From the NCBI RefSeq assembly GCF_002973595.1, contig NZ_PVEO01000010.1:62001-126000 (forward strand): 64,000 nucleotides of DNA. The letters are read 5' to 3'. Numbering within the stretch: the first letter of the stretch is position 1; each line of letters starts with the position of its first letter. Origin of the DNA: Jejuia pallidilutea. Its GTDB lineage: Bacteria > Bacteroidota > Bacteroidia > Flavobacteriales > Flavobacteriaceae. This document shows positions 1-64,000 of the stretch, in pieces. The translations under genes were made by a program, and so were the position numbers. Under the pieces are notes generated by a model, which was given only the letters and a program-made list of their open reading frames with translations, was not told where the DNA came from and did no database searches.

Positions 1-383
1 TTTTTAAAAACATTATAGTTGAAATGATGAAAATAAATATCTACCTCAACATTACTGTTTACGTTGTTAACGAAAGCATTATATAGGTTTTCCTTAAATG
101 AATTTAATTCATCAAACAATAATAAAACCTTTTGTTTTACATCAATATTCTCACTGGTTACATAATAGCCCTTACCAACTACAGATTGAATAATACCCCT
201 ACTTTTTAAATCGTTAAAAGCCATTAAAACGGTATCTCTAGACAGTTTGTGCTTTTCTTTTATGGCGTTTATAGAGGGTATTTGGTCTCCCTTTTTTAAT
301 TTCCCTTTAGAAATCGCTTTTTCGATAGAAAAAACGATTTGTTGGTACTTAGGAATGCTTAGTTTTTTTTTAATTTCAATCAT
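1..383 (-). CDS. GntR-family transcriptional regulator (partial, N-terminal part)
   Basis: The reading frame begins MIEIKKKLSIPKYQQIVFSI at 383 and runs off the left edge of the window. Residues 1-75 form a GntR-type winged helix: PKYQQIVFSIEKAI, then GDQIPSINAIKEKHKLSRDT and a wing ending in GKGYYV. The part that follows (VLLLFDELNSFKENLYNAF) resembles the start of the LacI/periplasmic-binding-like effector domain found on many Bacteroidota GntR sugar regulators. It diverges from the symporter at 557, so control of that transporter in response to a sugar is a reasonable inference. The effector domain is mostly outside the window, so the ligand cannot be judged. An ATG at 388 is excluded because it meets a stop after two codons. 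Confidence 0.88.
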   Translation of the reverse strand, partial: MIEIKKKLSIPKYQQIVFSIEKAISKGKLKKGDQIPSINAIKEKHKLSRDTVLMAFNDLKSRGIIQSVVGKGYYVTSENIDVKQKVLLLFDELNSFKENLYNAFVNNVNSNVEVDIYFHHFNYNVFK

Positions 384-430
384 TTCATTTCAAACATTGC
401 GTTGTAAATATATAAATATTTTTGCCAAAA

Positions 431-450
431 ACCCTACTATACCCTACTAG
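431..450. promoter_or_regulatory. Tandem ACCCTACTA repeat in the GntR/symporter intergenic region
   Basis: Two adjacent 10-bp units (ACCCTACTAT and ACCCTACTAG) lie between the divergent regulator and transporter genes. They could be half-sites for the GntR protein. This is inference from position and repetition only. Confidence 0.35.
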
Positions 451-518
451 TTTGTTAAATTGACTGATTTACACCCTTAAATATGAACTATTTCCCCTTT
501 TCTTTAAATATAAATACA

Positions 519-526
519 TATATTTG
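519..526 (+). promoter_or_regulatory. -7 promoter box TATATTTG of the symporter gene
   Basis: The sequence matches the Bacteroidota TAnnTTTG -7 consensus and lies 30 bp before the ATG at 557. No convincing TTG -33 element is seen at the usual distance. Confidence 0.55.
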
Positions 527-556
527 AAACTTTAATCAACCAAACTAAATAGAATT

Positions 557-2206
557 ATGACATCAGGATTTGATACGTGGGATTATGTAGTGTTTATTGC
601 TTACGCCATACTTATTTTGGGTGTAGGGTTATGGGTGTCTCGAGATAAGAAGGGGCACCAAAAAAATGCAGAAGACTATTTTTTAGCAAGTAAATCTTTA
701 CCATGGTGGGCTATAGGCGCATCACTTATCGCTGCAAACATATCGGCTGAACAATTTATAGGTATGTCTGGTTCTGGTTTTGCTTCTGGGTTAGCTATAG
801 CGTCTTACGAATGGATGGCTGCTTTAACATTAATTATAGTTGGTAAATACTTTCTTCCAATTTTTATCGAGAAAGGGTTGTATACTATACCAGAGTTTGT
901 GGAAAAACGATATTCAACTAACTTAAAAACAATTTTGGCCGTTTTCTGGATTGCATTGTATGTATTTGTTAACCTTACCACGGTTTTATATTTGGGTTCC
1001 CTAGCTTTAGAAACCATTATGGGAATTCCGCTTATGTATGGTGTAATTGGGTTAGCTTTATTTGCTGCCGCTTATTCATTATATGGCGGTCTTTCGGCTG
1101 TAGCATGGACAGATGTAATTCAAGTTGTATTTTTGGTTTTAGGTGGTTTAATTACAACCTATCTAGCGCTTAATACCGTATCGGGTGGGGAAGGTTTTAT
1201 TTCTGGACTAACTACAGTATTTGAAACCGTACCAGGACGTTTTGAAATGATTTTAGACGAATCGAACCCAGAGTATCAAAACTTACCTGGAATTGGTGTG
1301 CTTGTAGGTGGTATGTGGGTTGCAAATTTATATTATTGGGGTTTTAATCAATATATTATACAAAGAACATTAGCGGCAAAATCGCTTAAAGAAGCTCAAA
1401 AAGGTATTTTATTTGCTGCTATTTTAAAATTAATAATACCTCTAATTGTTGTTATACCTGGTATAGCCGCTTATGTAATGGTGAATGACCCTGAAATTAT
1501 GGCACGATTAGGTGTGAGTGCTTCAGAAAATTTACCATCGTTAAATCAAGCTGATAAAGCATACCCTTGGTTGTTACAGTTTTTACCTGTTGGTTTAAAA
1601 GGTGTTGCTTTTGCTGCCCTTGCTGCTGCTATCGTATCTTCTTTAGCGTCTATGCTAAACTCAACTTCTACCATATTCACTATGGACATTTATAAGCAAT
1701 ACATTAATAAGAATGCTAACGATAAAGCTACGGTAAATATGGGTAGAATTTCTGCGTTTGTTGCTTTAATTATAGCGTGTATTGTAGCACCATTATTGGG
1801 TAATTTAGATCAGGCGTTTCAATTTATACAAGAATATACTGGTATTGTAAGTCCAGGAATTTTAGCAGTATTCTTGTTAGGGCTATTCTGGAAGAAAACT
1901 ACAAACAAAGCAGCTATAGTTGGTGCATTGGCATCTATTCCAATAGCCATGTACTTTAAGGTAGCACCCAAAGGATGGTCCGATTCTGCATTCTTCGTAA
2001 ATGTACCGTTTATGGATCAAATGGGCTATACTTTACTGTTAACCATGGGTGTAATTGCTGTATTTAGTTATATTCAGCATAATGGTGCTGATGACGAAAA
2101 AGGTATTCCCATTACAAAACAGTTGTTTAAAACTTCACCTTTGTTTAATGTAGGTGCATTTGCAGTTATGCTTATTTTAACTGTGCTTTATGCCTTATTC
2201 TGGTAA
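557..2206 (+). CDS. Sodium/solute symporter (SSS/SGLT family), probably sugar uptake
   Basis: This 549-residue polytopic membrane protein has about 14 hydrophobic segments. Its N-terminus has the SSS-type pattern: first helix, then a linker with DYFLASKSLPWW at about 40-51, then GASLIAANISAEQFIGMSGS at about 54-73. Those features and its length resemble Vibrio vSGLT-type Na+/sugar symporters. It would import a sugar or similar solute across the inner membrane with Na+. It has its own -7 box, diverges from a GntR regulator, and is followed by a terminator, so it is probably monocistronic. The substrate is not determined; the GH3 hydrolase gene downstream could supply amino sugars, but that link is inference. 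Confidence 0.9.
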   Translation: MTSGFDTWDYVVFIAYAILILGVGLWVSRDKKGHQKNAEDYFLASKSLPWWAIGASLIAANISAEQFIGMSGSGFASGLAIASYEWMAALTLIIVGKYFLPIFIEKGLYTIPEFVEKRYSTNLKTILAVFWIALYVFVNLTTVLYLGSLALETIMGIPLMYGVIGLALFAAAYSLYGGLSAVAWTDVIQVVFLVLGGLITTYLALNTVSGGEGFISGLTTVFETVPGRFEMILDESNPEYQNLPGIGVLVGGMWVANLYYWGFNQYIIQRTLAAKSLKEAQKGILFAAILKLIIPLIVVIPGIAAYVMVNDPEIMARLGVSASENLPSLNQADKAYPWLLQFLPVGLKGVAFAALAAAIVSSLASMLNSTSTIFTMDIYKQYINKNANDKATVNMGRISAFVALIIACIVAPLLGNLDQAFQFIQEYTGIVSPGILAVFLLGLFWKKTTNKAAIVGALASIPIAMYFKVAPKGWSDSAFFVNVPFMDQMGYTLLLTMGVIAVFSYIQHNGADDEKGIPITKQLFKTSPLFNVGAFAVMLILTVLYALFW

Positions 2207-2236
2207 TTTAATACTACAATTTATTTTATATACATG

Positions 2237-2266
2237 CCCTTAAGTTTTCTTGCTTAGGGGTTTTTT
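2237..2266 (+). terminator. Rho-independent terminator after the symporter
   Basis: CCCTTAAG pairs with CTTAGGGG (one G-U) around an 8-nt loop and is followed by six T. Confidence 0.75.
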
Positions 2267-2399
2267 ATTTGCAAGTCGTCAATTTTATAAGTTTCTACAT
2301 AAAACTATCTTAAAGTGTTTTCCTCTTTTTTCTAAAAGTGTTAATTTGCCACGTTTATTAGTTAAATGCTAACAAATCAATTTGCTTAATTAATCCCCT

Positions 2400-5312
2400 A
2401 TGCGCCATTTCTTTTGTTTCCTATTTTTTTCATGTTTATTTATAAACGGACAAAATTCTACACATCCATTACAGACCAATGATGCCGAAGCCCAAAAAAA
2501 ATGGGTAGATAGTATTTATAATGCAATGACACTTAAGGAAAAAGTAGGGCAGTTGTATATGGTTCAGGTCATGTCCAATCAAAATTCAGTATTAAAAAAC
2601 AGAGTTGTTAAATTAGTGAGAGATCACCATATAGGCGGTATTATATATTCTAATGGAGGTCCAAAACGTCAAGCACGTTTAAATAATGAATTGCAGGCTT
2701 TATCTAAATTGCCAATGCTTATAGGTATGGATGCAGAATGGGGGTTAAACATGCGTTTAGATTCTACCTATGCCTTTCCATATAACATGGCGCTAGGTGC
2801 AATAACAGATAATAATTTGGTAGAACAAACAGGACGACACATTGGCGAACATTGTAAACGATTGGGTGTACATTTTAATTTTGCACCTGTAGTAGATATC
2901 AATACAAATCCTAAAAATCCTATTATAGGCAATCGTTCATTTGGAGAAGATAGAGATAATGTCACCGAAAAAGCTTTAGCCTTTATGAAAGGCATGCAGA
3001 GTGCAGGTGTTTTAGCCAATGCCAAACATTTTCCAGGACATGGTAATACAGAAACAGACTCGCACCTTACCTTGCCAACCATAAATTTTAATGCAAAACG
3101 TATAGATTCTGTTGAGCTATATCCCTACAAGGAACTCATAAAAAAAGGTTTATCTAGCGTTATGGTTGCACACCTAAATGTGCCAAGTTTAGAGCCCAGG
3201 GAAGGCTATCCTTCATCATTATCAAAACATATTGTTACCGATATTTTAAAAGATTCTTTGGGGTTTAAAGGGCTTATTTTTACAGATGCCCTAACCATGA
3301 AAGGTGCAGCAAATTTTAGTAATACTGGAGATATAGATTTAGCTGCTTTTAAAGCGGGAAACGATGTAATGCTAATGTCTGAAGATGTTGAAATTGGCGT
3401 AGATAAAATTATGGATGCCCTTAATAATGGGGAGATTACAGAAGAGCGTTTGGCGCATTCGGTAAAAAAAATATTAATGGCAAAATATAAAGTAGGCTTG
3501 CATAATTACGAGCCTGTTGGCCTGTATAATCTAGATGCCGATTTAAACCGATTGAAAGATGACATTCTCTACGAAGACTTACTAGAAAATGCTATTACTG
3601 TTGTTAAGAATACTAACGATTTAGTACCACTTACACGCTTAGAAACCAAAACACTGGCCTATGTGGCATTAGGTGATGATGATGGTACACCTTTTTATAA
3701 TGAACTAAAAAAGTATACTAAAATTCATAAAATTGAAGCAAACCAACTAGATGTGTTAATTAATAAGTTACAGTCTTACAATACAGTTATTGTTGGCTTT
3801 CATCGTTCAAATGAAAACCCATGGAAATCGCACAAATTCTCTAATAAAGAATTGGTTTGGTTGTACGAAATAGCACAAACCCACGATGTAATATTAAATG
3901 TGTTTGTAAAGCCGTATGCATTAGATGATTTAAAGACTATAGAAAATATCGAGAGTATCATAGTAAGCTATCAAAACAGTACAATAGCACAGGAGAAATC
4001 TGCACAATTAATCTTTGGCGCTATTCCTTCAAAAGGAAAATTACCAGTATCTACAGGGCAGTTTTTTAAGGCAGGCGAAGGTATTGTAAACAATCCTATA
4101 AAACGTTTAGGGTATACCATTCCAGAACGTGTGGGCATGAGTTCAGAGAAGTTAAAACGAGTAGATTCTATTGCTAAAATAGCTGTAGATTCTATGATGA
4201 CTCCGGGCATTCAATTACTAATAGCTAGAAAAGGCAAAGTTATTTATAATAAAAACTTTGGAAAACATACTTACGATGGCAATAGAAAAGTATCTTTTGA
4301 TGATATTTATGATGTAGCCTCACTTACTAAAATTTTAGCGACTTTACCTTTAGTTATGGAAATGGAGGAGAAAGGTTTAATTTCCTTAAACAGCAGCTTA
4401 TCAGAACTGTTGCCCGAATACAAAAATTCAAACAAGGCAAACATTACCATAAAGCAAATGTTATCCCACTATGCGAGATTACGCCCTTGGGAACCATTTT
4501 ATTACCATACCTTAGATACTGCTACAAAACGACCTAGTGGAAAATACTACCGTACCAAGAAAAGCAAAAAATTTGAAATAGAAGTGGCTAAAAACTTGTA
4601 TTTAAGAACAGATTATCAAGATTCTATACAAAAAATCATTAAAGAATCTGAGCTTTTAGATCGGTTGCGTTATCGGTATAGCGATTTTCCCTATTATATT
4701 TTAAAGAAATTTATAGAGAAGCATTACGACAAAGGTTTAGACGAGTTGGTACAAACCCACTTTTATCAATCACTAGGTGCAAATTACACTATGTATAATC
4801 CGTATCGAAAAATAAGTAATCAACACATTGTACCTTCTGAGGTAGACGACTATTATCGTTATCAAAAAGTGCAAGGTTATGTACACGATATGGGTGCTGC
4901 GATGCAAAATGGTGTAGGTGGGCATGCAGGTATTTTTAGTAATGCCAACGATGTGGCAAAAATTATGCAAATGTATTTGCAAAAAGGCTTTTATGGCGGT
5001 AAACGTTATTTAAGCCCGTCTATTATCGATAAATTTAATACGTGTTACTATTGTGAGAAAGACAATAGGCGCGGTGTTGGCTTCGATAAGCCCCAACTAG
5101 ATGAAGAAGGTCCTACTTGTGGTTGTATTTCTATGACAAGTTTTGGACATTCGGGCTTTACAGGAACTTATGCCTGGGCAGATCCAGAAGAAGAAATTGT
5201 TTATGTGTTTTTGGCTAATAGAACGTATCCAAAAGCAGGAAGAAACCTGTTGTTAAAACGAAATATAAGAACCGAAATTCAACGCTTAATTTATGAAGCG
5301 ATAGAAGATTAA
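2400..5312 (+). CDS. Glycoside hydrolase family 3 (NagZ-like) fused to a serine hydrolase (beta-lactamase-like)
   Basis: A signal peptide (residues 1-17) is followed by a GH3 domain and then a class C beta-lactamase-like domain, 970 residues in all. The GH3 part carries the NagZ-type motif KHFPGHGNTETDSH at about 208-221, whose His is the general acid/base in that subgroup, and FTDALTM with the nucleophile Asp near 295. This predicts exo-beta-N-acetylglucosaminidase activity on peptidoglycan fragments. The C-terminal part has SLTK (SxxK) near 640, YRYSDF near 757-762 and HSGFTG near 917, the three usual active-site boxes. The fusion is known in Bacteroidota, and a role in cell-wall turnover or recycling outside the cytoplasm is likely. 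The substrate of the serine hydrolase half is unknown; it could be a peptidase or esterase rather than an antibiotic-degrading enzyme. Confidence 0.9.
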   Translation: MRHFFCFLFFSCLFINGQNSTHPLQTNDAEAQKKWVDSIYNAMTLKEKVGQLYMVQVMSNQNSVLKNRVVKLVRDHHIGGIIYSNGGPKRQARLNNELQALSKLPMLIGMDAEWGLNMRLDSTYAFPYNMALGAITDNNLVEQTGRHIGEHCKRLGVHFNFAPVVDINTNPKNPIIGNRSFGEDRDNVTEKALAFMKGMQSAGVLANAKHFPGHGNTETDSHLTLPTINFNAKRIDSVELYPYKELIKKGLSSVMVAHLNVPSLEPREGYPSSLSKHIVTDILKDSLGFKGLIFTDALTMKGAANFSNTGDIDLAAFKAGNDVMLMSEDVEIGVDKIMDALNNGEITEERLAHSVKKILMAKYKVGLHNYEPVGLYNLDADLNRLKDDILYEDLLENAITVVKNTNDLVPLTRLETKTLAYVALGDDDGTPFYNELKKYTKIHKIEANQLDVLINKLQSYNTVIVGFHRSNENPWKSHKFSNKELVWLYEIAQTHDVILNVFVKPYALDDLKTIENIESIIVSYQNSTIAQEKSAQLIFGAIPSKGKLPVSTGQFFKAGEGIVNNPIKRLGYTIPERVGMSSEKLKRVDSIAKIAVDSMMTPGIQLLIARKGKVIYNKNFGKHTYDGNRKVSFDDIYDVASLTKILATLPLVMEMEEKGLISLNSSLSELLPEYKNSNKANITIKQMLSHYARLRPWEPFYYHTLDTATKRPSGKYYRTKKSKKFEIEVAKNLYLRTDYQDSIQKIIKESELLDRLRYRYSDFPYYILKKFIEKHYDKGLDELVQTHFYQSLGANYTMYNPYRKISNQHIVPSEVDDYYRYQKVQGYVHDMGAAMQNGVGGHAGIFSNANDVAKIMQMYLQKGFYGGKRYLSPSIIDKFNTCYYCEKDNRRGVGFDKPQLDEEGPTCGCISMTSFGHSGFTGTYAWADPEEEIVYVFLANRTYPKAGRNLLLKRNIRTEIQRLIYEAIED

Positions 5313-5394
5313 AATTGGTACTTAAAGTTATAAGTTTATTAAAACTCTTTTAATTTTTCAGTCACTTTAAGCTTTAATACTTAAACCTAAAAAT

Positions 5395-6531
5395 ATGAAA
5401 ATAGGCATTGTTTGTTACCCTACATTTGGCGGTAGTGGTGTGGTTGCTACAGAACTAGGGCTAGAACTCTCTAAGCGAGGACATGAAATACATTTTATAA
5501 CCTACAATCAGCCCGTAAGGTTAGAGTTATTAAGTAATCATGTGCACTATCATGAAGTTAACGTACCCGAATATCCGTTGTTTCATTACCAACCTTATGA
5601 GTTGGCTTTATCGAGCAAACTTGTGGATATGGTAAAATTGCATGGTATAGAAATTTTACACGTACACTACGCCATTCCGCATGCCTATGCAGCGTATATG
5701 GCTAAAAAAATGTTATTGGAAGAAGGTATTCATGTTCCTATAGTTACTACGCTGCACGGTACAGACATAACGTTGGTTGGCAGCCATCCGTTTTACAAGC
5801 CAGCGGTAACGTTTAGCATAAATAAATCAGATGCGGTTACAGCAGTTTCACAAAGTTTAAAGGAGGATACTTTACGTTTGTTTGATATTAAGAATGATAT
5901 ACATGTAGTACCAAATTTTATCGATTTAGATAAGTATAATCATAAGTTTACCGATTGTCAACGTGGTATGATGGCAGACGATAACGAAAAAATTATTACA
6001 CACATTAGTAATTTGCGTCCAGTAAAACGTGTACAAGATGTTATTGAGGTGTTTTACGGCATTCAGAAAGAACTTCCCGCTAAATTAATGTTTATTGGTG
6101 AAGGGCCAGAAAAGGAACGTATAGAAAACCAATGTAGGGATTTAGGTATTTTAGATAAGGTTATTTTCTTTGGAAAAAGCAACGAAATAGATAAAATACT
6201 GTGTTTTAGCGATTTGTTTTTGTTGCCATCACAGACTGAAAGTTTTGGTTTGGCCGCTTTAGAAGCAATGGCCTCTGGTGTGGCAGTTATTTCTAGTAAT
6301 ACAGGAGGTATTCCAGAGGTAAATATACATGGAGTTTCGGGCTTTTTAAGTGATGTTGGCGATACAGATGATATGATTAAAAATGCACTATATATTTTAA
6401 GCGATGAAGAGCGCCTAAAAACCTTTAAAAACAACGCAAGAAAAGAAGCCTTAAAATTTGATTTACACGCTATTGTACCTCAATATGAGAAAATTTATGA
6501 GGACACGTTGTCTCGGTGTTTGGTGTTGTAG
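5395..6531 (+). CDS. bshA: N-acetyl-alpha-D-glucosaminyl L-malate synthase BshA
   Basis: A 378-residue GT-B, family 4 glycosyltransferase that makes GlcNAc-malate from UDP-GlcNAc and L-malate, the first step of bacillithiol synthesis in the cytoplasm. The N-terminal loop PTFGGSGVVATELG, HVHYAIPHAYAAY near 89-101 and TTLHGTDITLVG are typical of BshA. The donor-site part has FIGEGPEKER and the EX7E-type block ESFGLAALEAMASG near 282-295. The length equals that of the Bacillus enzyme. It follows the GH3 fusion after 82 bp on the same strand. Other bsh genes are not in the window. Glycogen synthase or a generic GT4 is less likely given the N-terminal signature. Confidence 0.93.
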   Translation: MKIGIVCYPTFGGSGVVATELGLELSKRGHEIHFITYNQPVRLELLSNHVHYHEVNVPEYPLFHYQPYELALSSKLVDMVKLHGIEILHVHYAIPHAYAAYMAKKMLLEEGIHVPIVTTLHGTDITLVGSHPFYKPAVTFSINKSDAVTAVSQSLKEDTLRLFDIKNDIHVVPNFIDLDKYNHKFTDCQRGMMADDNEKIITHISNLRPVKRVQDVIEVFYGIQKELPAKLMFIGEGPEKERIENQCRDLGILDKVIFFGKSNEIDKILCFSDLFLLPSQTESFGLAALEAMASGVAVISSNTGGIPEVNIHGVSGFLSDVGDTDDMIKNALYILSDEERLKTFKNNARKEALKFDLHAIVPQYEKIYEDTLSRCLVL

Positions 6532-6557
6532 GTAGGTAATTCTTGCATTAAAAATTC

Positions 6558-6604
6558 AAAACTAAAAAACGGAAAAACTACTAAGTTCTCCCGTTTTAGT
6601 TTTA
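6558..6604. terminator. Bidirectional terminator between bshA and the DUF4139 gene
   Basis: AAAACTAAAAAACGG pairs with CCGTTTTAGTTTT, leaving a small A bulge. T-rich and A-rich flanks allow termination from both converging genes. Confidence 0.6.
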
Positions 6605-6607
6605 GTC

Positions 6608-8689
6608 TTAAATATTAATCTTCCTGTATTTGGGGTATTTAACTGCATACGAGAAGTAATACGTTTTAGAGCTGTTGGTGTTAATTTGCGCTTTCCATTT
6701 TAGAATGCCTTTTTTTGTATCATAATCTGATGCGCCAGTATCCATTACATCTACTTTAATGTCCTTATTCTGGGATACGGGAATTCTGTCTACAATAAGT
6801 ACGTCTATGGCCGATGTCTTATTGTTTTTAATATGTATTTCGTAAGATTTATCTAAAATTCTATTGTTACCAATAAGGTTGGTTTTCTTAAAATTGTTAG
6901 TAGGCTTTCTTGTAATTACTACATTTGGATCTATTCCCAATGATACGGTTAAGCTATCGGTAGTGGCATAAGGGTTTATGTTGGTAATGCCAGAATAGCT
7001 ATCTTCAAAATACACATTTACTTCTCCAGGTAATAAATTGTATTGTTGCCAATTACCAATTTTTGCAGTTAAAAATACGTTTTCGTTTATAACAGGTGCT
7101 GTAAAATATAGAAAGGTTGCAGGGACTTTAAAACTATCTATTTCTATAACGCTAATATCGCCATCTGAAGCTATAGTAGCCAATTTTTGAATTTCAAAAT
7201 TTGTATTAGTAATGCCTTCTGTTACAATATCGCCGTTAGAGGTATAACTTCCTTTTTTAGTTGTAATAATTACAACGCCATTTGATGCCCTACTGCCATA
7301 AATTGATGATGCTTCGTTGCCTTTTAAAATATCTACACCAGCTATCATATTTTCATCTAATTTTTTAAAGTCGTACTCGTTGCTAGTAACGCCATCGATA
7401 ACATACAGAGGCGTACCTTTAGATTTAAGGGAGCCAGCTCCTCTTATTTTAATGTTTGATGTACTAGATAGACCAGAAACACTTCCCGAAAGGGCATTAA
7501 TGGATGCTGTACCGTAACCAACTACAACCACTTCATCCAGTTGCGACGCATCTTCTTGCAAACTTAAATTTATAACACTAGAATGTATAGGTATGGTTTC
7601 TGTAACATAACCTAAATAAGATACCACAAGTTCTTTAGCGCCTTTGGCATCTATGGAAAAGTTACCATCAAAATCTGTACTTGTACCAATGCTTGTGCCT
7701 TTTAAAAGCACACTTACTCCTGGTAAAGGCAAGCCGCTGGCATCGGTAATTACGCCACTAATATGTTTTACAAACGGATTATGCTTAAACTCGTAACGTT
7801 TTGTTGCGTTTTCTGATAGGTATTGGCTATTTCTGCTTATAAAGTTTAAGTATTTTGGGTTAATATCTGGTTTTAAATTATTGGTGTTAGGGTCGTTTGT
7901 AGAAAGTGTAAGCTTTACGTTGTCCCAATTCACACCCGTATTTTGGTATACATGTGCCTTGTAATTTAGCTGTAATGGTTTATTAATGTCCTTTGCTTTT
8001 AAATCGTAATTTGGAAACCAGCCCGCATGCGTTACATTATATTTTATAATTAAATTAAGCTGTTTGGTGGTGTTACTATTAAGTTTTACTTTAATTTCTC
8101 CTGTTTGTATTTTATCGTCTGCATTTAATTCTGCTAGCTGTTTCTTTATATCCTCAATTTTACTAGTGTATTCCTTGGTATTTTTTAAAGATATGTGCAT
8201 AAGCTTATTAAGCTCAGTAATACGAGTTCTATAATAGGCCGCAAACTGTTTTAGTTTTTCTAGGTTTACTACTTCATTACTATTTCCAAGAGTTCTATTG
8301 TGTTCAATAATTTTTATTTCTTGTGTATAACCTTCCATTAAACCTTTTTCTAATTGAATAGCATCATTTAATGTTTCAATGTTGTTTTGAAAAGTTGTAA
8401 TAGCTTCGGTTTTATCAAACTTAGTAATATGGTTAATGGCATAATTTATAGATAGAATAGAGGCGCCATCTAACCCAGAGATTTGAATGCTATTTTCTTG
8501 AATGTAGGGCGATAGTTTAATAAAAGAAAACTCGGTTGTTCCAACAGGTAATTTAACCGAAGCATGTCGTGTTACTTGTGCACCATCTACAAATACCGTA
8601 ACTGTTTTTATGTTGGATTTTGTGGGATTTGTTGGCGAAGCAAAAGTAAAAGATACGTTTAACAAGAATACTAAGAATAGATGTTTCAT
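6608..8689 (-). CDS. DUF4140/DUF4139 (MuiA-like) secreted protein with an inserted carboxypeptidase-regulatory and TonB-plug module
   Basis: A signal peptide (about 1-17) precedes a DUF4140-like N-terminal domain beginning at KTVTVFVDGAQVTRHASVKL, a helical coiled stretch (about 90-175), and the beta-rich DUF4139 domain. DUF4139 is interrupted at about residues 306-478 by HISGVITDASGLPLPGVSVL (a CarboxypepD_reg repeat), DEVVVVGYGT and a SusC-type plug core (IRGAGSLKSKGTPLYVIDGV, then IYGSRASNGVVIITTKKG). No outer-membrane beta-barrel follows; DUF4139 simply resumes. The family is sometimes called mucoidy inhibitor A, but its biochemical role is unknown. The protein is probably periplasmic or surface associated. 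The insertion is in frame and its codon use resembles the rest, so it looks like a stable domain fusion. Confidence 0.82.
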   Translation of the reverse strand: MKHLFLVFLLNVSFTFASPTNPTKSNIKTVTVFVDGAQVTRHASVKLPVGTTEFSFIKLSPYIQENSIQISGLDGASILSINYAINHITKFDKTEAITTFQNNIETLNDAIQLEKGLMEGYTQEIKIIEHNRTLGNSNEVVNLEKLKQFAAYYRTRITELNKLMHISLKNTKEYTSKIEDIKKQLAELNADDKIQTGEIKVKLNSNTTKQLNLIIKYNVTHAGWFPNYDLKAKDINKPLQLNYKAHVYQNTGVNWDNVKLTLSTNDPNTNNLKPDINPKYLNFISRNSQYLSENATKRYEFKHNPFVKHISGVITDASGLPLPGVSVLLKGTSIGTSTDFDGNFSIDAKGAKELVVSYLGYVTETIPIHSSVINLSLQEDASQLDEVVVVGYGTASINALSGSVSGLSSTSNIKIRGAGSLKSKGTPLYVIDGVTSNEYDFKKLDENMIAGVDILKGNEASSIYGSRASNGVVIITTKKGSYTSNGDIVTEGITNTNFEIQKLATIASDGDISVIEIDSFKVPATFLYFTAPVINENVFLTAKIGNWQQYNLLPGEVNVYFEDSYSGITNINPYATTDSLTVSLGIDPNVVITRKPTNNFKKTNLIGNNRILDKSYEIHIKNNKTSAIDVLIVDRIPVSQNKDIKVDVMDTGASDYDTKKGILKWKAQINTNSSKTYYFSYAVKYPKYRKINI

Positions 8690-8894
8690 GATTAGTTATT
8701 TAAAAGTTTTATTTAAAACTAATCACACTATAAAATTTAAAAAACCAAGAATGAGTTATCTCTACCTTTTAATGCGTGAAACACCATTATGGCATAGTTT
8801 CTATAAATAATTTAGTATTACAAAACGTATTATAATAGTCTGCAACCTCTATTGCTGTTTTAAAACCGATACGTTGAATGTGTATTTATAGAAT

Positions 8895-9311
8895 TTAGTC
8901 TAAAAACTTATTTTTTAAGTCTGGTGTAGGTATCATACAGGCCTCTTTTTTGCCGTACCATTTATAGCGGTTCTTAGCAATAAAATCGTAAACCCAATTG
9001 CGTATAAATGCTGGTACAATTAAAAAGACAGTTAAAATGTTGGTGGGAAAACTTAATTTCGAAGCAATTTTTAAAGCAGCTGTACTTTTACTAAATATTC
9101 CTGTTTTTGGATTAAAAAGCAATATAGAATCTACTTTAGCCGTATTGATATTATACGCTTTAATAATTTTTTCACCTATTTTGCTTTGTAGCGGCGCAAA
9201 CAAGAATTTGTTGTTCTTATCTCGTTTTATTACATATTGTACCGAGGCGTTACACAGGTTGCAAACTCCATCAAATACTATTAAACTTTTACTTTCGGGA
9301 ATGTGTACCAT
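8895..9311 (-). CDS. Thiol-disulfide oxidoreductase-like DCC family protein (DUF393)
   Basis: This 138-residue protein has the family signature FDGVCNLCNASVQYVIKRD near the N-terminus, with the CxxC pair after the DG motif. FAPLQS follows, and the C-terminal half carries the hydrophobic stretch FPTNILTVFLIVPAFIRNWV and the basic NRYKWYGKKEACMIP end. The family has a thioredoxin-like fold, but its physiological substrate is not established. It is monocistronic by position. Confidence 0.88.
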   Translation of the reverse strand: MVHIPESKSLIVFDGVCNLCNASVQYVIKRDKNNKFLFAPLQSKIGEKIIKAYNINTAKVDSILLFNPKTGIFSKSTAALKIASKLSFPTNILTVFLIVPAFIRNWVYDFIAKNRYKWYGKKEACMIPTPDLKNKFLD

Positions 9312-9381
9312 TTTTTATAGCTCCTGTGTTGGAAAGTACCTGTTTTTAAAAATCTAAATATGTATTGCAAAGATACGAGCT

Positions 9382-11280
9382 TTATAAATTACTTAAAAAC
9401 TGATTAAGATCGGTATTCTTATCTAATTCTAGTTTTTTCTTCAATCTGTATTTACCTTTTAATACGCTTTCTGGCAATACATTCATCATAGAGGCTATTT
9501 CTTTAGTTGATAAGTTCATTCTTAAAAAAGAGGCTAAACGCATTTCTTTTTCGGTAGCTTCAGGGTATATTTCCTTTATTTTATGATCGAAATTATTATG
9601 TACTTCAGAAAAGTAAGATTTAAAAACCTCCCAATCTTTATCTTCGGCACTCTCTTTTTTTAATAACATTACAATGCGCCTAAACTCTACTTTAAAAAGT
9701 TCCGGCGATTGTTTTATTTTTTCTAAATTATCCTTTAATTCCTGTATAAATGTATTTTTCTGAACCAAATGGAGGGTTTGTGTGGCAAGTTCCTTTTTCT
9801 TAAACTCTATTTCTTGTTTATAAATGGCTTCTTGTTTCTCGCGCTCAATTTTATTTTTTTTCATACGCTGCTTAAAACCAAAATAGAGTAGGACGGATAC
9901 GGCAATACATGTAAACATACCACCGGCGTAAAGTCCTTTACGCAAATTGCCAATTTCAATATCTTTATTAAGGGTTTTAATTTCCTCTTTTTGTAGTGCA
10001 ATTTCAGCTTCCTTTTTTTCAGAATCATAAATAGCCTTTAGTTCTGCAATTTGTTGAGATTTTTTAGTGGTGAAAAGGCTATCGTTTATGGTTTGGTAGA
10101 GTTTTAAAAACTCTAAAGCATCATTTTTTTTGTTTAAACCTTCTAGTATCGAAGAACGATATTTATACAAATCGGCTAAGTGAGACATGGCGCCTAAAGA
10201 CTTAGAAACATTTATTGCTTTGTCGTTTTTATTTAGGGCGGATGTATAGTTTTTATTTTGAAAATCAATTTTAGACAAACTATTTAGTACATTAACTAAT
10301 CCCAGTTTTAAATTTTCTTGTTCAGCAAGTTGTTTAGCTCTTAGCAGGGGGAATTTAGCTTCAGAAAGTTTATTTTGTAAACGTTTAATCTCCCCCAAAT
10401 TATGTAAAGCATTGCTTAAACCAAGTTTGTCCTGAACTTTTTCTGCATTTAATACCGCAAGATTATAGAATTTTTCAGCAGATTCAAAATCGTTTAAGTT
10501 TTGATAAGAAATACCCAGTGAATTATATGTGTACGCCATATAGAAGGTTTCCTCAAAGCGTTCGTAAATCTCTAATGCTTCTTTAAAATATGTGATGGAG
10601 GATTTATGATTTTCTAAACCGCTTTCAATATCACCAATTTGTTTTAAAGCATCGGCTTTTCTAGATTCATGGTTAATATCTTCAAAACATTTTAAAGCCT
10701 TAAGTGCATATATTAAAGCTGTTTTAAAATTTGCTTTTTCTATGTATATATTAGCTAGCGAATTGTATTGTGCTCCAATAAATTTAGTTTTAGCATCGCC
10801 TTCTTTTTCATGTGTTTTTATTAATTCTATATTGTCTTTAGTAATGCTAATGGCTTTATCTAAGTTGCCATTAGTACTTTCTATAGAAGACAATGAATGG
10901 TTAACGAAAATTATGCCTCTAGTGCTGTTTGCTTTAGTAAAATAGTTTTTTGCAATTTCGTAGTAATATAAAGCCGAATCGTTTTCAACCCTGTTTGCGT
11001 AGTAGTCTGCAATGTGCATGTTTCCAACAGCAATACCTTTGGTGTAATTTATTTTTTTTGAAATGGCTAACTCTTGTTCGGCATATTGTTTTGCTTCTTT
11101 TGGTTTTGAAAACATGAGTTTTTCGTGAAGACGTGTTAAAATCATCACTTTTATAGTGTCGTCTAATTTTCTATTAGCAAGCTCGGTTTTTAAACTATCA
11201 ATAAGTTTGGTGTTTTGGGAAAAACATAAGTAAGGTGTTATAATAAAAACTGCAATGGAAATAATTGTTAACTTTTTCAT
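9382..11280 (-). CDS. TPR-repeat sensor/regulator with a transmembrane helix, coiled coil and LuxR-type HTH
   Basis: The 632-residue protein starts with a signal peptide (about 1-21). An array of TPR repeats runs from about 30 to 400, with recognisable units such as AYTYNSLGISYQNLNDFESA. A single transmembrane helix near 445-467 (GLYAGGMFTCIAVSVLLYFG) and a charged coiled coil follow. The C-terminus (EKEMRLASFLRMNLSTKEIA and onward, about 578-632) is a LuxR/sigma-region-4-like helix-turn-helix. The layout fits one-component membrane regulators common in Flavobacteriia, with periplasmic TPRs sensing and a cytoplasmic HTH binding DNA. Its target is unknown. The long upstream region with repeated TTGTCCA sites could be an autoregulatory region. 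Confidence 0.85.
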   Translation of the reverse strand: MKKLTIISIAVFIITPYLCFSQNTKLIDSLKTELANRKLDDTIKVMILTRLHEKLMFSKPKEAKQYAEQELAISKKINYTKGIAVGNMHIADYYANRVENDSALYYYEIAKNYFTKANSTRGIIFVNHSLSSIESTNGNLDKAISITKDNIELIKTHEKEGDAKTKFIGAQYNSLANIYIEKANFKTALIYALKALKCFEDINHESRKADALKQIGDIESGLENHKSSITYFKEALEIYERFEETFYMAYTYNSLGISYQNLNDFESAEKFYNLAVLNAEKVQDKLGLSNALHNLGEIKRLQNKLSEAKFPLLRAKQLAEQENLKLGLVNVLNSLSKIDFQNKNYTSALNKNDKAINVSKSLGAMSHLADLYKYRSSILEGLNKKNDALEFLKLYQTINDSLFTTKKSQQIAELKAIYDSEKKEAEIALQKEEIKTLNKDIEIGNLRKGLYAGGMFTCIAVSVLLYFGFKQRMKKNKIEREKQEAIYKQEIEFKKKELATQTLHLVQKNTFIQELKDNLEKIKQSPELFKVEFRRIVMLLKKESAEDKDWEVFKSYFSEVHNNFDHKIKEIYPEATEKEMRLASFLRMNLSTKEIASMMNVLPESVLKGKYRLKKKLELDKNTDLNQFLSNL

Positions 11281-11874
11281 TTTCAGATATGTTATTAGCT
11301 ATTGCTAAGTTAATTATTATATCAGTTAGAATTACATAGGGCCATGTTCATAAAAAGGTGTTTGTCCATAGCTTGTCCATAATTTTAGTTTTCATAACAA
11401 AATAAGAATTCGTTTAAATATTTAAAAATCAATAAGTTATATTTGTTGTTTTATGTTTTGGTATGGTCTTGTCCTATAGAAAATATTGGTAGTTTTATAT
11501 AGCTTGTCCATTTTTTGTCCACTAAAAAAATAGATTTTATATAATTTTCGGATTAGCTTTTTGTGTTTTTTTTGTATGTAAAGTATACTACTATGAAAAT
11601 GCAGTTTTTTAAAATGAAGTAAATAATTACTGAATGGACATAATCATATTTATGCTATTTTGTAATTCAGGACACATTGAAGCATTTATTGAGATTAAAA
11701 GAAATTACGCGTTATAGCAATACCAAAAATTAATACATGTTTTTGTTTAAGATCAATTAAGGGAACTCAGAACAATTACTTCTAAAAGCTTAATAATTAG
11801 TTGGGAAACTTTAATAAAATAGAAGTAAACACAGGTGTTTTTAGGAGATTTTACAGTTTAAAGTAATAGTCTTT
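11281..11874. other. 594-bp intergenic region with TTGTCCA repeats, no gene seen
   Basis: No credible coding frame was found. The region is the upstream side of the TPR regulator and the downstream side of the alginate lyase. Its notable content is a set of TTGTCCA direct repeats, listed separately. The left part is a candidate promoter region, but no clean TAnnTTTG box facing 11280 was seen. Confidence 0.6.
11362..11521. promoter_or_regulatory. Two pairs of TTGTCCA direct repeats, each spaced 11 bp
   Basis: TTGTCCA occurs at 11362 and 11373, and again at 11504 and 11515. A near copy TTGTCCT is at 11469, and an inverted near copy (TGGACAT) lies near 11635. A 13-bp string ATAGCTTGTCCAT is shared by both pairs. 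One-helical-turn spacing suggests cooperative binding of a regulator on one face of the DNA. Assignment to the adjacent TPR/LuxR-type protein is inference. Confidence 0.45.
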
Positions 11875-12744
11875 TTAATTGTGTTTTGTAACAACTTTGT
11901 ATAAGGTAACTTGTGCAGCTTTTTCATAATCGTCGTGCCAACCAAAATAGTTACCTGTTTTAAAGTAGTTTTCATGTACATAACCATTGCCTACATAATC
12001 GTAAACTAAGGTATAATCTATATTAATGTTTTTAGCTTCACATACTAAGCCATAATAAAATTTACCATTTTCAATTTTAATTTTAAAGGTAAAAATTTCG
12101 TTGCCAACATCTGCGATATCTATTTTGTCATCAAAAGCACTAGTCCAAGGTTTACCAGCATCGGGTTTTGTATAATAATCTATTTGAATGGTACCGCTGT
12201 TCCATCTAATTTTAATTGTTGCAGGAGACCCATCTATACCTGGAGATTCTTTGCCATGTATTTGTGCCACTATGGTTCTGCCATTACCTTCAACAAAATC
12301 AACCTTTAAAGTTGTTTCTAAGATATGTGTACCAGAAGCCATAGACCAATTATCGGTGGTAGATTGAACACCTCTCCAAAATTCGCGTAATTCAGTACGG
12401 CAATATTTGCCACCTAATTGAGACAGACCAGATGTAGTAAAGCCCGTAAATTTGGTATACATGGTATAGCTACCATCGTTGTTTTTATAAAAATATTTTG
12501 AAGCTTGTTCGCTTAAATTATTGTTTACAATGTCCTGGTAAAAAATTGATGTGGCACTACCATCACCTCTATCTAAAGGCACAGATAAGTACCAATTTTG
12601 CCATACAATGTTAGGTTTTTCTTTTGGCGTTTCTTCCTCTTCCATTTCCGCTTCTTCTTCAAGTATAGGAGCATCTGAAGTGGAGCTGCAAGTGGAAAAA
12701 AGAATAAAACAACCTATGAACAATATATACCAACTATTTTTCAT
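11875..12744 (-). CDS. Polysaccharide lyase family 7 (alginate lyase), lipoprotein
   Basis: A 289-residue lipoprotein with a signal peptide, a Cys at about 20 and an acidic linker (EEEAEMEEEETPKEK) typical of exported Bacteroidota lipoproteins. The catalytic domain shows the PL7 motifs in order: CRTELREFW near 110, VAQIHGKE near 155, and YFKTGNYFGWH near 265. In PL7 these correspond to the R(T/S)ELR, QIH and YFKAGxY strands that line the cleft and hold the Arg, Gln, His and Tyr catalytic set. It should cleave alginate (polyM or polyG) by beta-elimination at the cell surface. No SusC/SusD pair or other alginate genes are adjacent, so it is an isolated lyase. A perfect palindrome lies 25-45 bp upstream of its start. 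Confidence 0.9.
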   Translation of the reverse strand: MKNSWYILFIGCFILFSTCSSTSDAPILEEEAEMEEEETPKEKPNIVWQNWYLSVPLDRGDGSATSIFYQDIVNNNLSEQASKYFYKNNDGSYTMYTKFTGFTTSGLSQLGGKYCRTELREFWRGVQSTTDNWSMASGTHILETTLKVDFVEGNGRTIVAQIHGKESPGIDGSPATIKIRWNSGTIQIDYYTKPDAGKPWTSAFDDKIDIADVGNEIFTFKIKIENGKFYYGLVCEAKNINIDYTLVYDYVGNGYVHENYFKTGNYFGWHDDYEKAAQVTLYKVVTKHN

Positions 12745-12769
12745 CCTATTTTTTTTGTAAAGATAACCA

Positions 12770-12789
12770 AAAATTGGTTAACCAATTTT
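12770..12789. promoter_or_regulatory. Perfect 20-bp palindrome (AAAATTGGTTAACCAATTTT) upstream of the alginate lyase
   Basis: The sequence is fully self-complementary with a TGGTTAACCA core. It lies between the end of mutS2 and the start of the PL7 gene. The core fits the general TnGTnnnACnA form bound by FadR-subfamily GntR regulators. This makes it a candidate operator, though it could also be a weak stem for mutS2 termination. Confidence 0.5.
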
Positions 12790-12796
12790 AATTAGG

Positions 12797-14965
12797 TTAT
12801 TTTTTAGCTTCTACAAGCTCTAATAAATCTAACGATACGTTGGTGGTAAACATGCCGTAATTAACATTGGCTTTGTTCTTTTCTATACTGTCTATACTGC
12901 CAATGGCTCTACCATCGTGCATACGTACACGGTCTCCAACTTTTAAAACAGGTTTAGGTGGTACAGGTTTGTCTTTTTCCTTTTGTTTGGCCGCTTTTTT
13001 CTTTTTTCTTATAACTTCTACTTTTTTTTCGGCTTCCTTTTTTACTTGAAGTTCTTTGGCTTTTTGTGCGCGTTTTTGTTTTGCGGATATTTTTTTTCGT
13101 TTAGAATTTTCAATTTGTACCAATTTGAATAATTCTGACATTAGCTCACGTTTTTGCTTATTTTCAAAGTATTTTTCGGCGATGTCGTTTACTTTTTGCC
13201 CTAGATAAATTAAGCGTTGGTTACTATCGTACAATTCTTGGTAGCTCTCTAATTTCTTTTGGACTTTAGCGTTTATTTCCTCTAGTTTATCAGCCTCTTC
13301 ACTTTTCTTTTTTTCGTTTTGTTTAAGCGATTGCCCAGTTTTTTCTAATCGAGACCGCTCTTTTTGGAGTTTTGCAATTGTTGCATCAAACCGTACTTTA
13401 CTACGTTCAATTTTCTTTTTGGCACGATTAATTAAGGAATATGGTATGCCGTTTTTTTGTGCCACTTCAAAGGTAAAACTACTACCGGCTTGCCCTACCA
13501 CTAGTTTAAACATGGGTTCAAGCGTACGTTCGTTAAACAGCATGTTGGCATTAATCATATGCGGCAATTCTGTAGCTAATATTTTTAGATTAGAATAGTG
13601 TGTGGTAATAATACCAAACGCTTCACGATGGTAAAATTCCTCTAAAAAGGTTTCGGCTAAAGCGCCACCCAATTCAGGGTCGCTACCTGTGCCAAATTCA
13701 TCAATTAAAAACAGCGTATTTTTGTTACATTTCCTAAGAAAATAATTCATCTGTTTTAATCGGTAACTATAGGTGCTTAAGTGGTTTTCAATAGATTGGT
13801 TATCGCCAATATCACTCAAAATCCTATCGAATAGGCACGCTTTACTACGTTCGTGCACGGGTATTAGCATACCGCTTTGTAGCATTACTTGTAATAGCCC
13901 TACTGTTTTTAAAGTGATGCTTTTTCCACCTGCATTTGGTCCGGAAATCACAATAATTCTGCTATCCTTTTTTAGGGATAAGGTTTGCGGAAATGTTTTC
14001 TCTTTCTTTTCTAAGTTGTTTAAATAGAGTAGTGGGTGGTATGCATCCCGTAGGTACATGGTTTTATCATCTGTAATTTCTGGAAGTATGGCATTCATGG
14101 ATTTACCATATTTTGCTTTTGCAGATATTACATCAATATCAATTAAAAAACTTTGATAGTCTTTTAAGAGTGATAGAAACGGACGCATAAAGTCGGTTAC
14201 TTCTTTTAATATGCGTACTACTTCCTCTTTTTCTTCGTATTCTAAATTATTAAGTTCCCTGGTATATTGTAACGTTGTTTCTGGCTCAATATATACAATA
14301 CTTCCTGTTTTGCTACCGCCCATAATGGCACCTTTTACTTTTCGGCGGTACATGGCTTTTACGGCCAAAACACGACGATTATCAACCACAGACTCTCTAA
14401 TATCATCTAAATATTCAAGGTTGTGATATGTGTTTAGTGCAGACGCAAAACTTTGGTTTATCTTACCTTTTACCTTGTTAATGGACTGCCGTAAATCAAA
14501 CAGTGTATTAGAGGCATTATCTTTTATATCACCAAAACGATCAACTATGGCATCTACTTTTTCAATTAGTACTTTGGTAACTTCAATATGCGAAGCAAAT
14601 TCATTTAAAGTAGTGTAGTATTCTTCAAACTTCTTTAAAAATGTTACAATGGTATTTACCGTAAGCGACATGGCTACAATTTTCTTTAAACCATGAACTT
14701 CTAAAAACGTATTTTCGATATTTAAAAGTTGTATTTCTTTAGAAATGGTATCGAAACCATGATTTGGTATGCGATTGTCGTTGTAAAAAGACGACACATA
14801 TTCGTTGGTAAGTTGTAACGCAAATTCTAAATCTTCTCTGGTTTTATAGGGTGTAATTTTAAGAGCAGCAGCATTACCCAAAGGTGTTATGCACAATTCG
14901 CTAATTTGCTGTAAAACTGTTTGAAACTCTAAATCCTGTAATGTCTTTTCGTGAATGTGTATCAT
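12797..14965 (-). CDS. mutS2: MutS2-type ATPase/endonuclease, without a C-terminal Smr domain
   Basis: A 722-residue MutS2: N-terminal MIHIHEKTLQDLEFQTVLQQ, MutS core, then the ABC ATPase with Walker A GPNAGGKSITLKT near 336-348, DIGDNQSIENHLSTYSYRL, and FLIDEFGTGSDPELGGALAE. A long charged coiled coil and a KOW-like domain (LKVGDRVRMHDGRAIGSI) end the protein. The usual C-terminal Smr nuclease domain is absent. The family acts in anti-recombination or, in some bacteria, ribosome rescue. The frame is open upstream to 15091, but the start at 14965 is preferred: the upstream part is not MutS2-like and a -7 box lies at 14996-15003. An alternative ATG is at 14980. Confidence 0.92.
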   Translation of the reverse strand: MIHIHEKTLQDLEFQTVLQQISELCITPLGNAAALKITPYKTREDLEFALQLTNEYVSSFYNDNRIPNHGFDTISKEIQLLNIENTFLEVHGLKKIVAMSLTVNTIVTFLKKFEEYYTTLNEFASHIEVTKVLIEKVDAIVDRFGDIKDNASNTLFDLRQSINKVKGKINQSFASALNTYHNLEYLDDIRESVVDNRRVLAVKAMYRRKVKGAIMGGSKTGSIVYIEPETTLQYTRELNNLEYEEKEEVVRILKEVTDFMRPFLSLLKDYQSFLIDIDVISAKAKYGKSMNAILPEITDDKTMYLRDAYHPLLYLNNLEKKEKTFPQTLSLKKDSRIIVISGPNAGGKSITLKTVGLLQVMLQSGMLIPVHERSKACLFDRILSDIGDNQSIENHLSTYSYRLKQMNYFLRKCNKNTLFLIDEFGTGSDPELGGALAETFLEEFYHREAFGIITTHYSNLKILATELPHMINANMLFNERTLEPMFKLVVGQAGSSFTFEVAQKNGIPYSLINRAKKKIERSKVRFDATIAKLQKERSRLEKTGQSLKQNEKKKSEEADKLEEINAKVQKKLESYQELYDSNQRLIYLGQKVNDIAEKYFENKQKRELMSELFKLVQIENSKRKKISAKQKRAQKAKELQVKKEAEKKVEVIRKKKKAAKQKEKDKPVPPKPVLKVGDRVRMHDGRAIGSIDSIEKNKANVNYGMFTTNVSLDLLELVEAKK

Positions 14966-14995
14966 TCGTGTATTAACCATCAAAAAATGAAAATG

Positions 14996-15003
14996 CAAAG
15001 TTA
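14996..15003 (-). promoter_or_regulatory. -7 promoter box of mutS2 (TAACTTTG on the minus strand)
   Basis: It matches TAnnTTTG and sits 31-38 bp upstream of the chosen start. It lies inside the longer possible reading frame, which argues against the longer start. Confidence 0.5.
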
Positions 15004-15130
15004 TGAATTCTTTACGGCAACTTTTCCTAGATTTGCACAATTCAAAATAAATTAAAAAAAGTTCTGAAAATATAATGTTATGCTGTAACATTTTATCAGT
15101 TTTTAGACTAATGCGTAAAAAATATACAAG

Positions 15131-16894
15131 ATGAATTTTATTAAGAGAGTATTGTCTACAGTTGTAGGTATTATAGTGTTTTTAGGACTTTGTTTTTTAG
15201 GTCTAATAGTTGTTGGAGCATTATTTGGAGGGGCTTCAGAAGATGTGGTTCAAGTAAAGCCAAACTCGGTTTTAGATTTAAAACTAGATTTCCCAATTAA
15301 TGATTATGCGGGTAAAACCATATACAAGGAATATCCTTTTTTGAATGAAGATGATAAAAATGGTTTGTTTAATTTGGTTGATGCCATAAAATATGCAAAA
15401 ACCGACGATAAGATAAAAGGTATTTCTATTGATAATAATTTTATTGTTGCGGGCATTACGCAAACCAAAACCTTACGGGATGCCTTGATAGATTTTAAAA
15501 CATCGGGGAAATTTATAGTGTCTTATGCCGATATTTACACGCAAAAAGATTATTATTTAAGTTCTGTTGCCGATACCATATACATTAACCCTGTTGGAAT
15601 GATGGAGTTTAAAGGGTTGTATACCGAAAGGCTGTATTTTAAAGATTTTCAGGAAAAATCCGGAATAAAAATGGAGGTGGTACGCCACGGTAAATACAAA
15701 AGTGCAGTAGAGCCATTTTTAGAAAACGAAATGAGCGATAATAACCGTGAACAAATTTCGGTATACTTAAACGGGCTTTGGTCTGAAATGAAAAAAGAAG
15801 TATCTGAAGCCAGAAATATATCGGTAGCGCAGCTAGATGTTATTGCAGATAGTTTATTGGCCAGAACACCACAATTGGCATTAAAATCTAACTTAATAGA
15901 TAAAATTGCGTATTATGATGAATACGTTAATGGCCTAAAAAATGCTGTTGGAATTAGTGCCGATAAAAGTTTAAAAACCATAGCTATAGAAGATTATGCA
16001 AAACATGTAGCTCCTAAATTAAGTGCAAAATCTAGCGAAAATAGAATAGCAGTAATATATGCTGAAGGCGATATTATGTATGGCGAAGGGCAGCAAGGTA
16101 TAGTTGGTCATGTTACCTTAAACGAATCTATTAAAAATGCTAGAGATGACGATCGTATAAAAGCTATTGTGTTGCGTGTTAATTCTCCCGGAGGTAGCGC
16201 CTTAGCCAGCGAATTAATTTGGAGAGAAATAGAGCTCACTAAAAAAATAAAACCCGTTATTGTGTCTATGGGAGACCTAGCAGCATCTGGTGGTTATTAT
16301 ATAGCAACCAATGCCGATAAAATTATTGCAGAACCTACAACAATTACAGGAAGTATAGGTGTTTTTGGAACTTTGCCAAACTTTAAAAACTTAGCAGATA
16401 ATATGGGTATAAATGCTGAACAGGTAGCTACAAATGCCAATGCCGTAACCTATAGTATATTTGAGCCTTTAAATGAAAGCCAGTATAAATATATTGAAGA
16501 AGGTATTATAGATGTTTATGGCTTATTTACTAAGCGAGTAGCCGAAGGACGCAATTTAACTGCGGAAGAAGTTGAAGAAATTGCCCAAGGTAGAGTTTGG
16601 ACAGGTAATGATGCGTTACAAAGAGGTTTGGTTGATGAATTGGGAGGACTAGACGTAGCACTTAAATATGCCGCAGAAGCAGCAGAGATTGATGACTACA
16701 AACTTAAAGAATTTCCTGTATTTGAAAAGAACTTGGACGAAATGCTAGAAACTTTTGGATTAGCAAAAGCCAAAGAACAAATTTTAGCCGAAGAGCTTGG
16801 TGAAGAAAACTACAAACTCATTAAAGAAGTAAAACGTTTATCTCAGAAAAAAGGTGTACAGTTGTTATTTCCTTTTAGTACGGATATAAAGTAA
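15131..16894 (+). CDS. sppA: Signal peptide peptidase SppA (67K type)
   Basis: A 587-residue membrane-anchored serine protease. One transmembrane helix (about 7-29) is followed by two tandem S49 domains, the long-form layout. The catalytic Lys is expected in RHGKYKSAVEPF near 190 in the first domain, and the nucleophilic Ser in GDLAASGGYYIATNADKI near 390 in the second. VNSPGGSALASELIW precedes it as usual. It degrades cleaved signal peptides in the membrane facing the periplasm. It diverges from mutS2 and converges with the carboxyltransferase gene. Confidence 0.95.
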   Translation: MNFIKRVLSTVVGIIVFLGLCFLGLIVVGALFGGASEDVVQVKPNSVLDLKLDFPINDYAGKTIYKEYPFLNEDDKNGLFNLVDAIKYAKTDDKIKGISIDNNFIVAGITQTKTLRDALIDFKTSGKFIVSYADIYTQKDYYLSSVADTIYINPVGMMEFKGLYTERLYFKDFQEKSGIKMEVVRHGKYKSAVEPFLENEMSDNNREQISVYLNGLWSEMKKEVSEARNISVAQLDVIADSLLARTPQLALKSNLIDKIAYYDEYVNGLKNAVGISADKSLKTIAIEDYAKHVAPKLSAKSSENRIAVIYAEGDIMYGEGQQGIVGHVTLNESIKNARDDDRIKAIVLRVNSPGGSALASELIWREIELTKKIKPVIVSMGDLAASGGYYIATNADKIIAEPTTITGSIGVFGTLPNFKNLADNMGINAEQVATNANAVTYSIFEPLNESQYKYIEEGIIDVYGLFTKRVAEGRNLTAEEVEEIAQGRVWTGNDALQRGLVDELGGLDVALKYAAEAAEIDDYKLKEFPVFEKNLDEMLETFGLAKAKEQILAEELGEENYKLIKEVKRLSQKKGVQLLFPFSTDIK

Positions 16895-16895
16895 C

Positions 16896-16920
16896 TATTT
16901 CCTGAGAAGGCAGGAATCTC
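16896..16920. repeat. Single copy of the ATTCC/GGAAT hairpin repeat
   Basis: ATTTCCTG-AGAAG-GCAGGAATC is a degenerate relative of the hairpin in the 30983-31060 and 33790-33888 elements. It stands alone just after the sppA stop codon. Confidence 0.55.
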
Positions 16921-16930
16921 AAAATAAACC

Positions 16931-16966
16931 AAAAGAGGCTTTGATTGAAGAAGCCTCTTTTTTTTT
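16931..16966. terminator. Bidirectional terminator between sppA and the carboxyltransferase gene
   Basis: AAGAGGCTT pairs with AAGCCTCTT around a short loop. A run of T follows on the plus strand and A-rich sequence precedes it, serving convergent genes. Confidence 0.8.
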
Positions 16967-16990
16967 ATTAGTAAGTTCATATTAAAAATA

Positions 16991-18634
16991 TTAAACCTGC
17001 AAAACTCCCAAATTAAAAGGTTTTTCAATAGGAGCGTGGTTAGCTGCTTCAATTCCCATAGATATCCAAGTTCTTGTGTCTAACGGATTTATAACGGCAT
17101 CTGTCCAAATTCTTGCAGCAGCATAATATGGCGATACTTGGTTATCATAGCGGTCTTTTATTTTATTGAAAAGTGCTTTTTCTTTTTCAGGAGTAATTTT
17201 TTCTCCTTGTTTTTCTAGAGATGCTTTTTCTATTTGCAATAAAACTTTGGCAGCAGAATTTCCACTCATTACGGCAAGTTCTGCACTAGGCCATGCAAAA
17301 ATCAATCGTGGGTCATAAGCTTTCCCACACATGGCGTAATTACCTGCACCATAACTATTGCCAATAATTACGGTGAATTTTGGTACTACAGAGTTACTTA
17401 CGGCATTTACCATTTTAGCACCATCTTTTATGATGCCAGAATGTTCGCTTTTACTGCCTACCATAAAGCCTGTAACATCTTGTAAAAATACCAAAGGGAT
17501 TTTCTTTTGGTTACAATTGGCAATAAATCGAGTGGCTTTGTCTGCAGAGTCATTATAAATTACACCACCAAACTGCATTTCAGTCGGTTTGGTTTTAGAG
17601 CCTGTTGTTTTTACAATCTGGCGCTGATTTGCTACAATACCAACTGCCCAACCATCAATGCGTGCATAACAAGTAATAATGGTTTGTCCGTACCCCGCTT
17701 TATATTCTTCATATTCAGAATTATCAACCAGACGTTTAATAATCTCATACATATCATATTGATCGGCGCGACTTTTTGGAATAATACCAAAAATATCTTC
17801 AGGATTTTCTTTTGGGTTTATTGCTTCAATTCTATTAAAACCTGCCTTGTCGTAATCGCCTATTTTGTCTACGATGTTTCTTATTTTATCTAAAGCATCT
17901 TTATCGTCTTTAGCCTTGTAGTCGGTTACACCAGAAATCTCACAATGTGTAGTTGCGCCTCCTAAAGTTTCATTATCAATACTTTCACCAATAGCGGCTT
18001 TAACCAGATAGCTTCCTGCCAAAAAAATACTTCCCGTTTTATCTACAATTAACGCTTCGTCACTCATAATAGGGAGGTAGGCACCACCAGCAACACAGCT
18101 TCCCATAACAGCGGCAATTTGAGTAATACCCATACTGCTCATTATAGCGTTGTTTCTAAATATGCGCCCAAAATGTTCCTTATCTGGAAAAATTTCGTCC
18201 TGCATTGGTAAATAAACACCAGCAGAATCTACTAAATAGATAATAGGCAGGCGGTTTTCTATAGCTATTTCTTGGGCACGTAGGTTCTTTTTTCCAGTAA
18301 TGGGAAACCATGCACCTGCTTTAACTGTAGCATCATTTGCAACAACAATACACTGCTTACCTTTTATATAGCCTATCTTTACAACAACACCTCCAGATGG
18401 GCATCCACCGTGTTCGGCATACATTTCTTCTCCAGCAAAAGCTCCAATTTCAATACATTTAGATTTGTCGTCCAATAAATAGTCAATACGTTCCCTAGCG
18501 GTGAGTTTGCCTTTGCTATGTAGTTTTTCAATACGCGATTTTCCACCGCCTAAGCTTACTTTAGCTAAGCGTCTATTAAGTTCAGAAACTAGAAGTTTAT
18601 TATGATCTTCATTCTTGTTGAAGTTGATGTCCAT
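16991..18634 (-). CDS. Acyl-CoA carboxylase carboxyltransferase (beta) subunit, methylcrotonyl-CoA type
   Basis: A 547-residue carboxyltransferase with two crotonase-like halves. LTARERIDYLLD, GGCPSGGVV, GAWFPITGKKNLRAQEIA and DEIFPDKEHFGRIFRNNAIM match the 3-methylcrotonyl-CoA carboxylase beta group more than the propionyl-CoA group. The second half has QDVTGFMVGSKSEHSGIIKD and GAGNYAMCGKAYDPR. It would transfer carboxyl from biotin to an acyl-CoA in leucine or odd-chain catabolism. No biotin carboxylase/carrier subunit is adjacent, so its partner must be elsewhere. ATG at 18634 is chosen over the TTG two codons upstream. Confidence 0.88.
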   Translation of the reverse strand: MDINFNKNEDHNKLLVSELNRRLAKVSLGGGKSRIEKLHSKGKLTARERIDYLLDDKSKCIEIGAFAGEEMYAEHGGCPSGGVVVKIGYIKGKQCIVVANDATVKAGAWFPITGKKNLRAQEIAIENRLPIIYLVDSAGVYLPMQDEIFPDKEHFGRIFRNNAIMSSMGITQIAAVMGSCVAGGAYLPIMSDEALIVDKTGSIFLAGSYLVKAAIGESIDNETLGGATTHCEISGVTDYKAKDDKDALDKIRNIVDKIGDYDKAGFNRIEAINPKENPEDIFGIIPKSRADQYDMYEIIKRLVDNSEYEEYKAGYGQTIITCYARIDGWAVGIVANQRQIVKTTGSKTKPTEMQFGGVIYNDSADKATRFIANCNQKKIPLVFLQDVTGFMVGSKSEHSGIIKDGAKMVNAVSNSVVPKFTVIIGNSYGAGNYAMCGKAYDPRLIFAWPSAELAVMSGNSAAKVLLQIEKASLEKQGEKITPEKEKALFNKIKDRYDNQVSPYYAAARIWTDAVINPLDTRTWISMGIEAANHAPIEKPFNLGVLQV

Positions 18635-18717
18635 TGTCAAAATTATTTATACACGAATTTACAAAACCATTTTAGTATAAAAAGTGAATAATTTATTAAA
18701 ATAATTTACATGGAAAT

Positions 18718-18755
18718 ATATTCCTTGGAATATAAATATTTTTATCGTAGTTTTG
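18718..18755 (+). promoter_or_regulatory. DoxX operon promoter with an overlapping palindromic operator
   Basis: TTG at 18725-18727 and TAGTTTTG at 18748-18755 are separated by 20 bp, a good -33/-7 pair. The inverted repeat ATATTCC-TT-GGAATAT (18718-18733) covers the -33 TTG. A second overlapping inverted repeat GGAA-ATATA-TTCC begins at 18712. A repressor bound here would block RNA polymerase. The MarR protein encoded three genes later is the obvious candidate, by inference. Confidence 0.65.
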
Positions 18756-18769
18756 TAATCTAATTAATT

Positions 18770-19135
18770 ATGGAAAACATGAAAACAAATAAAATTATCT
18801 ATTACATTGCAACAGCCATACTTACAGCTGTAATGCTATTTTCGGTAAGTATGTATTTTTTAAAGCACGATATGATAAAAGGTGCTTTTGAAAGTTTTGG
18901 TTATCCCACATACATTATTTATCCTTATGCGGTGGTAAAACTTTTAGGGTTGGTAGTATTGTGGCTGCCAGGGTTTAAAGTATTAAAGGAATGGGCGTAC
19001 GCTGGATTCTTTTATGCTTTTGTTTTAGCATTTTTTGCGCATTATATGATTAGTGATGGGCAACAAGGTACTGCGGTTATAGCTCTAGTTGCATTAATGG
19101 TATCGTATGTTTTTTATAAAAGAATAAACAAGTAA
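18770..19135 (+). CDS. DoxX-like small integral membrane protein
   Basis: A 121-residue protein with four hydrophobic helices. The first begins at IIYYIATAILTAVMLFSVSM. GAFESFGYPTYIIYPYAVVKLLGLVVLWLPG is a typical DoxX-like centre spanning about 42-72. It is the first gene of a probable operon with an FMN reductase, a MarR regulator and two pirins, suggesting a role in quinone, thiol or electrophile stress. A second in-frame ATG at 18779 is possible. Confidence 0.8.
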   Translation: MENMKTNKIIYYIATAILTAVMLFSVSMYFLKHDMIKGAFESFGYPTYIIYPYAVVKLLGLVVLWLPGFKVLKEWAYAGFFYAFVLAFFAHYMISDGQQGTAVIALVALMVSYVFYKRINK

Positions 19136-19177
19136 AAATATTGAAACGAAGAAGTTAAAAAATTAAAAAAAAATTAA

Positions 19178-19708
19178 ATGAAAAAAATAATTGCATTTGC
19201 AGGAAGTAATAGTAAAGCGTCTATAAACAAAGAATTAGCCGTTTATGCTTCTAGTTTAATTGATGGTGTAGCAGTGGAAATTCTGGATTTAAATGATTTT
19301 AACCTGCCACTTTATAGCATAGACTTAGAAACCGAAAATGGAATTCCAGACGAAGCACACCGATTTTTAAATATAATAAAAGCATCAGATGGTGTAGTGC
19401 TTTCCTTAGCAGAACATAATGGTGCGTATGCAACTGTTTTTAAGAATTTATTTGATTGGATGACCAGAATAGAAGGTAAAACATTTTTTGGGAAACCTAT
19501 GTTGTTAATGGCAACCTCCCCGGGCGCTAGAGGAGGAGCTTCGGTTTTAAGTATTGCTCAAGACCGTTTTCCAAGACACAACGCCAATATTGTTGAGGTA
19601 TTTAGTCTGCCATCGTTTAGCGATAATTTCTCAGGTGGAAAAATTGTTAATTCTGAATTAGATGAAGAATTAAAAGCAAAGGTTGGAACTTTTAAATTAA
19701 ACTTATAA
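19178..19708 (+). CDS. NAD(P)H-dependent FMN reductase (flavodoxin-like oxidoreductase)
   Basis: A 176-residue protein of the NADPH-dependent FMN reductase family. The phosphate-binding loop FAGSNSKASINKELA lies at about 5-19, LPLYSIDLE at about 43, and the SLAEHNGAYATVFKNLFDWM block near 72-91 is the flavin-binding and dimer segment. SPGARGG near 113-119 is also characteristic. It probably reduces quinones, azo compounds or free flavin. It lies 42 bp after the DoxX gene in the same unit. Confidence 0.9.
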   Translation: MKKIIAFAGSNSKASINKELAVYASSLIDGVAVEILDLNDFNLPLYSIDLETENGIPDEAHRFLNIIKASDGVVLSLAEHNGAYATVFKNLFDWMTRIEGKTFFGKPMLLMATSPGARGGASVLSIAQDRFPRHNANIVEVFSLPSFSDNFSGGKIVNSELDEELKAKVGTFKLNL

Positions 19709-19718
19709 TCGTTTATTA

Positions 19719-19741
19719 CGACTGAAAACTGATTACTGAAG
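19719..19741 (+). repeat. ACTG-rich dispersed repeat before the MarR gene
   Basis: CGACTGAAAACTGATTACTG (19719-19738) resembles the ACTGaatACTG repeats flanking the four-helix-bundle gene at 28 kb. It fills most of the short gap before the MarR start. Confidence 0.45.
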
Positions 19742-20179
19742 ATGGGAGATTTATCAAAAGACATCAACTCAACATTTGTAAACAATAGGGTGAAAGCTTT
19801 ATTGAATATTATTTACACCTCAAATTGGATAATGAGCTACCAAAACGAATTTTTTAAGTCATATGGTATCTCTCCCCAACAGTACAATATTTTAAGAATT
19901 TTAAAAGGTGCAAACAAACCATTAAATGTTCAAACAATTAAAGATAGAATGATAGAGCGTTCTCCTAACGCAACACGTTTAATGGATAAGTTGTGTGCAA
20001 AACAATTTATACAACGATGTCCTTCAGAACATGATAGGCGAGTGGTTAAAATTGTTATTACAGAAGAAGGTAAAGCTTTTTTAGAGTCTATACCAGAAGA
20101 TTTTAATAAGGAGCTACTAAAAAATTTAAGCGAAGAAGAAGCAGAACAATTAAGCAATTTGCTAGATAAAATGCGATGA
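19742..20179 (+). CDS. MarR-family transcriptional regulator
   Basis: A 145-residue winged-helix protein. SYQNEFFKSYGISPQQYNIL leads into RILKGANKPLNVQTIKDRMI and RSPNATRLMDKLCAKQFIQR, the recognition-helix part. The wing contains CPSEHDRRVVKIVITEEGKA, where DRR is the typical MarR wing motif. Such proteins usually repress their own operon and release DNA on binding phenolics or on thiol oxidation. Palindromes at the DoxX promoter and before the pirin genes are candidate targets. Confidence 0.92.
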   Translation: MGDLSKDINSTFVNNRVKALLNIIYTSNWIMSYQNEFFKSYGISPQQYNILRILKGANKPLNVQTIKDRMIERSPNATRLMDKLCAKQFIQRCPSEHDRRVVKIVITEEGKAFLESIPEDFNKELLKNLSEEEAEQLSNLLDKMR

Positions 20180-20205
20180 TAGAGGTGTTTTTTTAATCAA
20201 TTACT

Positions 20206-20264
20206 TTCCATGGAAGATAAAACCTAACAGTTTAAAAAAACAATATTTTCCTTACACAAGGAAA
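20206..20264. promoter_or_regulatory. Two palindromes upstream of the first pirin gene
   Basis: TTCCATGGAA (20206-20215) is perfectly self-complementary. TTTCCTT-ACAC-AAGGAAA (20247-20264) has 7-bp arms. Both share the TTCC/GGAA half-site with the palindrome on the DoxX promoter, so they are candidate sites for the same MarR regulator. Confidence 0.5.
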
Positions 20265-20285
20265 TGAAAAAAATGTAAAATAATT

Positions 20286-21155
20286 ATGAAAATAAATACA
20301 ATAAAAAAAGTAGGTAGAAGTGATTTTGTTAATATGGGGCCAATACAATTGCGGCAACCCTTGCCAACAAGAACGATTGATACTATAGATCCATTTATAT
20401 TATTACACCATTACGGTCCTTATGAGATTTCAGAGCAGAATAATCCGTTTGATTTAGGACCACATCCACATCGTGGATTTGAACCTATAACCTTTTTACT
20501 GCAAGGCGAACAGTTACATAGGGATTCGCTTGGAAATGAAAGTGTGGTTAAGGCTGGCGATGTGCAATGGACAACAGCTGGTAGAGGTATTATTCATGCT
20601 GAAGCTCCAACAAAGGCGTTTGTAAAAAAAAGGGGTGCTTTAGAAGGGGTTCAGTTATGGTTGAATTTGCCAGCGGAAAAGAAAATGATTGAAGCTAACT
20701 ATCAGCACGTAGCAAACGAACATTTTAGAACGGTTATTTCAAATGATAAGAACGTAAGCATACAAATAATTGCCGGTGAGTTAGAAGGCGTTTATGGTCG
20801 TATTAAAACCCAAACTCCTGTAAATGCATTTATGATTTCTGTTGAAGCCGGTGGAGATTATAAAATTGAAGTTCCTAAATCACATCAATCCGCAGTGTAT
20901 TTGTTAAAAGGAGAGGTAACGGTTAATAATTTAGAAACTTTAAAGCTGAATGAAAATCAATTGATCCAGTTTAATCAAGATGGTGATGGGTTTTCTATTC
21001 AGGGCAAAGCAACTAGTAAATTGTTATTTCTTTCAGGAGAACCATTTAATGAGCCTGTAACCACATATGGCCCTTATGTAATGAATACACAAACCGAAAT
21101 TATGGAGGCTATGCGTGATTATCAAATGGGAAAAATGGGGTTTTTAACTCCCTGA
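20286..21155 (+). CDS. Pirin family protein (long form)
   Basis: A 289-residue bicupin. The N-terminal cupin contains the metal-binding motif GPHPHRGFEPITF near 57-69 and GDVQWTTAGRGIIHAEAP near 95-112, giving the His and Glu ligands. The C-terminal cupin starts around AFMISVEAGGDYKIEV. Pirins of this type can act as quercetin dioxygenases or as redox sensors. The neighbouring FMN reductase and MarR gene suggest aromatic or quinone detoxification. Confidence 0.92.
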   Translation: MKINTIKKVGRSDFVNMGPIQLRQPLPTRTIDTIDPFILLHHYGPYEISEQNNPFDLGPHPHRGFEPITFLLQGEQLHRDSLGNESVVKAGDVQWTTAGRGIIHAEAPTKAFVKKRGALEGVQLWLNLPAEKKMIEANYQHVANEHFRTVISNDKNVSIQIIAGELEGVYGRIKTQTPVNAFMISVEAGGDYKIEVPKSHQSAVYLLKGEVTVNNLETLKLNENQLIQFNQDGDGFSIQGKATSKLLFLSGEPFNEPVTTYGPYVMNTQTEIMEAMRDYQMGKMGFLTP

Positions 21156-21183
21156 AAAGCCCCTTATCCCCAAAAGGGGAATT
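21155..21183. repeat. CCCCAAAAGGGG-type dispersed palindrome
   Basis: AAAAGCCCC followed by the palindrome CCCCAAAAGGGG begins at the last base of the pirin stop codon. Related copies are at 51132-51160 and, inverted, at 51284-51317. Confidence 0.5.
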
Positions 21184-21201
21184 AAAGATAGAGTTTTACT
21201 G

Positions 21202-21220
21202 CAAGGTTTTTAAAACCTTG
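21202..21220. repeat. CAAGGTTTT/AAAACCTTG palindrome
   Basis: A 9-bp inverted repeat around a single T, followed by TAGGTCT. It may be a small dispersed repeat or a transcription end; there is no strong T-run. Confidence 0.4.
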
Positions 21221-21292
21221 TAGGTCTTATTTAAGAAATGAATTTTGTAGAAAAAATAAAGGCTAATGAATTTAATGGTATTGGCAGATAGG

Positions 21293-21370
21293 TGCGCTAA
21301 GGATTGCAGTGGAAAGCCCACAGCGTAGCGAGGACTTGTAACGAAAAGCCTGACCTGCAGGGGAGCGCCC
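21293..21370 (+). repeat. Dispersed structured repeat, copy 1 (GCGCTAAGGATTGCAG ... GGGAGCGCCC)
   Basis: A GC-richer block between the two pirin genes. It contains GGATTGCAGTGGAAAG, a central GCGTAGCGAGGAC, then CGAAAAGCCTGACC and ends GGAGCGCCC. A related block in the opposite orientation is at 26542-26626. The ends GTGCGCT and AGCGCCC can pair in part. Similar intergenic repeats are, from memory, common in Flavobacteriaceae. Confidence 0.6.
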
Positions 21371-21395
21371 AAAAAAAAATGAATTTAAAATAATA

Positions 21396-21413
21396 TTTCC
21401 TTCTTCAAGACAA
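21396..21413. promoter_or_regulatory. Degenerate TTTCCTT palindrome before the second pirin gene
   Basis: TTTCCTT-CTTC-AAGACAA keeps the left arm of the 20247-20264 palindrome, with two changes in the right arm. The following AATGAAAAAAA context is also shared, so the two pirin leaders look duplicated. Confidence 0.35.
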
Positions 21414-21430
21414 TGAAAAAAACAAAAATT

Positions 21431-22147
21431 ATGAAAACAATAATTCACAAAGCAGATACAAGAGGTTTTGCCAATCATGGTTGGTTGAAATCCCACCATA
21501 CATTTAGTTTTGCCGGCTACCGGAACCCAGAACGTATGAATTTTGGAATGCTACGCGTACTAAATGACGATGTAGTACAGCCTAAAATGGGTTTTGGAAC
21601 ACATCCGCACCAGAATATGGAAATTATTTCCATTCCGCTAAAAGGCGCTTTGTCTCATAAGGATAGTATGGGTAACAAGCGTGCGATTGAAGTTGGCGAA
21701 GTGCAAGTAATGAGTGCAGGTACGGGACTTACACATTCTGAATTTAATGACAGCCAAACAGATGAGGTAAATTTTTTACAACTTTGGATTATCCCTGAGA
21801 AAACGGGTGTTGAACCAAATTATGAGCAACGTAAGTTTAACGCTTCTAAGCGTAAAAATAAGTTGCAAACTGTTGTGGCGCCAAAGGATAAATTAGAAGG
21901 TGATGCATTACCAATTAGTCAGCAGGCATATATTTATAGAACATATTTAGAAGCGGACAACACTGTAGCATTAACACCCAAAAGTACTGATAATGGTTTT
22001 TATATTTTCCTTGTTGATGGTAGTATTGAAGTTTCAGGGAATAATTTAACTAAAAGAGATGCTATTGGTATTTGGGATACTGATAATTTTGAAGTAAAAG
22101 CGCATGAAAGCGCAGAAGTAATAATAATTGAAGTACCTATGAACTAA
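21431..22147 (+). CDS. Pirin family protein (YhaK-like short form)
   Basis: A 238-residue pirin starting MKTIIHKADTRGFANHGWLK, the usual start of the group. An in-frame ATG 18 bp upstream (21413) is less likely. Metal ligands lie in FGTHPHQNMEIISI near 56-69 and GEVQVMSAGTGLTHSEFN near 92-109. The family includes quercetin 2,3-dioxygenase-like enzymes such as YhaK. It is the last gene of the DoxX/MarR/pirin group and is separated from the first pirin by dispersed repeats. Confidence 0.92.
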   Translation: MKTIIHKADTRGFANHGWLKSHHTFSFAGYRNPERMNFGMLRVLNDDVVQPKMGFGTHPHQNMEIISIPLKGALSHKDSMGNKRAIEVGEVQVMSAGTGLTHSEFNDSQTDEVNFLQLWIIPEKTGVEPNYEQRKFNASKRKNKLQTVVAPKDKLEGDALPISQQAYIYRTYLEADNTVALTPKSTDNGFYIFLVDGSIEVSGNNLTKRDAIGIWDTDNFEVKAHESAEVIIIEVPMN

Positions 22148-22170
22148 TTAGTTTTATGGATTAATAGCGA

Positions 22171-22199
22171 AAAAGCACCTTTAATAGGGTGCTTTTTTT
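22171..22199 (+). terminator. Terminator after the second pirin gene
   Basis: AAAGCACC pairs with GGTGCTTT around an 8-nt loop, followed by a run of T. Confidence 0.8.
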
Positions 22200-22247
22200 A
22201 TTTAAAATACGATATTTGCTATCCACTAACTAATAAAAGAAAAGATT

Positions 22248-22430
22248 ATGGCGATGAATAAAAATACAGTACTAGCTTGGGCAACAATTTTAATGATAAT
22301 TATGGGTGTTGTATTAATTTTAATGGGTGCATACAGATACGACGATGTTGCTGGTTGGGGCTTTGCCACCGTTGGTATTGGTTTTTTTGCAATAGCATGG
22401 GTGTTTAATGCCTTAAAAGGAAGAGTTTAA
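22248..22430 (+). CDS. Small two-helix membrane protein (possibly the CAL67264 family)
   Basis: A 60-residue protein with two hydrophobic segments (about 8-28 and 35-55), joined by the short loop YRYDDVAGWGF. From memory it resembles a conserved Flavobacteriia membrane protein family named after CAL67264; this was not checked. It lies between a terminator and ettA on the same strand. Function unknown. A second ATG two codons later (22254) could be the start. Confidence 0.7.
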   Translation: MAMNKNTVLAWATILMIIMGVVLILMGAYRYDDVAGWGFATVGIGFFAIAWVFNALKGRV

Positions 22431-22496
22431 AACAGCTTGTAGTGTTTTTACTGGCTTAAAAATTTCACAATAATTTTAATAACTATCAACTAAAAT

Positions 22497-24188
22497 ATGA
22501 GTGACGATAAAAAAATAATTTTCTCAATGTCTGGTGTAACCAAGACATTTCCAAGTGCTAACACACCGGTTTTAAAAAACATATACTTAAGTTTTTTTTA
22601 CGGAGCTAAAATTGGAATTTTAGGTCTTAACGGTTCTGGTAAATCTACCTTATTAAAGATAATTGCAGGGGTTGATAAGAATTACCAAGGCGACGTGGTA
22701 TTTTCTCAAGACTATTCTGTTGGATATCTAGAGCAAGAGCCTCAACTAGATGAAGACAAAACCGTAATGGAAGTGGTACGAGAAGGTGCTGCGGCAACCG
22801 TTGCTATTCTAGATGAGTACAACAAAATTAATGATCAGTTTGGTTTAGAGGAAGTTTATAGCAATCCAGATAAAATGGAAAAGCTTATGAACCGCCAAGC
22901 AGAATTGCAAGACCAAATAGATGCTGCAAATGCTTGGGAGTTAGATACCAAACTAGAGATTGCTATGGATGCCTTACGAACGCCCGAAGGTGATAAGAAA
23001 ATTAGTGTATTGTCTGGTGGAGAGCGTCGTCGTGTAGCTTTATGTAGATTATTACTACAAGAGCCAGACGTATTACTTTTAGATGAGCCTACTAACCACT
23101 TAGATGCAGAATCTGTACATTGGTTGGAGCATCATTTAGCGCAATATAAGGGCACTGTAATAGCTGTAACGCACGATAGATATTTTTTGGATAATGTTGC
23201 AGGTTGGATTTTAGAGTTAGACAGAGGTGAAGGCATTCCTTGGAAAGGAAATTATTCGTCCTGGTTAGACCAGAAATCTAAGCGTATGGCGCAAGAAGGT
23301 AAAGCAGCTTCCAAACGACAAAAAACTTTAGAACGCGAGCTAGAATGGGTACGCCAAGGCGCTAAAGGTCGCCAAACCAAACAAAAGGCACGCTTAAAGA
23401 ACTACGATAAGTTAATGAGCCAAGACCAAAAACAGCTTGATGAAAAACTTGAAATTTATATTCCAAATGGGCCACGTTTGGGAACAAATGTGATTGAAGC
23501 TAAAGGTGTTGCCAAAGGTTATGGCGATAAATTATTGTATGATAATTTAAACTTTAATTTACCCCAAGCCGGTATTGTAGGCATTATTGGGCCTAATGGT
23601 GCTGGTAAAACTACAATTTTTAGAATGATAATGGGGGAAGAAACGCCGGATAAAGGTGAGTTTATTGTTGGTGACACGGCAAAATTAGCTTACGTAGATC
23701 AAAAACATTCTAATATAGACCCAGAAAAGACCATTTGGCAAAACTTTAGTGATGAGCAAGAGCTGGTGATGATGGGAGGAAAGCAAGTAAACTCTAGAGC
23801 ATACTTAAGTAGATTTAATTTTTCAGGCAGTGAACAAAACAAAAAGGTAAAACTATTATCTGGAGGAGAACGTAACCGTTTACATTTGGCTATGACGCTT
23901 AAAGAAGAAGGTAATGTATTGCTTTTAGATGAGCCCACTAACGATCTAGATGTGAACACATTGCGAGCACTAGAAGAAGGTTTAGAAAACTTTGCAGGAT
24001 GTGCTGTTGTAATTAGTCACGACCGTTGGTTCTTAGATAGGATATGTACACATATTTTAGCTTTTGAAGGCGATTCCCAAGTGTATTTTTTTGAAGGAAG
24101 TTTTTCCGATTATGAAGAAAATAAAAAGAAACGACTGGGAGGTGATTTAATGCCTAAGCGAATCAAGTATAAGAAATTAGTAAGATAA
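22497..24188 (+). CDS. ettA: Energy-dependent translational throttle protein EttA (ABC-F ATPase)
   Basis: A 563-residue soluble ABC-F protein with two nucleotide-binding domains and no membrane segment. Walker A motifs are GLNGSGKST near 43 and GPNGAGKTT near 365; signatures are LSGGERRRVAL near 176 and LSGGERNRLHL near 455; Walker B/E sites are LLLDEPTNHLD and LLLDEPTNDLD. The arm region and a basic linker (RQGAKGRQTKQKARLKNYDK) lie between the domains. EttA binds the ribosomal E site and gates the first elongation step according to the ADP/ATP ratio. Length and motifs match the family throughout. Confidence 0.96.
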   Translation: MSDDKKIIFSMSGVTKTFPSANTPVLKNIYLSFFYGAKIGILGLNGSGKSTLLKIIAGVDKNYQGDVVFSQDYSVGYLEQEPQLDEDKTVMEVVREGAAATVAILDEYNKINDQFGLEEVYSNPDKMEKLMNRQAELQDQIDAANAWELDTKLEIAMDALRTPEGDKKISVLSGGERRRVALCRLLLQEPDVLLLDEPTNHLDAESVHWLEHHLAQYKGTVIAVTHDRYFLDNVAGWILELDRGEGIPWKGNYSSWLDQKSKRMAQEGKAASKRQKTLERELEWVRQGAKGRQTKQKARLKNYDKLMSQDQKQLDEKLEIYIPNGPRLGTNVIEAKGVAKGYGDKLLYDNLNFNLPQAGIVGIIGPNGAGKTTIFRMIMGEETPDKGEFIVGDTAKLAYVDQKHSNIDPEKTIWQNFSDEQELVMMGGKQVNSRAYLSRFNFSGSEQNKKVKLLSGGERNRLHLAMTLKEEGNVLLLDEPTNDLDVNTLRALEEGLENFAGCAVVISHDRWFLDRICTHILAFEGDSQVYFFEGSFSDYEENKKKRLGGDLMPKRIKYKKLVR

Positions 24189-24210
24189 TAATCGATTTAA
24201 TTGATATAAA

Positions 24211-24236
24211 AAAAGCCTGCTTTAGCAGGTTTTTTT
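24211..24236 (+). terminator. Terminator after ettA
   Basis: AAGCCTGC-TTTA-GCAGGT followed by seven T. The T-run overlaps the stop codon of the minus-strand small gene. Confidence 0.85.
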
Positions 24237-24417
24237 ATTGTTTCAACTTCAATTTTTTTTCTAAATAAATAATTCTCTTTTTCTGTTTATATACTTCAAA
24301 TAGGCTTATTGTTAATAATATTAAAATTGTAACAAAACCAATAGATAAAATACTTATTATGGTACTTAAATCATTAAGTTTTTCTGCCTCTTGAATATTT
24401 AATAGCAATGTATTCAT
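24235..24417 (-). CDS. Small single-helix membrane protein, unknown function
   Basis: A 60-residue frame. A short N-terminal tail (MNTLLLNIQEAEKLNDLST) is followed by one hydrophobic helix (about 20-42) and a basic, coiled-coil-like tail (YKQKKRIIYLEKKLKLKQ). The architecture is similar to the protein encoded at 24583-24822 on the same strand, which supports it being real. No function can be assigned. Confidence 0.5.
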   Translation of the reverse strand: MNTLLLNIQEAEKLNDLSTIISILSIGFVTILILLTISLFEVYKQKKRIIYLEKKLKLKQ

Positions 24418-24582
24418 TACATTTAATTTTAGTTGTCTTAATATAATTGTAAGTGATTATGGGGTAGCTTGAAATTGTAAATTGAATAAAAATACAAATG
24501 ATGTATTGAAAAAAATTAATGGTTACTGTATAAATAGTAGTAGAATAAGTAAAATATTATAAATAAAAGAAACGTAGGCTTC

Positions 24583-24822
24583 TTATTTATTATCGTACAA
24601 ATGACCATCTCTAAAATCCTTGTAGGCTTTATTGTCATCATCACTTTGTAAAGAGCCCGATTTTGCTAACTGGTCATTTTCCCTCTTAAGAATATAAGAC
24701 TTTCTTACACCTAATATCAAAAGCACTAAAAAGAATACGACCACTATGGATAAAATGGTCACAATTTGGCTCTGACTTATTAATAAGGGGATGGTACTCG
24801 GATTTATGTTTAAGAGAAACAT
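24583..24822 (-). CDS. Small single-helix membrane protein, unknown function
   Basis: A 79-residue protein with a hydrophobic helix (IVTILSIVVVFFLVLLILGV, about 20-39) followed by a polar tail rich in Asp and Lys (SLQSDDDNKAYKDFRDGHLY). A -7 box (TATATTTG on the minus strand) lies 30 bp upstream. It shares its layout with the neighbour at 24235-24417. The family was not recognised. Confidence 0.6.
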   Translation of the reverse strand: MFLLNINPSTIPLLISQSQIVTILSIVVVFFLVLLILGVRKSYILKRENDQLAKSGSLQSDDDNKAYKDFRDGHLYDNK

Positions 24823-25147
24823 GAACTAATAGATTTGGGTTAATAGCTTTACAAATATAAACCTTTTTTAAAACTAAACCCTTAAAAATGAATATAATAA
24901 TGTAATATTTATTAACATATGTTTATAAAAAAGTCTTATTATACCATATAATTCAATGGTTTTCAATTACTTTGTTTGAAGTAATATCTTACTTAGAACC
25001 ATTGTAAAAATGATTTTTAGAATTGGTTTGTAACAATTACTCTAAAAAATATACCAATAATTTAAAGTCAATTAAATTTTAAAACTCAGCTTTTTTAACG
25101 AAATTGCTTATTCTTAAAAACGTTCAACTTTAAACACAACACTTACC
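24823..25147. other. Divergent promoter region before the 25-36 kb gene run
   Basis: A 325-bp AT-rich non-coding stretch. It holds the -7 box CAAATATA (24852-24859, read on the minus strand as TATATTTG) for the small membrane gene. For the plus-strand gene at 25148 no exact TAnnTTTG box was found. No repeat or RNA structure was recognised. Confidence 0.5.
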
Positions 25148-26491
25148 ATGTCTGATGATTTTGATTTATTAGAAACCAATTCTAACGAAAAAACCGAAAA
25201 AGTAGATGTCAACTGGGGGAAAGCCATAGACACTATGAAATCTAAACTTTCTCAGGAAGACGACCCCGAGGTACGTCAAAAAATACTAAATGCTACTTTG
25301 GATGACGTGGTACACATGGCGGAAAAAGATAGAACTACACTTTTAGATGCCATTAAAGACTTAACAGATTATCAAGATGAGGTAGGTATTTTATTCGAAA
25401 AGTTTTCATCACTTAATGCTACCGAACAAAAAGTAATAGACGATGCCCAAAATGCACTAGAGCGCGCAAAGATAGAATTAGAAGATGCAAAAAATAAGCC
25501 GGATACATGGTGGAATAACCTATGGGGACGAAAAAGCAAAATAAAAAGTGCAGAAGATGCGCTTAAAGTTGCCGAAAAAACAAGAGCAGCCGCCGATAAT
25601 AAAGCTAAAGCCATGTTTCAAGAGCGTATTGAAAGTGCCGATGTACAAACACTTTTAAAAGAACTGTCTTACAAATCTCAAGCAGCTGTAACACGTTTAA
25701 AAAATCGCGAAATAGAAATAAAGGAAGTAGAAGATAAGTTGCAAGACGCCATTGTTGAAGCCACAAAAAACCATACAAAAGCACTTGAAAAGAAAAAAGA
25801 GGTTGAAACAAAACTTGAAGAGCAGTATGCACTTTTAAAACAAGCACGTCAAGAAATTGAGGATATAGCAGATAAGCAATCTGCTGAATACGCACAGGCA
25901 GTAGGTAAAGTTACAACTTTAGAACAAAAGGTAGAAGAGTTAGAAGGTTTAAAAAATGCTTATACAACCCTTGCAGCTAGTAAAGATAGTTTTGTGCATA
26001 AGCATAATTTAACAATAAAGGTATTAACCTCTTTGAGGAGTAATTTACAAACACATCGTGCTAAGCTTAAAAGTGATACCGAAGAGCGTTTAAAATATTA
26101 CGATGGCTATATAGTGGCGCTTAAGGCACGTACAGACCAAGAGTTTGCTGCCATTTTAGAGCATTTAGGCGTAAAAACCGATGAGCATATTGGTGAGACG
26201 CTTGCTGCAATGCATACAGCTAGTGCCAAGGCACGTCAAGATATGATGGATAATATTCCTGTTCACGAAAAGGTAATGCAAGGTGTGTATAGTAGTTATG
26301 CCGAGGCCTTACAGGAAATTCGTGAGAAAGATATAGACATTCAAAAGAATTTTGCAGAGCGTTATGGTATCGATATGAAGGAAATTTTTGAAGAGTACTA
26401 CAAGGCCGATACAAATACACCTTCGGGAGGTGATGGGGAACCCGTAGGCGAGCCAAAGCCAAAAGCTAGTAACGACGATTTGTTAAGTTAA
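25148..26491 (+). CDS. Large coiled-coil protein of unknown function (first gene of the 25-36 kb run)
   Basis: A 447-residue soluble protein, almost entirely alpha-helical and highly charged, with no signal peptide or membrane helix. Long heptad-rich stretches run from about 75 to 330, interrupted near 118-130 by a Trp-rich turn (KPDTWWNNLWGRKSK). The C-terminal third has a less repetitive, probably conserved block (AAILEHLGVKTDEHIGETLA and MMDNIPVHEKVMQGVYSSYA). A Pro/Gly-rich acidic tail ends the protein. It leads a same-strand group with an AAA ATPase and membrane proteins, so a scaffold or filament-like role is plausible. That is inference; the family was not recognised. Confidence 0.8.
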   Translation: MSDDFDLLETNSNEKTEKVDVNWGKAIDTMKSKLSQEDDPEVRQKILNATLDDVVHMAEKDRTTLLDAIKDLTDYQDEVGILFEKFSSLNATEQKVIDDAQNALERAKIELEDAKNKPDTWWNNLWGRKSKIKSAEDALKVAEKTRAAADNKAKAMFQERIESADVQTLLKELSYKSQAAVTRLKNREIEIKEVEDKLQDAIVEATKNHTKALEKKKEVETKLEEQYALLKQARQEIEDIADKQSAEYAQAVGKVTTLEQKVEELEGLKNAYTTLAASKDSFVHKHNLTIKVLTSLRSNLQTHRAKLKSDTEERLKYYDGYIVALKARTDQEFAAILEHLGVKTDEHIGETLAAMHTASAKARQDMMDNIPVHEKVMQGVYSSYAEALQEIREKDIDIQKNFAERYGIDMKEIFEEYYKADTNTPSGGDGEPVGEPKPKASNDDLLS

Positions 26492-26493
26492 CA

Positions 26494-26540
26494 CGTCACT
26501 TCGAGTGATTTGTGAGGAACAAACAAATTGTACCGAGAAG
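26494..26540. repeat. CGTCACTTCGAGTGATTT-type dispersed repeat
   Basis: CGTCACTTCGAGTGATTTG, then GAGGAACAAAC and AATTGTACCGAGAAG. It resembles the CGTCA(C/T)TTCGAG...CGAGAAG intergenic repeat often seen in Bacteroidota genomes. It abuts another repeat at 26542. Confidence 0.5.
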
Positions 26541-26541
26541 A

Positions 26542-26626
26542 GGGCGTTACCCGGCTTTAAGGCGGGGTCAGGCTTTCGGCAGTCGCTCTCTGTGAGGAGC
26601 TTCAATCCCGCAAGTGTGGGCTAATC
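26542..26626 (-). repeat. Dispersed structured repeat, copy 2 (inverted relative to 21293-21370)
   Basis: Read on the minus strand it contains GGGATTGAAGCTCC, GCGACTGCCGAAAGCCTGAC and ends GGGTAACGCCC. These line up with GGATTGCAGTGG, GACTTGTAACGAAAAGCCTG and GGGAGCGCCC of copy 1. The ends are conserved while the centre is not. Confidence 0.6.
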
Positions 26627-26650
26627 CAATGGTCGCTTCATAATATATTA

Positions 26651-26725
26651 ATTGGTGAAAATACGTGAAATTCGTGTCAAAAAACCTCTGTAAAACTCAG
26701 TGATTCTCTGTGGATCTCCGTGTAA
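26651..26725 (+). repeat. CTCYGTGNNN 10-bp tandem repeat with a preceding CGTGAAA block
   Basis: Four consecutive 10-bp units occupy 26686-26725: CTCTGTAAAA, CTCAGTGATT, CTCTGTGGAT, CTCCGTGTAA. They follow ATTGGTGAAAATACGTGAAA (26651-26670) and TTCGTGTCAAAAAA. Similar CTCTGTG strings are known from memory as intergenic repeats in diverse bacteria. It ends 14 bp before the next gene. Confidence 0.6.
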
Positions 26726-26739
26726 CAATTATCAAAAAA

Positions 26740-27804
26740 ATGTCAATTAACCAAATAGTAACCCCTTTAGATTCCGCAATTTTAGATTCCAAAGCACATT
26801 ATACTTTTTATCATAAAATGGTAGACTTTGTATTTAAGGAGCTAGTAGTCGCGGTACAAAGAGAACACATATGTAACGATGCCGAAGTAGCAATGTTTAA
26901 GCAGTATTGCGATTTGTTGTTGTATTCTATCGAGGCTATGCGCATTAAATATATGTATGACGATGAGGATAATATGAAGGTGGATTTAACCGAATCGGGC
27001 TTTCCAAACTATTTAGAGTTTCGGTATTTATTTAATGATTTAGAGCTTCGCGACGATTACTTGAGCAAATTAACGCCAATTTCAACCTTAAAAGAAGAGT
27101 TTTTAGATACATTGATGCGAAAAAAACAGCATGTAAAGAAAAGCAGGTTGTTTCAAGCTGCTTCTATAGTGTATTACACTTCGGTAAACAAAAAATACAT
27201 TTTTAATCGTTTTGTGCAGGGTAGAATTGTGAATGCCCCAGAGGGTATTGATGCCAACTATATGACGAGCTGGAGCTTTTACGATGTTGTCCTAAACAGG
27301 CCGTTTATATGCTTTATGTATTTTAATTATAGTGGCTCTAATGTGCAAGATGTTAAACAGGATATATACGACGTTTTAAAACATGCTGCAGATCGCAAAA
27401 TGGCCTTAGATACCATGGCGTACGGTATTGATAAAAAATTATTAAAGGTAGCACCAAAGTTAGTTAAACGTATAGATTTAGGCCCTCTGCACAATATGTT
27501 TACTAAAGATGAAAACACAATTACACATACCATTTTAGAAGCGATTAGTAAAAAGACTATTCCGTTGGAATCTTATGCGGTATCGTTAAAAGTAACTGAA
27601 GTAGCCTCTAAGAGCGAATTTAAGGAAGGTAGTTTTTTTAATAAGCAAATATTACAGCGTTGGGGTGATGTATTTCAGCAAAAATATGTGTTGGCGCCAC
27701 ATCGTGTCATTCAATTATTATATAACAAAACTCCCGAAGTAATGAATGGGCTCGATAAACCACCTATTGAGATTGCTGGGGTGGAAATTGAGTTAGATAA
27801 GTAG
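26740..27804 (+). CDS. Alpha-helical protein of unknown function
   Basis: A 354-residue soluble protein with no signal peptide and no recognised motif; it appears largely helical, with a hydrophobic stretch SWSFYDVVLNRPFICFMYFN near 180-199. The GTG frame opening 30 bp earlier lies in the CTCTGTG repeat, so the ATG at 26740 (MSINQIVTPLDSAILDSKAH) is chosen. It lies between the coiled-coil gene and the AAA ATPase gene on the same strand, and probably belongs to the same system. I cannot assign a family. Confidence 0.75.
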   Translation: MSINQIVTPLDSAILDSKAHYTFYHKMVDFVFKELVVAVQREHICNDAEVAMFKQYCDLLLYSIEAMRIKYMYDDEDNMKVDLTESGFPNYLEFRYLFNDLELRDDYLSKLTPISTLKEEFLDTLMRKKQHVKKSRLFQAASIVYYTSVNKKYIFNRFVQGRIVNAPEGIDANYMTSWSFYDVVLNRPFICFMYFNYSGSNVQDVKQDIYDVLKHAADRKMALDTMAYGIDKKLLKVAPKLVKRIDLGPLHNMFTKDENTITHTILEAISKKTIPLESYAVSLKVTEVASKSEFKEGSFFNKQILQRWGDVFQQKYVLAPHRVIQLLYNKTPEVMNGLDKPPIEIAGVEIELDK

Positions 27805-27861
27805 GCAGTTGGCAGTATTCAGTCGGCAGTAGGCAGTCAGCAGTATTCAGTCGGCAGTTAA
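27803..27861 (-). repeat. ACTG-rich repeat, left outer copy (inverted)
   Basis: The 19-bp string GCAGTATTCAGTCGGCAGT occurs twice, at 27812 and 27840 (28-bp period), among further GGCAGT units. On the minus strand it reads as ACTGCCGACTGAATACTG units, the orientation opposite to the copies at 27948 and 28392. It overlaps the stop codon of the preceding gene. Confidence 0.65.
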
Positions 27862-27947
27862 CTAGATAGTAAGTAATAAGTGTTATTGAAATAAGAGATA
27901 GAATTAATTAATAATCAAGAAAAATTATGTTTTTAGGTTGGGCGAAT

Positions 27948-27980
27948 GACTGCCTACTGGAGACAGCAGACTGAATACTG
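27948..27980 (+). repeat. ACTG-rich repeat, inner copy before the four-helix-bundle gene
   Basis: GACTGCCTACTGG, then CAGACTGAATACTG, ends 5 bp before the ATG at 27985. Confidence 0.6.
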
Positions 27981-27984
27981 AAAT

Positions 27985-28347
27985 ATGAGTTTTAAGACTT
28001 TATTGGCATACCAAAAAGGATTTGATTTAGCAATGGAAATTTTTCATTTAACTAAAGATTTTCCAAAATCTGAGATGTTTGGTTTAACTTCTCAGATGGT
28101 GCGTTCAAGTCGTTCCGTGTGCTCAAATATTGCGGAAGGTTACAGGAAACGTCAATATGAAAAGCATTTTAAAAGCAAGATGTCTGATGCTGATGGTGAA
28201 AACTCCGAAACTCAATTATGGCTAGATTTTGCACTAGTATGTAAATATATTTCAGAAGATAAAAGACAAGAATTACAATATAAAAGTGAAGAAATAGGCA
28301 AACTATTAAATTACATGATGAATAATCCAGACAAATTTGGAGTATAA
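27985..28347 (+). CDS. Four-helix bundle protein (23S rRNA intervening-sequence protein/S23 family)
   Basis: A 120-residue protein with the family pattern: YQKGFDLAMEIFHLTKDFPK at about 9-28, then EMFGLTSQMVRSSRSVCSNI and AEGYRKRQYEKHFKSK. It matches PF05635-type four-helix bundles found in 23S rRNA intervening sequences and as free genes in Bacteroidota. They are related to the bAvd protein of diversity-generating retroelements, and the folded pentamer is thought to bind nucleic acid. Here it is a free-standing gene, bounded on both sides by ACTG-rich repeats, inside a run of unrelated genes. No reverse transcriptase is nearby. Its function is unknown. Confidence 0.9.
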   Translation: MSFKTLLAYQKGFDLAMEIFHLTKDFPKSEMFGLTSQMVRSSRSVCSNIAEGYRKRQYEKHFKSKMSDADGENSETQLWLDFALVCKYISEDKRQELQYKSEEIGKLLNYMMNNPDKFGV

Positions 28348-28391
28348 AATTATTAACGAAAATATGATACAGAGTGAGTAGGTATGAGTGA

Positions 28392-28424
28392 GAACTGAAG
28401 ACTGCTTACTGCCAACTGAATACT
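28392..28424 (+). repeat. ACTG-rich repeat, right copy after the four-helix-bundle gene
   Basis: GAACTGAAGACTGCTTACTG and CCAACTGAATACT end 5 bp before the AAA ATPase start. The unit is in inverse orientation to the left outer copy. Confidence 0.6.
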
Positions 28425-28429
28425 AAAAC

Positions 28430-30406
28430 ATGGAACATAACTCAACATTTCCTATAAAACTATCTGAGCTTGACATGCTTCGAGACGAAGCGTCCTCCTA
28501 CTTAAAAAGCGTGCAATGGGCGCAGGGGGCTCGTGCAAAAAACAGAGATAAAAACGCTAAAGATGAATCTATTTTGTTGTATTTATCCCGTGCCAATAAT
28601 GGATCTAATACTACTGAAATCACCTCAGTATCTAAAACTATTTTAGCGCTGAAGAAGCGGTTGTTGCCAGATTCTGTAGCTATTCCTATTTTTCTAAACC
28701 AAACGCTGTATGCAGTACAAGAAGGCATTACTCTAGGTATTTGGATTAAAGATAGCTATTACGATACTTCAGGATTATCGAGTTTAAATGAAAACAAATC
28801 TGCTTTAGATACCAATGGAAAGCGGGAGTTTGAAAGTAAAATGCATACGGCAACCGCTTTTATGTTGTTTGCCCAAGCTTATAAAATATTACATGATTTA
28901 AAACCTCATGCTTCGGACGATTTGAGCGTGATGAAGCAGAAGTTTGCAGGTATTCCCGAAGTGTCATTACTGTCGCCTATAAAAGGGATTTCCTGTAGTT
29001 TGTTTTATTATGACAAATATTTAGGACATCCAGAAATAATTAAATCTGATAAAGATGTTATCGATTTTACAGTAGTATATTTTGAAGCGTTAATAGACGA
29101 GATTCAATTACGCAAAAGCACTTTAGAATACACCGAAACCATAGAAGACAGAACCTACAAACTGGAATCCAGAAGTGTGGTGACGGAGTTTGCCATTTCA
29201 GGATGGAAAAACGTATTTCAAGGTACTGCAAAAAGTGTAGAATTCAATAAAATTCAGTTTGAACAAATAGTTGGCAACCGAGATGCAAAACATTTTGCAC
29301 GACGATTGACTGAACGTCTATTAAGTTATGATTTTACCGCAAAGAAAAACCCGTTTCAAGAATTGGGTGGCTTTATGCCTGTATTTATGGGCTATGGTAT
29401 TCCAGGAACAGGTAAAAGTATGCTAATTGCAGCTATTGCTACACGATTAAAAGCGCATTGCGATACTTTAGATATTCCGTTTTTATTTCACCCCATGCCA
29501 GATACGTTGATTTCTACATTTCAAGGTGGTTCAGCAGAAAAAATGGTAGAGTGGATGAAGCCGCTACAAGATCCTTCAAAATTAATTTTTGCACCAATTG
29601 ATGATGCCGAAAATAATTTGCAAGAGCGCACTGCACAAGGCGTTTCGGCTGGTGTAAAAGAAGTTATTGGTGTGTTTTTAAGATATACTGAAGGTGCTTA
29701 TGCTGTGAATTATGGTAACAGTTCTATTGGATTGTTTACCAATTTACCTGAAATGCTAGATAAAGCTGTGATTTCCCGTGTGCAAGGTCGATTTAAGATT
29801 GATGGTGCGCGTTCAGAACATGATTTTTTAGATCAAGACCATTTGTGGTGGCGTAAAATTGATGACACCATGCCCGATTTTGTGAACATGCAAGGGCCAG
29901 AAAACTACAGCTATTTACAAGATCAAGGTTTGGCAAAAAATATGGGTGATATACTAAGTAGTGTTGAAAAACCTACCGAGGAACGTGTGCATGAGGTTTA
30001 CAATAAAGTTGAGAAGCATTTTAAAACGAATCAACATTTGTTTTACGCAAATCTATACAAAGAAATTCAGTCCATTTTTCCATTTTTTTCGTCGCGTGAT
30101 GTTCGAAATATTCAATCGGCTATATCTTTACGGTTAACCGATTTTGATTTAGAAGAAGATTGGTTTGAAAACCCTGAAATTTATTTTAAAAAAGATTACG
30201 ATACCAAACTTAATATGCTTCAAGAATTAATGCGAGCGAATATGAAGGGGTTAGATTTTAGCGAAATTCGTCGTCAAGAAGTCGTGCGTTATCTAGATAA
30301 TGTAGCCACTATTGCAGATACCGATTTTAAACGAAAAGTAGATGCAAGGGTAAATCAGCTTAATATTGAAACCGAAGCTAGAAAAACATTTGAAAATGAG
30401 CAATAA
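28430..30406 (+). CDS. AAA-family ATPase of an uncharacterised gene cluster
   Basis: A 658-residue soluble protein. A helical N-terminal region (about 1-310) precedes one ATPase module with Walker A GYGIPGTGKSM (Lys near 329), an acidic Walker B-like KLIFAPIDDAEN (Asp near 391-392), a polar segment GNSSIGLFTNLPE (possible sensor) and SRVQGRFKID (possible Arg finger). A helical C-terminus follows. The N-terminal and C-terminal parts were not recognised. It overlaps the Nudix gene by 11 bp, so the two are translationally close. Presumed role: energy-driven remodelling of a partner encoded in the same cluster, perhaps the coiled-coil protein; this is inference. Confidence 0.85.
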   Translation: MEHNSTFPIKLSELDMLRDEASSYLKSVQWAQGARAKNRDKNAKDESILLYLSRANNGSNTTEITSVSKTILALKKRLLPDSVAIPIFLNQTLYAVQEGITLGIWIKDSYYDTSGLSSLNENKSALDTNGKREFESKMHTATAFMLFAQAYKILHDLKPHASDDLSVMKQKFAGIPEVSLLSPIKGISCSLFYYDKYLGHPEIIKSDKDVIDFTVVYFEALIDEIQLRKSTLEYTETIEDRTYKLESRSVVTEFAISGWKNVFQGTAKSVEFNKIQFEQIVGNRDAKHFARRLTERLLSYDFTAKKNPFQELGGFMPVFMGYGIPGTGKSMLIAAIATRLKAHCDTLDIPFLFHPMPDTLISTFQGGSAEKMVEWMKPLQDPSKLIFAPIDDAENNLQERTAQGVSAGVKEVIGVFLRYTEGAYAVNYGNSSIGLFTNLPEMLDKAVISRVQGRFKIDGARSEHDFLDQDHLWWRKIDDTMPDFVNMQGPENYSYLQDQGLAKNMGDILSSVEKPTEERVHEVYNKVEKHFKTNQHLFYANLYKEIQSIFPFFSSRDVRNIQSAISLRLTDFDLEEDWFENPEIYFKKDYDTKLNMLQELMRANMKGLDFSEIRRQEVVRYLDNVATIADTDFKRKVDARVNQLNIETEARKTFENEQ

Positions 30407-30980
30407 ATATATAAAAAATATTAAAAAGACCTTACTTTCAGACAACTATTATATTCTGAATAAAGTTACTTTTGATTATTTGATGAAAAGTGGCGAATGG
30501 GTCAACCAAATGCGAGAGGTATACGATAGAGGTGATGGTGCAGGAATCTTGTTGTACAATACAAAAAAGAAAACTGTAATTTTAACGAAACAATTTAGAA
30601 TGCCAACTTTTTTAAACGACAATAAAGATGGCTTTTTAGTAGAAGTTGCCGCTGGTATGCTAGATAAAGATAACCCAGAGGCTTGCATAATTCGAGAAAC
30701 AGAAGAGGAGGTTGGGTATCGCTTAAAAGAAGTAAAAAAAATATACGAAGCCTATTCGTCTCCAGGTGTAATGACTGAAAAAATGCACTTTTTTGTTGGC
30801 GAATATACTGATGATATGAAAGTGAGCGATGGTGGCGGTTTAGATAGTGAAGCTGAAGATATAGACGTGTTAGAAATACCTTTCGATAAAGCTGTAGATA
30901 TGTTGCATAATGGCAAAATAGTGGATACTCGTACCATTGTGTTGCTTCAGTATGCTATAATTCATAAATTGTTGGAATAA
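30396..30980 (+). CDS. Nudix hydrolase, NudK-like (GDP-mannose pyrophosphatase type)
   Basis: A 194-residue protein, close to the 191 residues of E. coli NudK. The Nudix box is in AAGMLDKDNPEACIIRETEE and continues EVGY. The insertion-bearing form GMLDKDNPEA, with AYSSPGVMTEKMHFFVGEY after it, is characteristic of NudK rather than ADP-ribose pyrophosphatases. VILTKQFRMPTF precedes the box. The ATG at 30396 is chosen over 30366; it overlaps the ATPase gene by 11 bp. It likely hydrolyses nucleotide sugars. Whether it serves the neighbouring system is unknown. Confidence 0.88.
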   Translation: MSNKYIKNIKKTLLSDNYYILNKVTFDYLMKSGEWVNQMREVYDRGDGAGILLYNTKKKTVILTKQFRMPTFLNDNKDGFLVEVAAGMLDKDNPEACIIRETEEEVGYRLKEVKKIYEAYSSPGVMTEKMHFFVGEYTDDMKVSDGGGLDSEAEDIDVLEIPFDKAVDMLHNGKIVDTRTIVLLQYAIIHKLLE

Positions 30981-30982
30981 TA

Positions 30983-31060
30983 TTTGTCATTCCTGCGAAG
31001 GCAGGAATCCACATTAAAAACAAAAATAAATTAGTAAGATTCCTGTTTTTACAGAAATGA
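30983..31060. repeat. MITE-like doublet of hairpin repeats (element A)
   Basis: Left hairpin GTCATTCCTGCGAAGGCAGG then AATCCA (ATTCCTGC/GCAGGAAT stem). A 25-bp AT-rich centre follows. The right end (AGATTCCTGTTTTTACAG then AAATGA) is a degenerate inverted copy of the left hairpin. It fills the gap between the Nudix gene and the next gene. The same layout recurs at 33790-33888. Confidence 0.65.
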
Positions 31061-31091
31061 TGTGAATGTGAATAATAATTGGATTAATATA

Positions 31092-31604
31092 ATGGTAGAA
31101 ACAAATAGGGTAAAACTTACCAAGGAGCAATATTTTTGGCATTATGCTATTATACCTTTTTTTGTGTTTATTACTTTATTGAACCTTTATTCTGTTTTTC
31201 AAATTGAAATAACACATACTTATACTGGAGTAAGATCAACAAAAGAACATTTATTGGTTGGTTTACCTTGGTTAATCCCTGCTGCTTTATTTGGTTATAT
31301 TCAATATAGAAGATTGAGGTTTAAGAAATTTAAAGTTATACTTACTTCAGAAGAATTTAAGAAAGCAGTAGAAGATGCTGGAAATGAAATGAATTGGAAT
31401 TTTATAAGATTTAATTCTAAGTATGTAATAGCAAAAACAAAATTCAATTGGTATAGTTAGGGAGAAAGAATAACAATAGTCAGAAAGCAAAATGAAATTT
31501 TAATAAACAGTATATGTGACCCTGATAAATATCCATCGGTTTTATCTGGAGGACAAAATAAAAGACATATAAAAGCATTGCAAAAAGCAATAAAATCTTT
31601 TTAA
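31092..31604 (+). pseudogene. Small membrane protein gene interrupted by an in-frame TAG
   Basis: The frame encodes MVETNRVKLTKEQYFWHYAI, two hydrophobic helices (IIPFFVFITLLNLYSVF and HLLVGLPWLIPAALFGYI), then a polar domain. It is stopped by TAG at 31458-31460 directly after FNWYS. The same frame continues for 47 more codons (GERITIVRKQNEILINSICD and onward) to TAA at 31602-31604, only 7 bp before the next gene. A TGG-to-TAG change would restore YSWGERITI, so a nonsense mutation (or a sequencing error) is likely. A GTG start at 31062 is also open. The intact protein would be about 170 residues. Function unknown. Confidence 0.65.
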
Positions 31605-31611
31605 TTATTTA

Positions 31612-32847
31612 ATGAACAAACTAAAACAAGCAAACCTATACAGAAGCGAATTAATTCCAGTAAGTGGAAAATTGGTAGAGCGTTACAACAAATGCTTGGT
31701 TAAACTTGGGTTTACAAAAACCAAGTTAAAAACTTTTCATATTGATGGTATTGGTTGGAGTCCAGAAATAGCTGAAGAAAAAGAGGAGACCAATTATCTT
31801 AATAATGGCGAGGCGAACCCACATGGTATTATTATTTCACCACTTCAAAAGGGGAAACCTGTGTACATGCCGTTTCATACGTTTGATAGAGACATGATGA
31901 AATATGTCTTTAAAATCCATGGTGTAAAAATTAAAGACATCACAAGAGATTCAGCTATCTGTTTAGATTTCGATCAAAAAATAGATGCTTTTTATGAACC
32001 TCTTGACGTATTAAAATACAATAAAATCACTGTTCATTTTCATTTAATTGATAACCTCGATAAAGCTAAAGAAGAACAGTTAGAATTGGTAGAGGAATTT
32101 AATAGAGATAACAATTTTATTAGTGAAACCATGCACCAAAAGTTGTTAGATTCAGCTAAAACATACGGAGATTTGCGTCATAGAGATTTAGAATTACACG
32201 AGTTAGAATACTCAACAGATTCTTTTTACACTAGAGCTTTTGGAGGTGTTTATCTGTTACGGGATTTTATTGTGCCCATAGTTGTTTTTGAAGACGAACA
32301 ATGGCATAAAGAAGCCATAAAAGACACCACCCACGATGTTTTGATTTATCATATAAACCAGCCAGAATTGGTAGATAAATTACGCAGTCATTCTATTATT
32401 GATTGCGATTTGGAAGCTGAAGTAAAAACAGAGCGTTACAATCGTATCAAGAAGTTCGAGATGTTTCAGCATTTAAAACAAACTCAACACCCTGTTCAGG
32501 ATATTTTAAATGATCCTATTTTATTCAAAAGCTATTTGAATAAGATAGACATCAAATCTCGAAAAAAAATAATGAGTGTAGAGCGCTACCTAGAAAAGAT
32601 AGAAACTAGTAATCAATTTAAAATAGCCGATATAATTGACGATAAATTATATGTTTCATTGCACAAACCACATTCATCCCTAGAGGCTAAACACCAAGAT
32701 TTAATTTGGAAGCTGTTGATGAATATCTCGCCAAAGGATGTATTGTTTTGGTATTGGTATGATAAAGAGGATTTTTATACTAAATTTAAAGATTGGGACG
32801 ATTCTTTTAAGGATTGGGTAATCGAAATAATTGGTGATAATATTTAG
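31612..32847 (+). CDS. Conserved Bacteroidota protein of unknown function (possibly DUF6638)
   Basis: A 411-residue soluble protein with no membrane helix or catalytic motif that I recognise. It begins MNKLKQANLYRSELIPVSGK and has notable segments ANPHGIIISPLQKGKPVYMP near 84-103, RAFGGVYLLRDFIVPIVVFE near 205-224, and a Trp-rich C-terminus (VLFWYWYDKEDFYTKFKDWD). From memory the sequence may belong to the DUF6638 family seen beside AAA ATPases in this phylum; that was not checked. It lies on the same strand as the ATPase and membrane genes and is probably part of the same cluster. Confidence 0.75.
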   Translation: MNKLKQANLYRSELIPVSGKLVERYNKCLVKLGFTKTKLKTFHIDGIGWSPEIAEEKEETNYLNNGEANPHGIIISPLQKGKPVYMPFHTFDRDMMKYVFKIHGVKIKDITRDSAICLDFDQKIDAFYEPLDVLKYNKITVHFHLIDNLDKAKEEQLELVEEFNRDNNFISETMHQKLLDSAKTYGDLRHRDLELHELEYSTDSFYTRAFGGVYLLRDFIVPIVVFEDEQWHKEAIKDTTHDVLIYHINQPELVDKLRSHSIIDCDLEAEVKTERYNRIKKFEMFQHLKQTQHPVQDILNDPILFKSYLNKIDIKSRKKIMSVERYLEKIETSNQFKIADIIDDKLYVSLHKPHSSLEAKHQDLIWKLLMNISPKDVLFWYWYDKEDFYTKFKDWDDSFKDWVIEIIGDNI

Positions 32848-32878
32848 GTTTTTTTAAACTAATTTTATAATACGTTAA

Positions 32879-32909
32879 TTTGTCATTCCGCACTTGATGC
32901 GGAATCCAT
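32879..32909 (+). repeat. Left 31-bp inverted repeat of the GIY-YIG cassette
   Basis: It runs TTTGTCATTCCGCACTTGAT and then GCGGAATCCAT. Internally ATTCCGCA pairs with TGCGGAAT around CTTGA, so it can form a hairpin. Its exact reverse complement is at 33218-33248. It ends 6 bp before the GIY-YIG start codon. Confidence 0.85.
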
Positions 32910-32915
32910 AGAAAT

Positions 32916-33218
32916 ATGAAAGTGAACTACCATCAATATTACGTTTATCTTTTATCAAATAAAAAAAATGGGACTTTGTATATTGGGCTAACAAATGATT
33001 TAGAAAGAAGAATGTTTGAACATAAAAATAAGTTAGTATCTGGATTTACCTCAAAATATGGGGTGGATAAATTAATGTATTTTGAACATTATCAATACGT
33101 TAATGATGCTATTAAAAGAGAAAAGCAATTAAAAAACTGGAATCGCCAATGGAAAATTGATTTAATTGAACAAGATAATAATAAGTGGGAAGATTTGTCT
33201 TCTGATTGGATTTATTAA
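32916..33218 (+). CDS. GIY-YIG nuclease family protein
   Basis: A 100-residue single-domain GIY-YIG protein. YYVYLLSNKKNGTLYIGLTN at about 7-26 gives the paired Tyr motifs (YVY...YIG), followed by DLERRMFEHKNK with the conserved Arg. A Lys-rich GFTSKYGVDKLMYFEHYQYV and a C-terminal NWNRQWKIDLIE complete the small UPF0213/YhbQ-like form common in Flavobacteriia. Its exact bounding by two hairpin inverted repeats (6 bp upstream of the start, and starting at the last base of the stop codon) suggests a self-contained mobile cassette. Whether it cuts DNA and where is not known. Confidence 0.92.
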   Translation: MKVNYHQYYVYLLSNKKNGTLYIGLTNDLERRMFEHKNKLVSGFTSKYGVDKLMYFEHYQYVNDAIKREKQLKNWNRQWKIDLIEQDNNKWEDLSSDWIY

Positions 33219-33248
33219 TGGATTCCGCATCAAGTGCGGAATGACAAA
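33218..33248 (-). repeat. Right 31-bp inverted repeat of the GIY-YIG cassette
   Basis: It begins ATGGATTCCGCATCAAGTGC and is the perfect reverse complement of 32879-32909 over all 31 bases. It starts on the last base of the GIY-YIG stop codon, so gene and repeat are fused. The next gene starts 12 bp downstream. Confidence 0.85.
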
Positions 33249-33259
33249 AACTTTAAACT

Positions 33260-33784
33260 ATGACACTAGAACTCATAATTTTTATCGGCGCTATATTATT
33301 TGGGGCATTACTATATTGGAGAGAATCCCAAAGCAACAGGTTATATCGTTTTTTTAACAAACTGATGTATTCCAAGGAATTACAAATGAAACCATCAGAT
33401 AAAACAGGGTTTTTGTACCAACAAAAATTCATTATCCGTTTGGTGTTTATTGGGTTTCTATTTCTTATCGGAATAGTAATAACACGTTTTTTAATACCTA
33501 TAGATGTAGCTACTATTTCAATTTTTGCTTCTATGATTGTGGGAACTTTATTGGGCACATATTTAGCAGGTTTTATTTTTAAGTCTAGTGCGGTTATAGA
33601 TAAAAAGAGTGAATCTGTTGAGGATTTGGTTAAAGAAACGATAGATAAAGGAAAAGATTTTATTGAGGATATTACAACTAAAAAACCTCCAGTAATTGAA
33701 GAAGCAAAAAAGGAGATTGAAAATGAGCCAAAAACAAAAGAGAAAAGCGCAAGAGAACGTTTAAAAGATAAAGGGCTTTTATAA
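33260..33784 (+). CDS. Membrane protein with a charged C-terminal tail, unknown function
   Basis: A 174-residue protein with a hydrophobic N-terminal helix (LELIIFIGAILFGALLYW), two further helices (about 57-77 and 84-107), and a Lys/Glu-rich tail from about 115 onward (DKKSESVEDLVKETIDKGKD). No enzymatic motif is visible. It follows the GIY-YIG cassette and precedes another membrane protein of the cluster. The family was not recognised. Confidence 0.75.
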   Translation: MTLELIIFIGAILFGALLYWRESQSNRLYRFFNKLMYSKELQMKPSDKTGFLYQQKFIIRLVFIGFLFLIGIVITRFLIPIDVATISIFASMIVGTLLGTYLAGFIFKSSAVIDKKSESVEDLVKETIDKGKDFIEDITTKKPPVIEEAKKEIENEPKTKEKSARERLKDKGLL

Positions 33785-33789
33785 TTATT

Positions 33790-33888
33790 ATTTCTGCGTG
33801 TTGCACTCAGCTTTTTTAAAGTGAAGGCAGGAATCCGTTTTTAAAATAGAAATTAAATTAATAAGACTCCCGTTATGGTAGGAGTAAG
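33790..33888. repeat. MITE-like doublet of hairpin repeats (element B)
   Basis: GAAGGCAGGAATCCG is followed by an AT-rich centre (TTTTAAAATAGAAATTAAAT) and a second hairpin ACTCCCGTTATGGTAGGAGT. The centre aligns with that of element A at 30983-31060, down to TTAnTAAGA before the right hairpin. The left arm is expanded and degenerate. It fills the gap before the last gene of the run. Confidence 0.6.
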
Positions 33889-33896
33889 AAAATATT

Positions 33897-35588
33897 ATGA
33901 TTAAATCTTATTGGAATAAAGGCAAAAAACAAAAAAAAACCACCATCGTAATCGGTTTTATATTATTGATTCTTCTTTTTGTATTACGAGACGATTATCA
34001 ACCAGCACTATTATTTGTTCGTAAATTTATTTTTATAATACTACTAAGCGGCATCGTTTTGTTTTTAGGGTTACGGAAATTTAGAAAATCGGCCAGTACA
34101 GGAAGTCGGTTGGGAATCCTTGTAATTTTAGTGTTGTTTTTTGGTATTTTATACTTAGTAGGATGGCATTTTAAAATGTACGATTACATGAAAACCTATA
34201 ACGTATTCAATCATTTAAATAAAGTTGAAATTAATGAATTGCCCTTAACACAAAATGAACGTATACAGCCTTTAAGAAACGTATTTTCTATGGCGAATGA
34301 AAGTGTTGGCGAAACTAAAGATGTATCCTTACCACACTTGGTGAGAATTGGTGATGAAAACAAGTGGACTATGGCCATTCAACCTACTGAAAAGTACGTT
34401 TGGCAGGGTATGACGGATAATACCGAGGAAGTTTTTGCTGTGTCTAGTACTACGCCATTTCCTCGATTTTCTAGTGAAAATAGAATTCCTGTAACGTTTT
34501 CAATAGGTGAATCTTTAAAATTTAGTAGAAACACATACAATGCTGTTGTACAGCGTTTTAATTTCTTTCAATTATTCACTTTAGAACCTAGCGATACCTA
34601 TTATATGAAAAATGATACTGGTGCGTGGGTACAAGTGGTAAGTTTAATAAAATGGAAAGGCTTTTTATTTCCATACCCAACATTTGGTGGCGTTATGGTA
34701 ATTGATAATGGCGAACACGATTTTAATGACTACATAGAACGCATTTTAATAGGAAAGGGCACATACATTAGTCCTGAAAATATGAAAAACCACGAGTATT
34801 TAACACGACAAAATACGCTTGCTGAAAAAGTGTCAAGATTACAAGCCGAATCTTTAAAATTTTTAGGAGGTTTTAGCGATCCGTTACCTTGGAATATGGA
34901 AACTGCGGTAAAAATCCCTGAAATGCCCAAAGACCAAAATCAACAACCTTATGTAACCGATTTTGATTTTTCAGATACTGAAATAGAGGCATATAGTGGT
35001 TTATACCATTGGTTTGGATTAGAGCCAGTAGGCAATGAGCGTACCAGTTTAAGTTTTAGTGTGTTTGTACCTGCGGATGGTACAGATAAATTGTATTACT
35101 ATAATCACTCAGCAAAAAAACAGGGTTATGCAGGTGTTTCTGCAATGCCTTTAAAGGTTAAAGAATCTCGTAAGGAATACGATTGGACTGCCAACACTCC
35201 AGTAGAGTTCAGGCCCTATATTAAGAATATTGCAGGCAGAAAACGTATGTTTTTTATGGGCACTGTATCTTCAATAAGTGATAAAAACGCACAACAGTTT
35301 GATGGTGCTGCCACTCCAGATTTGGTTTTAATAGATAGCGAATACCGTGATGTAATTTGGATAGATGTAAAACACCCAAGTAAATGGGATAAAACAGTTT
35401 ACGATCAGTTAAACGAGGCGTGGAGATCTAGCGAAGGTATTGGTTATTATTTTGTAGAGGAAAATAAAATGATTGATGTGGTGCAGCAAGCTGTAGATTC
35501 CATAAAAATTATACCAGTAGTAGATGATAAGGCCGAAGAAATTAAAAAGCTACAAAAACAAATAGATTCTCTTAAAGCTGCAAACTAA
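33897..35588 (+). CDS. Large membrane-anchored protein of unknown function
   Basis: A 563-residue protein with three N-terminal hydrophobic helices (about 15-31, 37-59 and 72-90) and a long soluble region probably facing one side of the membrane. Segments such as LPLTQNERIQPLRNVFSMAN near 116-135 and WIDVKHPSKWDKTVYDQLNE near 491-510 look conserved, but I do not recognise the fold. A short coiled coil (EEIKKLQKQIDSLKAAN) ends the protein. It is the last gene before a terminator, so it closes the cluster. Confidence 0.78.
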   Translation: MIKSYWNKGKKQKKTTIVIGFILLILLFVLRDDYQPALLFVRKFIFIILLSGIVLFLGLRKFRKSASTGSRLGILVILVLFFGILYLVGWHFKMYDYMKTYNVFNHLNKVEINELPLTQNERIQPLRNVFSMANESVGETKDVSLPHLVRIGDENKWTMAIQPTEKYVWQGMTDNTEEVFAVSSTTPFPRFSSENRIPVTFSIGESLKFSRNTYNAVVQRFNFFQLFTLEPSDTYYMKNDTGAWVQVVSLIKWKGFLFPYPTFGGVMVIDNGEHDFNDYIERILIGKGTYISPENMKNHEYLTRQNTLAEKVSRLQAESLKFLGGFSDPLPWNMETAVKIPEMPKDQNQQPYVTDFDFSDTEIEAYSGLYHWFGLEPVGNERTSLSFSVFVPADGTDKLYYYNHSAKKQGYAGVSAMPLKVKESRKEYDWTANTPVEFRPYIKNIAGRKRMFFMGTVSSISDKNAQQFDGAATPDLVLIDSEYRDVIWIDVKHPSKWDKTVYDQLNEAWRSSEGIGYYFVEENKMIDVVQQAVDSIKIIPVVDDKAEEIKKLQKQIDSLKAAN

Positions 35589-35607
35589 TACGTTTTATTT
35601 ATTACAT

Positions 35608-35645
35608 AAAAAAGCCTTAAAAACCGAGTTTTAAGGCTTTTCTTA
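35608..35645. terminator. Bidirectional terminator at the end of the 25-36 kb gene run
   Basis: AAAAGCCTTAAAA pairs perfectly with TTTTAAGGCTTTT around a 6-nt loop. It separates the plus-strand cluster from the minus-strand gene at 35664. Confidence 0.85.
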
Positions 35646-35663
35646 ATTATACAAATAAGGTTT

Positions 35664-35999
35664 TTAACTGCCTATTCCTAATTGTTCAAAAATTTCTTTT
35701 TGTTGCTCCATGTAAGCATCCCAACCGCCAACAGACATTATTTGATAAACTCCCCAAATTAACGTTAAAGCTGCCAATACTAAACCAATAATTGCAATTG
35801 TTTTAGCTGTTTTTAATTGGCTAAAATTGCTGTAAAGCTCAGGGTTTTCTGCATATAGCTTAGTATCTTTTTTCACTAAAAACAATGCTATTCCAGAGAA
35901 AATTAAGCCTCCAATTCCTGTGCTACAGCAACAGGCTATAAAAGATATTATTCCAAGAATTAAAGCAATTGTTGCGTTAGGTAATTTTTGTTGTTCCAT
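35664..35999 (-). CDS. CCC-motif membrane protein
   Basis: A 111-residue protein with two to three hydrophobic segments. The first contains the characteristic ISFIACCCSTGIGG with three adjacent Cys near 24-26. KTAKTIAIIGLVLAALTLIW forms the second. Such proteins are usually paired with a DUF2752 protein, as here (13 bp away, same strand). Role unknown. Confidence 0.82.
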   Translation of the reverse strand: MEQQKLPNATIALILGIISFIACCCSTGIGGLIFSGIALFLVKKDTKLYAENPELYSNFSQLKTAKTIAIIGLVLAALTLIWGVYQIMSVGGWDAYMEQQKEIFEQLGIGS

Positions 36000-36011
36000 A
36001 ATTTAGATATA

Positions 36012-36296
36012 TTAAGTTAAAATTTTAAAAGCGTAGCTTCCCAAAATAACGGCAACATTTAAAATGGCCAGTAGTATTATTATTTTATTGGAAAATTTAA
36101 ATGGTTTAAATGTATTTATCGCCACAACAATGCATAACAAAACAAGTGTATATATTGCTGGGTACATTTTAAAAGCAGCTATAAATTCTCCATGTATTAG
36201 TAATGAAAAACTACGTTGTAAACCACAACCCATGCATTCTACCCCAAAAAATTTTTTATTTAAACAGGGCAGCATATAGTCTTCTAAGTTGCTCAT
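36012..36296 (-). CDS. DUF2752 domain-containing membrane protein
   Basis: A 94-residue protein with the core GVECMGCGLQRSFSLLIHGE near 13-32, which is the DUF2752 CxGCGxxR signature, followed by two hydrophobic helices. ATG at 36296 (MSNLEDYMLPCLNKKF) is preferred; an earlier ATG at 36311 exists. It is upstream of and probably co-transcribed with the CCC-motif gene. Confidence 0.85.
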   Translation of the reverse strand: MSNLEDYMLPCLNKKFFGVECMGCGLQRSFSLLIHGEFIAAFKMYPAIYTLVLLCIVVAINTFKPFKFSNKIIILLAILNVAVILGSYAFKILT

Positions 36297-36380
36297 TAGC
36301 AGCATTAACATATTAATTTTTGCTAAATATAATGAAAATGAAAATAAAAAAAAGTCTAAGCAAATTAAGAAAAGGTATTT

Positions 36381-38372
36381 TTAATTACCAGAAATAATCA
36401 CTTTTTTGTTAAGTGTTTGATTGTCTGTTATTTTTATTGAAACAACATACATTCCAGCACTTAAATGTTTTGTGCTTATTACAGTTTTGTCCTTACTAGC
36501 ATTAATTGTTTTATTTAAAATCTCTTTACCAGAAACATCATAAAGCATTACTTTATTTATGTTTAAACGTTTTGGGTTTAAAATTTCCAATTGAGATTGA
36601 GTTTTGTTTTCAAAAACTATAAAATCTCTTATGCTAATAGTTTCGGTATGTAGCACATTTTGTTTGCTAAAAGTAATTTCAAATCTGTCATTATAGGTAC
36701 CTTCGTTTAAAACAATAGTAAATGTGTTGTTTATAACATTGGTATATGAGTTATTTAATTTATCATGAATGTAAATTGAAACATTTTCTGGAACAGCTTC
36801 CAAACTAAAAATGCTAATCTCAAAAGGTGTATTGTTCTTATTTGTTTTTAAGCCCAATGGTATTTTAGTGTCTTCAGAATAATTAATGGATTTTATAACT
36901 AATTCTTTATCATCAGAAAGTAAGTATGCATCTCTTGTTAACCCACCTTCGTAATTTCTTCCATCAAAAAATCTATTATAGGTATTGTTATTTGGTGTAC
37001 CTTCTCTAAATGCTATTACACTTTCCCTGTAAAAAGTATTATCAATTTTAGTATGGATTCTTATTTCTGGAATAGTAATTGGGTTGTTTATAATTTCTTG
37101 GTAGTTAACACCATTATGAGACATGGCTATAACTTCAGATTTTTCATTTTCTTCACTTTTAGCTTTAGCGCTATTTTTTGCAAAAACAGAACCGTTGCCG
37201 CCAGTTGTAGAATCTTCAGCAAGATATAATCGCATGGCATTGTTAAATACTGCAGTACCACCTCCTGGCGCGCCACCGTTATCTAAACTACTTACAATAA
37301 AACCTTGCCCAATAGCAGCATAACGTCTTGCATTGTTAGCAGCAAAGTTTTGAGTATTTCCGGTAGTAGTTCCATTTACACTACCATTAAAGTTATAATT
37401 TACAAAAGGAGCAATGGCATAAGATCCATTATCAGCTAAATTGGTTGGGTCTCCTGGGGTATATACACTGTAACCACCCTCATAATCTGCTAGGTTATGG
37501 GATCCTACCGGTTTTTGTTCCCAAAAAAATGCTTCACCATTTAGTATATTTCTGTTGTTTGTGCCAGTAGGCGCAGTGGATCCAAAACCATCGGTTAAAA
37601 ATAATTTTAAATCTAGCGCTGAAGGATAAGGGTTGCCAGTAAGGGTTTCCACTTGATGGGTTGGTCCAGAGCTAGGGTCTGCATCTACTCCAGTGAATAA
37701 GCACTCTATAGAAATATCCCCGTTATTTGGTCTTCCTCTAAAATCTAAAACATTATTGGGGTTAGGGCTGCCTTTTAAAGTAAAGCCATAACCAGCTGCT
37801 GCATTACCCGTGTTAAGTATTTGTGTCCATCCGTTATAGCCACCAGCAGATATTAGTGTAAACATCCAATACGTTGCTAGTTGGTTTGTTGTGCCGTTAT
37901 AAGAATTGCCAATAAAACCATAAGGAACAGACAGCACATTTGTTAGATCTGTATGGTCTGCAGGATCATGAATATTACTACCATTAAAATCTACATTAGC
38001 ATTAAAACCAGTATCGCTAACACCAACCGGTGAACACCAAAAATTATATTCGTAAACACCTGTAGTTTGGTTTTGGTATATGGAAAGCTCCCCTAAATCG
38101 GAATTTTTTATGTCGGTATTTTGAACAAGTTGTGCATCTCCCCGCATAAAAATATTAGACGTTGGTGTTTCTAACCTAATGTCGTTATTTACAAAAACAA
38201 CAACATCTCTAGCATAAAGGTAAGAGTCGTTATCTACATAAAGATCTTGGGAAAAACCTGAAAAACTACACAATAGGAATAACGCTAATACACTTATGTA
38301 TTTACAAGTGAAATAAGCACTTTTGTTGCCGTTGTTTCTAAAGGCAGTTAAAATTGACAGAATGGGGCCCAT
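36381..38372 (-). CDS. Secreted surface protein with a T9SS type A sorting domain
   Basis: A 663-residue protein with a long signal peptide ending around CSFSGFSQ (about 36-43) and a large Gly/Asn/Thr-rich middle resembling repetitive adhesin-like flavobacterial surface proteins. The last 75 residues (VMLYDVSGKEILNKTINASK, then HLSAGMYVVSIKITDNQTLN and KKVIISGN) form the type A C-terminal domain that directs export by the type IX secretion system. A -7 box lies 23 bp upstream. No enzymatic domain was recognised. Confidence 0.85.
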   Translation of the reverse strand: MGPILSILTAFRNNGNKSAYFTCKYISVLALFLLCSFSGFSQDLYVDNDSYLYARDVVVFVNNDIRLETPTSNIFMRGDAQLVQNTDIKNSDLGELSIYQNQTTGVYEYNFWCSPVGVSDTGFNANVDFNGSNIHDPADHTDLTNVLSVPYGFIGNSYNGTTNQLATYWMFTLISAGGYNGWTQILNTGNAAAGYGFTLKGSPNPNNVLDFRGRPNNGDISIECLFTGVDADPSSGPTHQVETLTGNPYPSALDLKLFLTDGFGSTAPTGTNNRNILNGEAFFWEQKPVGSHNLADYEGGYSVYTPGDPTNLADNGSYAIAPFVNYNFNGSVNGTTTGNTQNFAANNARRYAAIGQGFIVSSLDNGGAPGGGTAVFNNAMRLYLAEDSTTGGNGSVFAKNSAKAKSEENEKSEVIAMSHNGVNYQEIINNPITIPEIRIHTKIDNTFYRESVIAFREGTPNNNTYNRFFDGRNYEGGLTRDAYLLSDDKELVIKSINYSEDTKIPLGLKTNKNNTPFEISIFSLEAVPENVSIYIHDKLNNSYTNVINNTFTIVLNEGTYNDRFEITFSKQNVLHTETISIRDFIVFENKTQSQLEILNPKRLNINKVMLYDVSGKEILNKTINASKDKTVISTKHLSAGMYVVSIKITDNQTLNKKVIISGN

Positions 38373-38394
38373 CTTTTTTTATTAAATTACCGCT

Positions 38395-38402
38395 CAAAAA
38401 TA
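38395..38402 (-). promoter_or_regulatory. -7 box of the T9SS-sorted protein gene
   Basis: Reads TATTTTTG on the minus strand, 23 bp before the start at 38372. Confidence 0.45.
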
Positions 38403-38498
38403 CAAAAAAATATCATACAACCGATTTTTTATGCACTTTATCGATATTTTGTTAGGTTGTTAGTGTCATAAAGAAAACAATATTTCACTATTTTCGTG

Positions 38499-38506
38499 TA
38501 ACTTTG
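38499..38506 (+). promoter_or_regulatory. -7 box TAACTTTG before the small membrane protein/Smr operon
   Basis: Exact TAnnTTTG match 25 bp upstream of the ATG at 38531. No -33 TTG at the standard spacing. Confidence 0.5.
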
Positions 38507-38530
38507 TGAAGTTCTACATTTGAAAAATTT

Positions 38531-38719
38531 ATGAAATATTTTAATTACTTACTAATTCTTTTAGGGGCTATTATAGCAATGTATGCGAAGGCTGAAGAGA
38601 AACAAAATCAATACATTCTTATAGCTGGTATTGTTGTTTTAATGATTGGTATATACAGAATAGCAAGAACCATCCCTAGTAGAAAAAGCGATAGTGAAGA
38701 TGATGAAAACGAGCAATAA
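38531..38719 (+). CDS. Small membrane protein, unknown function
   Basis: A 62-residue protein with two hydrophobic helices (about 4-20 and 27-47) and an acidic tail (SRKSDSEDDENEQ). It is 3 bp upstream of the Smr gene and has its own -7 box, so the two are co-transcribed. Family not recognised. Confidence 0.72.
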   Translation: MKYFNYLLILLGAIIAMYAKAEEKQNQYILIAGIVVLMIGIYRIARTIPSRKSDSEDDENEQ

Positions 38720-38722
38720 TTT

Positions 38723-39280
38723 ATGGCTTTTAAAGTAGGGGATAGGGTTTTGGTGCTAGATGAAGATTTATCTGGTGTGGTAAAAACAATAGATGGTTTT
38801 GAGGTTACATTAGAAACTGAAGATGGATTTTTATTAAGTTTTGATGCCAGCGAATTGGTTTTAGATAAAAATTCGAATGTTATAAGACAAGATGCTTTTA
38901 ACATATCGGACATCGATGCTATAATTTCTGAAAAAGAAACAACTAGACGGAAGCCAGCACAAAGGTTAAAACCTAAAGAACGTACACAGGCCGCAATGGA
39001 AGTAGATTTGCATATTCATAATTTAGTGCAATCGTCTAGGGGCATGACAAATTTTGATATGTTAAACCTGCAACTTCAAACCGCACAACGCCAATTGGAG
39101 TTTGCCATAAAAAAACGTATTCAGCGCATCGTATTTATACATGGTGTGGGCGAAGGTGTGCTTAAGGAAGAACTAGAAACACTTTTTAGACGTTACGATA
39201 ATTTAAAGTATTACGATGCCAATTACCAAAAATATGGTTTAGGAGCTACTGAGGTTTACATTTACCAGAATACAAATTAA
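38723..39280 (+). CDS. Smr/MutS2-tail-like protein (KOW-like domain plus Smr domain)
   Basis: A 185-residue protein. Residues 1-50 (FKVGDRVLVLDEDLSGVVKT and onward) form a small beta-barrel like the DUF2027/KOW-like end of MutS2. An Smr domain occupies about 90-183, with EVDLHIHNLVQSSRGMTNFD and the nuclease-loop motif FIHGVGEGVLKEEL. Smr domains are nucleases or RNA-binding modules and normally sit at the end of MutS2. The MutS2 in this window lacks one, so this separate protein could supply that activity in trans. It overlaps the converging gene by 4 bp. Confidence 0.85.
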   Translation: MAFKVGDRVLVLDEDLSGVVKTIDGFEVTLETEDGFLLSFDASELVLDKNSNVIRQDAFNISDIDAIISEKETTRRKPAQRLKPKERTQAAMEVDLHIHNLVQSSRGMTNFDMLNLQLQTAQRQLEFAIKKRIQRIVFIHGVGEGVLKEELETLFRRYDNLKYYDANYQKYGLGATEVYIYQNTN

Positions 39281-40302
39281 GGAAATATAGGAGTAGCAGT
39301 TCTTGTGCTATTTAGGGCAAATTCATTGTTGTTGTCATTAACTTCAGTTAATTTGCCGAAGTTTAAAACGTCTTGAGACAAAAAATCAAAAGAAATATCT
39401 CTAACAATAACCCTTATATTAAATGTTTGACTAATGGAATGTGTTCTGTAAGCCTTTGCAGGAACGGAATTACTTACATTTGGATTTAAATAATCTGCCG
39501 CCCCAACTACACTATTGGTAACGTCGTTTGAAGGATTTTCATCTAGTGTGTCGTTTTCTTCATCTCTTGTTAGCACAGAGTCTCCATCATCATCGTCATC
39601 TAAATAATCGGGAGTGCCATCTTCATCTGTATCTTGAGCGTCCGAGAGGTTTTCATCACCATTAGGATCTGGTTTTTCATTCCTTGTTAATACATTATCG
39701 CCATCATCATCTGCGTCTATAAAGTTTGGTAAGCCATCACCATCTGTATCAAAACCTTCTTCAATCTGTCCGTTTGCATCACCAATACTAGCGTTGTTTG
39801 GTGCGTCGTCTAAAAAATTGTAAACGCCATCTGCATCATCATCACCTAAGGGATCTGTTGGACCTTCTAGTTCACGAGGTACGCCATCATTATCATCTTC
39901 TGTTAAAATACGGGTTATAGTAACGTTTACAGCATCTTCTTGGTCTATTAAAATATTTAAATTAGCAGGAGGTACAATGCTACAAAATATATTATCTGGT
40001 AAATCAGCTCTATCATATGTTCTATAGTTAAGAGTCGCGGTTTCATCAAAAGTTAGCGTATCGCCTATAAATCTTAGGGAGTCTTCGCTAATTTCGAATA
40101 GCTCGTCATAGTCAAAAGAAGCGAATAATAAAGAAAGAGATTCTGAAGGTTCTTCCTTAGTTTTAAAAAACAATAATTCACTTTCTTGACAACTCTGAAA
40201 AGTATCATCAAAATCTAATTCAACTGTTAAAATATCGCCATCATTACATGAAAGCATAAGGATAAAACAGCATGATAAAAAAAGTGAAAAACGGCTTCCC
40301 AT
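39277..40302 (-). CDS. Lipoprotein with thrombospondin type 3-like Asp-rich calcium repeats
   Basis: A 341-residue protein with a lipobox (FILMLSC, Cys near 19) followed by acidic NDGD, as in surface-exported Bacteroidota lipoproteins. The middle (about 135-245) carries DxDxDG-type repeats (EDDNDGVPRELEGPTDPLGD, DTDGDGLPNFIDADDDGD, DTDEDGTPDYLDDDDDGDSV) that should bind Ca2+. The flanking beta-rich parts were not recognised. A -7 box (TATTTTTG on the minus strand, 40320-40327) lies 18 bp upstream. Confidence 0.78.
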   Translation of the reverse strand: MGSRFSLFLSCCFILMLSCNDGDILTVELDFDDTFQSCQESELLFFKTKEEPSESLSLLFASFDYDELFEISEDSLRFIGDTLTFDETATLNYRTYDRADLPDNIFCSIVPPANLNILIDQEDAVNVTITRILTEDDNDGVPRELEGPTDPLGDDDADGVYNFLDDAPNNASIGDANGQIEEGFDTDGDGLPNFIDADDDGDNVLTRNEKPDPNGDENLSDAQDTDEDGTPDYLDDDDDGDSVLTRDEENDTLDENPSNDVTNSVVGAADYLNPNVSNSVPAKAYRTHSISQTFNIRVIVRDISFDFLSQDVLNFGKLTEVNDNNNEFALNSTRTATPIFP

Positions 40303-40319
40303 AGGTTTTTATTTTAAAG

Positions 40320-40327
40320 CAAAAATA
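40320..40327 (-). promoter_or_regulatory. -7 box of the Asp-rich lipoprotein gene
   Basis: CAAAAATA on the plus strand, TATTTTTG on the minus strand. Confidence 0.45.
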
Positions 40328-40376
40328 ACAGATTTGTATTTATAACGTTGCTTATTACCAATAATTTTATTTGGAG

Positions 40377-40384
40377 TATTTTTG
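40377..40384 (+). promoter_or_regulatory. -7 box TATTTTTG of the cysteine desulfurase gene
   Basis: Located 18 bp upstream of the ATG at 40402. It lies inside the longer possible frame from 40348, favouring the later start. Confidence 0.45.
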
Positions 40385-40401
40385 TTTTAAATTTAATAAA
40401 C

Positions 40402-41541
40402 ATGCAACAGGTGTATTTTGATAATGCAGCAACTACCCAAATGCGGGAAGAGGTTATTTCTGTAATGACTGAAGTAATGAAAAATAACTATGGAAATGCT
40501 TCATCTTCATATAGTTTAGGTAGATTGTCTAAATCTTTAATTGAAACATCTAGAAAAACCATTGCTAAGTTTTTAAATGCATCGGCAAGCGAAATTATAT
40601 TTACATCTGGAGGAACAGAAGCCGATAATTTGATATTGCATAGCGCGGTAAAAGATCTTGGAATACGCCATATTATAACCTCAAAAATAGAACACCATGC
40701 GGTTTTACATACCGTAGAGGCGTTAAAAAAAGACTACAATATTGCTGTAAGTTACTTGCAAGTTGATGGTAATGGGACAATAGACTTTGATGAATTAGAA
40801 AAGCTTTTAAGGGAAAACACTAAAACCCTAGTAAGTTTAATGCACGTTAATAACGAAATTGGCAATATACTAGATATTAAAAAGGTTGCAGATGTATGTA
40901 AAGCTTACAATGCTTTGTTCCATTCTGATGCTGTACAAGCTATTGGCCACTATCCCTTGGATTTACAAGATATTAAAGTAGACTTTTTAGCTGCTAGTGC
41001 GCATAAATTTCATGGTCCCAAAGGCGTAGGTTTTGCTTTTGTTAGAAAAAATAGTGGTTTAAAACCATTAATTATCGGGGGCGAGCAGGAGCGAGGGCTT
41101 CGTGCAGGTACAGAAAGTGTGCACAATATTGCGGGTTTAGAAACCGCAATGACCTTAGCTTATAATAATTTAGATTCTGAAATGGAATATATAAGAAATC
41201 TAAAATCTTATTTTATTTCTAAGATTAAAAGTGAAATCCCAGATGCTGGTTTTAATGGCATGTCTGGAGATTTAAAAAGTAGTACTTATACGCTAATAAA
41301 TGTACGTTTGCCTATTGCTGCAAATAAGTCCTCAATGTTTTTGTTTCAGTTAGATTTAAAAGGCGTAGCATGTTCTAGAGGTAGTGCTTGCCAAAGTGGG
41401 AGCAATAAAAAATCGCATGTGCTTTCTGAAATTTTAAATAAAGAGGATTTAGAAAAACCATCCATTAGGTTGTCTTTTAGTAAATATAATACCAAAGCAG
41501 AAATAGATTATGTTGTTGGTGTTTTAAAGGCCTTGGTGTAA
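40402..41541 (+). CDS. Cysteine desulfurase family protein (NifS/IscS-like)
   Basis: A 379-residue class V aminotransferase-fold enzyme. It starts MQQVYFDNAATTQMREEVIS. SGGTEADN and SKIEHHAV mark the PLP phosphate and substrate regions, and the PLP lysine is K202 in SAHKFHGPKG. The catalytic Cys lies in ACSRGSACQSGSNKKS (Cys near 330). It mobilises sulfur from cysteine for Fe-S clusters or tRNA thiolation. No isc or suf partner genes are adjacent. The ATG at 40402 fits the family N-terminus and the -7 box. Confidence 0.92.
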   Translation: MQQVYFDNAATTQMREEVISVMTEVMKNNYGNASSSYSLGRLSKSLIETSRKTIAKFLNASASEIIFTSGGTEADNLILHSAVKDLGIRHIITSKIEHHAVLHTVEALKKDYNIAVSYLQVDGNGTIDFDELEKLLRENTKTLVSLMHVNNEIGNILDIKKVADVCKAYNALFHSDAVQAIGHYPLDLQDIKVDFLAASAHKFHGPKGVGFAFVRKNSGLKPLIIGGEQERGLRAGTESVHNIAGLETAMTLAYNNLDSEMEYIRNLKSYFISKIKSEIPDAGFNGMSGDLKSSTYTLINVRLPIAANKSSMFLFQLDLKGVACSRGSACQSGSNKKSHVLSEILNKEDLEKPSIRLSFSKYNTKAEIDYVVGVLKALV

Positions 41542-41548
41542 TTTATTT

Positions 41549-44008
41549 TTAAAACTTCATAGTAGTTCTTACGTTAAAAACCCTTGGGGTTAAAAAATTT
41601 GGAATAGCATATTGCCTTTTGCTGTACACATCTCTTACCCAAGTGTTGGTAATGGAGTTTTGAACGTCGAAAATATTAAATATCTCTACTCCAAAGGATA
41701 ATTGTTTAAATGGTTTTTTCCATCCGTTTTTAAACTGCTTGTTTTCATCTACAAGAACAAATTGAAAGCCTACGTCTGCGCGTTTATAGTCAGGTAATCT
41801 CAGTTGGTAATCGTAAGGGTCTGCATAAGTTGGTGAGCCACCCGGTAAGCCTGTGTTGTAAACTAAGTTTAAATATACCCTCATATTTGGTATGTTTGGT
41901 ACATAATCCTGAAATAAGGCTGCAAATTTTAAACGTTGGTCTGTTGGTCTTGAAATATAACCACGGTTATTAATGTTTTCTTCCGTTTTTAAATACCCAA
42001 AGCTAAACCACGATTCTGTTCCCGGAACAAACTCGCCGTTTAATCGCATATCAAGACCATAGGCATACGCTTTGGCATTATTATTAGCGCGGTAACGAAT
42101 GCGTACGTTTTCTAAAGTATAAGGGTTAACATCGGTTAAGTTTTTGTAATACACTTCAGAGGTGAGTTTAAAAGGTCTGTCCCACATCTTAAAACTATAA
42201 TCGTTTCCCAATACCAAGTGAAAGGATTTCTGAGCCTTTACATTAGGTTGAACCGTTCCTGTAGAGTCGCGTAACTCCCTGTAAAACGGTGGTTGATAAT
42301 ACAACCCTGCAGCAGCCCTAAAAAGCATATCCTTCTTCCAGTTAGGTTTTATGGCAAATTGCCCACGCGGGCTAAACACTGTTTGATTAGATGAGTTTAC
42401 ACCGTCTTTAACGCTCCAATTATGCATGCGCACACCAGCATTATACCAAACATCGCTTTCGCCAAGGGTAGCTCGTTTGCTCCATTGTGCATAAGCTTGT
42501 AACCTGTTAATTTGTGTGTTGTTTCTAGCCCTTACGTTTGTAAAAGGCGTTAAAGGGCCTTCGTAAGGTACGTAAGGCTGTTCGTTTGTTGGGATGGTTC
42601 TTGGAGGTCTTATGGAAAACCCAGCAGAATCTATCACTTCCCATTCCACCAAACGATCCCGAATATTTTCGTGCGTGTACTTTACAGACCATTCAATTCT
42701 ATTGTCATCAATTTTTAAATCGCCTTTGGTTTGTATGGTAGAAATTAATGCATCTAGATCGTTCCTGCCATGGTTAAGTTGGCTACCAATACCTTCGCTA
42801 AACTCTACTTCGCCTAAATTCTCATCGCCAATATTACTGTTAACTTCGCCTAAATTATATTGCGCCAAAATATCAAAATACTCTTCTTCTGTAGTGTGAT
42901 ATGTAGAGGCGGTAAGGTTTAATGTTAAATTGTCGTTTGCAAAATAGGTGCCCTGAAATGCTCCAAAATAAGTTTGGTACTCGGTTTTCTCTTGGCCTTC
43001 GTAAAATACAACAAGCGCAACAGGGTCAGCTAATGTGCCAAAATTTGTTTGTCGTGTTAATGGCTCATAGTCGTATTTGTTCAAAGCGGCGTTTCCTAAA
43101 AAGCTTAAATGAAATTTATTAGTGAATTTATAGGTAAAATACCCTTGTAAGTCTGCGAAAATAGGGCGAAAATTAGTCTGTGTTTGTTTTGCATCTACAA
43201 ATAAATTATTGTTACGATAACGTGCCCCAACAATACTGGTGAATTTGGAGTCTTTGCTTATGTTTTCAACAGAAACGGCAGCTCCCAACAAACTTAAATC
43301 GGCATTAACTTCAAATTGATAAGGCGTTTTATAAGTAATATCTAGAACAGAGGAGAGTTTGTCGCCATATTTAGCCTGAAAACCACCTGCGGAAAAATCT
43401 ACATTCTGTACTAAATCACTGTTTACAAAACTTAAGCCCTCTTGCTGTCCAGAACGCACTAAAAAGGGGCGGTACACTTCTATGCCATTTATGTATACTA
43501 AATTTTCGTCGTAATTTCCGCCTCTAACCGAGTATTGTGTGCTTAATTCGTTGTTGTTGCTTACTCCAGGAAGCGTCATCAGTAAATTTTCAACCCCAGC
43601 ATTGGCACCAGGAATTTTTCTTATAGTTTCTGGCTGTAGGCTTATAATGCCTTCAACCTCTTTTCGTCTATCACCAGAAATTACTACTGTTGCAATTTGT
43701 TCTATAGATTCGCTTAAAACAGGATTAAATTCTTTAATTACACCGTTTTTTAAATTAAAGGTTGCTATTACCTTTTCATGTGAAATATGTGAAAACTCTA
43801 TAGTAATGTCTTGGTTGGCAGGAATAGACAGGGAATAAAATCCGTTGTCGTTAGTTTCTGTGCCAATATTTCCTGTTTTTACCGAAACTTTTGGTATAGG
43901 TTGGTTGTTTTCGTTAAGGATAACGCCTTTAATGGTGGCTTCTTGCGAATAAATAAATAAACAGAAAAAGCATGTAAATAATAAGGCTAGAGTGTGGTTA
44001 GTTTTCAA
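41549..44008 (-). CDS. TonB-dependent receptor with N-terminal CarboxypepD_reg domain
   Basis: An 819-residue outer-membrane protein. A signal peptide (to about 21) is followed by a carboxypeptidase-regulatory domain (ATIKGVILNENNQPIPKVSV, about 24-110), a plug with TVVISGDRRKEVEG, NLLMTLPGVSNNNELSTQYS and VRGGNYDENLVYINGIEVYR (about 110-230), and a long beta-barrel ending in FNVRTTMKF with a terminal Phe. It is not a SusC type, and no SusD gene is adjacent. The ligand is unknown. It is 12 bp downstream of the M23 peptidase gene on the same strand. Confidence 0.92.
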   Translation of the reverse strand: MKTNHTLALLFTCFFCLFIYSQEATIKGVILNENNQPIPKVSVKTGNIGTETNDNGFYSLSIPANQDITIEFSHISHEKVIATFNLKNGVIKEFNPVLSESIEQIATVVISGDRRKEVEGIISLQPETIRKIPGANAGVENLLMTLPGVSNNNELSTQYSVRGGNYDENLVYINGIEVYRPFLVRSGQQEGLSFVNSDLVQNVDFSAGGFQAKYGDKLSSVLDITYKTPYQFEVNADLSLLGAAVSVENISKDSKFTSIVGARYRNNNLFVDAKQTQTNFRPIFADLQGYFTYKFTNKFHLSFLGNAALNKYDYEPLTRQTNFGTLADPVALVVFYEGQEKTEYQTYFGAFQGTYFANDNLTLNLTASTYHTTEEEYFDILAQYNLGEVNSNIGDENLGEVEFSEGIGSQLNHGRNDLDALISTIQTKGDLKIDDNRIEWSVKYTHENIRDRLVEWEVIDSAGFSIRPPRTIPTNEQPYVPYEGPLTPFTNVRARNNTQINRLQAYAQWSKRATLGESDVWYNAGVRMHNWSVKDGVNSSNQTVFSPRGQFAIKPNWKKDMLFRAAAGLYYQPPFYRELRDSTGTVQPNVKAQKSFHLVLGNDYSFKMWDRPFKLTSEVYYKNLTDVNPYTLENVRIRYRANNNAKAYAYGLDMRLNGEFVPGTESWFSFGYLKTEENINNRGYISRPTDQRLKFAALFQDYVPNIPNMRVYLNLVYNTGLPGGSPTYADPYDYQLRLPDYKRADVGFQFVLVDENKQFKNGWKKPFKQLSFGVEIFNIFDVQNSITNTWVRDVYSKRQYAIPNFLTPRVFNVRTTMKF

Positions 44009-44019
44009 AAGCGGTAAAT

Positions 44020-45705
44020 TTATTTTCTGTAAAATATAGTTTCAAAAGTAGAACTATTTCCAACATTATCTGTAACAATTATTTTTAAATTGTTTTTTGT
44101 ATCTGTAATTATCCCATCATTAAAGTCGTGCGTAAGTGTTTTTGTTTTGTAATCGTACTCCATCAAAATCCACTTGTTGTTAACTGTCGCCCTATAATTT
44201 GAAATGCCTGAGACACCATCATCAATTTTTATTTTTAAGAAGCGATATTTGCTTAACCATTGTCCTTTTTTAAAATTAATGGGCGTTATAGTGGGTTTTT
44301 CTTCGTCTTTGGCTAATGTAAATGTGCCTAATTTTTTGGTGTAGGCAATTAAGGTGTCGCCTTGGCGCTTGGTAGAGGTGTAATAAGGTGTTTTATTGTA
44401 TCCTGAAAGTCTTGCAATAAAGAGTTTGTTTTTGTCGTCTTTGTTATACTTGCTAATGTCATATGATATTTTTACGCTTTTTTGCAGCGGAATAATATCT
44501 TCATGAAGCGTTAATGTATCGGCGTTAACATTAAAATCCATATAAAAATCTTCATAGAACGTATCGGAAAAAATAGAAACACTTACACTTTTTTCTTTTA
44601 GAGTTGTGTTTTTATTGGCGTAGATATAATAGGGTGTTTGCTCTTTTGGTTCAGTTTTAAACGGTTCATTTTTTTCGCCTTTAATGGAGAGTGTTACCCA
44701 AGAAGTATTGTTTTTAAAATCGCTTACCTTTATCTTAAGTACTTTATATGTGCTGTCTTCAACCGTTATAATGCCTTCGTTGTAGAGGTCTTTGTAAATA
44801 CTAAGGGGATTGTTTGTTCTAAAAAGTTTTTGTACGCGTTGTCTTTTGGTTCTGAATATGTTATAGTCTATTAATTGATTGATATGTTTAGTTTCATCAA
44901 AAGAAAATCTTTTAAAGTCTAACTCAAAATTTTTACTGCCATTAACAAATGTTTGAATGTTATATACACCATTTTTGTTAGCAGCTAAATCCTGTCTGTC
45001 CCAAGTAGTAATCCCAAAACCTATTTTTCCAAAGGCTTTAATATTTTCTACAGTGTAGTCTCCATTTTTTAGAGGTATAAGTCGTAATGCTTGTTTCGTT
45101 TTGGCATTATTTACATGTGAATTTTCATTTAGAGGGTACGCATAAATAGAAGTAATGGTTGGGAGTTTACTATCCTTAATATCTAAGCCAAAAAGCATGG
45201 GGTTTATGGGGCGTTCTGCATTATCCCTTATTTCAAAATGAAGGTGAGGCCCACCCGAGCCTCCTGAATTACCACTGTAAGCTACTAAACTTCCTTTTGT
45301 AACCAATAATTCGTCTACTTTTGGAAAAAGCTCAATCTCGTAAGATTCGTTCTTGTACTGTTGTTTTTTTATATAATCTTCAATTTCTGGAGCAAAACTT
45401 TTTAAATGCGCATAAACCGTTGTGTAACCATTTGGGTGCGTTATGTAAAGTGCTTTTCCATAACCGTAGTGCGATATTTTAATTCTACTTACATAGCCAT
45501 TGGCAGATGCTATTACTTTTAAACCTGTGCGTTGTTGTGTTTTAATATCCATTCCCGAATGGAAATGGTTGGAACGTAATTCTGCAAAAGTTCCAGAGAG
45601 TATTAAAGGAATTTCTAGCGGACTTGAAAAATAGTCCTGAGGGTAAATGCTTTGAGCATTAAAAGACACAGAACACAGTAGAAAAAGGGCAAAAATTATT
45701 CGCAT
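44020..45705 (-). CDS. M23 family (LytM-like) peptidase
   Basis: A 561-residue secreted protein. After the signal peptide (about 1-17) the M23 domain appears early, with HFHSGMDIKTQQRTGLKVIA holding the first Zn ligands (His near 47, Asp near 51), YAHLKSF, and SGGSGGPHLHFEIRD (HxH) near 150-164. About 380 residues of beta-rich sequence follow. It probably cuts peptide cross-links in peptidoglycan, or is a degenerate activator. All Zn ligands look present. Confidence 0.9.
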   Translation of the reverse strand: MRIIFALFLLCSVSFNAQSIYPQDYFSSPLEIPLILSGTFAELRSNHFHSGMDIKTQQRTGLKVIASANGYVSRIKISHYGYGKALYITHPNGYTTVYAHLKSFAPEIEDYIKKQQYKNESYEIELFPKVDELLVTKGSLVAYSGNSGGSGGPHLHFEIRDNAERPINPMLFGLDIKDSKLPTITSIYAYPLNENSHVNNAKTKQALRLIPLKNGDYTVENIKAFGKIGFGITTWDRQDLAANKNGVYNIQTFVNGSKNFELDFKRFSFDETKHINQLIDYNIFRTKRQRVQKLFRTNNPLSIYKDLYNEGIITVEDSTYKVLKIKVSDFKNNTSWVTLSIKGEKNEPFKTEPKEQTPYYIYANKNTTLKEKSVSVSIFSDTFYEDFYMDFNVNADTLTLHEDIIPLQKSVKISYDISKYNKDDKNKLFIARLSGYNKTPYYTSTKRQGDTLIAYTKKLGTFTLAKDEEKPTITPINFKKGQWLSKYRFLKIKIDDGVSGISNYRATVNNKWILMEYDYKTKTLTHDFNDGIITDTKNNLKIIVTDNVGNSSTFETIFYRK

Positions 45706-45822
45706 AATAATGTATTAGGCTAAAATATTAATTTGAATGTAATTAGCAAAGAACTTAACAAGAATCAAGCCATATAACAAAAGTAGTAAACCAAATTATT
45801 TTCAAAAATTATAGAAAAACAA

Positions 45823-45853
45823 TTGTAATTTAGCTTAATGTATGTTAACTTTG
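45823..45853 (+). promoter_or_regulatory. Promoter of the zapA operon (TTG-N20-TAACTTTG)
   Basis: TTG at 45823-45825 and an exact TAnnTTTG box at 45846-45853, with 20 bp between them. It is 24 bp upstream of the ATG at 45878. Confidence 0.72.
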
Positions 45854-45877
45854 TTTACTAAGTATTGATTTTTGTAA

Positions 45878-46168
45878 ATGAGTAATATTGAAGATATTGT
45901 TGATTCTTTGGAACACAAAATTAGTAAGGTACTGCTTAAAGTAGACCATTTAAAACAAGCTAATTTAAAACTTACTGAAGATTTAGCCTCAGCGCGACAA
46001 GAAATTCAAGCCCAAGAAAGACTTAATATGGATTGGGAAGAAAAATATAAAGCTCTAAAAATTGCAAATTCAATGCTTGGTAGTGACGATAATAAAAAAG
46101 AAACTAAGCTTAAAATAAATGCATTAATTAGAGATATAGATCATTGCATCGCCCAGTTATCAGATTAA
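45878..46168 (+). CDS. Small coiled-coil protein upstream of zapA
   Basis: A 96-residue, heptad-rich protein (about 3-65) with no membrane helix. Its C-terminus KLKINALIRDIDHCIAQLSD looks conserved. It is 17 bp from zapA and shares its promoter. By size and position it could be a ZapB-like division partner, but no sequence motif proves that. Confidence 0.72.
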   Translation: MSNIEDIVDSLEHKISKVLLKVDHLKQANLKLTEDLASARQEIQAQERLNMDWEEKYKALKIANSMLGSDDNKKETKLKINALIRDIDHCIAQLSD

Positions 46169-46185
46169 TGTATAAATAACAAACA

Positions 46186-46479
46186 ATGTCAACAAAGCTT
46201 AAAATAAAGCTATCTATAGCTAATAGAGTGTATCCTTTAACTATTGATGCAAAACAAGAGGAAGGGTTACGTAAGGCAGCTAAGAACATTGAGGTTATGA
46301 TTAAACAATTTGAGCAAAGTTATTCCGTTAGAGATAAACAAGATGTTTTGGCTATGTGCGCTTTACAATTTGCATCTCAAGTGGAACAAAAAACTATAGA
46401 TAAAGAAGTACGAAATGAGGTTGTTGAAGAAAAGCTTAGTGCCATCAACAAATTATTAGAGGCTCATTTAAGTGCTTAA
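46186..46479 (+). CDS. zapA: Cell division protein ZapA
   Basis: A 97-residue protein with the ZapA pattern: LKIKLSIANRVYPLTIDAKQ, then EEGLRKAAKNIEVMIKQFEQ, and a C-terminal helix (QDVLAMCALQFASQVEQK). It binds and bundles FtsZ at the division site. The gene is followed by the 6S RNA, the arrangement commonly seen for zapA and ssrS. Confidence 0.88.
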   Translation: MSTKLKIKLSIANRVYPLTIDAKQEEGLRKAAKNIEVMIKQFEQSYSVRDKQDVLAMCALQFASQVEQKTIDKEVRNEVVEEKLSAINKLLEAHLSA

Positions 46480-46499
46480 CGTTCTTTAAAATAAGTAGA

Positions 46500-46718
46500 A
46501 AGTTACTGCCTACATCGGTTATTTTTTTTGATAAACTCAACGTTAATTCTTTAAAAAGGGTGAGTTTAAGTTGTAAAAGCATGCTGCTAGTGCTGCCAGT
46601 ACTAAATTTATTTTTAGTTACACAGTATCTTGAGCAGACCCTTGATCAGCTTGTTAGCCCTAAACTTGTTTTTTAAGGAGTTTATACAAAACACTATACT
46701 GATGTAGGCTTTTTTTTA
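46500..46718 (+). ncRNA. ssrS: 6S RNA (6S-Flavo type)
   Basis: A closing stem pairs GCCTACATCGGT (46508-46519) with ACTGATGTAGGC (46698-46709): 12 pairs with one G-U. A T-run terminator follows (46710-46717). Inside, AAACTCA/TGAGTTT on the 5' side and TAAACT/AGTTTA on the 3' side form matching hairpins around a large central region, as in 6S RNAs. The length (about 215 nt) and the position after zapA support the call. It should bind RNA polymerase holoenzyme and mimic open promoter DNA. The exact 5' end is not known. Confidence 0.85.
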
Positions 46719-46740
46719 TATATAAATTAACTAAATTAAA

Positions 46741-48315
46741 ATGGACAACACAATTATATTAATTGTAGTAGGAGTAATTGTAGGCCTTGTAATAGGATTT
46801 ATTATAGCCAAGACAATAGAAAAAAATAATGCATCTAAACTCATAAAAAACGCAAAAAAAAGCGCAGCAACAATATTAAAAGAAGCCAAAAGTGAAGGTG
46901 AAACCATAAAAAAAGATAAAATACTTCAAGCAAAAGAGAAGTTTATTGAACTAAAGGCAGAACACGAAAAAGTAATACTTGCTAGAGATAAAAAAATAGC
47001 TGAAGCAGAAAAGCGAACACGAGACAAAGAGTCTCAAGTGTCTAGCGAGCTAGCAAAAAACAAAAAACTAAATGCCGATATTGAGAATAAAATTAAAGAT
47101 TACAATCACAGATTAGATGTTCTCGATAAAAAGCAGGCAGAGATAAATAAGCTACATAAAAGCCAAGTTCAACAATTAGAGGTTATCTCTAGTTTATCTG
47201 CCGAGGAAGCTAAGGAGCAATTGGTAGAATCGCTTAAAGGAGAAGCTAAAAATGATGCCATGGCCTACATTCAAGGTGCTTTGGAAGAGGCTAAACTTAC
47301 TGCTGAACAAGAGGCTAAAAAAGTAATTATAAATACGATACAACGAATTGGTACAGAAGAAGCTGTTGATAACTGTGTTTCTGTGTTCAATATTGAATCT
47401 GATGATGTTAAGGGGCGTATTATTGGACGCGAAGGTAGAAACATTAGAGCTATTGAAGCTGCAACAGGTGTGGAAATTATAGTGGATGATACTCCAGAAG
47501 CCATTATTCTTTCTTGTTTTGATTCTGTACGTCGTGAAATTGCTAGATTATCACTTCATAAATTGGTAACAGATGGTAGAATACACCCTGCAAGAATTGA
47601 AGAAATAGTTAAGAAAACTAAAAAACAAATCGATCAAGAAATTATAGAAGTTGGTAAGCGTACCGTAATAGATTTGGGTATACATAACTTACACCCAGAA
47701 TTAATTAAAACGGTAGGTAGAATGAAATACCGTTCTTCTTACGGCCAAAACCTATTGCAACACTCTAGGGAAGTTGCAAAACTTTGTGGTGTAATGGCTG
47801 CAGAATTAGGATTAAATCCAAAACTTGCTAAACGCGCAGGTTTGCTTCATGATATAGGAAAAGTACCAGATGCTGAAACCGATATGGAAACCCCGCACGC
47901 TATTTTGGGCATGCAATGGGCTGAAAAGTATGGCGAAAAAGACGATGTTTGTAATGCTATAGGTGCGCACCACGACGAAGTTGAAATGAAATCGTTGTTA
48001 GCGCCAATTATACAGGTTTGCGACGCTATTTCTGGTGCAAGACCCGGTGCACGTCGTCAAGTGCTAGACAGCTACATTCAACGTTTAAAAGATTTAGAAG
48101 ATATAGCTTTTGGTTTTAACGGTGTAAAAAAAGCATATGCAATACAAGCGGGTAGAGAACTACGAGTAATTGTAGAAAGCGATAAGGTGAGTGATGAGAA
48201 GTCTGCTGAACTATCCTTTAATATTTCCCAAAAAATACAAACGGATATGACATATCCAGGTCAAGTTAAGGTAACTGTAATTAGAGAGACAAGAGCGGTT
48301 AATATTGCGAAATAA
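46741..48315 (+). CDS. rny: Ribonuclease Y
   Basis: A 524-residue membrane-anchored endoribonuclease. The N-terminal helix ([20 protein letters not shown]) is followed by a long coiled coil, the KH domain ([20 protein letters not shown] near 220-239), and the HD domain ([12 protein letters not shown] and [16 protein letters not shown]). It starts mRNA decay at the membrane. It starts 23 bp after the 6S RNA T-run, with no obvious promoter between, so it may depend on read-through from the zapA promoter. Confidence 0.96.
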
Positions 48316-48346
48316 CTAGTAAAATATAATGTGAATATTAAATAAG

Positions 48347-48378
48347 AAAAAGCATTTACCCAACGGTAGATGCTTTTT
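48347..48378. terminator. Terminator of rny overlapping the 3' end of the histidine kinase gene
   Basis: AAAAAGCATTTACC pairs with GGTAGATGCTTTTT around CAAC. Half of the hairpin lies inside the converging kinase coding sequence. Confidence 0.75.
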
Positions 48379-49510
48379 GGTTTGGTGCTATTATTGTAAA
48401 AGTGGCGCCTTTACCAACTTCGCTATCTAGAAGAATACGCCCACCATAACTTTCTATTTGGTTTTTTACAAGATACAAACCTACACCTTCAGCATCTTTG
48501 TTATGATGAAATGTTTTGTAAAGTCCAAAAATATCATTTCCATATTTTTTTAAGTCTATACCTAAACCATTATCAGAAACTTTTAGCTCTAATTTTTCCT
48601 TGTCATAAGCACAATCAATAGTTACTATAGGGTTTCTATCAGGATGTTTATATTTAATAGAGTTGCCTATTAAATTTTGAATTACACTTTCAAAATACGA
48701 GTTGTTAAAATGAATAAAAAGCTTTTTGTCGATATTGTTATTTATAGTTGCTTTAGATTTTTTTATTACTACATCTAGCATTTTTATGGTATTATCAACA
48801 CCCTCGGCTAAGTAAATTTTCTCTGTTTTTCTATTTTTATTGGCCTGAACAGAAACAATATTATTTAAATCTTTTATGGTTTTGCTTAAAGAATTTGATA
48901 GTGATAGAAGGTGATTAAAAATTTCCTCTTTTTCCTTATCATCATTGGTTTCAGCATAAAACTCTAAAAGACTCTCTAAATTGCCAGTATGTTGTTTTAA
49001 GTTATGCGTAACAATATGGGCAAAATTTTTGAGTCTATTATTTTGTTTACTAGCAATATCTAGTGCGTTTTTTGTGATAGATTCAGCTTTTTTAAGAGCT
49101 GTAACATCAGTATGTGTCCCAATAATACGTTTGTATTTTCCACTAGGGAACCATTCTACAACCTTACCTCGGTCTCTAATCCATTTGTAAGTACCATCCA
49201 TACATTTAACTCTATGAATGTTATCGTACATGGGTGCTAAACCGTCAACATGGTCTTGAAAATCTTGAAAATATTTATCTTTATCGTCTGGGTGCACCCT
49301 ATTGTTCCAGTCGTTTGGGTTTTTACCAAAATTATTATTTGTTACGCCAATAATTTGTTTTGATCCTTCAGAGAAGTAAACACGATTTTCTTTTGCTTCA
49401 TATTCCCAAACGCCTATACTTGAGTATTCTAAAGCAAGGTTAGATTTTGTTTTTTCTGGCATTTCTTGTTTGTTATGATTATTAAAGAAAGCCATTTTAA
49501 AAAGGTTCAT
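48356..49510 (-). CDS. PAS-domain sensor histidine kinase, soluble
   Basis: A 384-residue kinase with no membrane helix. A PAS/PAC domain (about 25-145, with GVWEYEAKENRVYFSEGSKQ and a PAC end IGTHTDVTALKKAES) leads to a short dimerisation helix with the probable phospho-His in FAHIVTHNLKQHTGNLESLL near 165-184. The ATPase has NLIGNSIKYKHPDRNP (N box) near 285-300, DNGLGIDLKKYG (G1) and DAEGVGLYLVKNQIESYGG (G2). No response regulator is adjacent, so it is an orphan kinase. It senses a cytoplasmic cue, unknown from sequence. Confidence 0.9.
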   Translation of the reverse strand: MNLFKMAFFNNHNKQEMPEKTKSNLALEYSSIGVWEYEAKENRVYFSEGSKQIIGVTNNNFGKNPNDWNNRVHPDDKDKYFQDFQDHVDGLAPMYDNIHRVKCMDGTYKWIRDRGKVVEWFPSGKYKRIIGTHTDVTALKKAESITKNALDIASKQNNRLKNFAHIVTHNLKQHTGNLESLLEFYAETNDDKEKEEIFNHLLSLSNSLSKTIKDLNNIVSVQANKNRKTEKIYLAEGVDNTIKMLDVVIKKSKATINNNIDKKLFIHFNNSYFESVIQNLIGNSIKYKHPDRNPIVTIDCAYDKEKLELKVSDNGLGIDLKKYGNDIFGLYKTFHHNKDAEGVGLYLVKNQIESYGGRILLDSEVGKGATFTIIAPNQKASTVG

Positions 49511-49584
49511 AAATTATTATGTCTCAGGTAGTAATTCTTATTAAATATAGGTAATTACTTATTAATTAACAAATGTTAAATATG

Positions 49585-50481
49585 TTAATTTCTAGGATGG
49601 TATTTTTCTACAACATCTGTTAAATGGCTTTTGTCTAAATGCACATAAATTTCTGTAGTGGTAATACTTTCGTGCCCTAGCATTAATTGAATAGCTCTTA
49701 AATCTGCGTTATTTTCTAATAAGTGCGTTGCAAAGGAATGTCTAAATGTGTGTGGTGATACATTTTTTTTCAGTCCTATTTTTTCAACCAGTTGCTTAAT
49801 AATAGTAAATATCATAGCACGTGTTAATTGCTTCCCCCTTCGGTTTAAAAATAAAGTATCCTCATAGCCAGATTGGATGCTTATTTTATTTCTAACTTCG
49901 TTTTTATAAATGTTTATGTATTTTATGGTAGTAGCAACTATTGGTACAAAACGTTGTTTGTCTCCTTTTCCTGTAACTTTAATAAAGCTTTCTTCGAAAA
50001 ACAAATCTGATAGTTTTAAATTTATGAGCTCGCTAACTCGCAACCCGCAACCATATAATGTCTCTAACATAGCTCGATTTCGTTCACCTTCAGGTTTGCT
50101 TAAATCTATCGCAGAAATAATCTGGTCTATTTCTTCTTCTGTAAGTATATCGGGTAGTTTTCTACCAATTTTTGGGGATTCTACTAATTCCAGCGGGTTA
50201 TCTTTTCTATAATCTTCAAAAACCAAATAATTAAAAAAGCTTTTTAAACCAGAAATTAACCTAGATTGAGATCTTGCATTAAGGCTTTTGGCTGAAGTAT
50301 AAATAAATTGCTGAATAATATCGGAAGAAATTGTAATTGCCGATGCGTTGATAGCATTTTCCTCCATATAGGCGATTAACTTTTTAATATCTAGACTGTA
50401 ATTATCTATAGAATTTTGCGATAAACCACGTTCAATCTTTAAATAGAGTTGATAGTCCTTAAGTGCGTTTTGCCATTTCAT
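49585..50481 (-). CDS. xerD: Tyrosine recombinase XerD
   Basis: A 298-residue recombinase of XerC/D length. The N-terminal SAM-like domain (about 1-90) precedes the catalytic domain, with Arg in LYGCGLRVSE near 148, Lys in TGKGDKQRFVP, HxxR in SPHTFRHSFATHLLENNADL, and His plus the nucleophile Tyr in LGHESITTTEIYVH near 266-280. All catalytic residues are present. It resolves chromosome dimers at dif with its partner. It stands next to the divergent aroQ gene, a core location, so it is not an island integrase. Confidence 0.92.
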   Translation of the reverse strand: MKWQNALKDYQLYLKIERGLSQNSIDNYSLDIKKLIAYMEENAINASAITISSDIIQQFIYTSAKSLNARSQSRLISGLKSFFNYLVFEDYRKDNPLELVESPKIGRKLPDILTEEEIDQIISAIDLSKPEGERNRAMLETLYGCGLRVSELINLKLSDLFFEESFIKVTGKGDKQRFVPIVATTIKYINIYKNEVRNKISIQSGYEDTLFLNRRGKQLTRAMIFTIIKQLVEKIGLKKNVSPHTFRHSFATHLLENNADLRAIQLMLGHESITTTEIYVHLDKSHLTDVVEKYHPRN

Positions 50482-50709
50482 TGGTATTAAAAATAGTTAA
50501 AATATAGAAAAGGGTATAAGATTTTTATGAACAACCGTTTTTTAGAATTTAATATTATGATTAGATACAATTCTTTACCATTTTCGTTTTGGTGATTATT
50601 TTATTTAGGGAGTTTAGCTTTATATTTTCTTTAAAAAAAAATTAAGTTAGATAAAAGTAGATAAAAAAAATACATGCTACTTGTATAATATCTTTTGTAT
50701 TTTTAACCC

Positions 50710-51126
50710 ATGAAAAAACTAATCATCATAAACGGTCCAAATCTCAATTTACTTGGGAAACGAGAACCCAATATATATGGAAGCCTAAGCTTTACAGAAT
50801 TTTTAGATGAAGTTAAAGAAAAATATCCCGAAGTTCATTTAGAATACTTCCAATCGAACATAGAAGGTGAACTTATAGATAAACTGCATGATGTTGGCTT
50901 TAGTTACGATGGCGTAATTTTAAATGCAGCAGCATATACACATACTTCTGTAGGTATTGGTGATGCCATTAAAGCTATAGAAACCCCTGTTGTTGAAGTT
51001 CATATTTCTAATACTTTCGGGAGAGAGGAGTTCAGGCACCAATCTTTTATTTCACCAAACGCAAAAGGCGTTATTCTTGGTTTTGGTTTACAAAGTTATG
51101 AGTTGGCTATTCAGAGCTTTTTATAG
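50710..51126 (+). CDS. aroQ: Type II 3-dehydroquinate dehydratase
   Basis: A 138-residue flavodoxin-like fold enzyme of the shikimate pathway, normally a dodecamer. INGPNLNLLGKREPNIYG near 7-24 holds the active Tyr/Arg lid, YFQSNIEGELIDKLHD follows, and NAAAYTHTSVGI and VEVHISNTFGREEFRHQSFI carry the remaining active-site residues including the catalytic His near 98. Confidence 0.95.
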   Translation: MKKLIIINGPNLNLLGKREPNIYGSLSFTEFLDEVKEKYPEVHLEYFQSNIEGELIDKLHDVGFSYDGVILNAAAYTHTSVGIGDAIKAIETPVVEVHISNTFGREEFRHQSFISPNAKGVILGFGLQSYELAIQSFL

Positions 51127-51131
51127 AATGA

Positions 51132-51160
51132 AGAAGCCTCGCCTCCCCAAAGGGAAGGAA
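51132..51160 (+). repeat. CCTCCCCAAAGGGAAGG dispersed repeat after aroQ
   Basis: GAAGCCTCGCCTCCCCAAAG then GGAAGGAA. It is a relative of the repeats at 21155-21183 and 51284-51317. Confidence 0.5.
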
Positions 51161-51215
51161 TACTCACTTTTTCGTACCTATCTTTTTACAATAGATTTTA
51201 ATAGAAATAAATCGT

Positions 51216-51263
51216 AAATAAAAAAGTGCAATTCAAATAGTTTTGAATTGCACTTTTTTATTT
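51216..51263. terminator. Strong bidirectional terminator between aroQ and lpd
   Basis: A 22-bp stem: left arm at 51216-51237 with core AAGTGCAATTCAAA, right arm with TTTGAATTGCACTT, around a short loop, with A- and T-rich outer parts. Confidence 0.9.
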
Positions 51264-51283
51264 CAATCCGTCTGAGTAAAAGT

Positions 51284-51317
51284 TTCTCCCCTTTGGGGAG
51301 GCTAGATGGGGCTTTTT
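51284..51317 (-). repeat. CCCCAAAGGGG dispersed repeat, inverted copy next to lpd
   Basis: TTCTCCCCTTTGGGGAGG is followed by CTAGATGGGGCTTTTT. It is inverted relative to 51132-51160, so the two flank the terminator. It overlaps the lpd stop codon by two bases. Confidence 0.55.
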
Positions 51318-52692
51318 ATATATGTATTACCTCGTCGTAGGCTGCGGCTACGGCTTCCATAACAGCTTCACTCATTGTTGGGTGTGGGTGTACAGCTTTA
51401 AGCACTTCATGACCTGTAGTTTCTAGTTTTCTACCTAAAACCGCTTCGGCAATCATGTCGGTAACTCCGGCACCAATCATGTGGCAGCCTAACCATTCAC
51501 CATATTTAGCATCAAAAATTACTTTTACAAAGCCTTCCTTATTACCACCTGCACTGGCTTTACCAGAAGCAGAAAATGGAAATTTTCCAACCTTAATATC
51601 TAGCCCTTTTTCTTTGGCTTGTTTTTCTGTTAAACCAACACTTGCAATTTCTGGTGTACAATAGGTACATCCCGGAATGTTGCCATAATCAATTGGTTCA
51701 ACATGATGGCCTGCCAATTTCTCAACACATAGAATACCTTCAGCAGAAGCAACGTGTGCTAGGGCTTGCCCTGGTGTTACATCACCAATGGCGTAATAGC
51801 CTGGTATATTTGTTTGGTAGAAGTCGTTTACTAAAATTTTATCTCTATCTACAACAATACCTACATCTTCTAAACCAATATTTTCAATATTAGTTTTAAT
51901 TCCAACAGCAGATAAAATAATGTCGGCTTCTAAAATTTCTTCTCCTTTTTTTGTTTTTACAGTAGCTTTTACACCTTTTCCAGAGGTGTCAACAGAGGTA
52001 ACCTCTGCGGAAGTCATAATTTTTATACCATTCTTTTTAAACGAACGTTCTAACTGCTTAGAAACTTCTTCGTCTTCAACAGGTACAATATTAGGTAAAT
52101 ACTCAACTATGGTCACTTCTGTTCCCATAGAATTATAGAAATATGCAAACTCTACACCTATAGCTCCAGAACCAACAACAATCATTTTCTTTGGTTGTTT
52201 TTCTAGAGTCATTGCTTTTCTGTATCCAATAACTTTTTTTCCATCCTGTGGTAGGCTTGGTAGCTCGCGAGAGCGTGCACCAGTTGCTATAATAATGTTG
52301 TCGGCAGTGTATTCAGTACCATCAACATCAATTTTCTTTCCGGGTTTTAATTTGCCATAGCCTTCAATAACGTCAATTTTATTCTTTTTCATTAAAAATT
52401 GTACGCCTTTACTCATGCCATCAGCAACATTACGACTACGTTTAACAACGGCATCAAAATCGTGTTCAGCATCTTTAACTTTTAAGCCATAATCTTCAGC
52501 ATGTTTAAGATATTCAAATACTTGTGCAGATTTTAATAGGGCTTTCGTTGGTATGCATCCCCAATTAAGACAAACGCCTCCAAGGTTTTCTTTTTCAACA
52601 ATAGCGGTTTTAAAACCTAATTGTGATGCTCTAATAGCTGTTACATAACCACCGGGACCACTTCCAAGAACTATAATATCGTATTTACTCAT
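51316..52692 (-). CDS. lpd: Dihydrolipoyl dehydrogenase (E3)
   Basis: A 458-residue FAD flavoprotein disulfide reductase, the E3 of 2-oxoacid dehydrogenase complexes. FAD site GSGPGGYVTAIRASQLG at about 10-26; redox disulfide in GGVCLNWGCIPTKALLKSA; NAD site VVGSGAIGVEFAYFYNSMG; second FAD motif YYAIGDVTPGQALAHVASAE; and the catalytic His-Glu in KAVHPHPTMSEAVMEA. All key residues are present. It has its own divergent promoter. Confidence 0.95.
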   Translation of the reverse strand: MSKYDIIVLGSGPGGYVTAIRASQLGFKTAIVEKENLGGVCLNWGCIPTKALLKSAQVFEYLKHAEDYGLKVKDAEHDFDAVVKRSRNVADGMSKGVQFLMKKNKIDVIEGYGKLKPGKKIDVDGTEYTADNIIIATGARSRELPSLPQDGKKVIGYRKAMTLEKQPKKMIVVGSGAIGVEFAYFYNSMGTEVTIVEYLPNIVPVEDEEVSKQLERSFKKNGIKIMTSAEVTSVDTSGKGVKATVKTKKGEEILEADIILSAVGIKTNIENIGLEDVGIVVDRDKILVNDFYQTNIPGYYAIGDVTPGQALAHVASAEGILCVEKLAGHHVEPIDYGNIPGCTYCTPEIASVGLTEKQAKEKGLDIKVGKFPFSASGKASAGGNKEGFVKVIFDAKYGEWLGCHMIGAGVTDMIAEAVLGRKLETTGHEVLKAVHPHPTMSEAVMEAVAAAYDEVIHI

Positions 52693-52710
52693 GTGTTAAA
52701 TTTTAAGTTG

Positions 52711-52718
52711 CAAATTTA
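52711..52718 (-). promoter_or_regulatory. -7 box of lpd (TAAATTTG on the minus strand)
   Basis: An exact TAnnTTTG match 19 bp before the lpd start, in the divergent intergenic region. Confidence 0.5.
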
Positions 52719-52771
52719 CGAAATCGGATTTTAAAAAGTAATATACATTAATACTAATTTATATCTTTTGC

Positions 52772-52779
52772 TACCTTTG
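52772..52779 (+). promoter_or_regulatory. -7 box TACCTTTG of the NADH dehydrogenase gene
   Basis: An exact TAnnTTTG match 19 bp before the ATG at 52798. The earlier ATG at 52768 lies upstream of this box and so would not be on the transcript. Confidence 0.6.
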
Positions 52780-52797
52780 TACTGCAATTTTTATGAA

Positions 52798-54072
52798 ATG
52801 AATATACCTAGAACTAGTTTTCCTAGAGTCGTTATTATTGGTGGCGGTTTTGCAGGCGTAGCTTTAGCGAAAAAATTATCTAAACAAGAGGTTCAGGTAG
52901 TACTTTTAGATAAACATAATTATCATACGTTTCAACCACTTCTTTATCAGGTATCTACGGGAGGTTTAGAGCCAGATTCTATCGCATATCCCATTCGGAA
53001 AATATTAAAAGATTTCCCTAATTTTTATTTCAGATTAGCTTCTGTAGAAGAAATTAATACCGACCAAAACAAGGTAATAACTAATATTGGTGATTTAAAA
53101 TTCGATTATTTAGTAGTTGCCTCTGGTTCAAAAACTAATTTTTTCGGGAATTCTGAAATAGAAAAAAATAGTATGGCAATGAAAACCATACCACAATCGC
53201 TTAATTTAAGAAGCTTGATTCTTGAAAATTTTGAAGAAGCATTACTAACTTCAGATTTAAATGAACGCAATGCTTTAATGAATTTTGTAATTGTTGGCGG
53301 AGGGCCAACAGGCGTAGAGCTTGCAGGGGCTTTGGCTGAAATAAAGAAAGGTATACTTCCTAAGGACTATCCAGACCTTGATACTCGCTTGGCGCAAATA
53401 CATATTGTGCAATCTGGCGACTGTATTTTAAAGGGCATGAGTGAAAAGGCTTCACAAAAGGCTGAAGATTTTTTAGAGAAGCTAGGTGTTAATATTTGGA
53501 AAAATGTACGTGTTACCAATTACGATGGAAAAACAGTGACTACTGATACCGATTTAACTTTTGAGACTGCCACGGTAGTTTGGGCTGCAGGAGTAAAAGG
53601 TGCAACCATAAAAGGATTGGATTCCACTGATTTTGTAACTCGTGGCAATAGAATTCTAGTAAACGAGTATAATCAAATTAAAAATTTTCAACATATTTTC
53701 GCTATTGGCGACATAGCATGTATGGTAACCGAGGCGCACCCTTTTGGATTTCCTATGATGGCACAACCAGCCATACAACAGGGTAAGCAATTAGGAGACA
53801 ACTTATTGCGTATAATAGAGGAAAAACCACTAAAACCTTTTGTATATAAAGATAAAGGTGCTATGGCTACTATTGGTAGAAATAAGGCTGTAGTAGATTT
53901 AAAAAACGTTAAGTTTCAAGGTGTTTTTGCGTGGTATGTATGGATGTTCGTGCACCTCTTTTTTCTCATAGGTTTTAGAAATCGTATGGTAGTATTTGTT
54001 AATTGGGTTTACAATTATATACGTTTTGATCGTGAAGCTCGATTAATTATTAGGCCTTTTAAAAGAAATTAA
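52798..54072 (+). CDS. ndh: Type II NADH:quinone oxidoreductase (NDH-2)
   Basis: A 424-residue FAD protein. The FAD site VVIIGGGFAGVALAKKLSKQ is at about 10-29, KHNYHTFQPLLYQVSTGGLE at about 45-64 follows, the NADH site is NFVIVGGGPTGVELAGALAE near 165-184, and the second FAD motif is HIFAIGDIACM near 302. A C-terminal membrane-binding segment (FAWYVWMFVHLFFLIGFRNR) is typical. It feeds electrons from NADH to the quinone pool without proton pumping. The later start is supported by the -7 box and the family N-terminus. Confidence 0.92.
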   Translation: MNIPRTSFPRVVIIGGGFAGVALAKKLSKQEVQVVLLDKHNYHTFQPLLYQVSTGGLEPDSIAYPIRKILKDFPNFYFRLASVEEINTDQNKVITNIGDLKFDYLVVASGSKTNFFGNSEIEKNSMAMKTIPQSLNLRSLILENFEEALLTSDLNERNALMNFVIVGGGPTGVELAGALAEIKKGILPKDYPDLDTRLAQIHIVQSGDCILKGMSEKASQKAEDFLEKLGVNIWKNVRVTNYDGKTVTTDTDLTFETATVVWAAGVKGATIKGLDSTDFVTRGNRILVNEYNQIKNFQHIFAIGDIACMVTEAHPFGFPMMAQPAIQQGKQLGDNLLRIIEEKPLKPFVYKDKGAMATIGRNKAVVDLKNVKFQGVFAWYVWMFVHLFFLIGFRNRMVVFVNWVYNYIRFDREARLIIRPFKRN

Positions 54073-54166
54073 ACATTCTTTTTCTTCACGCTTAACATAG
54101 TATAAGATTCACTATCAGTTTTTTAGTTACATTGAAGAACTATTAACAATCAAATTTTTATCAAAA

Positions 54167-55108
54167 ATGAAAAAAGTAACTATCATTGGCATGATACTGT
54201 TAACCTGTATCGTGTACTCTCAAACAAAAAAAAATGGTACAATTTATCTTGAACATCCAGCTATAACAATAGCGGAACAGGCACAACAAGCCTTTATTAA
54301 GGGCGACACTACTAAACTAAAAAGCCTATTGGCAGAAAATTTTAAAGCCTACAATGGGATGAATGCAAACCCTGATAATGAGGGCACAGACAAGAAAACT
54401 TTCTTAAGACAGTCTTCTTTTTGGAAGAATAATGCGTCCTATTTAAGCATAGAGCGGTATCCTGGTGCTTATCCTGATGCCTTAGAGTATAAAAAAGACA
54501 ATAAAGACGACAAAATTTGGGTGCAAACTTGGGATATGCTCAAAGGCGTACACAATGCAACCGGCGTAAAACTAAATATGCCGCTTCATAGGCTTTTTGT
54601 TATTAATAAAGACAATAAAATAGAAACTATAATTACTTACGATGATGGCGCCGTTTTTCAAACCTTACGCGCTGGTTTTTCTACCAGAACTAATGGAAAA
54701 TTGTACGACCAACATGAAAACATTAATACCGTTAGAAAAATGGTAGCATCTTTAGAACATGGTGATGCAGATAAGGCGTTTAGTTATTTTACAGAGGATG
54801 CAACATTTTCTAATTTAGATATGCCAAACGGTGAAACGAAAAATTTAGAAGAAGAAAAAGAAGACTTTTTAATGATGTTGACAAATTGGGATATAGAAAG
54901 TATAGATGTAAGAGGTTATCCAGATTATTTAGAATATGAAATTGGAAACGGAAAAGTTGTGCAGTCTTGGTGGGATTTTAGAGTGAAAAGAAAATCTGAC
55001 GGAAAAAAAATTAACATTCCAGTATTGCTTATTCACGATTTTAATGATGATGGTAAAATAATTAACGAGACAGGATATTACACTGTAGCTGCTATGATGG
55101 AAAAATAG
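54167..55108 (+). CDS. Secreted protein with two NTF2-like (SnoaL-like) domains
   Basis: A 313-residue protein with a signal peptide (about 1-19) and two related domains (about 30-170 and 185-310). Both have the form helical start, FxxDA/LAEN, then a Tyr-Pro-Asp segment: RYPGAYPDALEYKKDNKDDK in the first and VRGYPDYLEYEIGNGKVVQS in the second. The shared YPDxLEY motif points to internal duplication. The NTF2 fold is a general small-molecule cone, so no reaction can be named. Confidence 0.8.
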   Translation: MKKVTIIGMILLTCIVYSQTKKNGTIYLEHPAITIAEQAQQAFIKGDTTKLKSLLAENFKAYNGMNANPDNEGTDKKTFLRQSSFWKNNASYLSIERYPGAYPDALEYKKDNKDDKIWVQTWDMLKGVHNATGVKLNMPLHRLFVINKDNKIETIITYDDGAVFQTLRAGFSTRTNGKLYDQHENINTVRKMVASLEHGDADKAFSYFTEDATFSNLDMPNGETKNLEEEKEDFLMMLTNWDIESIDVRGYPDYLEYEIGNGKVVQSWWDFRVKRKSDGKKINIPVLLIHDFNDDGKIINETGYYTVAAMMEK

Positions 55109-55130
55109 CAAAACCAAATAATATGTTTTT

Positions 55131-55177
55131 AAAAGAGGCTATCTTAAAAATACTTTTTAAGATAGCCTCTTTTTTTA
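55131..55177 (+). terminator. Strong terminator after the NTF2-like gene
   Basis: A 19-bp stem with arms AAAGAGGCTATCTTAAAAA and TTTTTAAGATAGCCTCTTT around a 3-nt loop, followed by T. Confidence 0.9.
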
Positions 55178-55263
55178 ATTATTAGTTGCTATAAAACTCA
55201 AACAAATTATTTGATTTTTATAATGTAATATGTTTGAAAATCAATATTTTATAGTAAAGCTGT

Positions 55264-55746
55264 TTAGTTTTCTTCTGGAATAAATTTTAGGGCAACCCCA
55301 TTTATACAGTGTCTTTTCCCTGTGGTGTCTCTTGGGCCATCGTTAAAAACATGACCTAAATGGCCGCCGCAAGTTGCACAATGTTCTTCGGTTCTTGTAT
55401 AGCCTAATTTGTTATCGGTTGAGAATGCTACATTGCCCTTTATTTCCCTATCAAAACTTGGCCACCCAGAGCCAGAATCGTACTTGTGTTCACTTTTAAA
55501 CAAAGGTGTGTTACAACCTTTGCAAACATAAGTCCCAGGTTTGTAAATTTTGTTCAAAGGGCTGGAAAATGCGGGTTCAGTACCAGCTTTTCGTAGCACA
55601 TAATATTCCATATCGGTAAGTTGTGCTTTCCATTCTTCTTTTGTTTTAGTTACCTCGTAGGTTGCATTGTTTTTGCTTTTCTTTTGGGCATTAGAATTAC
55701 AGCCGAATACTAAAGTAAAAGCAATTAAGGTTAAAAATTTTTTCAT
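55264..55746 (-). CDS. msrB: Peptide-methionine (R)-S-oxide reductase MsrB, lipoprotein
   Basis: A 160-residue protein with a lipobox (TLVFGC, Cys near 15) followed by an MsrB domain. Zinc is held by two CxxC pairs (CKGC and EHCATCGGHLGH), and the catalytic Cys lies in GKRHCINGVALKF near the C-terminus; GSGWPSF is also present. It repairs methionine-R-sulfoxide in envelope proteins. The start at 55746 (MKKFLTLIAFTLVFGC) is preferred, since the longer start at 55779 overlaps a -7 box. Confidence 0.94.
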   Translation of the reverse strand: MKKFLTLIAFTLVFGCNSNAQKKSKNNATYEVTKTKEEWKAQLTDMEYYVLRKAGTEPAFSSPLNKIYKPGTYVCKGCNTPLFKSEHKYDSGSGWPSFDREIKGNVAFSTDNKLGYTRTEEHCATCGGHLGHVFNDGPRDTTGKRHCINGVALKFIPEEN

Positions 55747-55776
55747 AGCGTAAAATTTATTTTTTAATCTGTCGAG

Positions 55777-55784
55777 CAAAACTA
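55777..55784 (-). promoter_or_regulatory. -7 box of msrB (TAGTTTTG on the minus strand)
   Basis: A TAnnTTTG match about 31 bp upstream of the chosen start. Confidence 0.5.
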
Positions 55785-55907
55785 TATATCATAACAGTTA
55801 ATAACTTTATAATATATTAGCTAAAATTAAGTGACAAATAAAAATAATACGTGTCTTACCAATGTAAGCATTGATTTTGTATTTTTAACTCTAAATTTAA
55901 CGTTATT

Positions 55908-56726
55908 ATGAAACCACATAACATTATATTAACACTTGGGCTCTCAGTTTTTTTGTTGGCCTGTTCCACTAATCCTTTTACAGGAAAAAAAACAATGGCG
56001 TTAGTGCCAAATTCGCAGTTGTTTCCAACAGCGTTTGCACAATACGATCAGTTTTTAAATGAAAATAATGTAATTACTGGAACTAAAGATTCAGAAATGA
56101 TTAAACGTGTAGGGCAGCGAATAGCTGTTGCAGCAGAACGTTATTTAAATGCAAACGGGCACCAAGGTTACTTAAAAGATTATAAATGGGAGTATAATTT
56201 GGTGAAGGACGAAACTGTTAACGCTTGGTGTATGCCAGGGGGGAAAATTGTATTTTATACGGGTATTTTGCCAATTGCCCAAAACGAAGCCGGTGTAGCT
56301 GCAATTATGGGGCATGAGGTAGCACATGCATTGGCAAACCATGGCCAACAACGTATGAGTGCTGGTATTTTGCAACAACTTGGTGCTGTTGCTGGTAATG
56401 TAGCTATTAAAGACGATCAGTCCAGAGCAATTTTTAATCAGGCCTATGGTATAGGTTCCCAGGTTGGTGTAATGTTGCCATTTAGTAGGAGTCATGAAAC
56501 AGAATCTGATTTAATAGGTGTGTATTTAATGGCCATCGCGGGATATAATCCAGATGAGGCCGCTGAATTATGGAAGCGAATGAAAGCCAATAGCGGAGGG
56601 CAAGCACCAGCAGAATTCATGAGTACACACCCTTCAAACGATACGAGAATTGCTAATTTAACAAAGTGGGCTCCAAAAGCTAAAGAAGAAGCTAAAAAGT
56701 ATGGTGTAACTACATTTAGAAATTAA
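55908..56726 (+). CDS. M48 family metallopeptidase, lipoprotein
   Basis: A 272-residue lipoprotein with lipobox FLLAC (Cys near 19) and an M48 domain. The zinc motif is IMGHEVAHALANHGQQRM near 140, and the third ligand Glu is in HETESDLIGVYLMAIAGYNP. CMPGGKIVFYTGIL precedes it, typical of LoiP/YcaL-like enzymes. It probably degrades misfolded envelope or outer-membrane proteins. A terminator hairpin follows and touches the next start codon. Confidence 0.93.
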   Translation: MKPHNIILTLGLSVFLLACSTNPFTGKKTMALVPNSQLFPTAFAQYDQFLNENNVITGTKDSEMIKRVGQRIAVAAERYLNANGHQGYLKDYKWEYNLVKDETVNAWCMPGGKIVFYTGILPIAQNEAGVAAIMGHEVAHALANHGQQRMSAGILQQLGAVAGNVAIKDDQSRAIFNQAYGIGSQVGVMLPFSRSHETESDLIGVYLMAIAGYNPDEAAELWKRMKANSGGQAPAEFMSTHPSNDTRIANLTKWAPKAKEEAKKYGVTTFRN

Positions 56727-56763
56727 TATAAGATTTAAAATAAAATATTTGTTTATTTTAGGC

Positions 56764-56792
56764 GCTGTTCCATAAAAGGGGCAGCTTTTTTT
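56764..56792 (+). terminator. Terminator/attenuator hairpin abutting the MFS start codon
   Basis: GCTGTTCC-ATAAAA-GGGGCAGC forms an 8-bp stem (two G-U pairs) followed by seven T. The last T is the base before the ATG at 56793. It ends the M48 transcript and leaves no room for a separate promoter for the MFS gene. Confidence 0.7.
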
Positions 56793-58094
56793 ATGAGTGA
56801 ACTTAAAAAAGGAAGTCGAAAACTTTTAAATGCTTGGGCGTTTTATGATTGGGCAAATTCGGTTTATCCCTTAACAATAACATCATCAATTTTTCCAATT
56901 TTTTACTCAGCGTTATTCGCTTCAGAAATAAAACGAGTAGAGGCTTTTGGTAATGAGTTTAAAAGTACTGCGCTTATAACATTTGTTACAGCTTTCACCT
57001 TTTTAGTTGTTGCGGTAATGTCACCCATTTTGTCTGGTATTGCAGATTATGTAGGCAATAAAAAAAACTTCTTAAAGTTTTTTTGCTATGTAGGTAGTGC
57101 TGGGTGTATAGGGTTGTATTGGTTTGATATTTCACCAGAACGTATCCATATAAGTTTGTTGTTTTATTTTATGGGATTAATTGGTTACTGGGGTAGTTTG
57201 GTATATTATAATTCGTATTTGCCAGATATAGCGTTCCCAGAACAACAAGATAGTATAAGTGCCAAAGGTTTTTCTATGGGGTATTTGGGTAGTGTATTAC
57301 TCCTAATTATTAATTTGGTTATGGTAATGACTCAAGATACGGGAGAGGCTAAAATGCAAATGATGCGCTATTCCTTTATTACGGTTGGCCTTTGGTGGGT
57401 TATTTTTAGTCAGTATTCATTCTACTGGTTGCCAAAAGGAGTTTCTAGTGGGCATAAAGTAACTAGAGCTATTGTTTTTAATGGTTTTAAAGAATTGAGA
57501 AATGTTTGGAAATCCTTATTGCAAAACTTAAGATTAAAACGCTATCTATATGCTTTTTTTGTTTTTAGTATGGCCGTACAGACTATAATGCTGGTTGCAG
57601 TATATTTTGGTGAGGAGGAAATTGCTTGGGGAGGTGACAGCGAAAAGACTTCAGGTCTTATAGTTAGTATTTTGGTTATTCAATTAGTAGCTATTCTTGG
57701 TGCTTTTTTAACGTCTAGGGCATCTGAGAGATTTGGCAATATAAAAACATTAATCTTCATAAATTTTATGTGGGTAATGCTGTGCGTTTATGCATATTTT
57801 ATGCAAACACCGCTACAGTTTTACATTGCTGCAGGTTTTGTAGGTTTGGTTATGGGAGGCGTACAGTCTCTAGCAAGATCTACATATTCTAAATTTCTGC
57901 CCGATACAGAAGACACTACATCTTACTTTAGTTTTTTTGATGTTGCCGAAAAAATAGGTATTGTAATAGGTATGGTTATTTATGGTATAATAGATCAAAT
58001 TACGGGAAGTATGAGAAATGCTATTTTATTTTTAGTGGTTTTCTTTTTAATGGGTATTGTTTTATTATTTAGAGTGCCCAAAACTTCAGTATAA
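56793..58094 (+). CDS. MFS transporter, UMF1/Atg22-like family
   Basis: A 433-residue transporter with about 12 hydrophobic helices. The N-terminal NAWAFYDWANSVYPLTITSS near 13-32 is the UMF1-family signature, and ARSTYSKFLPDTEDTTSYFS near 360-379 is the characteristic second motif. The substrate is unknown; Atg22 exports amino acids from yeast vacuoles. The ATG at 56793 fits the family N-terminus, yet it directly follows the U-run of a terminator, so expression may rely on read-through from the M48 gene. Confidence 0.88.
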   Translation: MSELKKGSRKLLNAWAFYDWANSVYPLTITSSIFPIFYSALFASEIKRVEAFGNEFKSTALITFVTAFTFLVVAVMSPILSGIADYVGNKKNFLKFFCYVGSAGCIGLYWFDISPERIHISLLFYFMGLIGYWGSLVYYNSYLPDIAFPEQQDSISAKGFSMGYLGSVLLLIINLVMVMTQDTGEAKMQMMRYSFITVGLWWVIFSQYSFYWLPKGVSSGHKVTRAIVFNGFKELRNVWKSLLQNLRLKRYLYAFFVFSMAVQTIMLVAVYFGEEEIAWGGDSEKTSGLIVSILVIQLVAILGAFLTSRASERFGNIKTLIFINFMWVMLCVYAYFMQTPLQFYIAAGFVGLVMGGVQSLARSTYSKFLPDTEDTTSYFSFFDVAEKIGIVIGMVIYGIIDQITGSMRNAILFLVVFFLMGIVLLFRVPKTSV

Positions 58095-58096
58095 AA

Positions 58097-58132
58097 AAAG
58101 CCCTTTTATTGATAAACAAAAGGGCTTTTTTA
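58097..58132. terminator. Bidirectional terminator between the MFS gene and clpC
   Basis: AAAGCCCTTTT pairs with AAAAGGGCTTT around a 10-nt loop, followed by T and preceded by A. Confidence 0.85.
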
Positions 58133-58151
58133 AATTCTAATTTTTAAAGTA

Positions 58152-60701
58152 TTAAGACTCTGCTGGCTTTTCGGCTTTCTCTATTGCAATGCTTAATTCC
58201 TCAGCTTTCTTATCTAAATCTATAATAATTTTATCGCCGTCTTGTAAATTAGATGCTACTATTTCTTCGGCTAAAGCGTCTTCAATATATTTCTGGATAG
58301 CTCTTTTTAATGGTCTTGCGCCATATTGCTTATCGAAACCTTTATCGGCAATATAATCTTTTGCGGGTTTGGTTAATTCTAAATCGTAACCCAAGCCTTT
58401 TATTCTTGCAAAAAGTTTTTCCAGTTCAATATCTATAATTAGGTTGATGTCTTCTTTTTCTAAAGGATTGAATACAACAACATCATCAATTCTATTTAAA
58501 AACTCTGGAGCAAACGATTTTTTTAGTGCATTTTCAATGACCTTAACGGCGTTAGCATCTTCTTGTGCTTTTTGAGAAGCAGTGCCAAAACCAATACCGG
58601 TTCCAAAATCTTTTAATTTTCTAGCTCCAATATTTGAAGTCATTATAATAATGGTATTCCTAAAATCAATCTTTCTGCCTAAACTATCGGTTAAATGGCC
58701 GTCGTCTAGCACTTGAAGTAGCATATTGAATACATCAGGATGTGCTTTTTCAATTTCATCTAAAAGAATTACTGAATAAGGCTTGCGACGCACCTTTTCG
58801 GTTAGCTGTCCGCCTTCTTCGTAACCTACATAACCTGGAGGCGCACCAACCAAACGGGAGATTGCAAATTTCTCCATGTACTCACTCATGTCTATTCTTA
58901 TTAATGAATCTTCACTATCAAACAGTTCACGAGATAATACTTTAGCCAATTGTGTTTTACCAACACCTGTTTGCCCTAAGAAAATAAAAGAACCAATGGG
59001 TTTGTTTGGGTCTTTTAGTCCCGCTCGATTACGTTGTATGGCCTTTACAACTTTATCTACCGCTTCATCTTGACCAATTACTTTTCCTTTAATTAAATTA
59101 GGCAATTCTGCCAATTTATTAATTTCGGTTTGGGCTATTCTATTTACGGGAATACCAGTCATCATAGAGACAACATCGGCCACATTTTCTTCGGTAACAA
59201 TTTCGCGGTGTTGTTTTGTTTCCTCTTCCCATTTTTCTTGTGCAATTGCTAAATCTTTTTCTAGGCGCTTTTCGTCATCTCTTAATTTTGCAGCCTCCTC
59301 GTATTTTTGTTTTTTAACAACTGAGTTTTTTGTTTCCTTAACTTGTTCTAGTTGCTTTTCTAGCTCTAGAATTTGCTGGGGCACATCTATATTAGTTATG
59401 TGTACGCGCGATCCTGCTTCATCTAAAGCATCAATGGCTTTGTCTGGAAGGAATCTGTCGGTCATGTATCTATTTGTTAGTTTTACACAAGCCTCAATAG
59501 CTTCTGGTGTGTAATCTACATTGTGATGATCTTCATATTTACCTTTTATATTGTGAAGAATTTCTATGGTTTCCTCAACAGATGTGGGTTGTACAATTAC
59601 CTTTTGAAAACGTCGTTCTAAAGCACCATCTTTTTCAATATATTGCCTGTATTCGTCTAAAGTTGTAGCGCCTATACATTGAATTTCACCACGAGCCAAA
59701 GCAGGCTTAAACATGTTGGAGGCGTCTAAACTACCTGTGGCACCACCAGCACCAACAATGGTGTGAATTTCATCAATGAAAAGAATAACATCATCGTTCT
59801 TTTCCAATTCGTTCATTACCGCTTTCATACGTTCTTCAAACTGTCCGCGATACTTAGTGCCAGCAACTAAACTTGCTAAATCTAGGGTTACTACTCTTTT
59901 ATTGAATAAAATACGCGATACTTTACGCTTTACAATTCTAAGTGCTAAACCTTCTGCAATGGCAGATTTACCAACTCCAGGTTCACCTATTAACAGCGGG
60001 TTGTTTTTCTTTCGTCTACTTAAAATTTGTGAAACGCGCTGTATTTCAGCTTCTCTACCAACAACAGGGTCTAACTTGCCTTCTTCAGCAAACGCTGTTA
60101 AATCGCGTCCAAAATTATCTAGAACAGGTGTTTTAGACTTTTTGCTAGACTTGCCAGATGGCGAGTTAAAAATATTATCCTTTTGAGAATCTTCTCCTAA
60201 ATTGGCATCATCATCTTGAAAAGATTCTGATTTTGGTTCTATATAGTCACTTTCGTTTGTAATCATTTGCTTAAATTGTTCTTTAACATTATCGTAGTCT
60301 ACTTTTAATTTATTAAGTAGTTTGGTTGTTGGGTCGTTCTCGTTTCTAAGAATACATAGCAGCAAATGTGCGGTATTTATAGAAGAGCTTTGAAATAATT
60401 TTGCTTCTAAAAATGTGGTTTTAAGGGCACGTTCTGCTTGTCGCGTTAAGTGTAAGTTCTTTTTTTGGTTAGATGCTATGTTAATGTTTGGGTTTGCAGG
60501 ACTTAAAATCTCAACTTTACGTCTTAAGTGATTTAAGTCCACATCCAATGCGTTTAATATATCAATAGCCTTACCGTTACCATCGCGCAAGAGACCAAGC
60601 ATTAAGTGCTCTGTACCAATAAAATCGTGGCCTAAGCGCAGTGCCTCCTCTTTGCTATATGCTATTACATCTTTTACTCTGGGGGAAAAATTGTCATCCA
60701 T
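58152..60701 (-). CDS. clpC: ATP-dependent Clp protease ATP-binding subunit ClpC
   Basis: An 849-residue AAA+ unfoldase. The double Clp_N repeat (DVIAYSKEEALRLGHDFIGT at the start) is followed by an acidic linker, AAA-1 with Walker A GEPGVGKSAIAEGLALRI near 240, a UVR-like coiled insertion (KYEEAAKLRDDEKRLEKDLA near 455), and AAA-2 with Walker A FLGQTGVGKTQLAK near 580 and LLDEIEKAHPDVF. The class I, ClpC architecture is complete. It feeds substrates to ClpP, whose gene is not in the window. No CtsR-type regulator is adjacent. Confidence 0.94.
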   Translation of the reverse strand: MDDNFSPRVKDVIAYSKEEALRLGHDFIGTEHLMLGLLRDGNGKAIDILNALDVDLNHLRRKVEILSPANPNINIASNQKKNLHLTRQAERALKTTFLEAKLFQSSSINTAHLLLCILRNENDPTTKLLNKLKVDYDNVKEQFKQMITNESDYIEPKSESFQDDDANLGEDSQKDNIFNSPSGKSSKKSKTPVLDNFGRDLTAFAEEGKLDPVVGREAEIQRVSQILSRRKKNNPLLIGEPGVGKSAIAEGLALRIVKRKVSRILFNKRVVTLDLASLVAGTKYRGQFEERMKAVMNELEKNDDVILFIDEIHTIVGAGGATGSLDASNMFKPALARGEIQCIGATTLDEYRQYIEKDGALERRFQKVIVQPTSVEETIEILHNIKGKYEDHHNVDYTPEAIEACVKLTNRYMTDRFLPDKAIDALDEAGSRVHITNIDVPQQILELEKQLEQVKETKNSVVKKQKYEEAAKLRDDEKRLEKDLAIAQEKWEEETKQHREIVTEENVADVVSMMTGIPVNRIAQTEINKLAELPNLIKGKVIGQDEAVDKVVKAIQRNRAGLKDPNKPIGSFIFLGQTGVGKTQLAKVLSRELFDSEDSLIRIDMSEYMEKFAISRLVGAPPGYVGYEEGGQLTEKVRRKPYSVILLDEIEKAHPDVFNMLLQVLDDGHLTDSLGRKIDFRNTIIIMTSNIGARKLKDFGTGIGFGTASQKAQEDANAVKVIENALKKSFAPEFLNRIDDVVVFNPLEKEDINLIIDIELEKLFARIKGLGYDLELTKPAKDYIADKGFDKQYGARPLKRAIQKYIEDALAEEIVASNLQDGDKIIIDLDKKAEELSIAIEKAEKPAES

Positions 60702-60963
60702 AACTAAGTTCCTTTCTGCATTAAAAATACTAAAATAGTTTTACTAACGGCAAAAACTGTACCTTAAAATAAACTATAGATGCTAATTGACGAAAAAATA
60801 ATCAAAATATCAAAGTTTATACACTTAGAGTTATTAACGAAAAACAGGGGTAAAATTGTTAATAAAAAGTCCTAAAAAGCAAGCTGAAATCACTTATCCT
60901 CACTAATGAAATTCGTATATTAGCATGTTTTGAAAAATTCGTAAAAACTAAATTAAATTATAT

Positions 60964-63504
60964 ATGGCAGAAGGAGAAAAACTGATACCTATTAACATTG
61001 AGGATGAGATGAAATCTGCGTACATTGATTACTCAATGTCGGTCATTGTGTCACGTGCACTACCAGATGTAAGAGATGGTCTAAAACCAGTTCATAGACG
61101 TGTACTTTACGGTATGCATGAGTTGGGAGTTAGGGCAAATTCTGCACACAAAAAATCAGCCAGAATAGTAGGTGAGGTTTTAGGTAAATATCACCCGCAT
61201 GGTGATACTTCGGTTTACGATACCATGGTTCGTATGGCTCAAGAATGGAGCTTGCGCTATATGTTGGTTGATGGTCAAGGAAATTTTGGTTCAGTAGATG
61301 GCGATAGTCCCGCAGCAATGCGTTATACAGAAGCAAGGATGCAAAAAATTTCTGAAGAAATGCTTGCAGATATCGACAAGGAAACGGTAGACCATCAATT
61401 AAATTTTGATGATACATTACATGAGCCAACGGTACTCCCAACAAGAATACCTGGTTTATTAGTTAATGGCGCGTCTGGTATTGCAGTAGGTATGGCAACT
61501 AATATGCCACCTCACAATTTAACAGAGGTTATTAATGGAACAATTGCATATATTGACAATACCGATATTGAGATTGATGAATTAATGACTCACATAAAGG
61601 CACCTGATTTTCCAACAGGAGGTACTATTTATGGTTACGATGGCGTAAGGGATGCATTTCATACAGGTCGTGGTAGAATTGTACTTCGTGGTAAAGCAAA
61701 TATTGAAGAGGTAAACGGAAGGGAATGCATTATTGTTGATGAAATTCCATATCAGGTAAACAAGGCAGAAATGATTAAAAAAACTGCCGATTTAGTAAAC
61801 GAAAAAAAGCTGGAAGGTATAGCTACAATTCGTGATGAATCTGATAGAAAAGGCATGCGTATTGTTTACGTTTTAAAACGTGATGCAATTCCAAATATAG
61901 TGTTAAATAAATTATATAAGTATACTGCGCTACAGTCCTCATTTAGTGTCAATAACATTGCGCTAGTAAACGGGAGACCACAGCTTTTAAACTTAAAAGA
62001 ATTAATTCATTATTTCGTAGAGCACAGACACGATGTTGTGGTACGAAGAACAACGTATGAATTAAGAAAAGCAGAAGAACGCGCGCATATTTTAGAAGGT
62101 TTAATTATAGCTTCTGATAACATTGATGAAGTGATACAAATTATACGAGCATCATCAAATGCAGACGAAGCTCGTGAGAATTTAATAAAACGTTTTGAAT
62201 TATCTGAAATACAAGCCCGTGCCATTGTAGAAATGCGCTTACGACAGTTAACAGGGCTAGAGCAAGATAAATTACGTTCAGAATACGAGGATATAATTAA
62301 AACTATTGCAGATTTAAAAGATATTCTTGAGAAAAAAGAACGTAGAATGCAAATCATTAAAGACGAATTAGAAGTTATTCGTGATAAATACGGTGATGAA
62401 AGACGTTCTATTATAGAATATGCTGGAGGCGACTTAAGTATTGAAGACATGATTCCTAATGAAAAAGTAGTAATTACTATTTCTCGTGCAGGTTACATTA
62501 AACGTACGTCGCTTACAGAATACAAAACGCAAAATAGAGGCGGTGTTGGCCAAAAAGCATCTACAACAAGAAATGAAGACTTCTTAGAGTATTTATTTGT
62601 TGGTACCAACCACCAATACATGCTGTTCTTTACCCAAAAAGGGAAATGTTTTTGGATGCGTGTTTACGAAATTCCTGAAGGTGCAAAAACATCAAAAGGG
62701 CGCGCTATTCAAAACCTTATAAACATAGAACAAGATGATAAGGTAATGGCTTTTATATGTACTCAAGATTTAAAGGACGAAGCGTACATAAACAGTCATT
62801 ATGTCATAATGGCAACCAAAAAAGGCCAAGTTAAAAAAACAGCCTTAGAACAATATTCTCGACCAAGAACTAACGGAATTAACGCAATTACCATTAAAGA
62901 CGGTGACGAATTGCTAGAAGCTAAACTAACAACAGGCGAAAGTCAAGTAATGCTGGCTTTAAAATCTGGAAAGGCAATCCGTTTTGAAGAAGCTAAAACT
63001 AGACCAATGGGAAGAAATGCTTCTGGAGTTAGAGGTATTCGTTTAGCCAATGAGAAAACCGATGAAGTGGTGGGCATGATTGCCGTTGATGATATGGATA
63101 GCAATATACTTGTAGTATCTGAAAATGGTTATGGTAAACGTTCAAGTTTAGATGACTATAGAATTACCAATCGAGGCGGAAAGGGTGTGAAAACCATTTC
63201 TATTACTGAGAAAACAGGTAATTTGGTGTCTATTAAAAATGTAACTGATAATGATGATTTAATGATTATCAACAAATCTGGAATAGCTATTAGGATGGCT
63301 GTTAAAGACTTACGAGTTATGGGGCGTGCAACACAAGGTGTAAAACTTATAAACCTTAAGGGTAATGATTCTATAGCTGCCGTTGCTAAGGTAATGCATG
63401 ATGAAGACGATGTTGAGAGCGTAGAGGAAGCAGAAAATACCCAGCCTACAAATGATGGCACAACTGTTGATAATAATGATACTGATAACAATAACAATGA
63501 ATAA
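60964..63504 (+). CDS. gyrA: DNA gyrase subunit A
   Basis: An 846-residue type II topoisomerase subunit. The catalytic Tyr is Y121 in [12 protein letters not shown]. The quinolone region reads [17 protein letters not shown] with Thr82 and Asp86, the normal residues in Flavobacterium. The C-terminal beta-pinwheel contains the GyrA box variant [10 protein letters not shown] near 522 and several repeats such as RTNGINAIT and [10 protein letters not shown]. It ends in an Asp/Asn-rich tail. It introduces negative supercoils with GyrB, which is not in the window. A TPR gene follows 21 bp downstream. Confidence 0.96.
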
Positions 63505-63525
63505 CAAACACAAATTAAATTAAAA

Positions 63526-64000
63526 ATGAAAAAACAATTTATTATAGCTTTAGCTATTTCCATAAGCGCATTTTCTTTTGCCCAAAAGAAAGAGCTAAGA
63601 GCTGTTGAAAAAGCAATTAAGGATAATAATTTTTCTGAGGCAAAAGCTGCACTTGCTGTTGTAGAGCCTATGCTTGGTTCCTTGGATGAAAAATTAATGG
63701 ATAAGTATAATTATCTAAAAGGCGTTGCTTTGTACGCTGGCGGAGCAGGATCAAACGCTGATATGGATGCTGCCGTAGAGTATTTAAACAAGGCTGAAGA
63801 CGCTTATAAAGTTGAAGTTACCCAGCTAAAGGGAGATATGGTTAATAAACTTTTAGAAAAAGGAAATAAAGCATACGAAGGTAAAAAATTTGGTGCTGCA
63901 TCTGAGTACTTCGAGAAAGTATACAATATGAGAAAGAAAGATACTGTATACCTATACTATGCAGCTGCTACTGCTGTAAACGAACCAGATTACGATCGTG
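63526..64000 (+). CDS. TPR-repeat secreted protein (partial at the right edge)
   Basis: The frame begins MKKQFIIALAISISAFSFAQ, a signal peptide with cleavage after FAQ, and continues open to the window end. Helical repeats follow: KKELRAVEKAIKDNNFSEAK, then LDEKLMDKYNYLKGVALYAG and NKAYEGKKFGAASEYFEKVY, the last being a clear TPR unit. It begins 21 bp after gyrA, so it may be co-transcribed. The gene continues beyond 64000; function cannot be assigned. Confidence 0.88.
   Translation, partial: MKKQFIIALAISISAFSFAQKKELRAVEKAIKDNNFSEAKAALAVVEPMLGSLDEKLMDKYNYLKGVALYAGGAGSNADMDAAVEYLNKAEDAYKVEVTQLKGDMVNKLLEKGNKAYEGKKFGAASEYFEKVYNMRKKDTVYLYYAAATAVNEPDYDR

Follow-up and report, generated by a model that had tools for sequence, protein, structure and literature searches.

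The GIY-YIG fold is known from homing endonucleases, and bare pairs of palindromes, the REPINs, occur elsewhere in genomes that carry REPtrons. In the REPtron itself, a small enzyme gene, that of the RAYT, lies inside short palindromes of the GTAG REP class, according to the accessible part of a 2013 survey (Di Nocera et al., PMC3733652). The same part of that survey places CGTC REPs in five phyla, apparently without a dedicated transposase, reports no RAYT flanked by CGTC repeats, and defines the repeats by a CGTC head (often TGTC or CCTC), a stem of 8-9 bp that starts with AT, a loop of 4-5 nucleotides, and a CCA tail (PMC3733652). No paper joining GIY-YIG with REPs was seen among the matches listed in searches of open PubMed Central papers. 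The accessible text of PMC9465073 contains both 'GIY-YIG' and 'extragenic'; the words 'endonuclease', 'transposase', and 'GIY' were absent from the accessible text of the RepRanger paper (PMC12306157).

In the window, the whole stretch of 64,000 nucleotides of Jejuia pallidilutea DNA that was analyzed, a small GIY-YIG nuclease gene was located between two inverted REPs (Table 1). The arms at 32879-32909 and 33218-33248 are perfect reverse complements, as the original prediction had stated, and the longest inverted match is 31 bases. Both fold into hairpins with an 8-bp stem and a 5-nt loop (z -4.49 and -4.73), in agreement with the earlier description of each repeat as a hairpin. The spacing claimed for the gene could be confirmed from the coordinates: the ATG at 32916 is placed 6 bases past the left arm, and the right arm opens with the final base of the stop codon, 33218. 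The arm sequence reads TGTC-ATTCCGCA-CTTGA-TGCGGAAT-CCA with the TGTC head facing away from the gene, and both arms have the TGTC head, 8-bp stem, 5-nt loop, and CCA tail of CGTC-tagged REPs. The likeness to these REPs, which include dRS3 of Neisseria and RPE-4 and RPE-6 of Rickettsia, covers the length of the stem and its AT start as well as the head, loop, and tail. The 25-base arm core was present in two copies in the window when up to 3 mismatches were allowed, and in no copy in 100 shuffles. A chance origin of the arms was rejected on the basis of these shuffles and of the control genes described below. Related hairpins without a gene had also been noticed near by; a clear one is present at 30985-31011, and degenerate partners could be recognized by eye. 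A search of the whole genome with the pattern ATTCCGC-N3-12-GCGGAAT revealed the window's stem at the two flanks only and another stem once, and nine REP places, two of them with the unit's stem, were located in this genome by one pattern. High genomic copy number, a trait of CGTC REPs, was absent in the window's genome; up to 346 REPs were counted in other genomes.

Table 1. Positions of the REP-gene-REP unit and of neighboring sites and repeats in the window.
Feature	Position	Strand	Description
Third site, empty in the window	30366..30406		658-aa gene (28430-30406) overlaps the next gene (ORF from 30366)
Related REP pair without gene	30985..31061		left REP clear (30985-31011); mirror partner degenerate (31038-31061, by eye)
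Site 1	32848..33259		intergenic, between DUF6638 gene (31612-32847) and 174-aa gene (33260-33784)
Whole unit, REP-gene-REP	32879-33248		370 bp
Left REP	32879..32909	+	core 32881-32908; TGTC head outward, 8-bp stem, 5-nt loop, CCA tail gene-ward
Small GIY-YIG nuclease gene	32916..33218	+	100 aa; has the conserved family residues Y11, Y22, R32, E69, N88
Right REP	33218..33248	-	core 33219-33246; perfect reverse complement of the left REP
Degenerate REP-like pair	33821..33888 (about)		by eye

The resemblance to REP/RAYT units that had been pointed out for this locus holds in architecture, as an enzyme gene is flanked by palindromes in both cases. However, the REPtron enzyme is an HUH/Y1 tyrosine transposase, whereas that of the window is an unrelated GIY-YIG protein, and the REPtron palindromes are GTAG-tagged, whereas those of the window carry a CGTC/TGTC head and a CCA tail. 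GIY-YIG homing endonucleases have the nuclease fold, and possibly selfish spread, in common with the unit; unlike theirs, the window's gene stands on its own between two other genes, with an inverted REP on each side. The 370 bp of the locus probably form a minimal mobile unit, made up of two head-outward CGTC-type REPs and the gene of a GIY-YIG nuclease that moves its own REPs.

The encoded protein carries a GIY-YIG domain (PF01541, E 2.7e-18, residues 7-81). Of the 109 proteins gathered, L008 and L070 were excluded for internal stops and L045 and L071 for a length above 140 aa; an outward REP was present for 77 of the remaining 105, and these 77 entered the alignment counts. Among these 77 REP-flanked members, Y11, Y22, G24, R32, H36, E69, and N88 were invariant or almost so (Y11 in 76/76, R32 in 76/77, E69 and N88 in 77/77); the conserved Tyr, Arg, Glu, and Asn are the catalytic residues of the GIY-YIG superfamily. 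Synonymous change greatly exceeded replacement change in the GIY-YIG gene, with pN of 0.07-0.20 against pS of 0.60-0.83, the latter close to saturation, in eight comparisons. The nearest solved structures by sequence were of the UPF0213/YhbQ group (1zg2, E 1.8e-8; 1ywl, E 2.2e-6). The relation to UPF0213 was obtained by profile; the window's genome, searched with E. coli YhbQ, gave no match at E 1e-5. The NPxWxDL-like end is missing (by eye) from the sequences of the 13 YhbQ-like loci described below. The TIGR01453 model also matched, but under its cut-off.

The occurrence of REPs around homologous genes was evaluated in the best 80 of at least 485 confirmed loci from GTDB contigs and in a phylum set of 29 loci, obtained by removing the window's own locus (L138) from 30. 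Using a strict finder, REPs pointing head-outward on both sides were found at 32 of the 80 loci (best 80 of at least 485), compared to 1 of 309 control genes and none of 42 short control genes of the same stretches. A wider finder detected the arrangement at 36 of these best 80 of at least 485 loci and at 12 of the 29 phylum loci, which gave 48/109 for the joined sets (80 of them the best of at least 485) against 2/310 control genes. REPs pointing inward on both sides were seen at 4 of the 80 (best 80 of at least 485), 5 of the 29, and 3 of the 310 controls. With both finders joined, 46 of the best 80 of at least 485 loci had outward REPs on both sides, a figure with controls per single finder only, and 69 had at least one outward REP. 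By taxon, with labels assigned by hand, the joined finders gave 23 of 40 loci in Bacteroidota in the wide sense, 7 of 13 in Pseudomonadota, 4 of 7 in Patescibacteria, and others, within the best 80 of at least 485; the remaining 34 of these 80 lacked outward REPs on both sides. The nearest outward REP was placed at a median of 22 bases upstream and 8.5 bases downstream (wider finder).

REPs on both sides were found at none of 13 YhbQ-like loci, which are the best of 30 loci (E up to 7.2e-12) cut by hand and include one one-sided finder match, and at none of 17 loci of a third GIY-YIG group. The enrichment of the palindrome near GIY-YIG genes, on which the original prediction depended, was strong for this subfamily, 48/109 (80 being the best of at least 485) against 0/30 for the other GIY-YIG genes (p 5e-7), and across the loci compared REP association was shown to be general to the subfamily in many phyla. 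In 39 units, the two REPs were more alike than other REPs of the stretch (0.71 vs 0.53, p 9e-4); the flanking stems were unlike each other in L009, L011, and L012. Similarity of proteins and of REPs was weakly correlated (Mantel r 0.23, reached in 0 of 2000 permutations; 0.13 for pairs below 60% identity). While the accessible part of the published set lists CGTC REPs without a dedicated enzyme, members of one GIY-YIG subfamily frequently accompany them here. A Neisseria gonorrhoeae homologue (L228, NZ_CP119140.1) lies among clustered CGTC-type (dRS3-like) repeats, and those closest to the gene point inward. Around the homologue of Sinorhizobium meliloti pSymB (L229), flank hairpins missed by the finders could be seen by eye and are perhaps a CCTC-headed variant; the finders gave no REP at the Rhizobium homologues L231 and L232.

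The comparison with relatives that had been proposed, of filled and empty sites, was conducted at four places. Site 1, which holds the window's unit, was tallied in 15 relatives besides the window; L102, L106, and L111, with both flank genes, were left out. The flanks join without the unit in eight of the 15 (L090-L095, L101, and L103). The other seven hold a unit with a decayed gene (L089), a lone REP (L099), a REP pair without a gene (L104), or other sequence (L096, L097, L098, and L100). At the empty sites, the flank match ends at query position 570-571 (523 in L101) and restarts at 945-977, which corresponds to 32869-32870 (32822 in L101) and 33244-33276 in the window, with 0-78 bases between; the repeats extend from 32879 to 33248. 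A filled site 1 is also present in L008 (premature stop), L010, L011, and L012. The wider finder detected no REP at any of the eight empty sites 1 or of the eight empty sites 2 described below, and hence, at site 1 at least, the entire unit was gained or lost and not the gene alone. The GIY-YIG gene decays after insertion, as seen in the site-1 copies L089 (G017), which no longer reads through, and L008 with its premature stop. Between genera, the GIY-YIG protein at site 1 is 79-82% identical, compared to 62-75% for DUF6638. In a tree of 30 proteins, the nearest relative of the window's copy was the copy of genome G008, which is placed at another site; the tree needs two changes for site 1, and one change sufficed in 0% of 200 bootstrap trees. 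The starred branches of this tree require no second change at site 1.

A second paralogue of the window's genome, L002, defines site 2. Its orthologous site is filled in four of 12 genomes of the genus (G000, G006, G007, and G010) and empty in eight (G001-G005, G008, G009, and G011). The stretch missing at the empty sites corresponds to L002 positions 1447-1836, and the L002 REPs span 1460-1826. A small headless hairpin is present at four of the eight empty sites (L210, L212, L213, and L214), and those of L210 and L214 have an ATTC...GAATCTA shape like a decayed REP. The third site is bordered by the 658-aa gene, which we take to be AAA-like, and an ORF that we take to be NUDIX-like; a GIY-YIG gene separates the two in both G008 and Olleya L022. 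The copy of G008 at this site has 83% protein identity, and site 1 of G008 is empty. In Azospirillum lipoferum 4B, a GIY-YIG gene is located between two complete REP pairs, between sufB and sufC. In eleven other records, the two flanks match as separate pieces (84.7-94.5% identity), and the insert was absent in all four of those that were examined at the sequence level (86.2-94.5%). Homologues fixed at one site with unrelated flanks were not seen; at orthologous places, the REP-gene-REP arrangement could be shown by comparison to be present or absent as one block. Neither of the two outcomes named as refuting the original prediction was observed.

The edges of the units were found at the REPs or within about 13 bases of them. 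Target-site duplication, a classical trait of insertion sequences, was absent in 36 units, where the longest direct match was 2.17 compared to 2.18 in mismatched pairs, and direct matches of at least 5 were present in 3 of the 36 against 1.9 expected. No match was obtained among phage records for carriage of the unit by phages. Tandem and shortened forms could be observed in several genomes. Three tandem units with a period of about 419 occur in G124, and G006 carries one full unit and three miniatures, in which two REPs surround the 3' part of the gene, with a period of 263. One miniature with the 3' part is present in G001 and two with the 5' part in G030, and direct repeats of the REP-spacer-REP junction, recognized by eye, lie on either side of the G008 copy. 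Sixteen stretches around lone REPs of the window's type were taken from relatives (L122-L137); in seven of them, a head-outward partner is present 11-23 bases off. In L196 (G111 C34:5800-11000, positions 1129-4024), a more distant GIY-YIG gene is repeated head-to-tail about eight times with a period of 364, and an apparent tRNA 3' end, read by eye, is repeated at each border.

Numbers of GIY-YIG genes and REPs were compared in 247 genomes of the phylum, 148 of which gave GIY-YIG matches and 126 pattern REPs; the reversed REP pattern gave 5 matches in total by hand count. The two counts were correlated (Spearman 0.54), a value reached by none of 5000 within-family permutations (mean 0.35), and part of this correlation comes from the unit's own two REPs. 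Among the six families presented, the correlation was significant in f37 (0.69) and f48 (0.79) and non-significant in the window's own family f1 (n 27, rho 0.27, p 0.17), f31 (n 54, rho 0.09), f30, and f38. Any excess of REPs over two per gene was seen in 34% of the genomes with GIY-YIG against 27% of the others, and an excess of at least 5 in 35/148 against 5/99 (hand count); five of the 99 genomes without a detected GIY-YIG gene carry at least 5 REPs. Lone copies of the window's REP occur in G002 and G003, where the GIY-YIG matches listed are only partial or have 66-79% DNA identity. Genome G217 (L201) contains 346 REPs of the GTCATTCC pattern and a single detected GIY-YIG gene, the flanking REPs of which are of another stem type.

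The presence and absence of the block, its edges, tandem copies and miniatures, and the association with the subfamily are established by comparison. We infer from these that the REP is the substrate which the nuclease binds and cuts, at a particular position, and that this drives the movement. Edges at or near the TGTC heads, the lack of target duplication, the tandem copies, and the miniatures point to a cut at the head and to copying in replication or repair. The nuclease would most likely recognize its own REP in hairpin or cruciform form, cutting beside the TGTC head; repair or replication would then copy the DNA between the two heads to a new place without target duplication. Miniatures and bare REP pairs could arise through local tandem copying and internal deletion, and may still be mobile by means of the same enzyme. 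The GIY-YIG subfamily is a good candidate for the enzyme that spreads CGTC REPs. In its wider form, this proposal, which we judge to have somewhat better than even chances, states that one GIY-YIG subfamily is the missing mobilizing enzyme of the CGTC-REP superfamily in many phyla, a second and independently evolved class of REP-spreading enzyme that travels in a self-carrying unit of about 370 bp without target duplication. If true, the open question of the CGTC-REP enzyme could be put to a direct test with a protein of 100 residues and a hairpin of 31 bases, the spread of REPs would have arisen on two unrelated nuclease folds, and a free-standing GIY-YIG enzyme would be able to move DNA.

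The main rival is a variant similar to homing, in which the REPs are spread by other means and the GIY-YIG protein, acting as a homing endonuclease, cuts REPs that lack a gene and copies itself in by double-strand-break repair, with the REPs serving as homology arms. Gene-less REPs and REP pairs are common, site 1 itself offers a lone REP (L099) and a pair (L104) without the gene, and the Azospirillum lipoferum gene between two complete REP pairs is in line with such an event, as are the homing fold of the protein and the TIGR01453 matches below cut-off. The higher likeness of the site-1 protein than of DUF6638 between genera (79-82% vs 62-75%) also fits, and the variant gains a little from the headless hairpins at four of the eight empty sites 2, two of them shaped like decayed REPs. 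However, the wider finder sees no REP at the 16 empty sites 1 and 2, eight of each, and the miniatures retain both REPs and one gene end, which would be expected if the element is moved or amplified in its entirety. Homing-like invasion is considered unlikely, although it stands ahead of the other alternatives.

The GIY-YIG gene might also be passive cargo that rides along while a RAYT or another transposase moves the REPs. Y1 (RAYT-type) transposases were found in 149 of the 247 genomes and showed a weak correlation with REPs (rho 0.24, reached in 11 of 2000 within-family permutations). However, the partial correlation of Y1 with REPs was 0.03 given GIY-YIG, compared to 0.50 for GIY-YIG given Y1, and no Y1 transposase (PF01797) was matched in the window's genome at E 1e-8. 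The accessible part of the survey reports no RAYT flanked by CGTC repeats (PMC3733652), and the transposase test conducted here covered the Y1 class. Passive carriage is improbable, and slightly more improbable still is a reading without any role in mobility, under which the hairpins are the terminator and leader regulator of an ordinary host gene, selected at each locus. Hairpins near gene ends can terminate transcripts, and an outward REP at a median of 22 bp upstream of the start could act in the leader; however, control genes are almost never so arranged (1/309 and 2/310), 30 other small GIY-YIG genes lack the arrangement, the whole block is missing from relatives, and head and orientation recur on both sides.

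Apart from the GIY-YIG unit, an inverted-repeat arrangement of another kind was observed at 27814-28424 of the window, where a 23S_rRNA_IVP four-helix-bundle gene (27985-28347) lies inside imperfect, CAGT-rich inverted repeats (39 nt, 82% complementary). Genes of the 23S_rRNA_IVP type with inverted repeats are possibly a second kind of minimal unit. By eye, an apparent 23S_rRNA_IVP-like gene between GAAGCTTGAAG-type inverted repeats could be recognized at site 1 of G003, and a remnant-like stretch at site 1 of G030.
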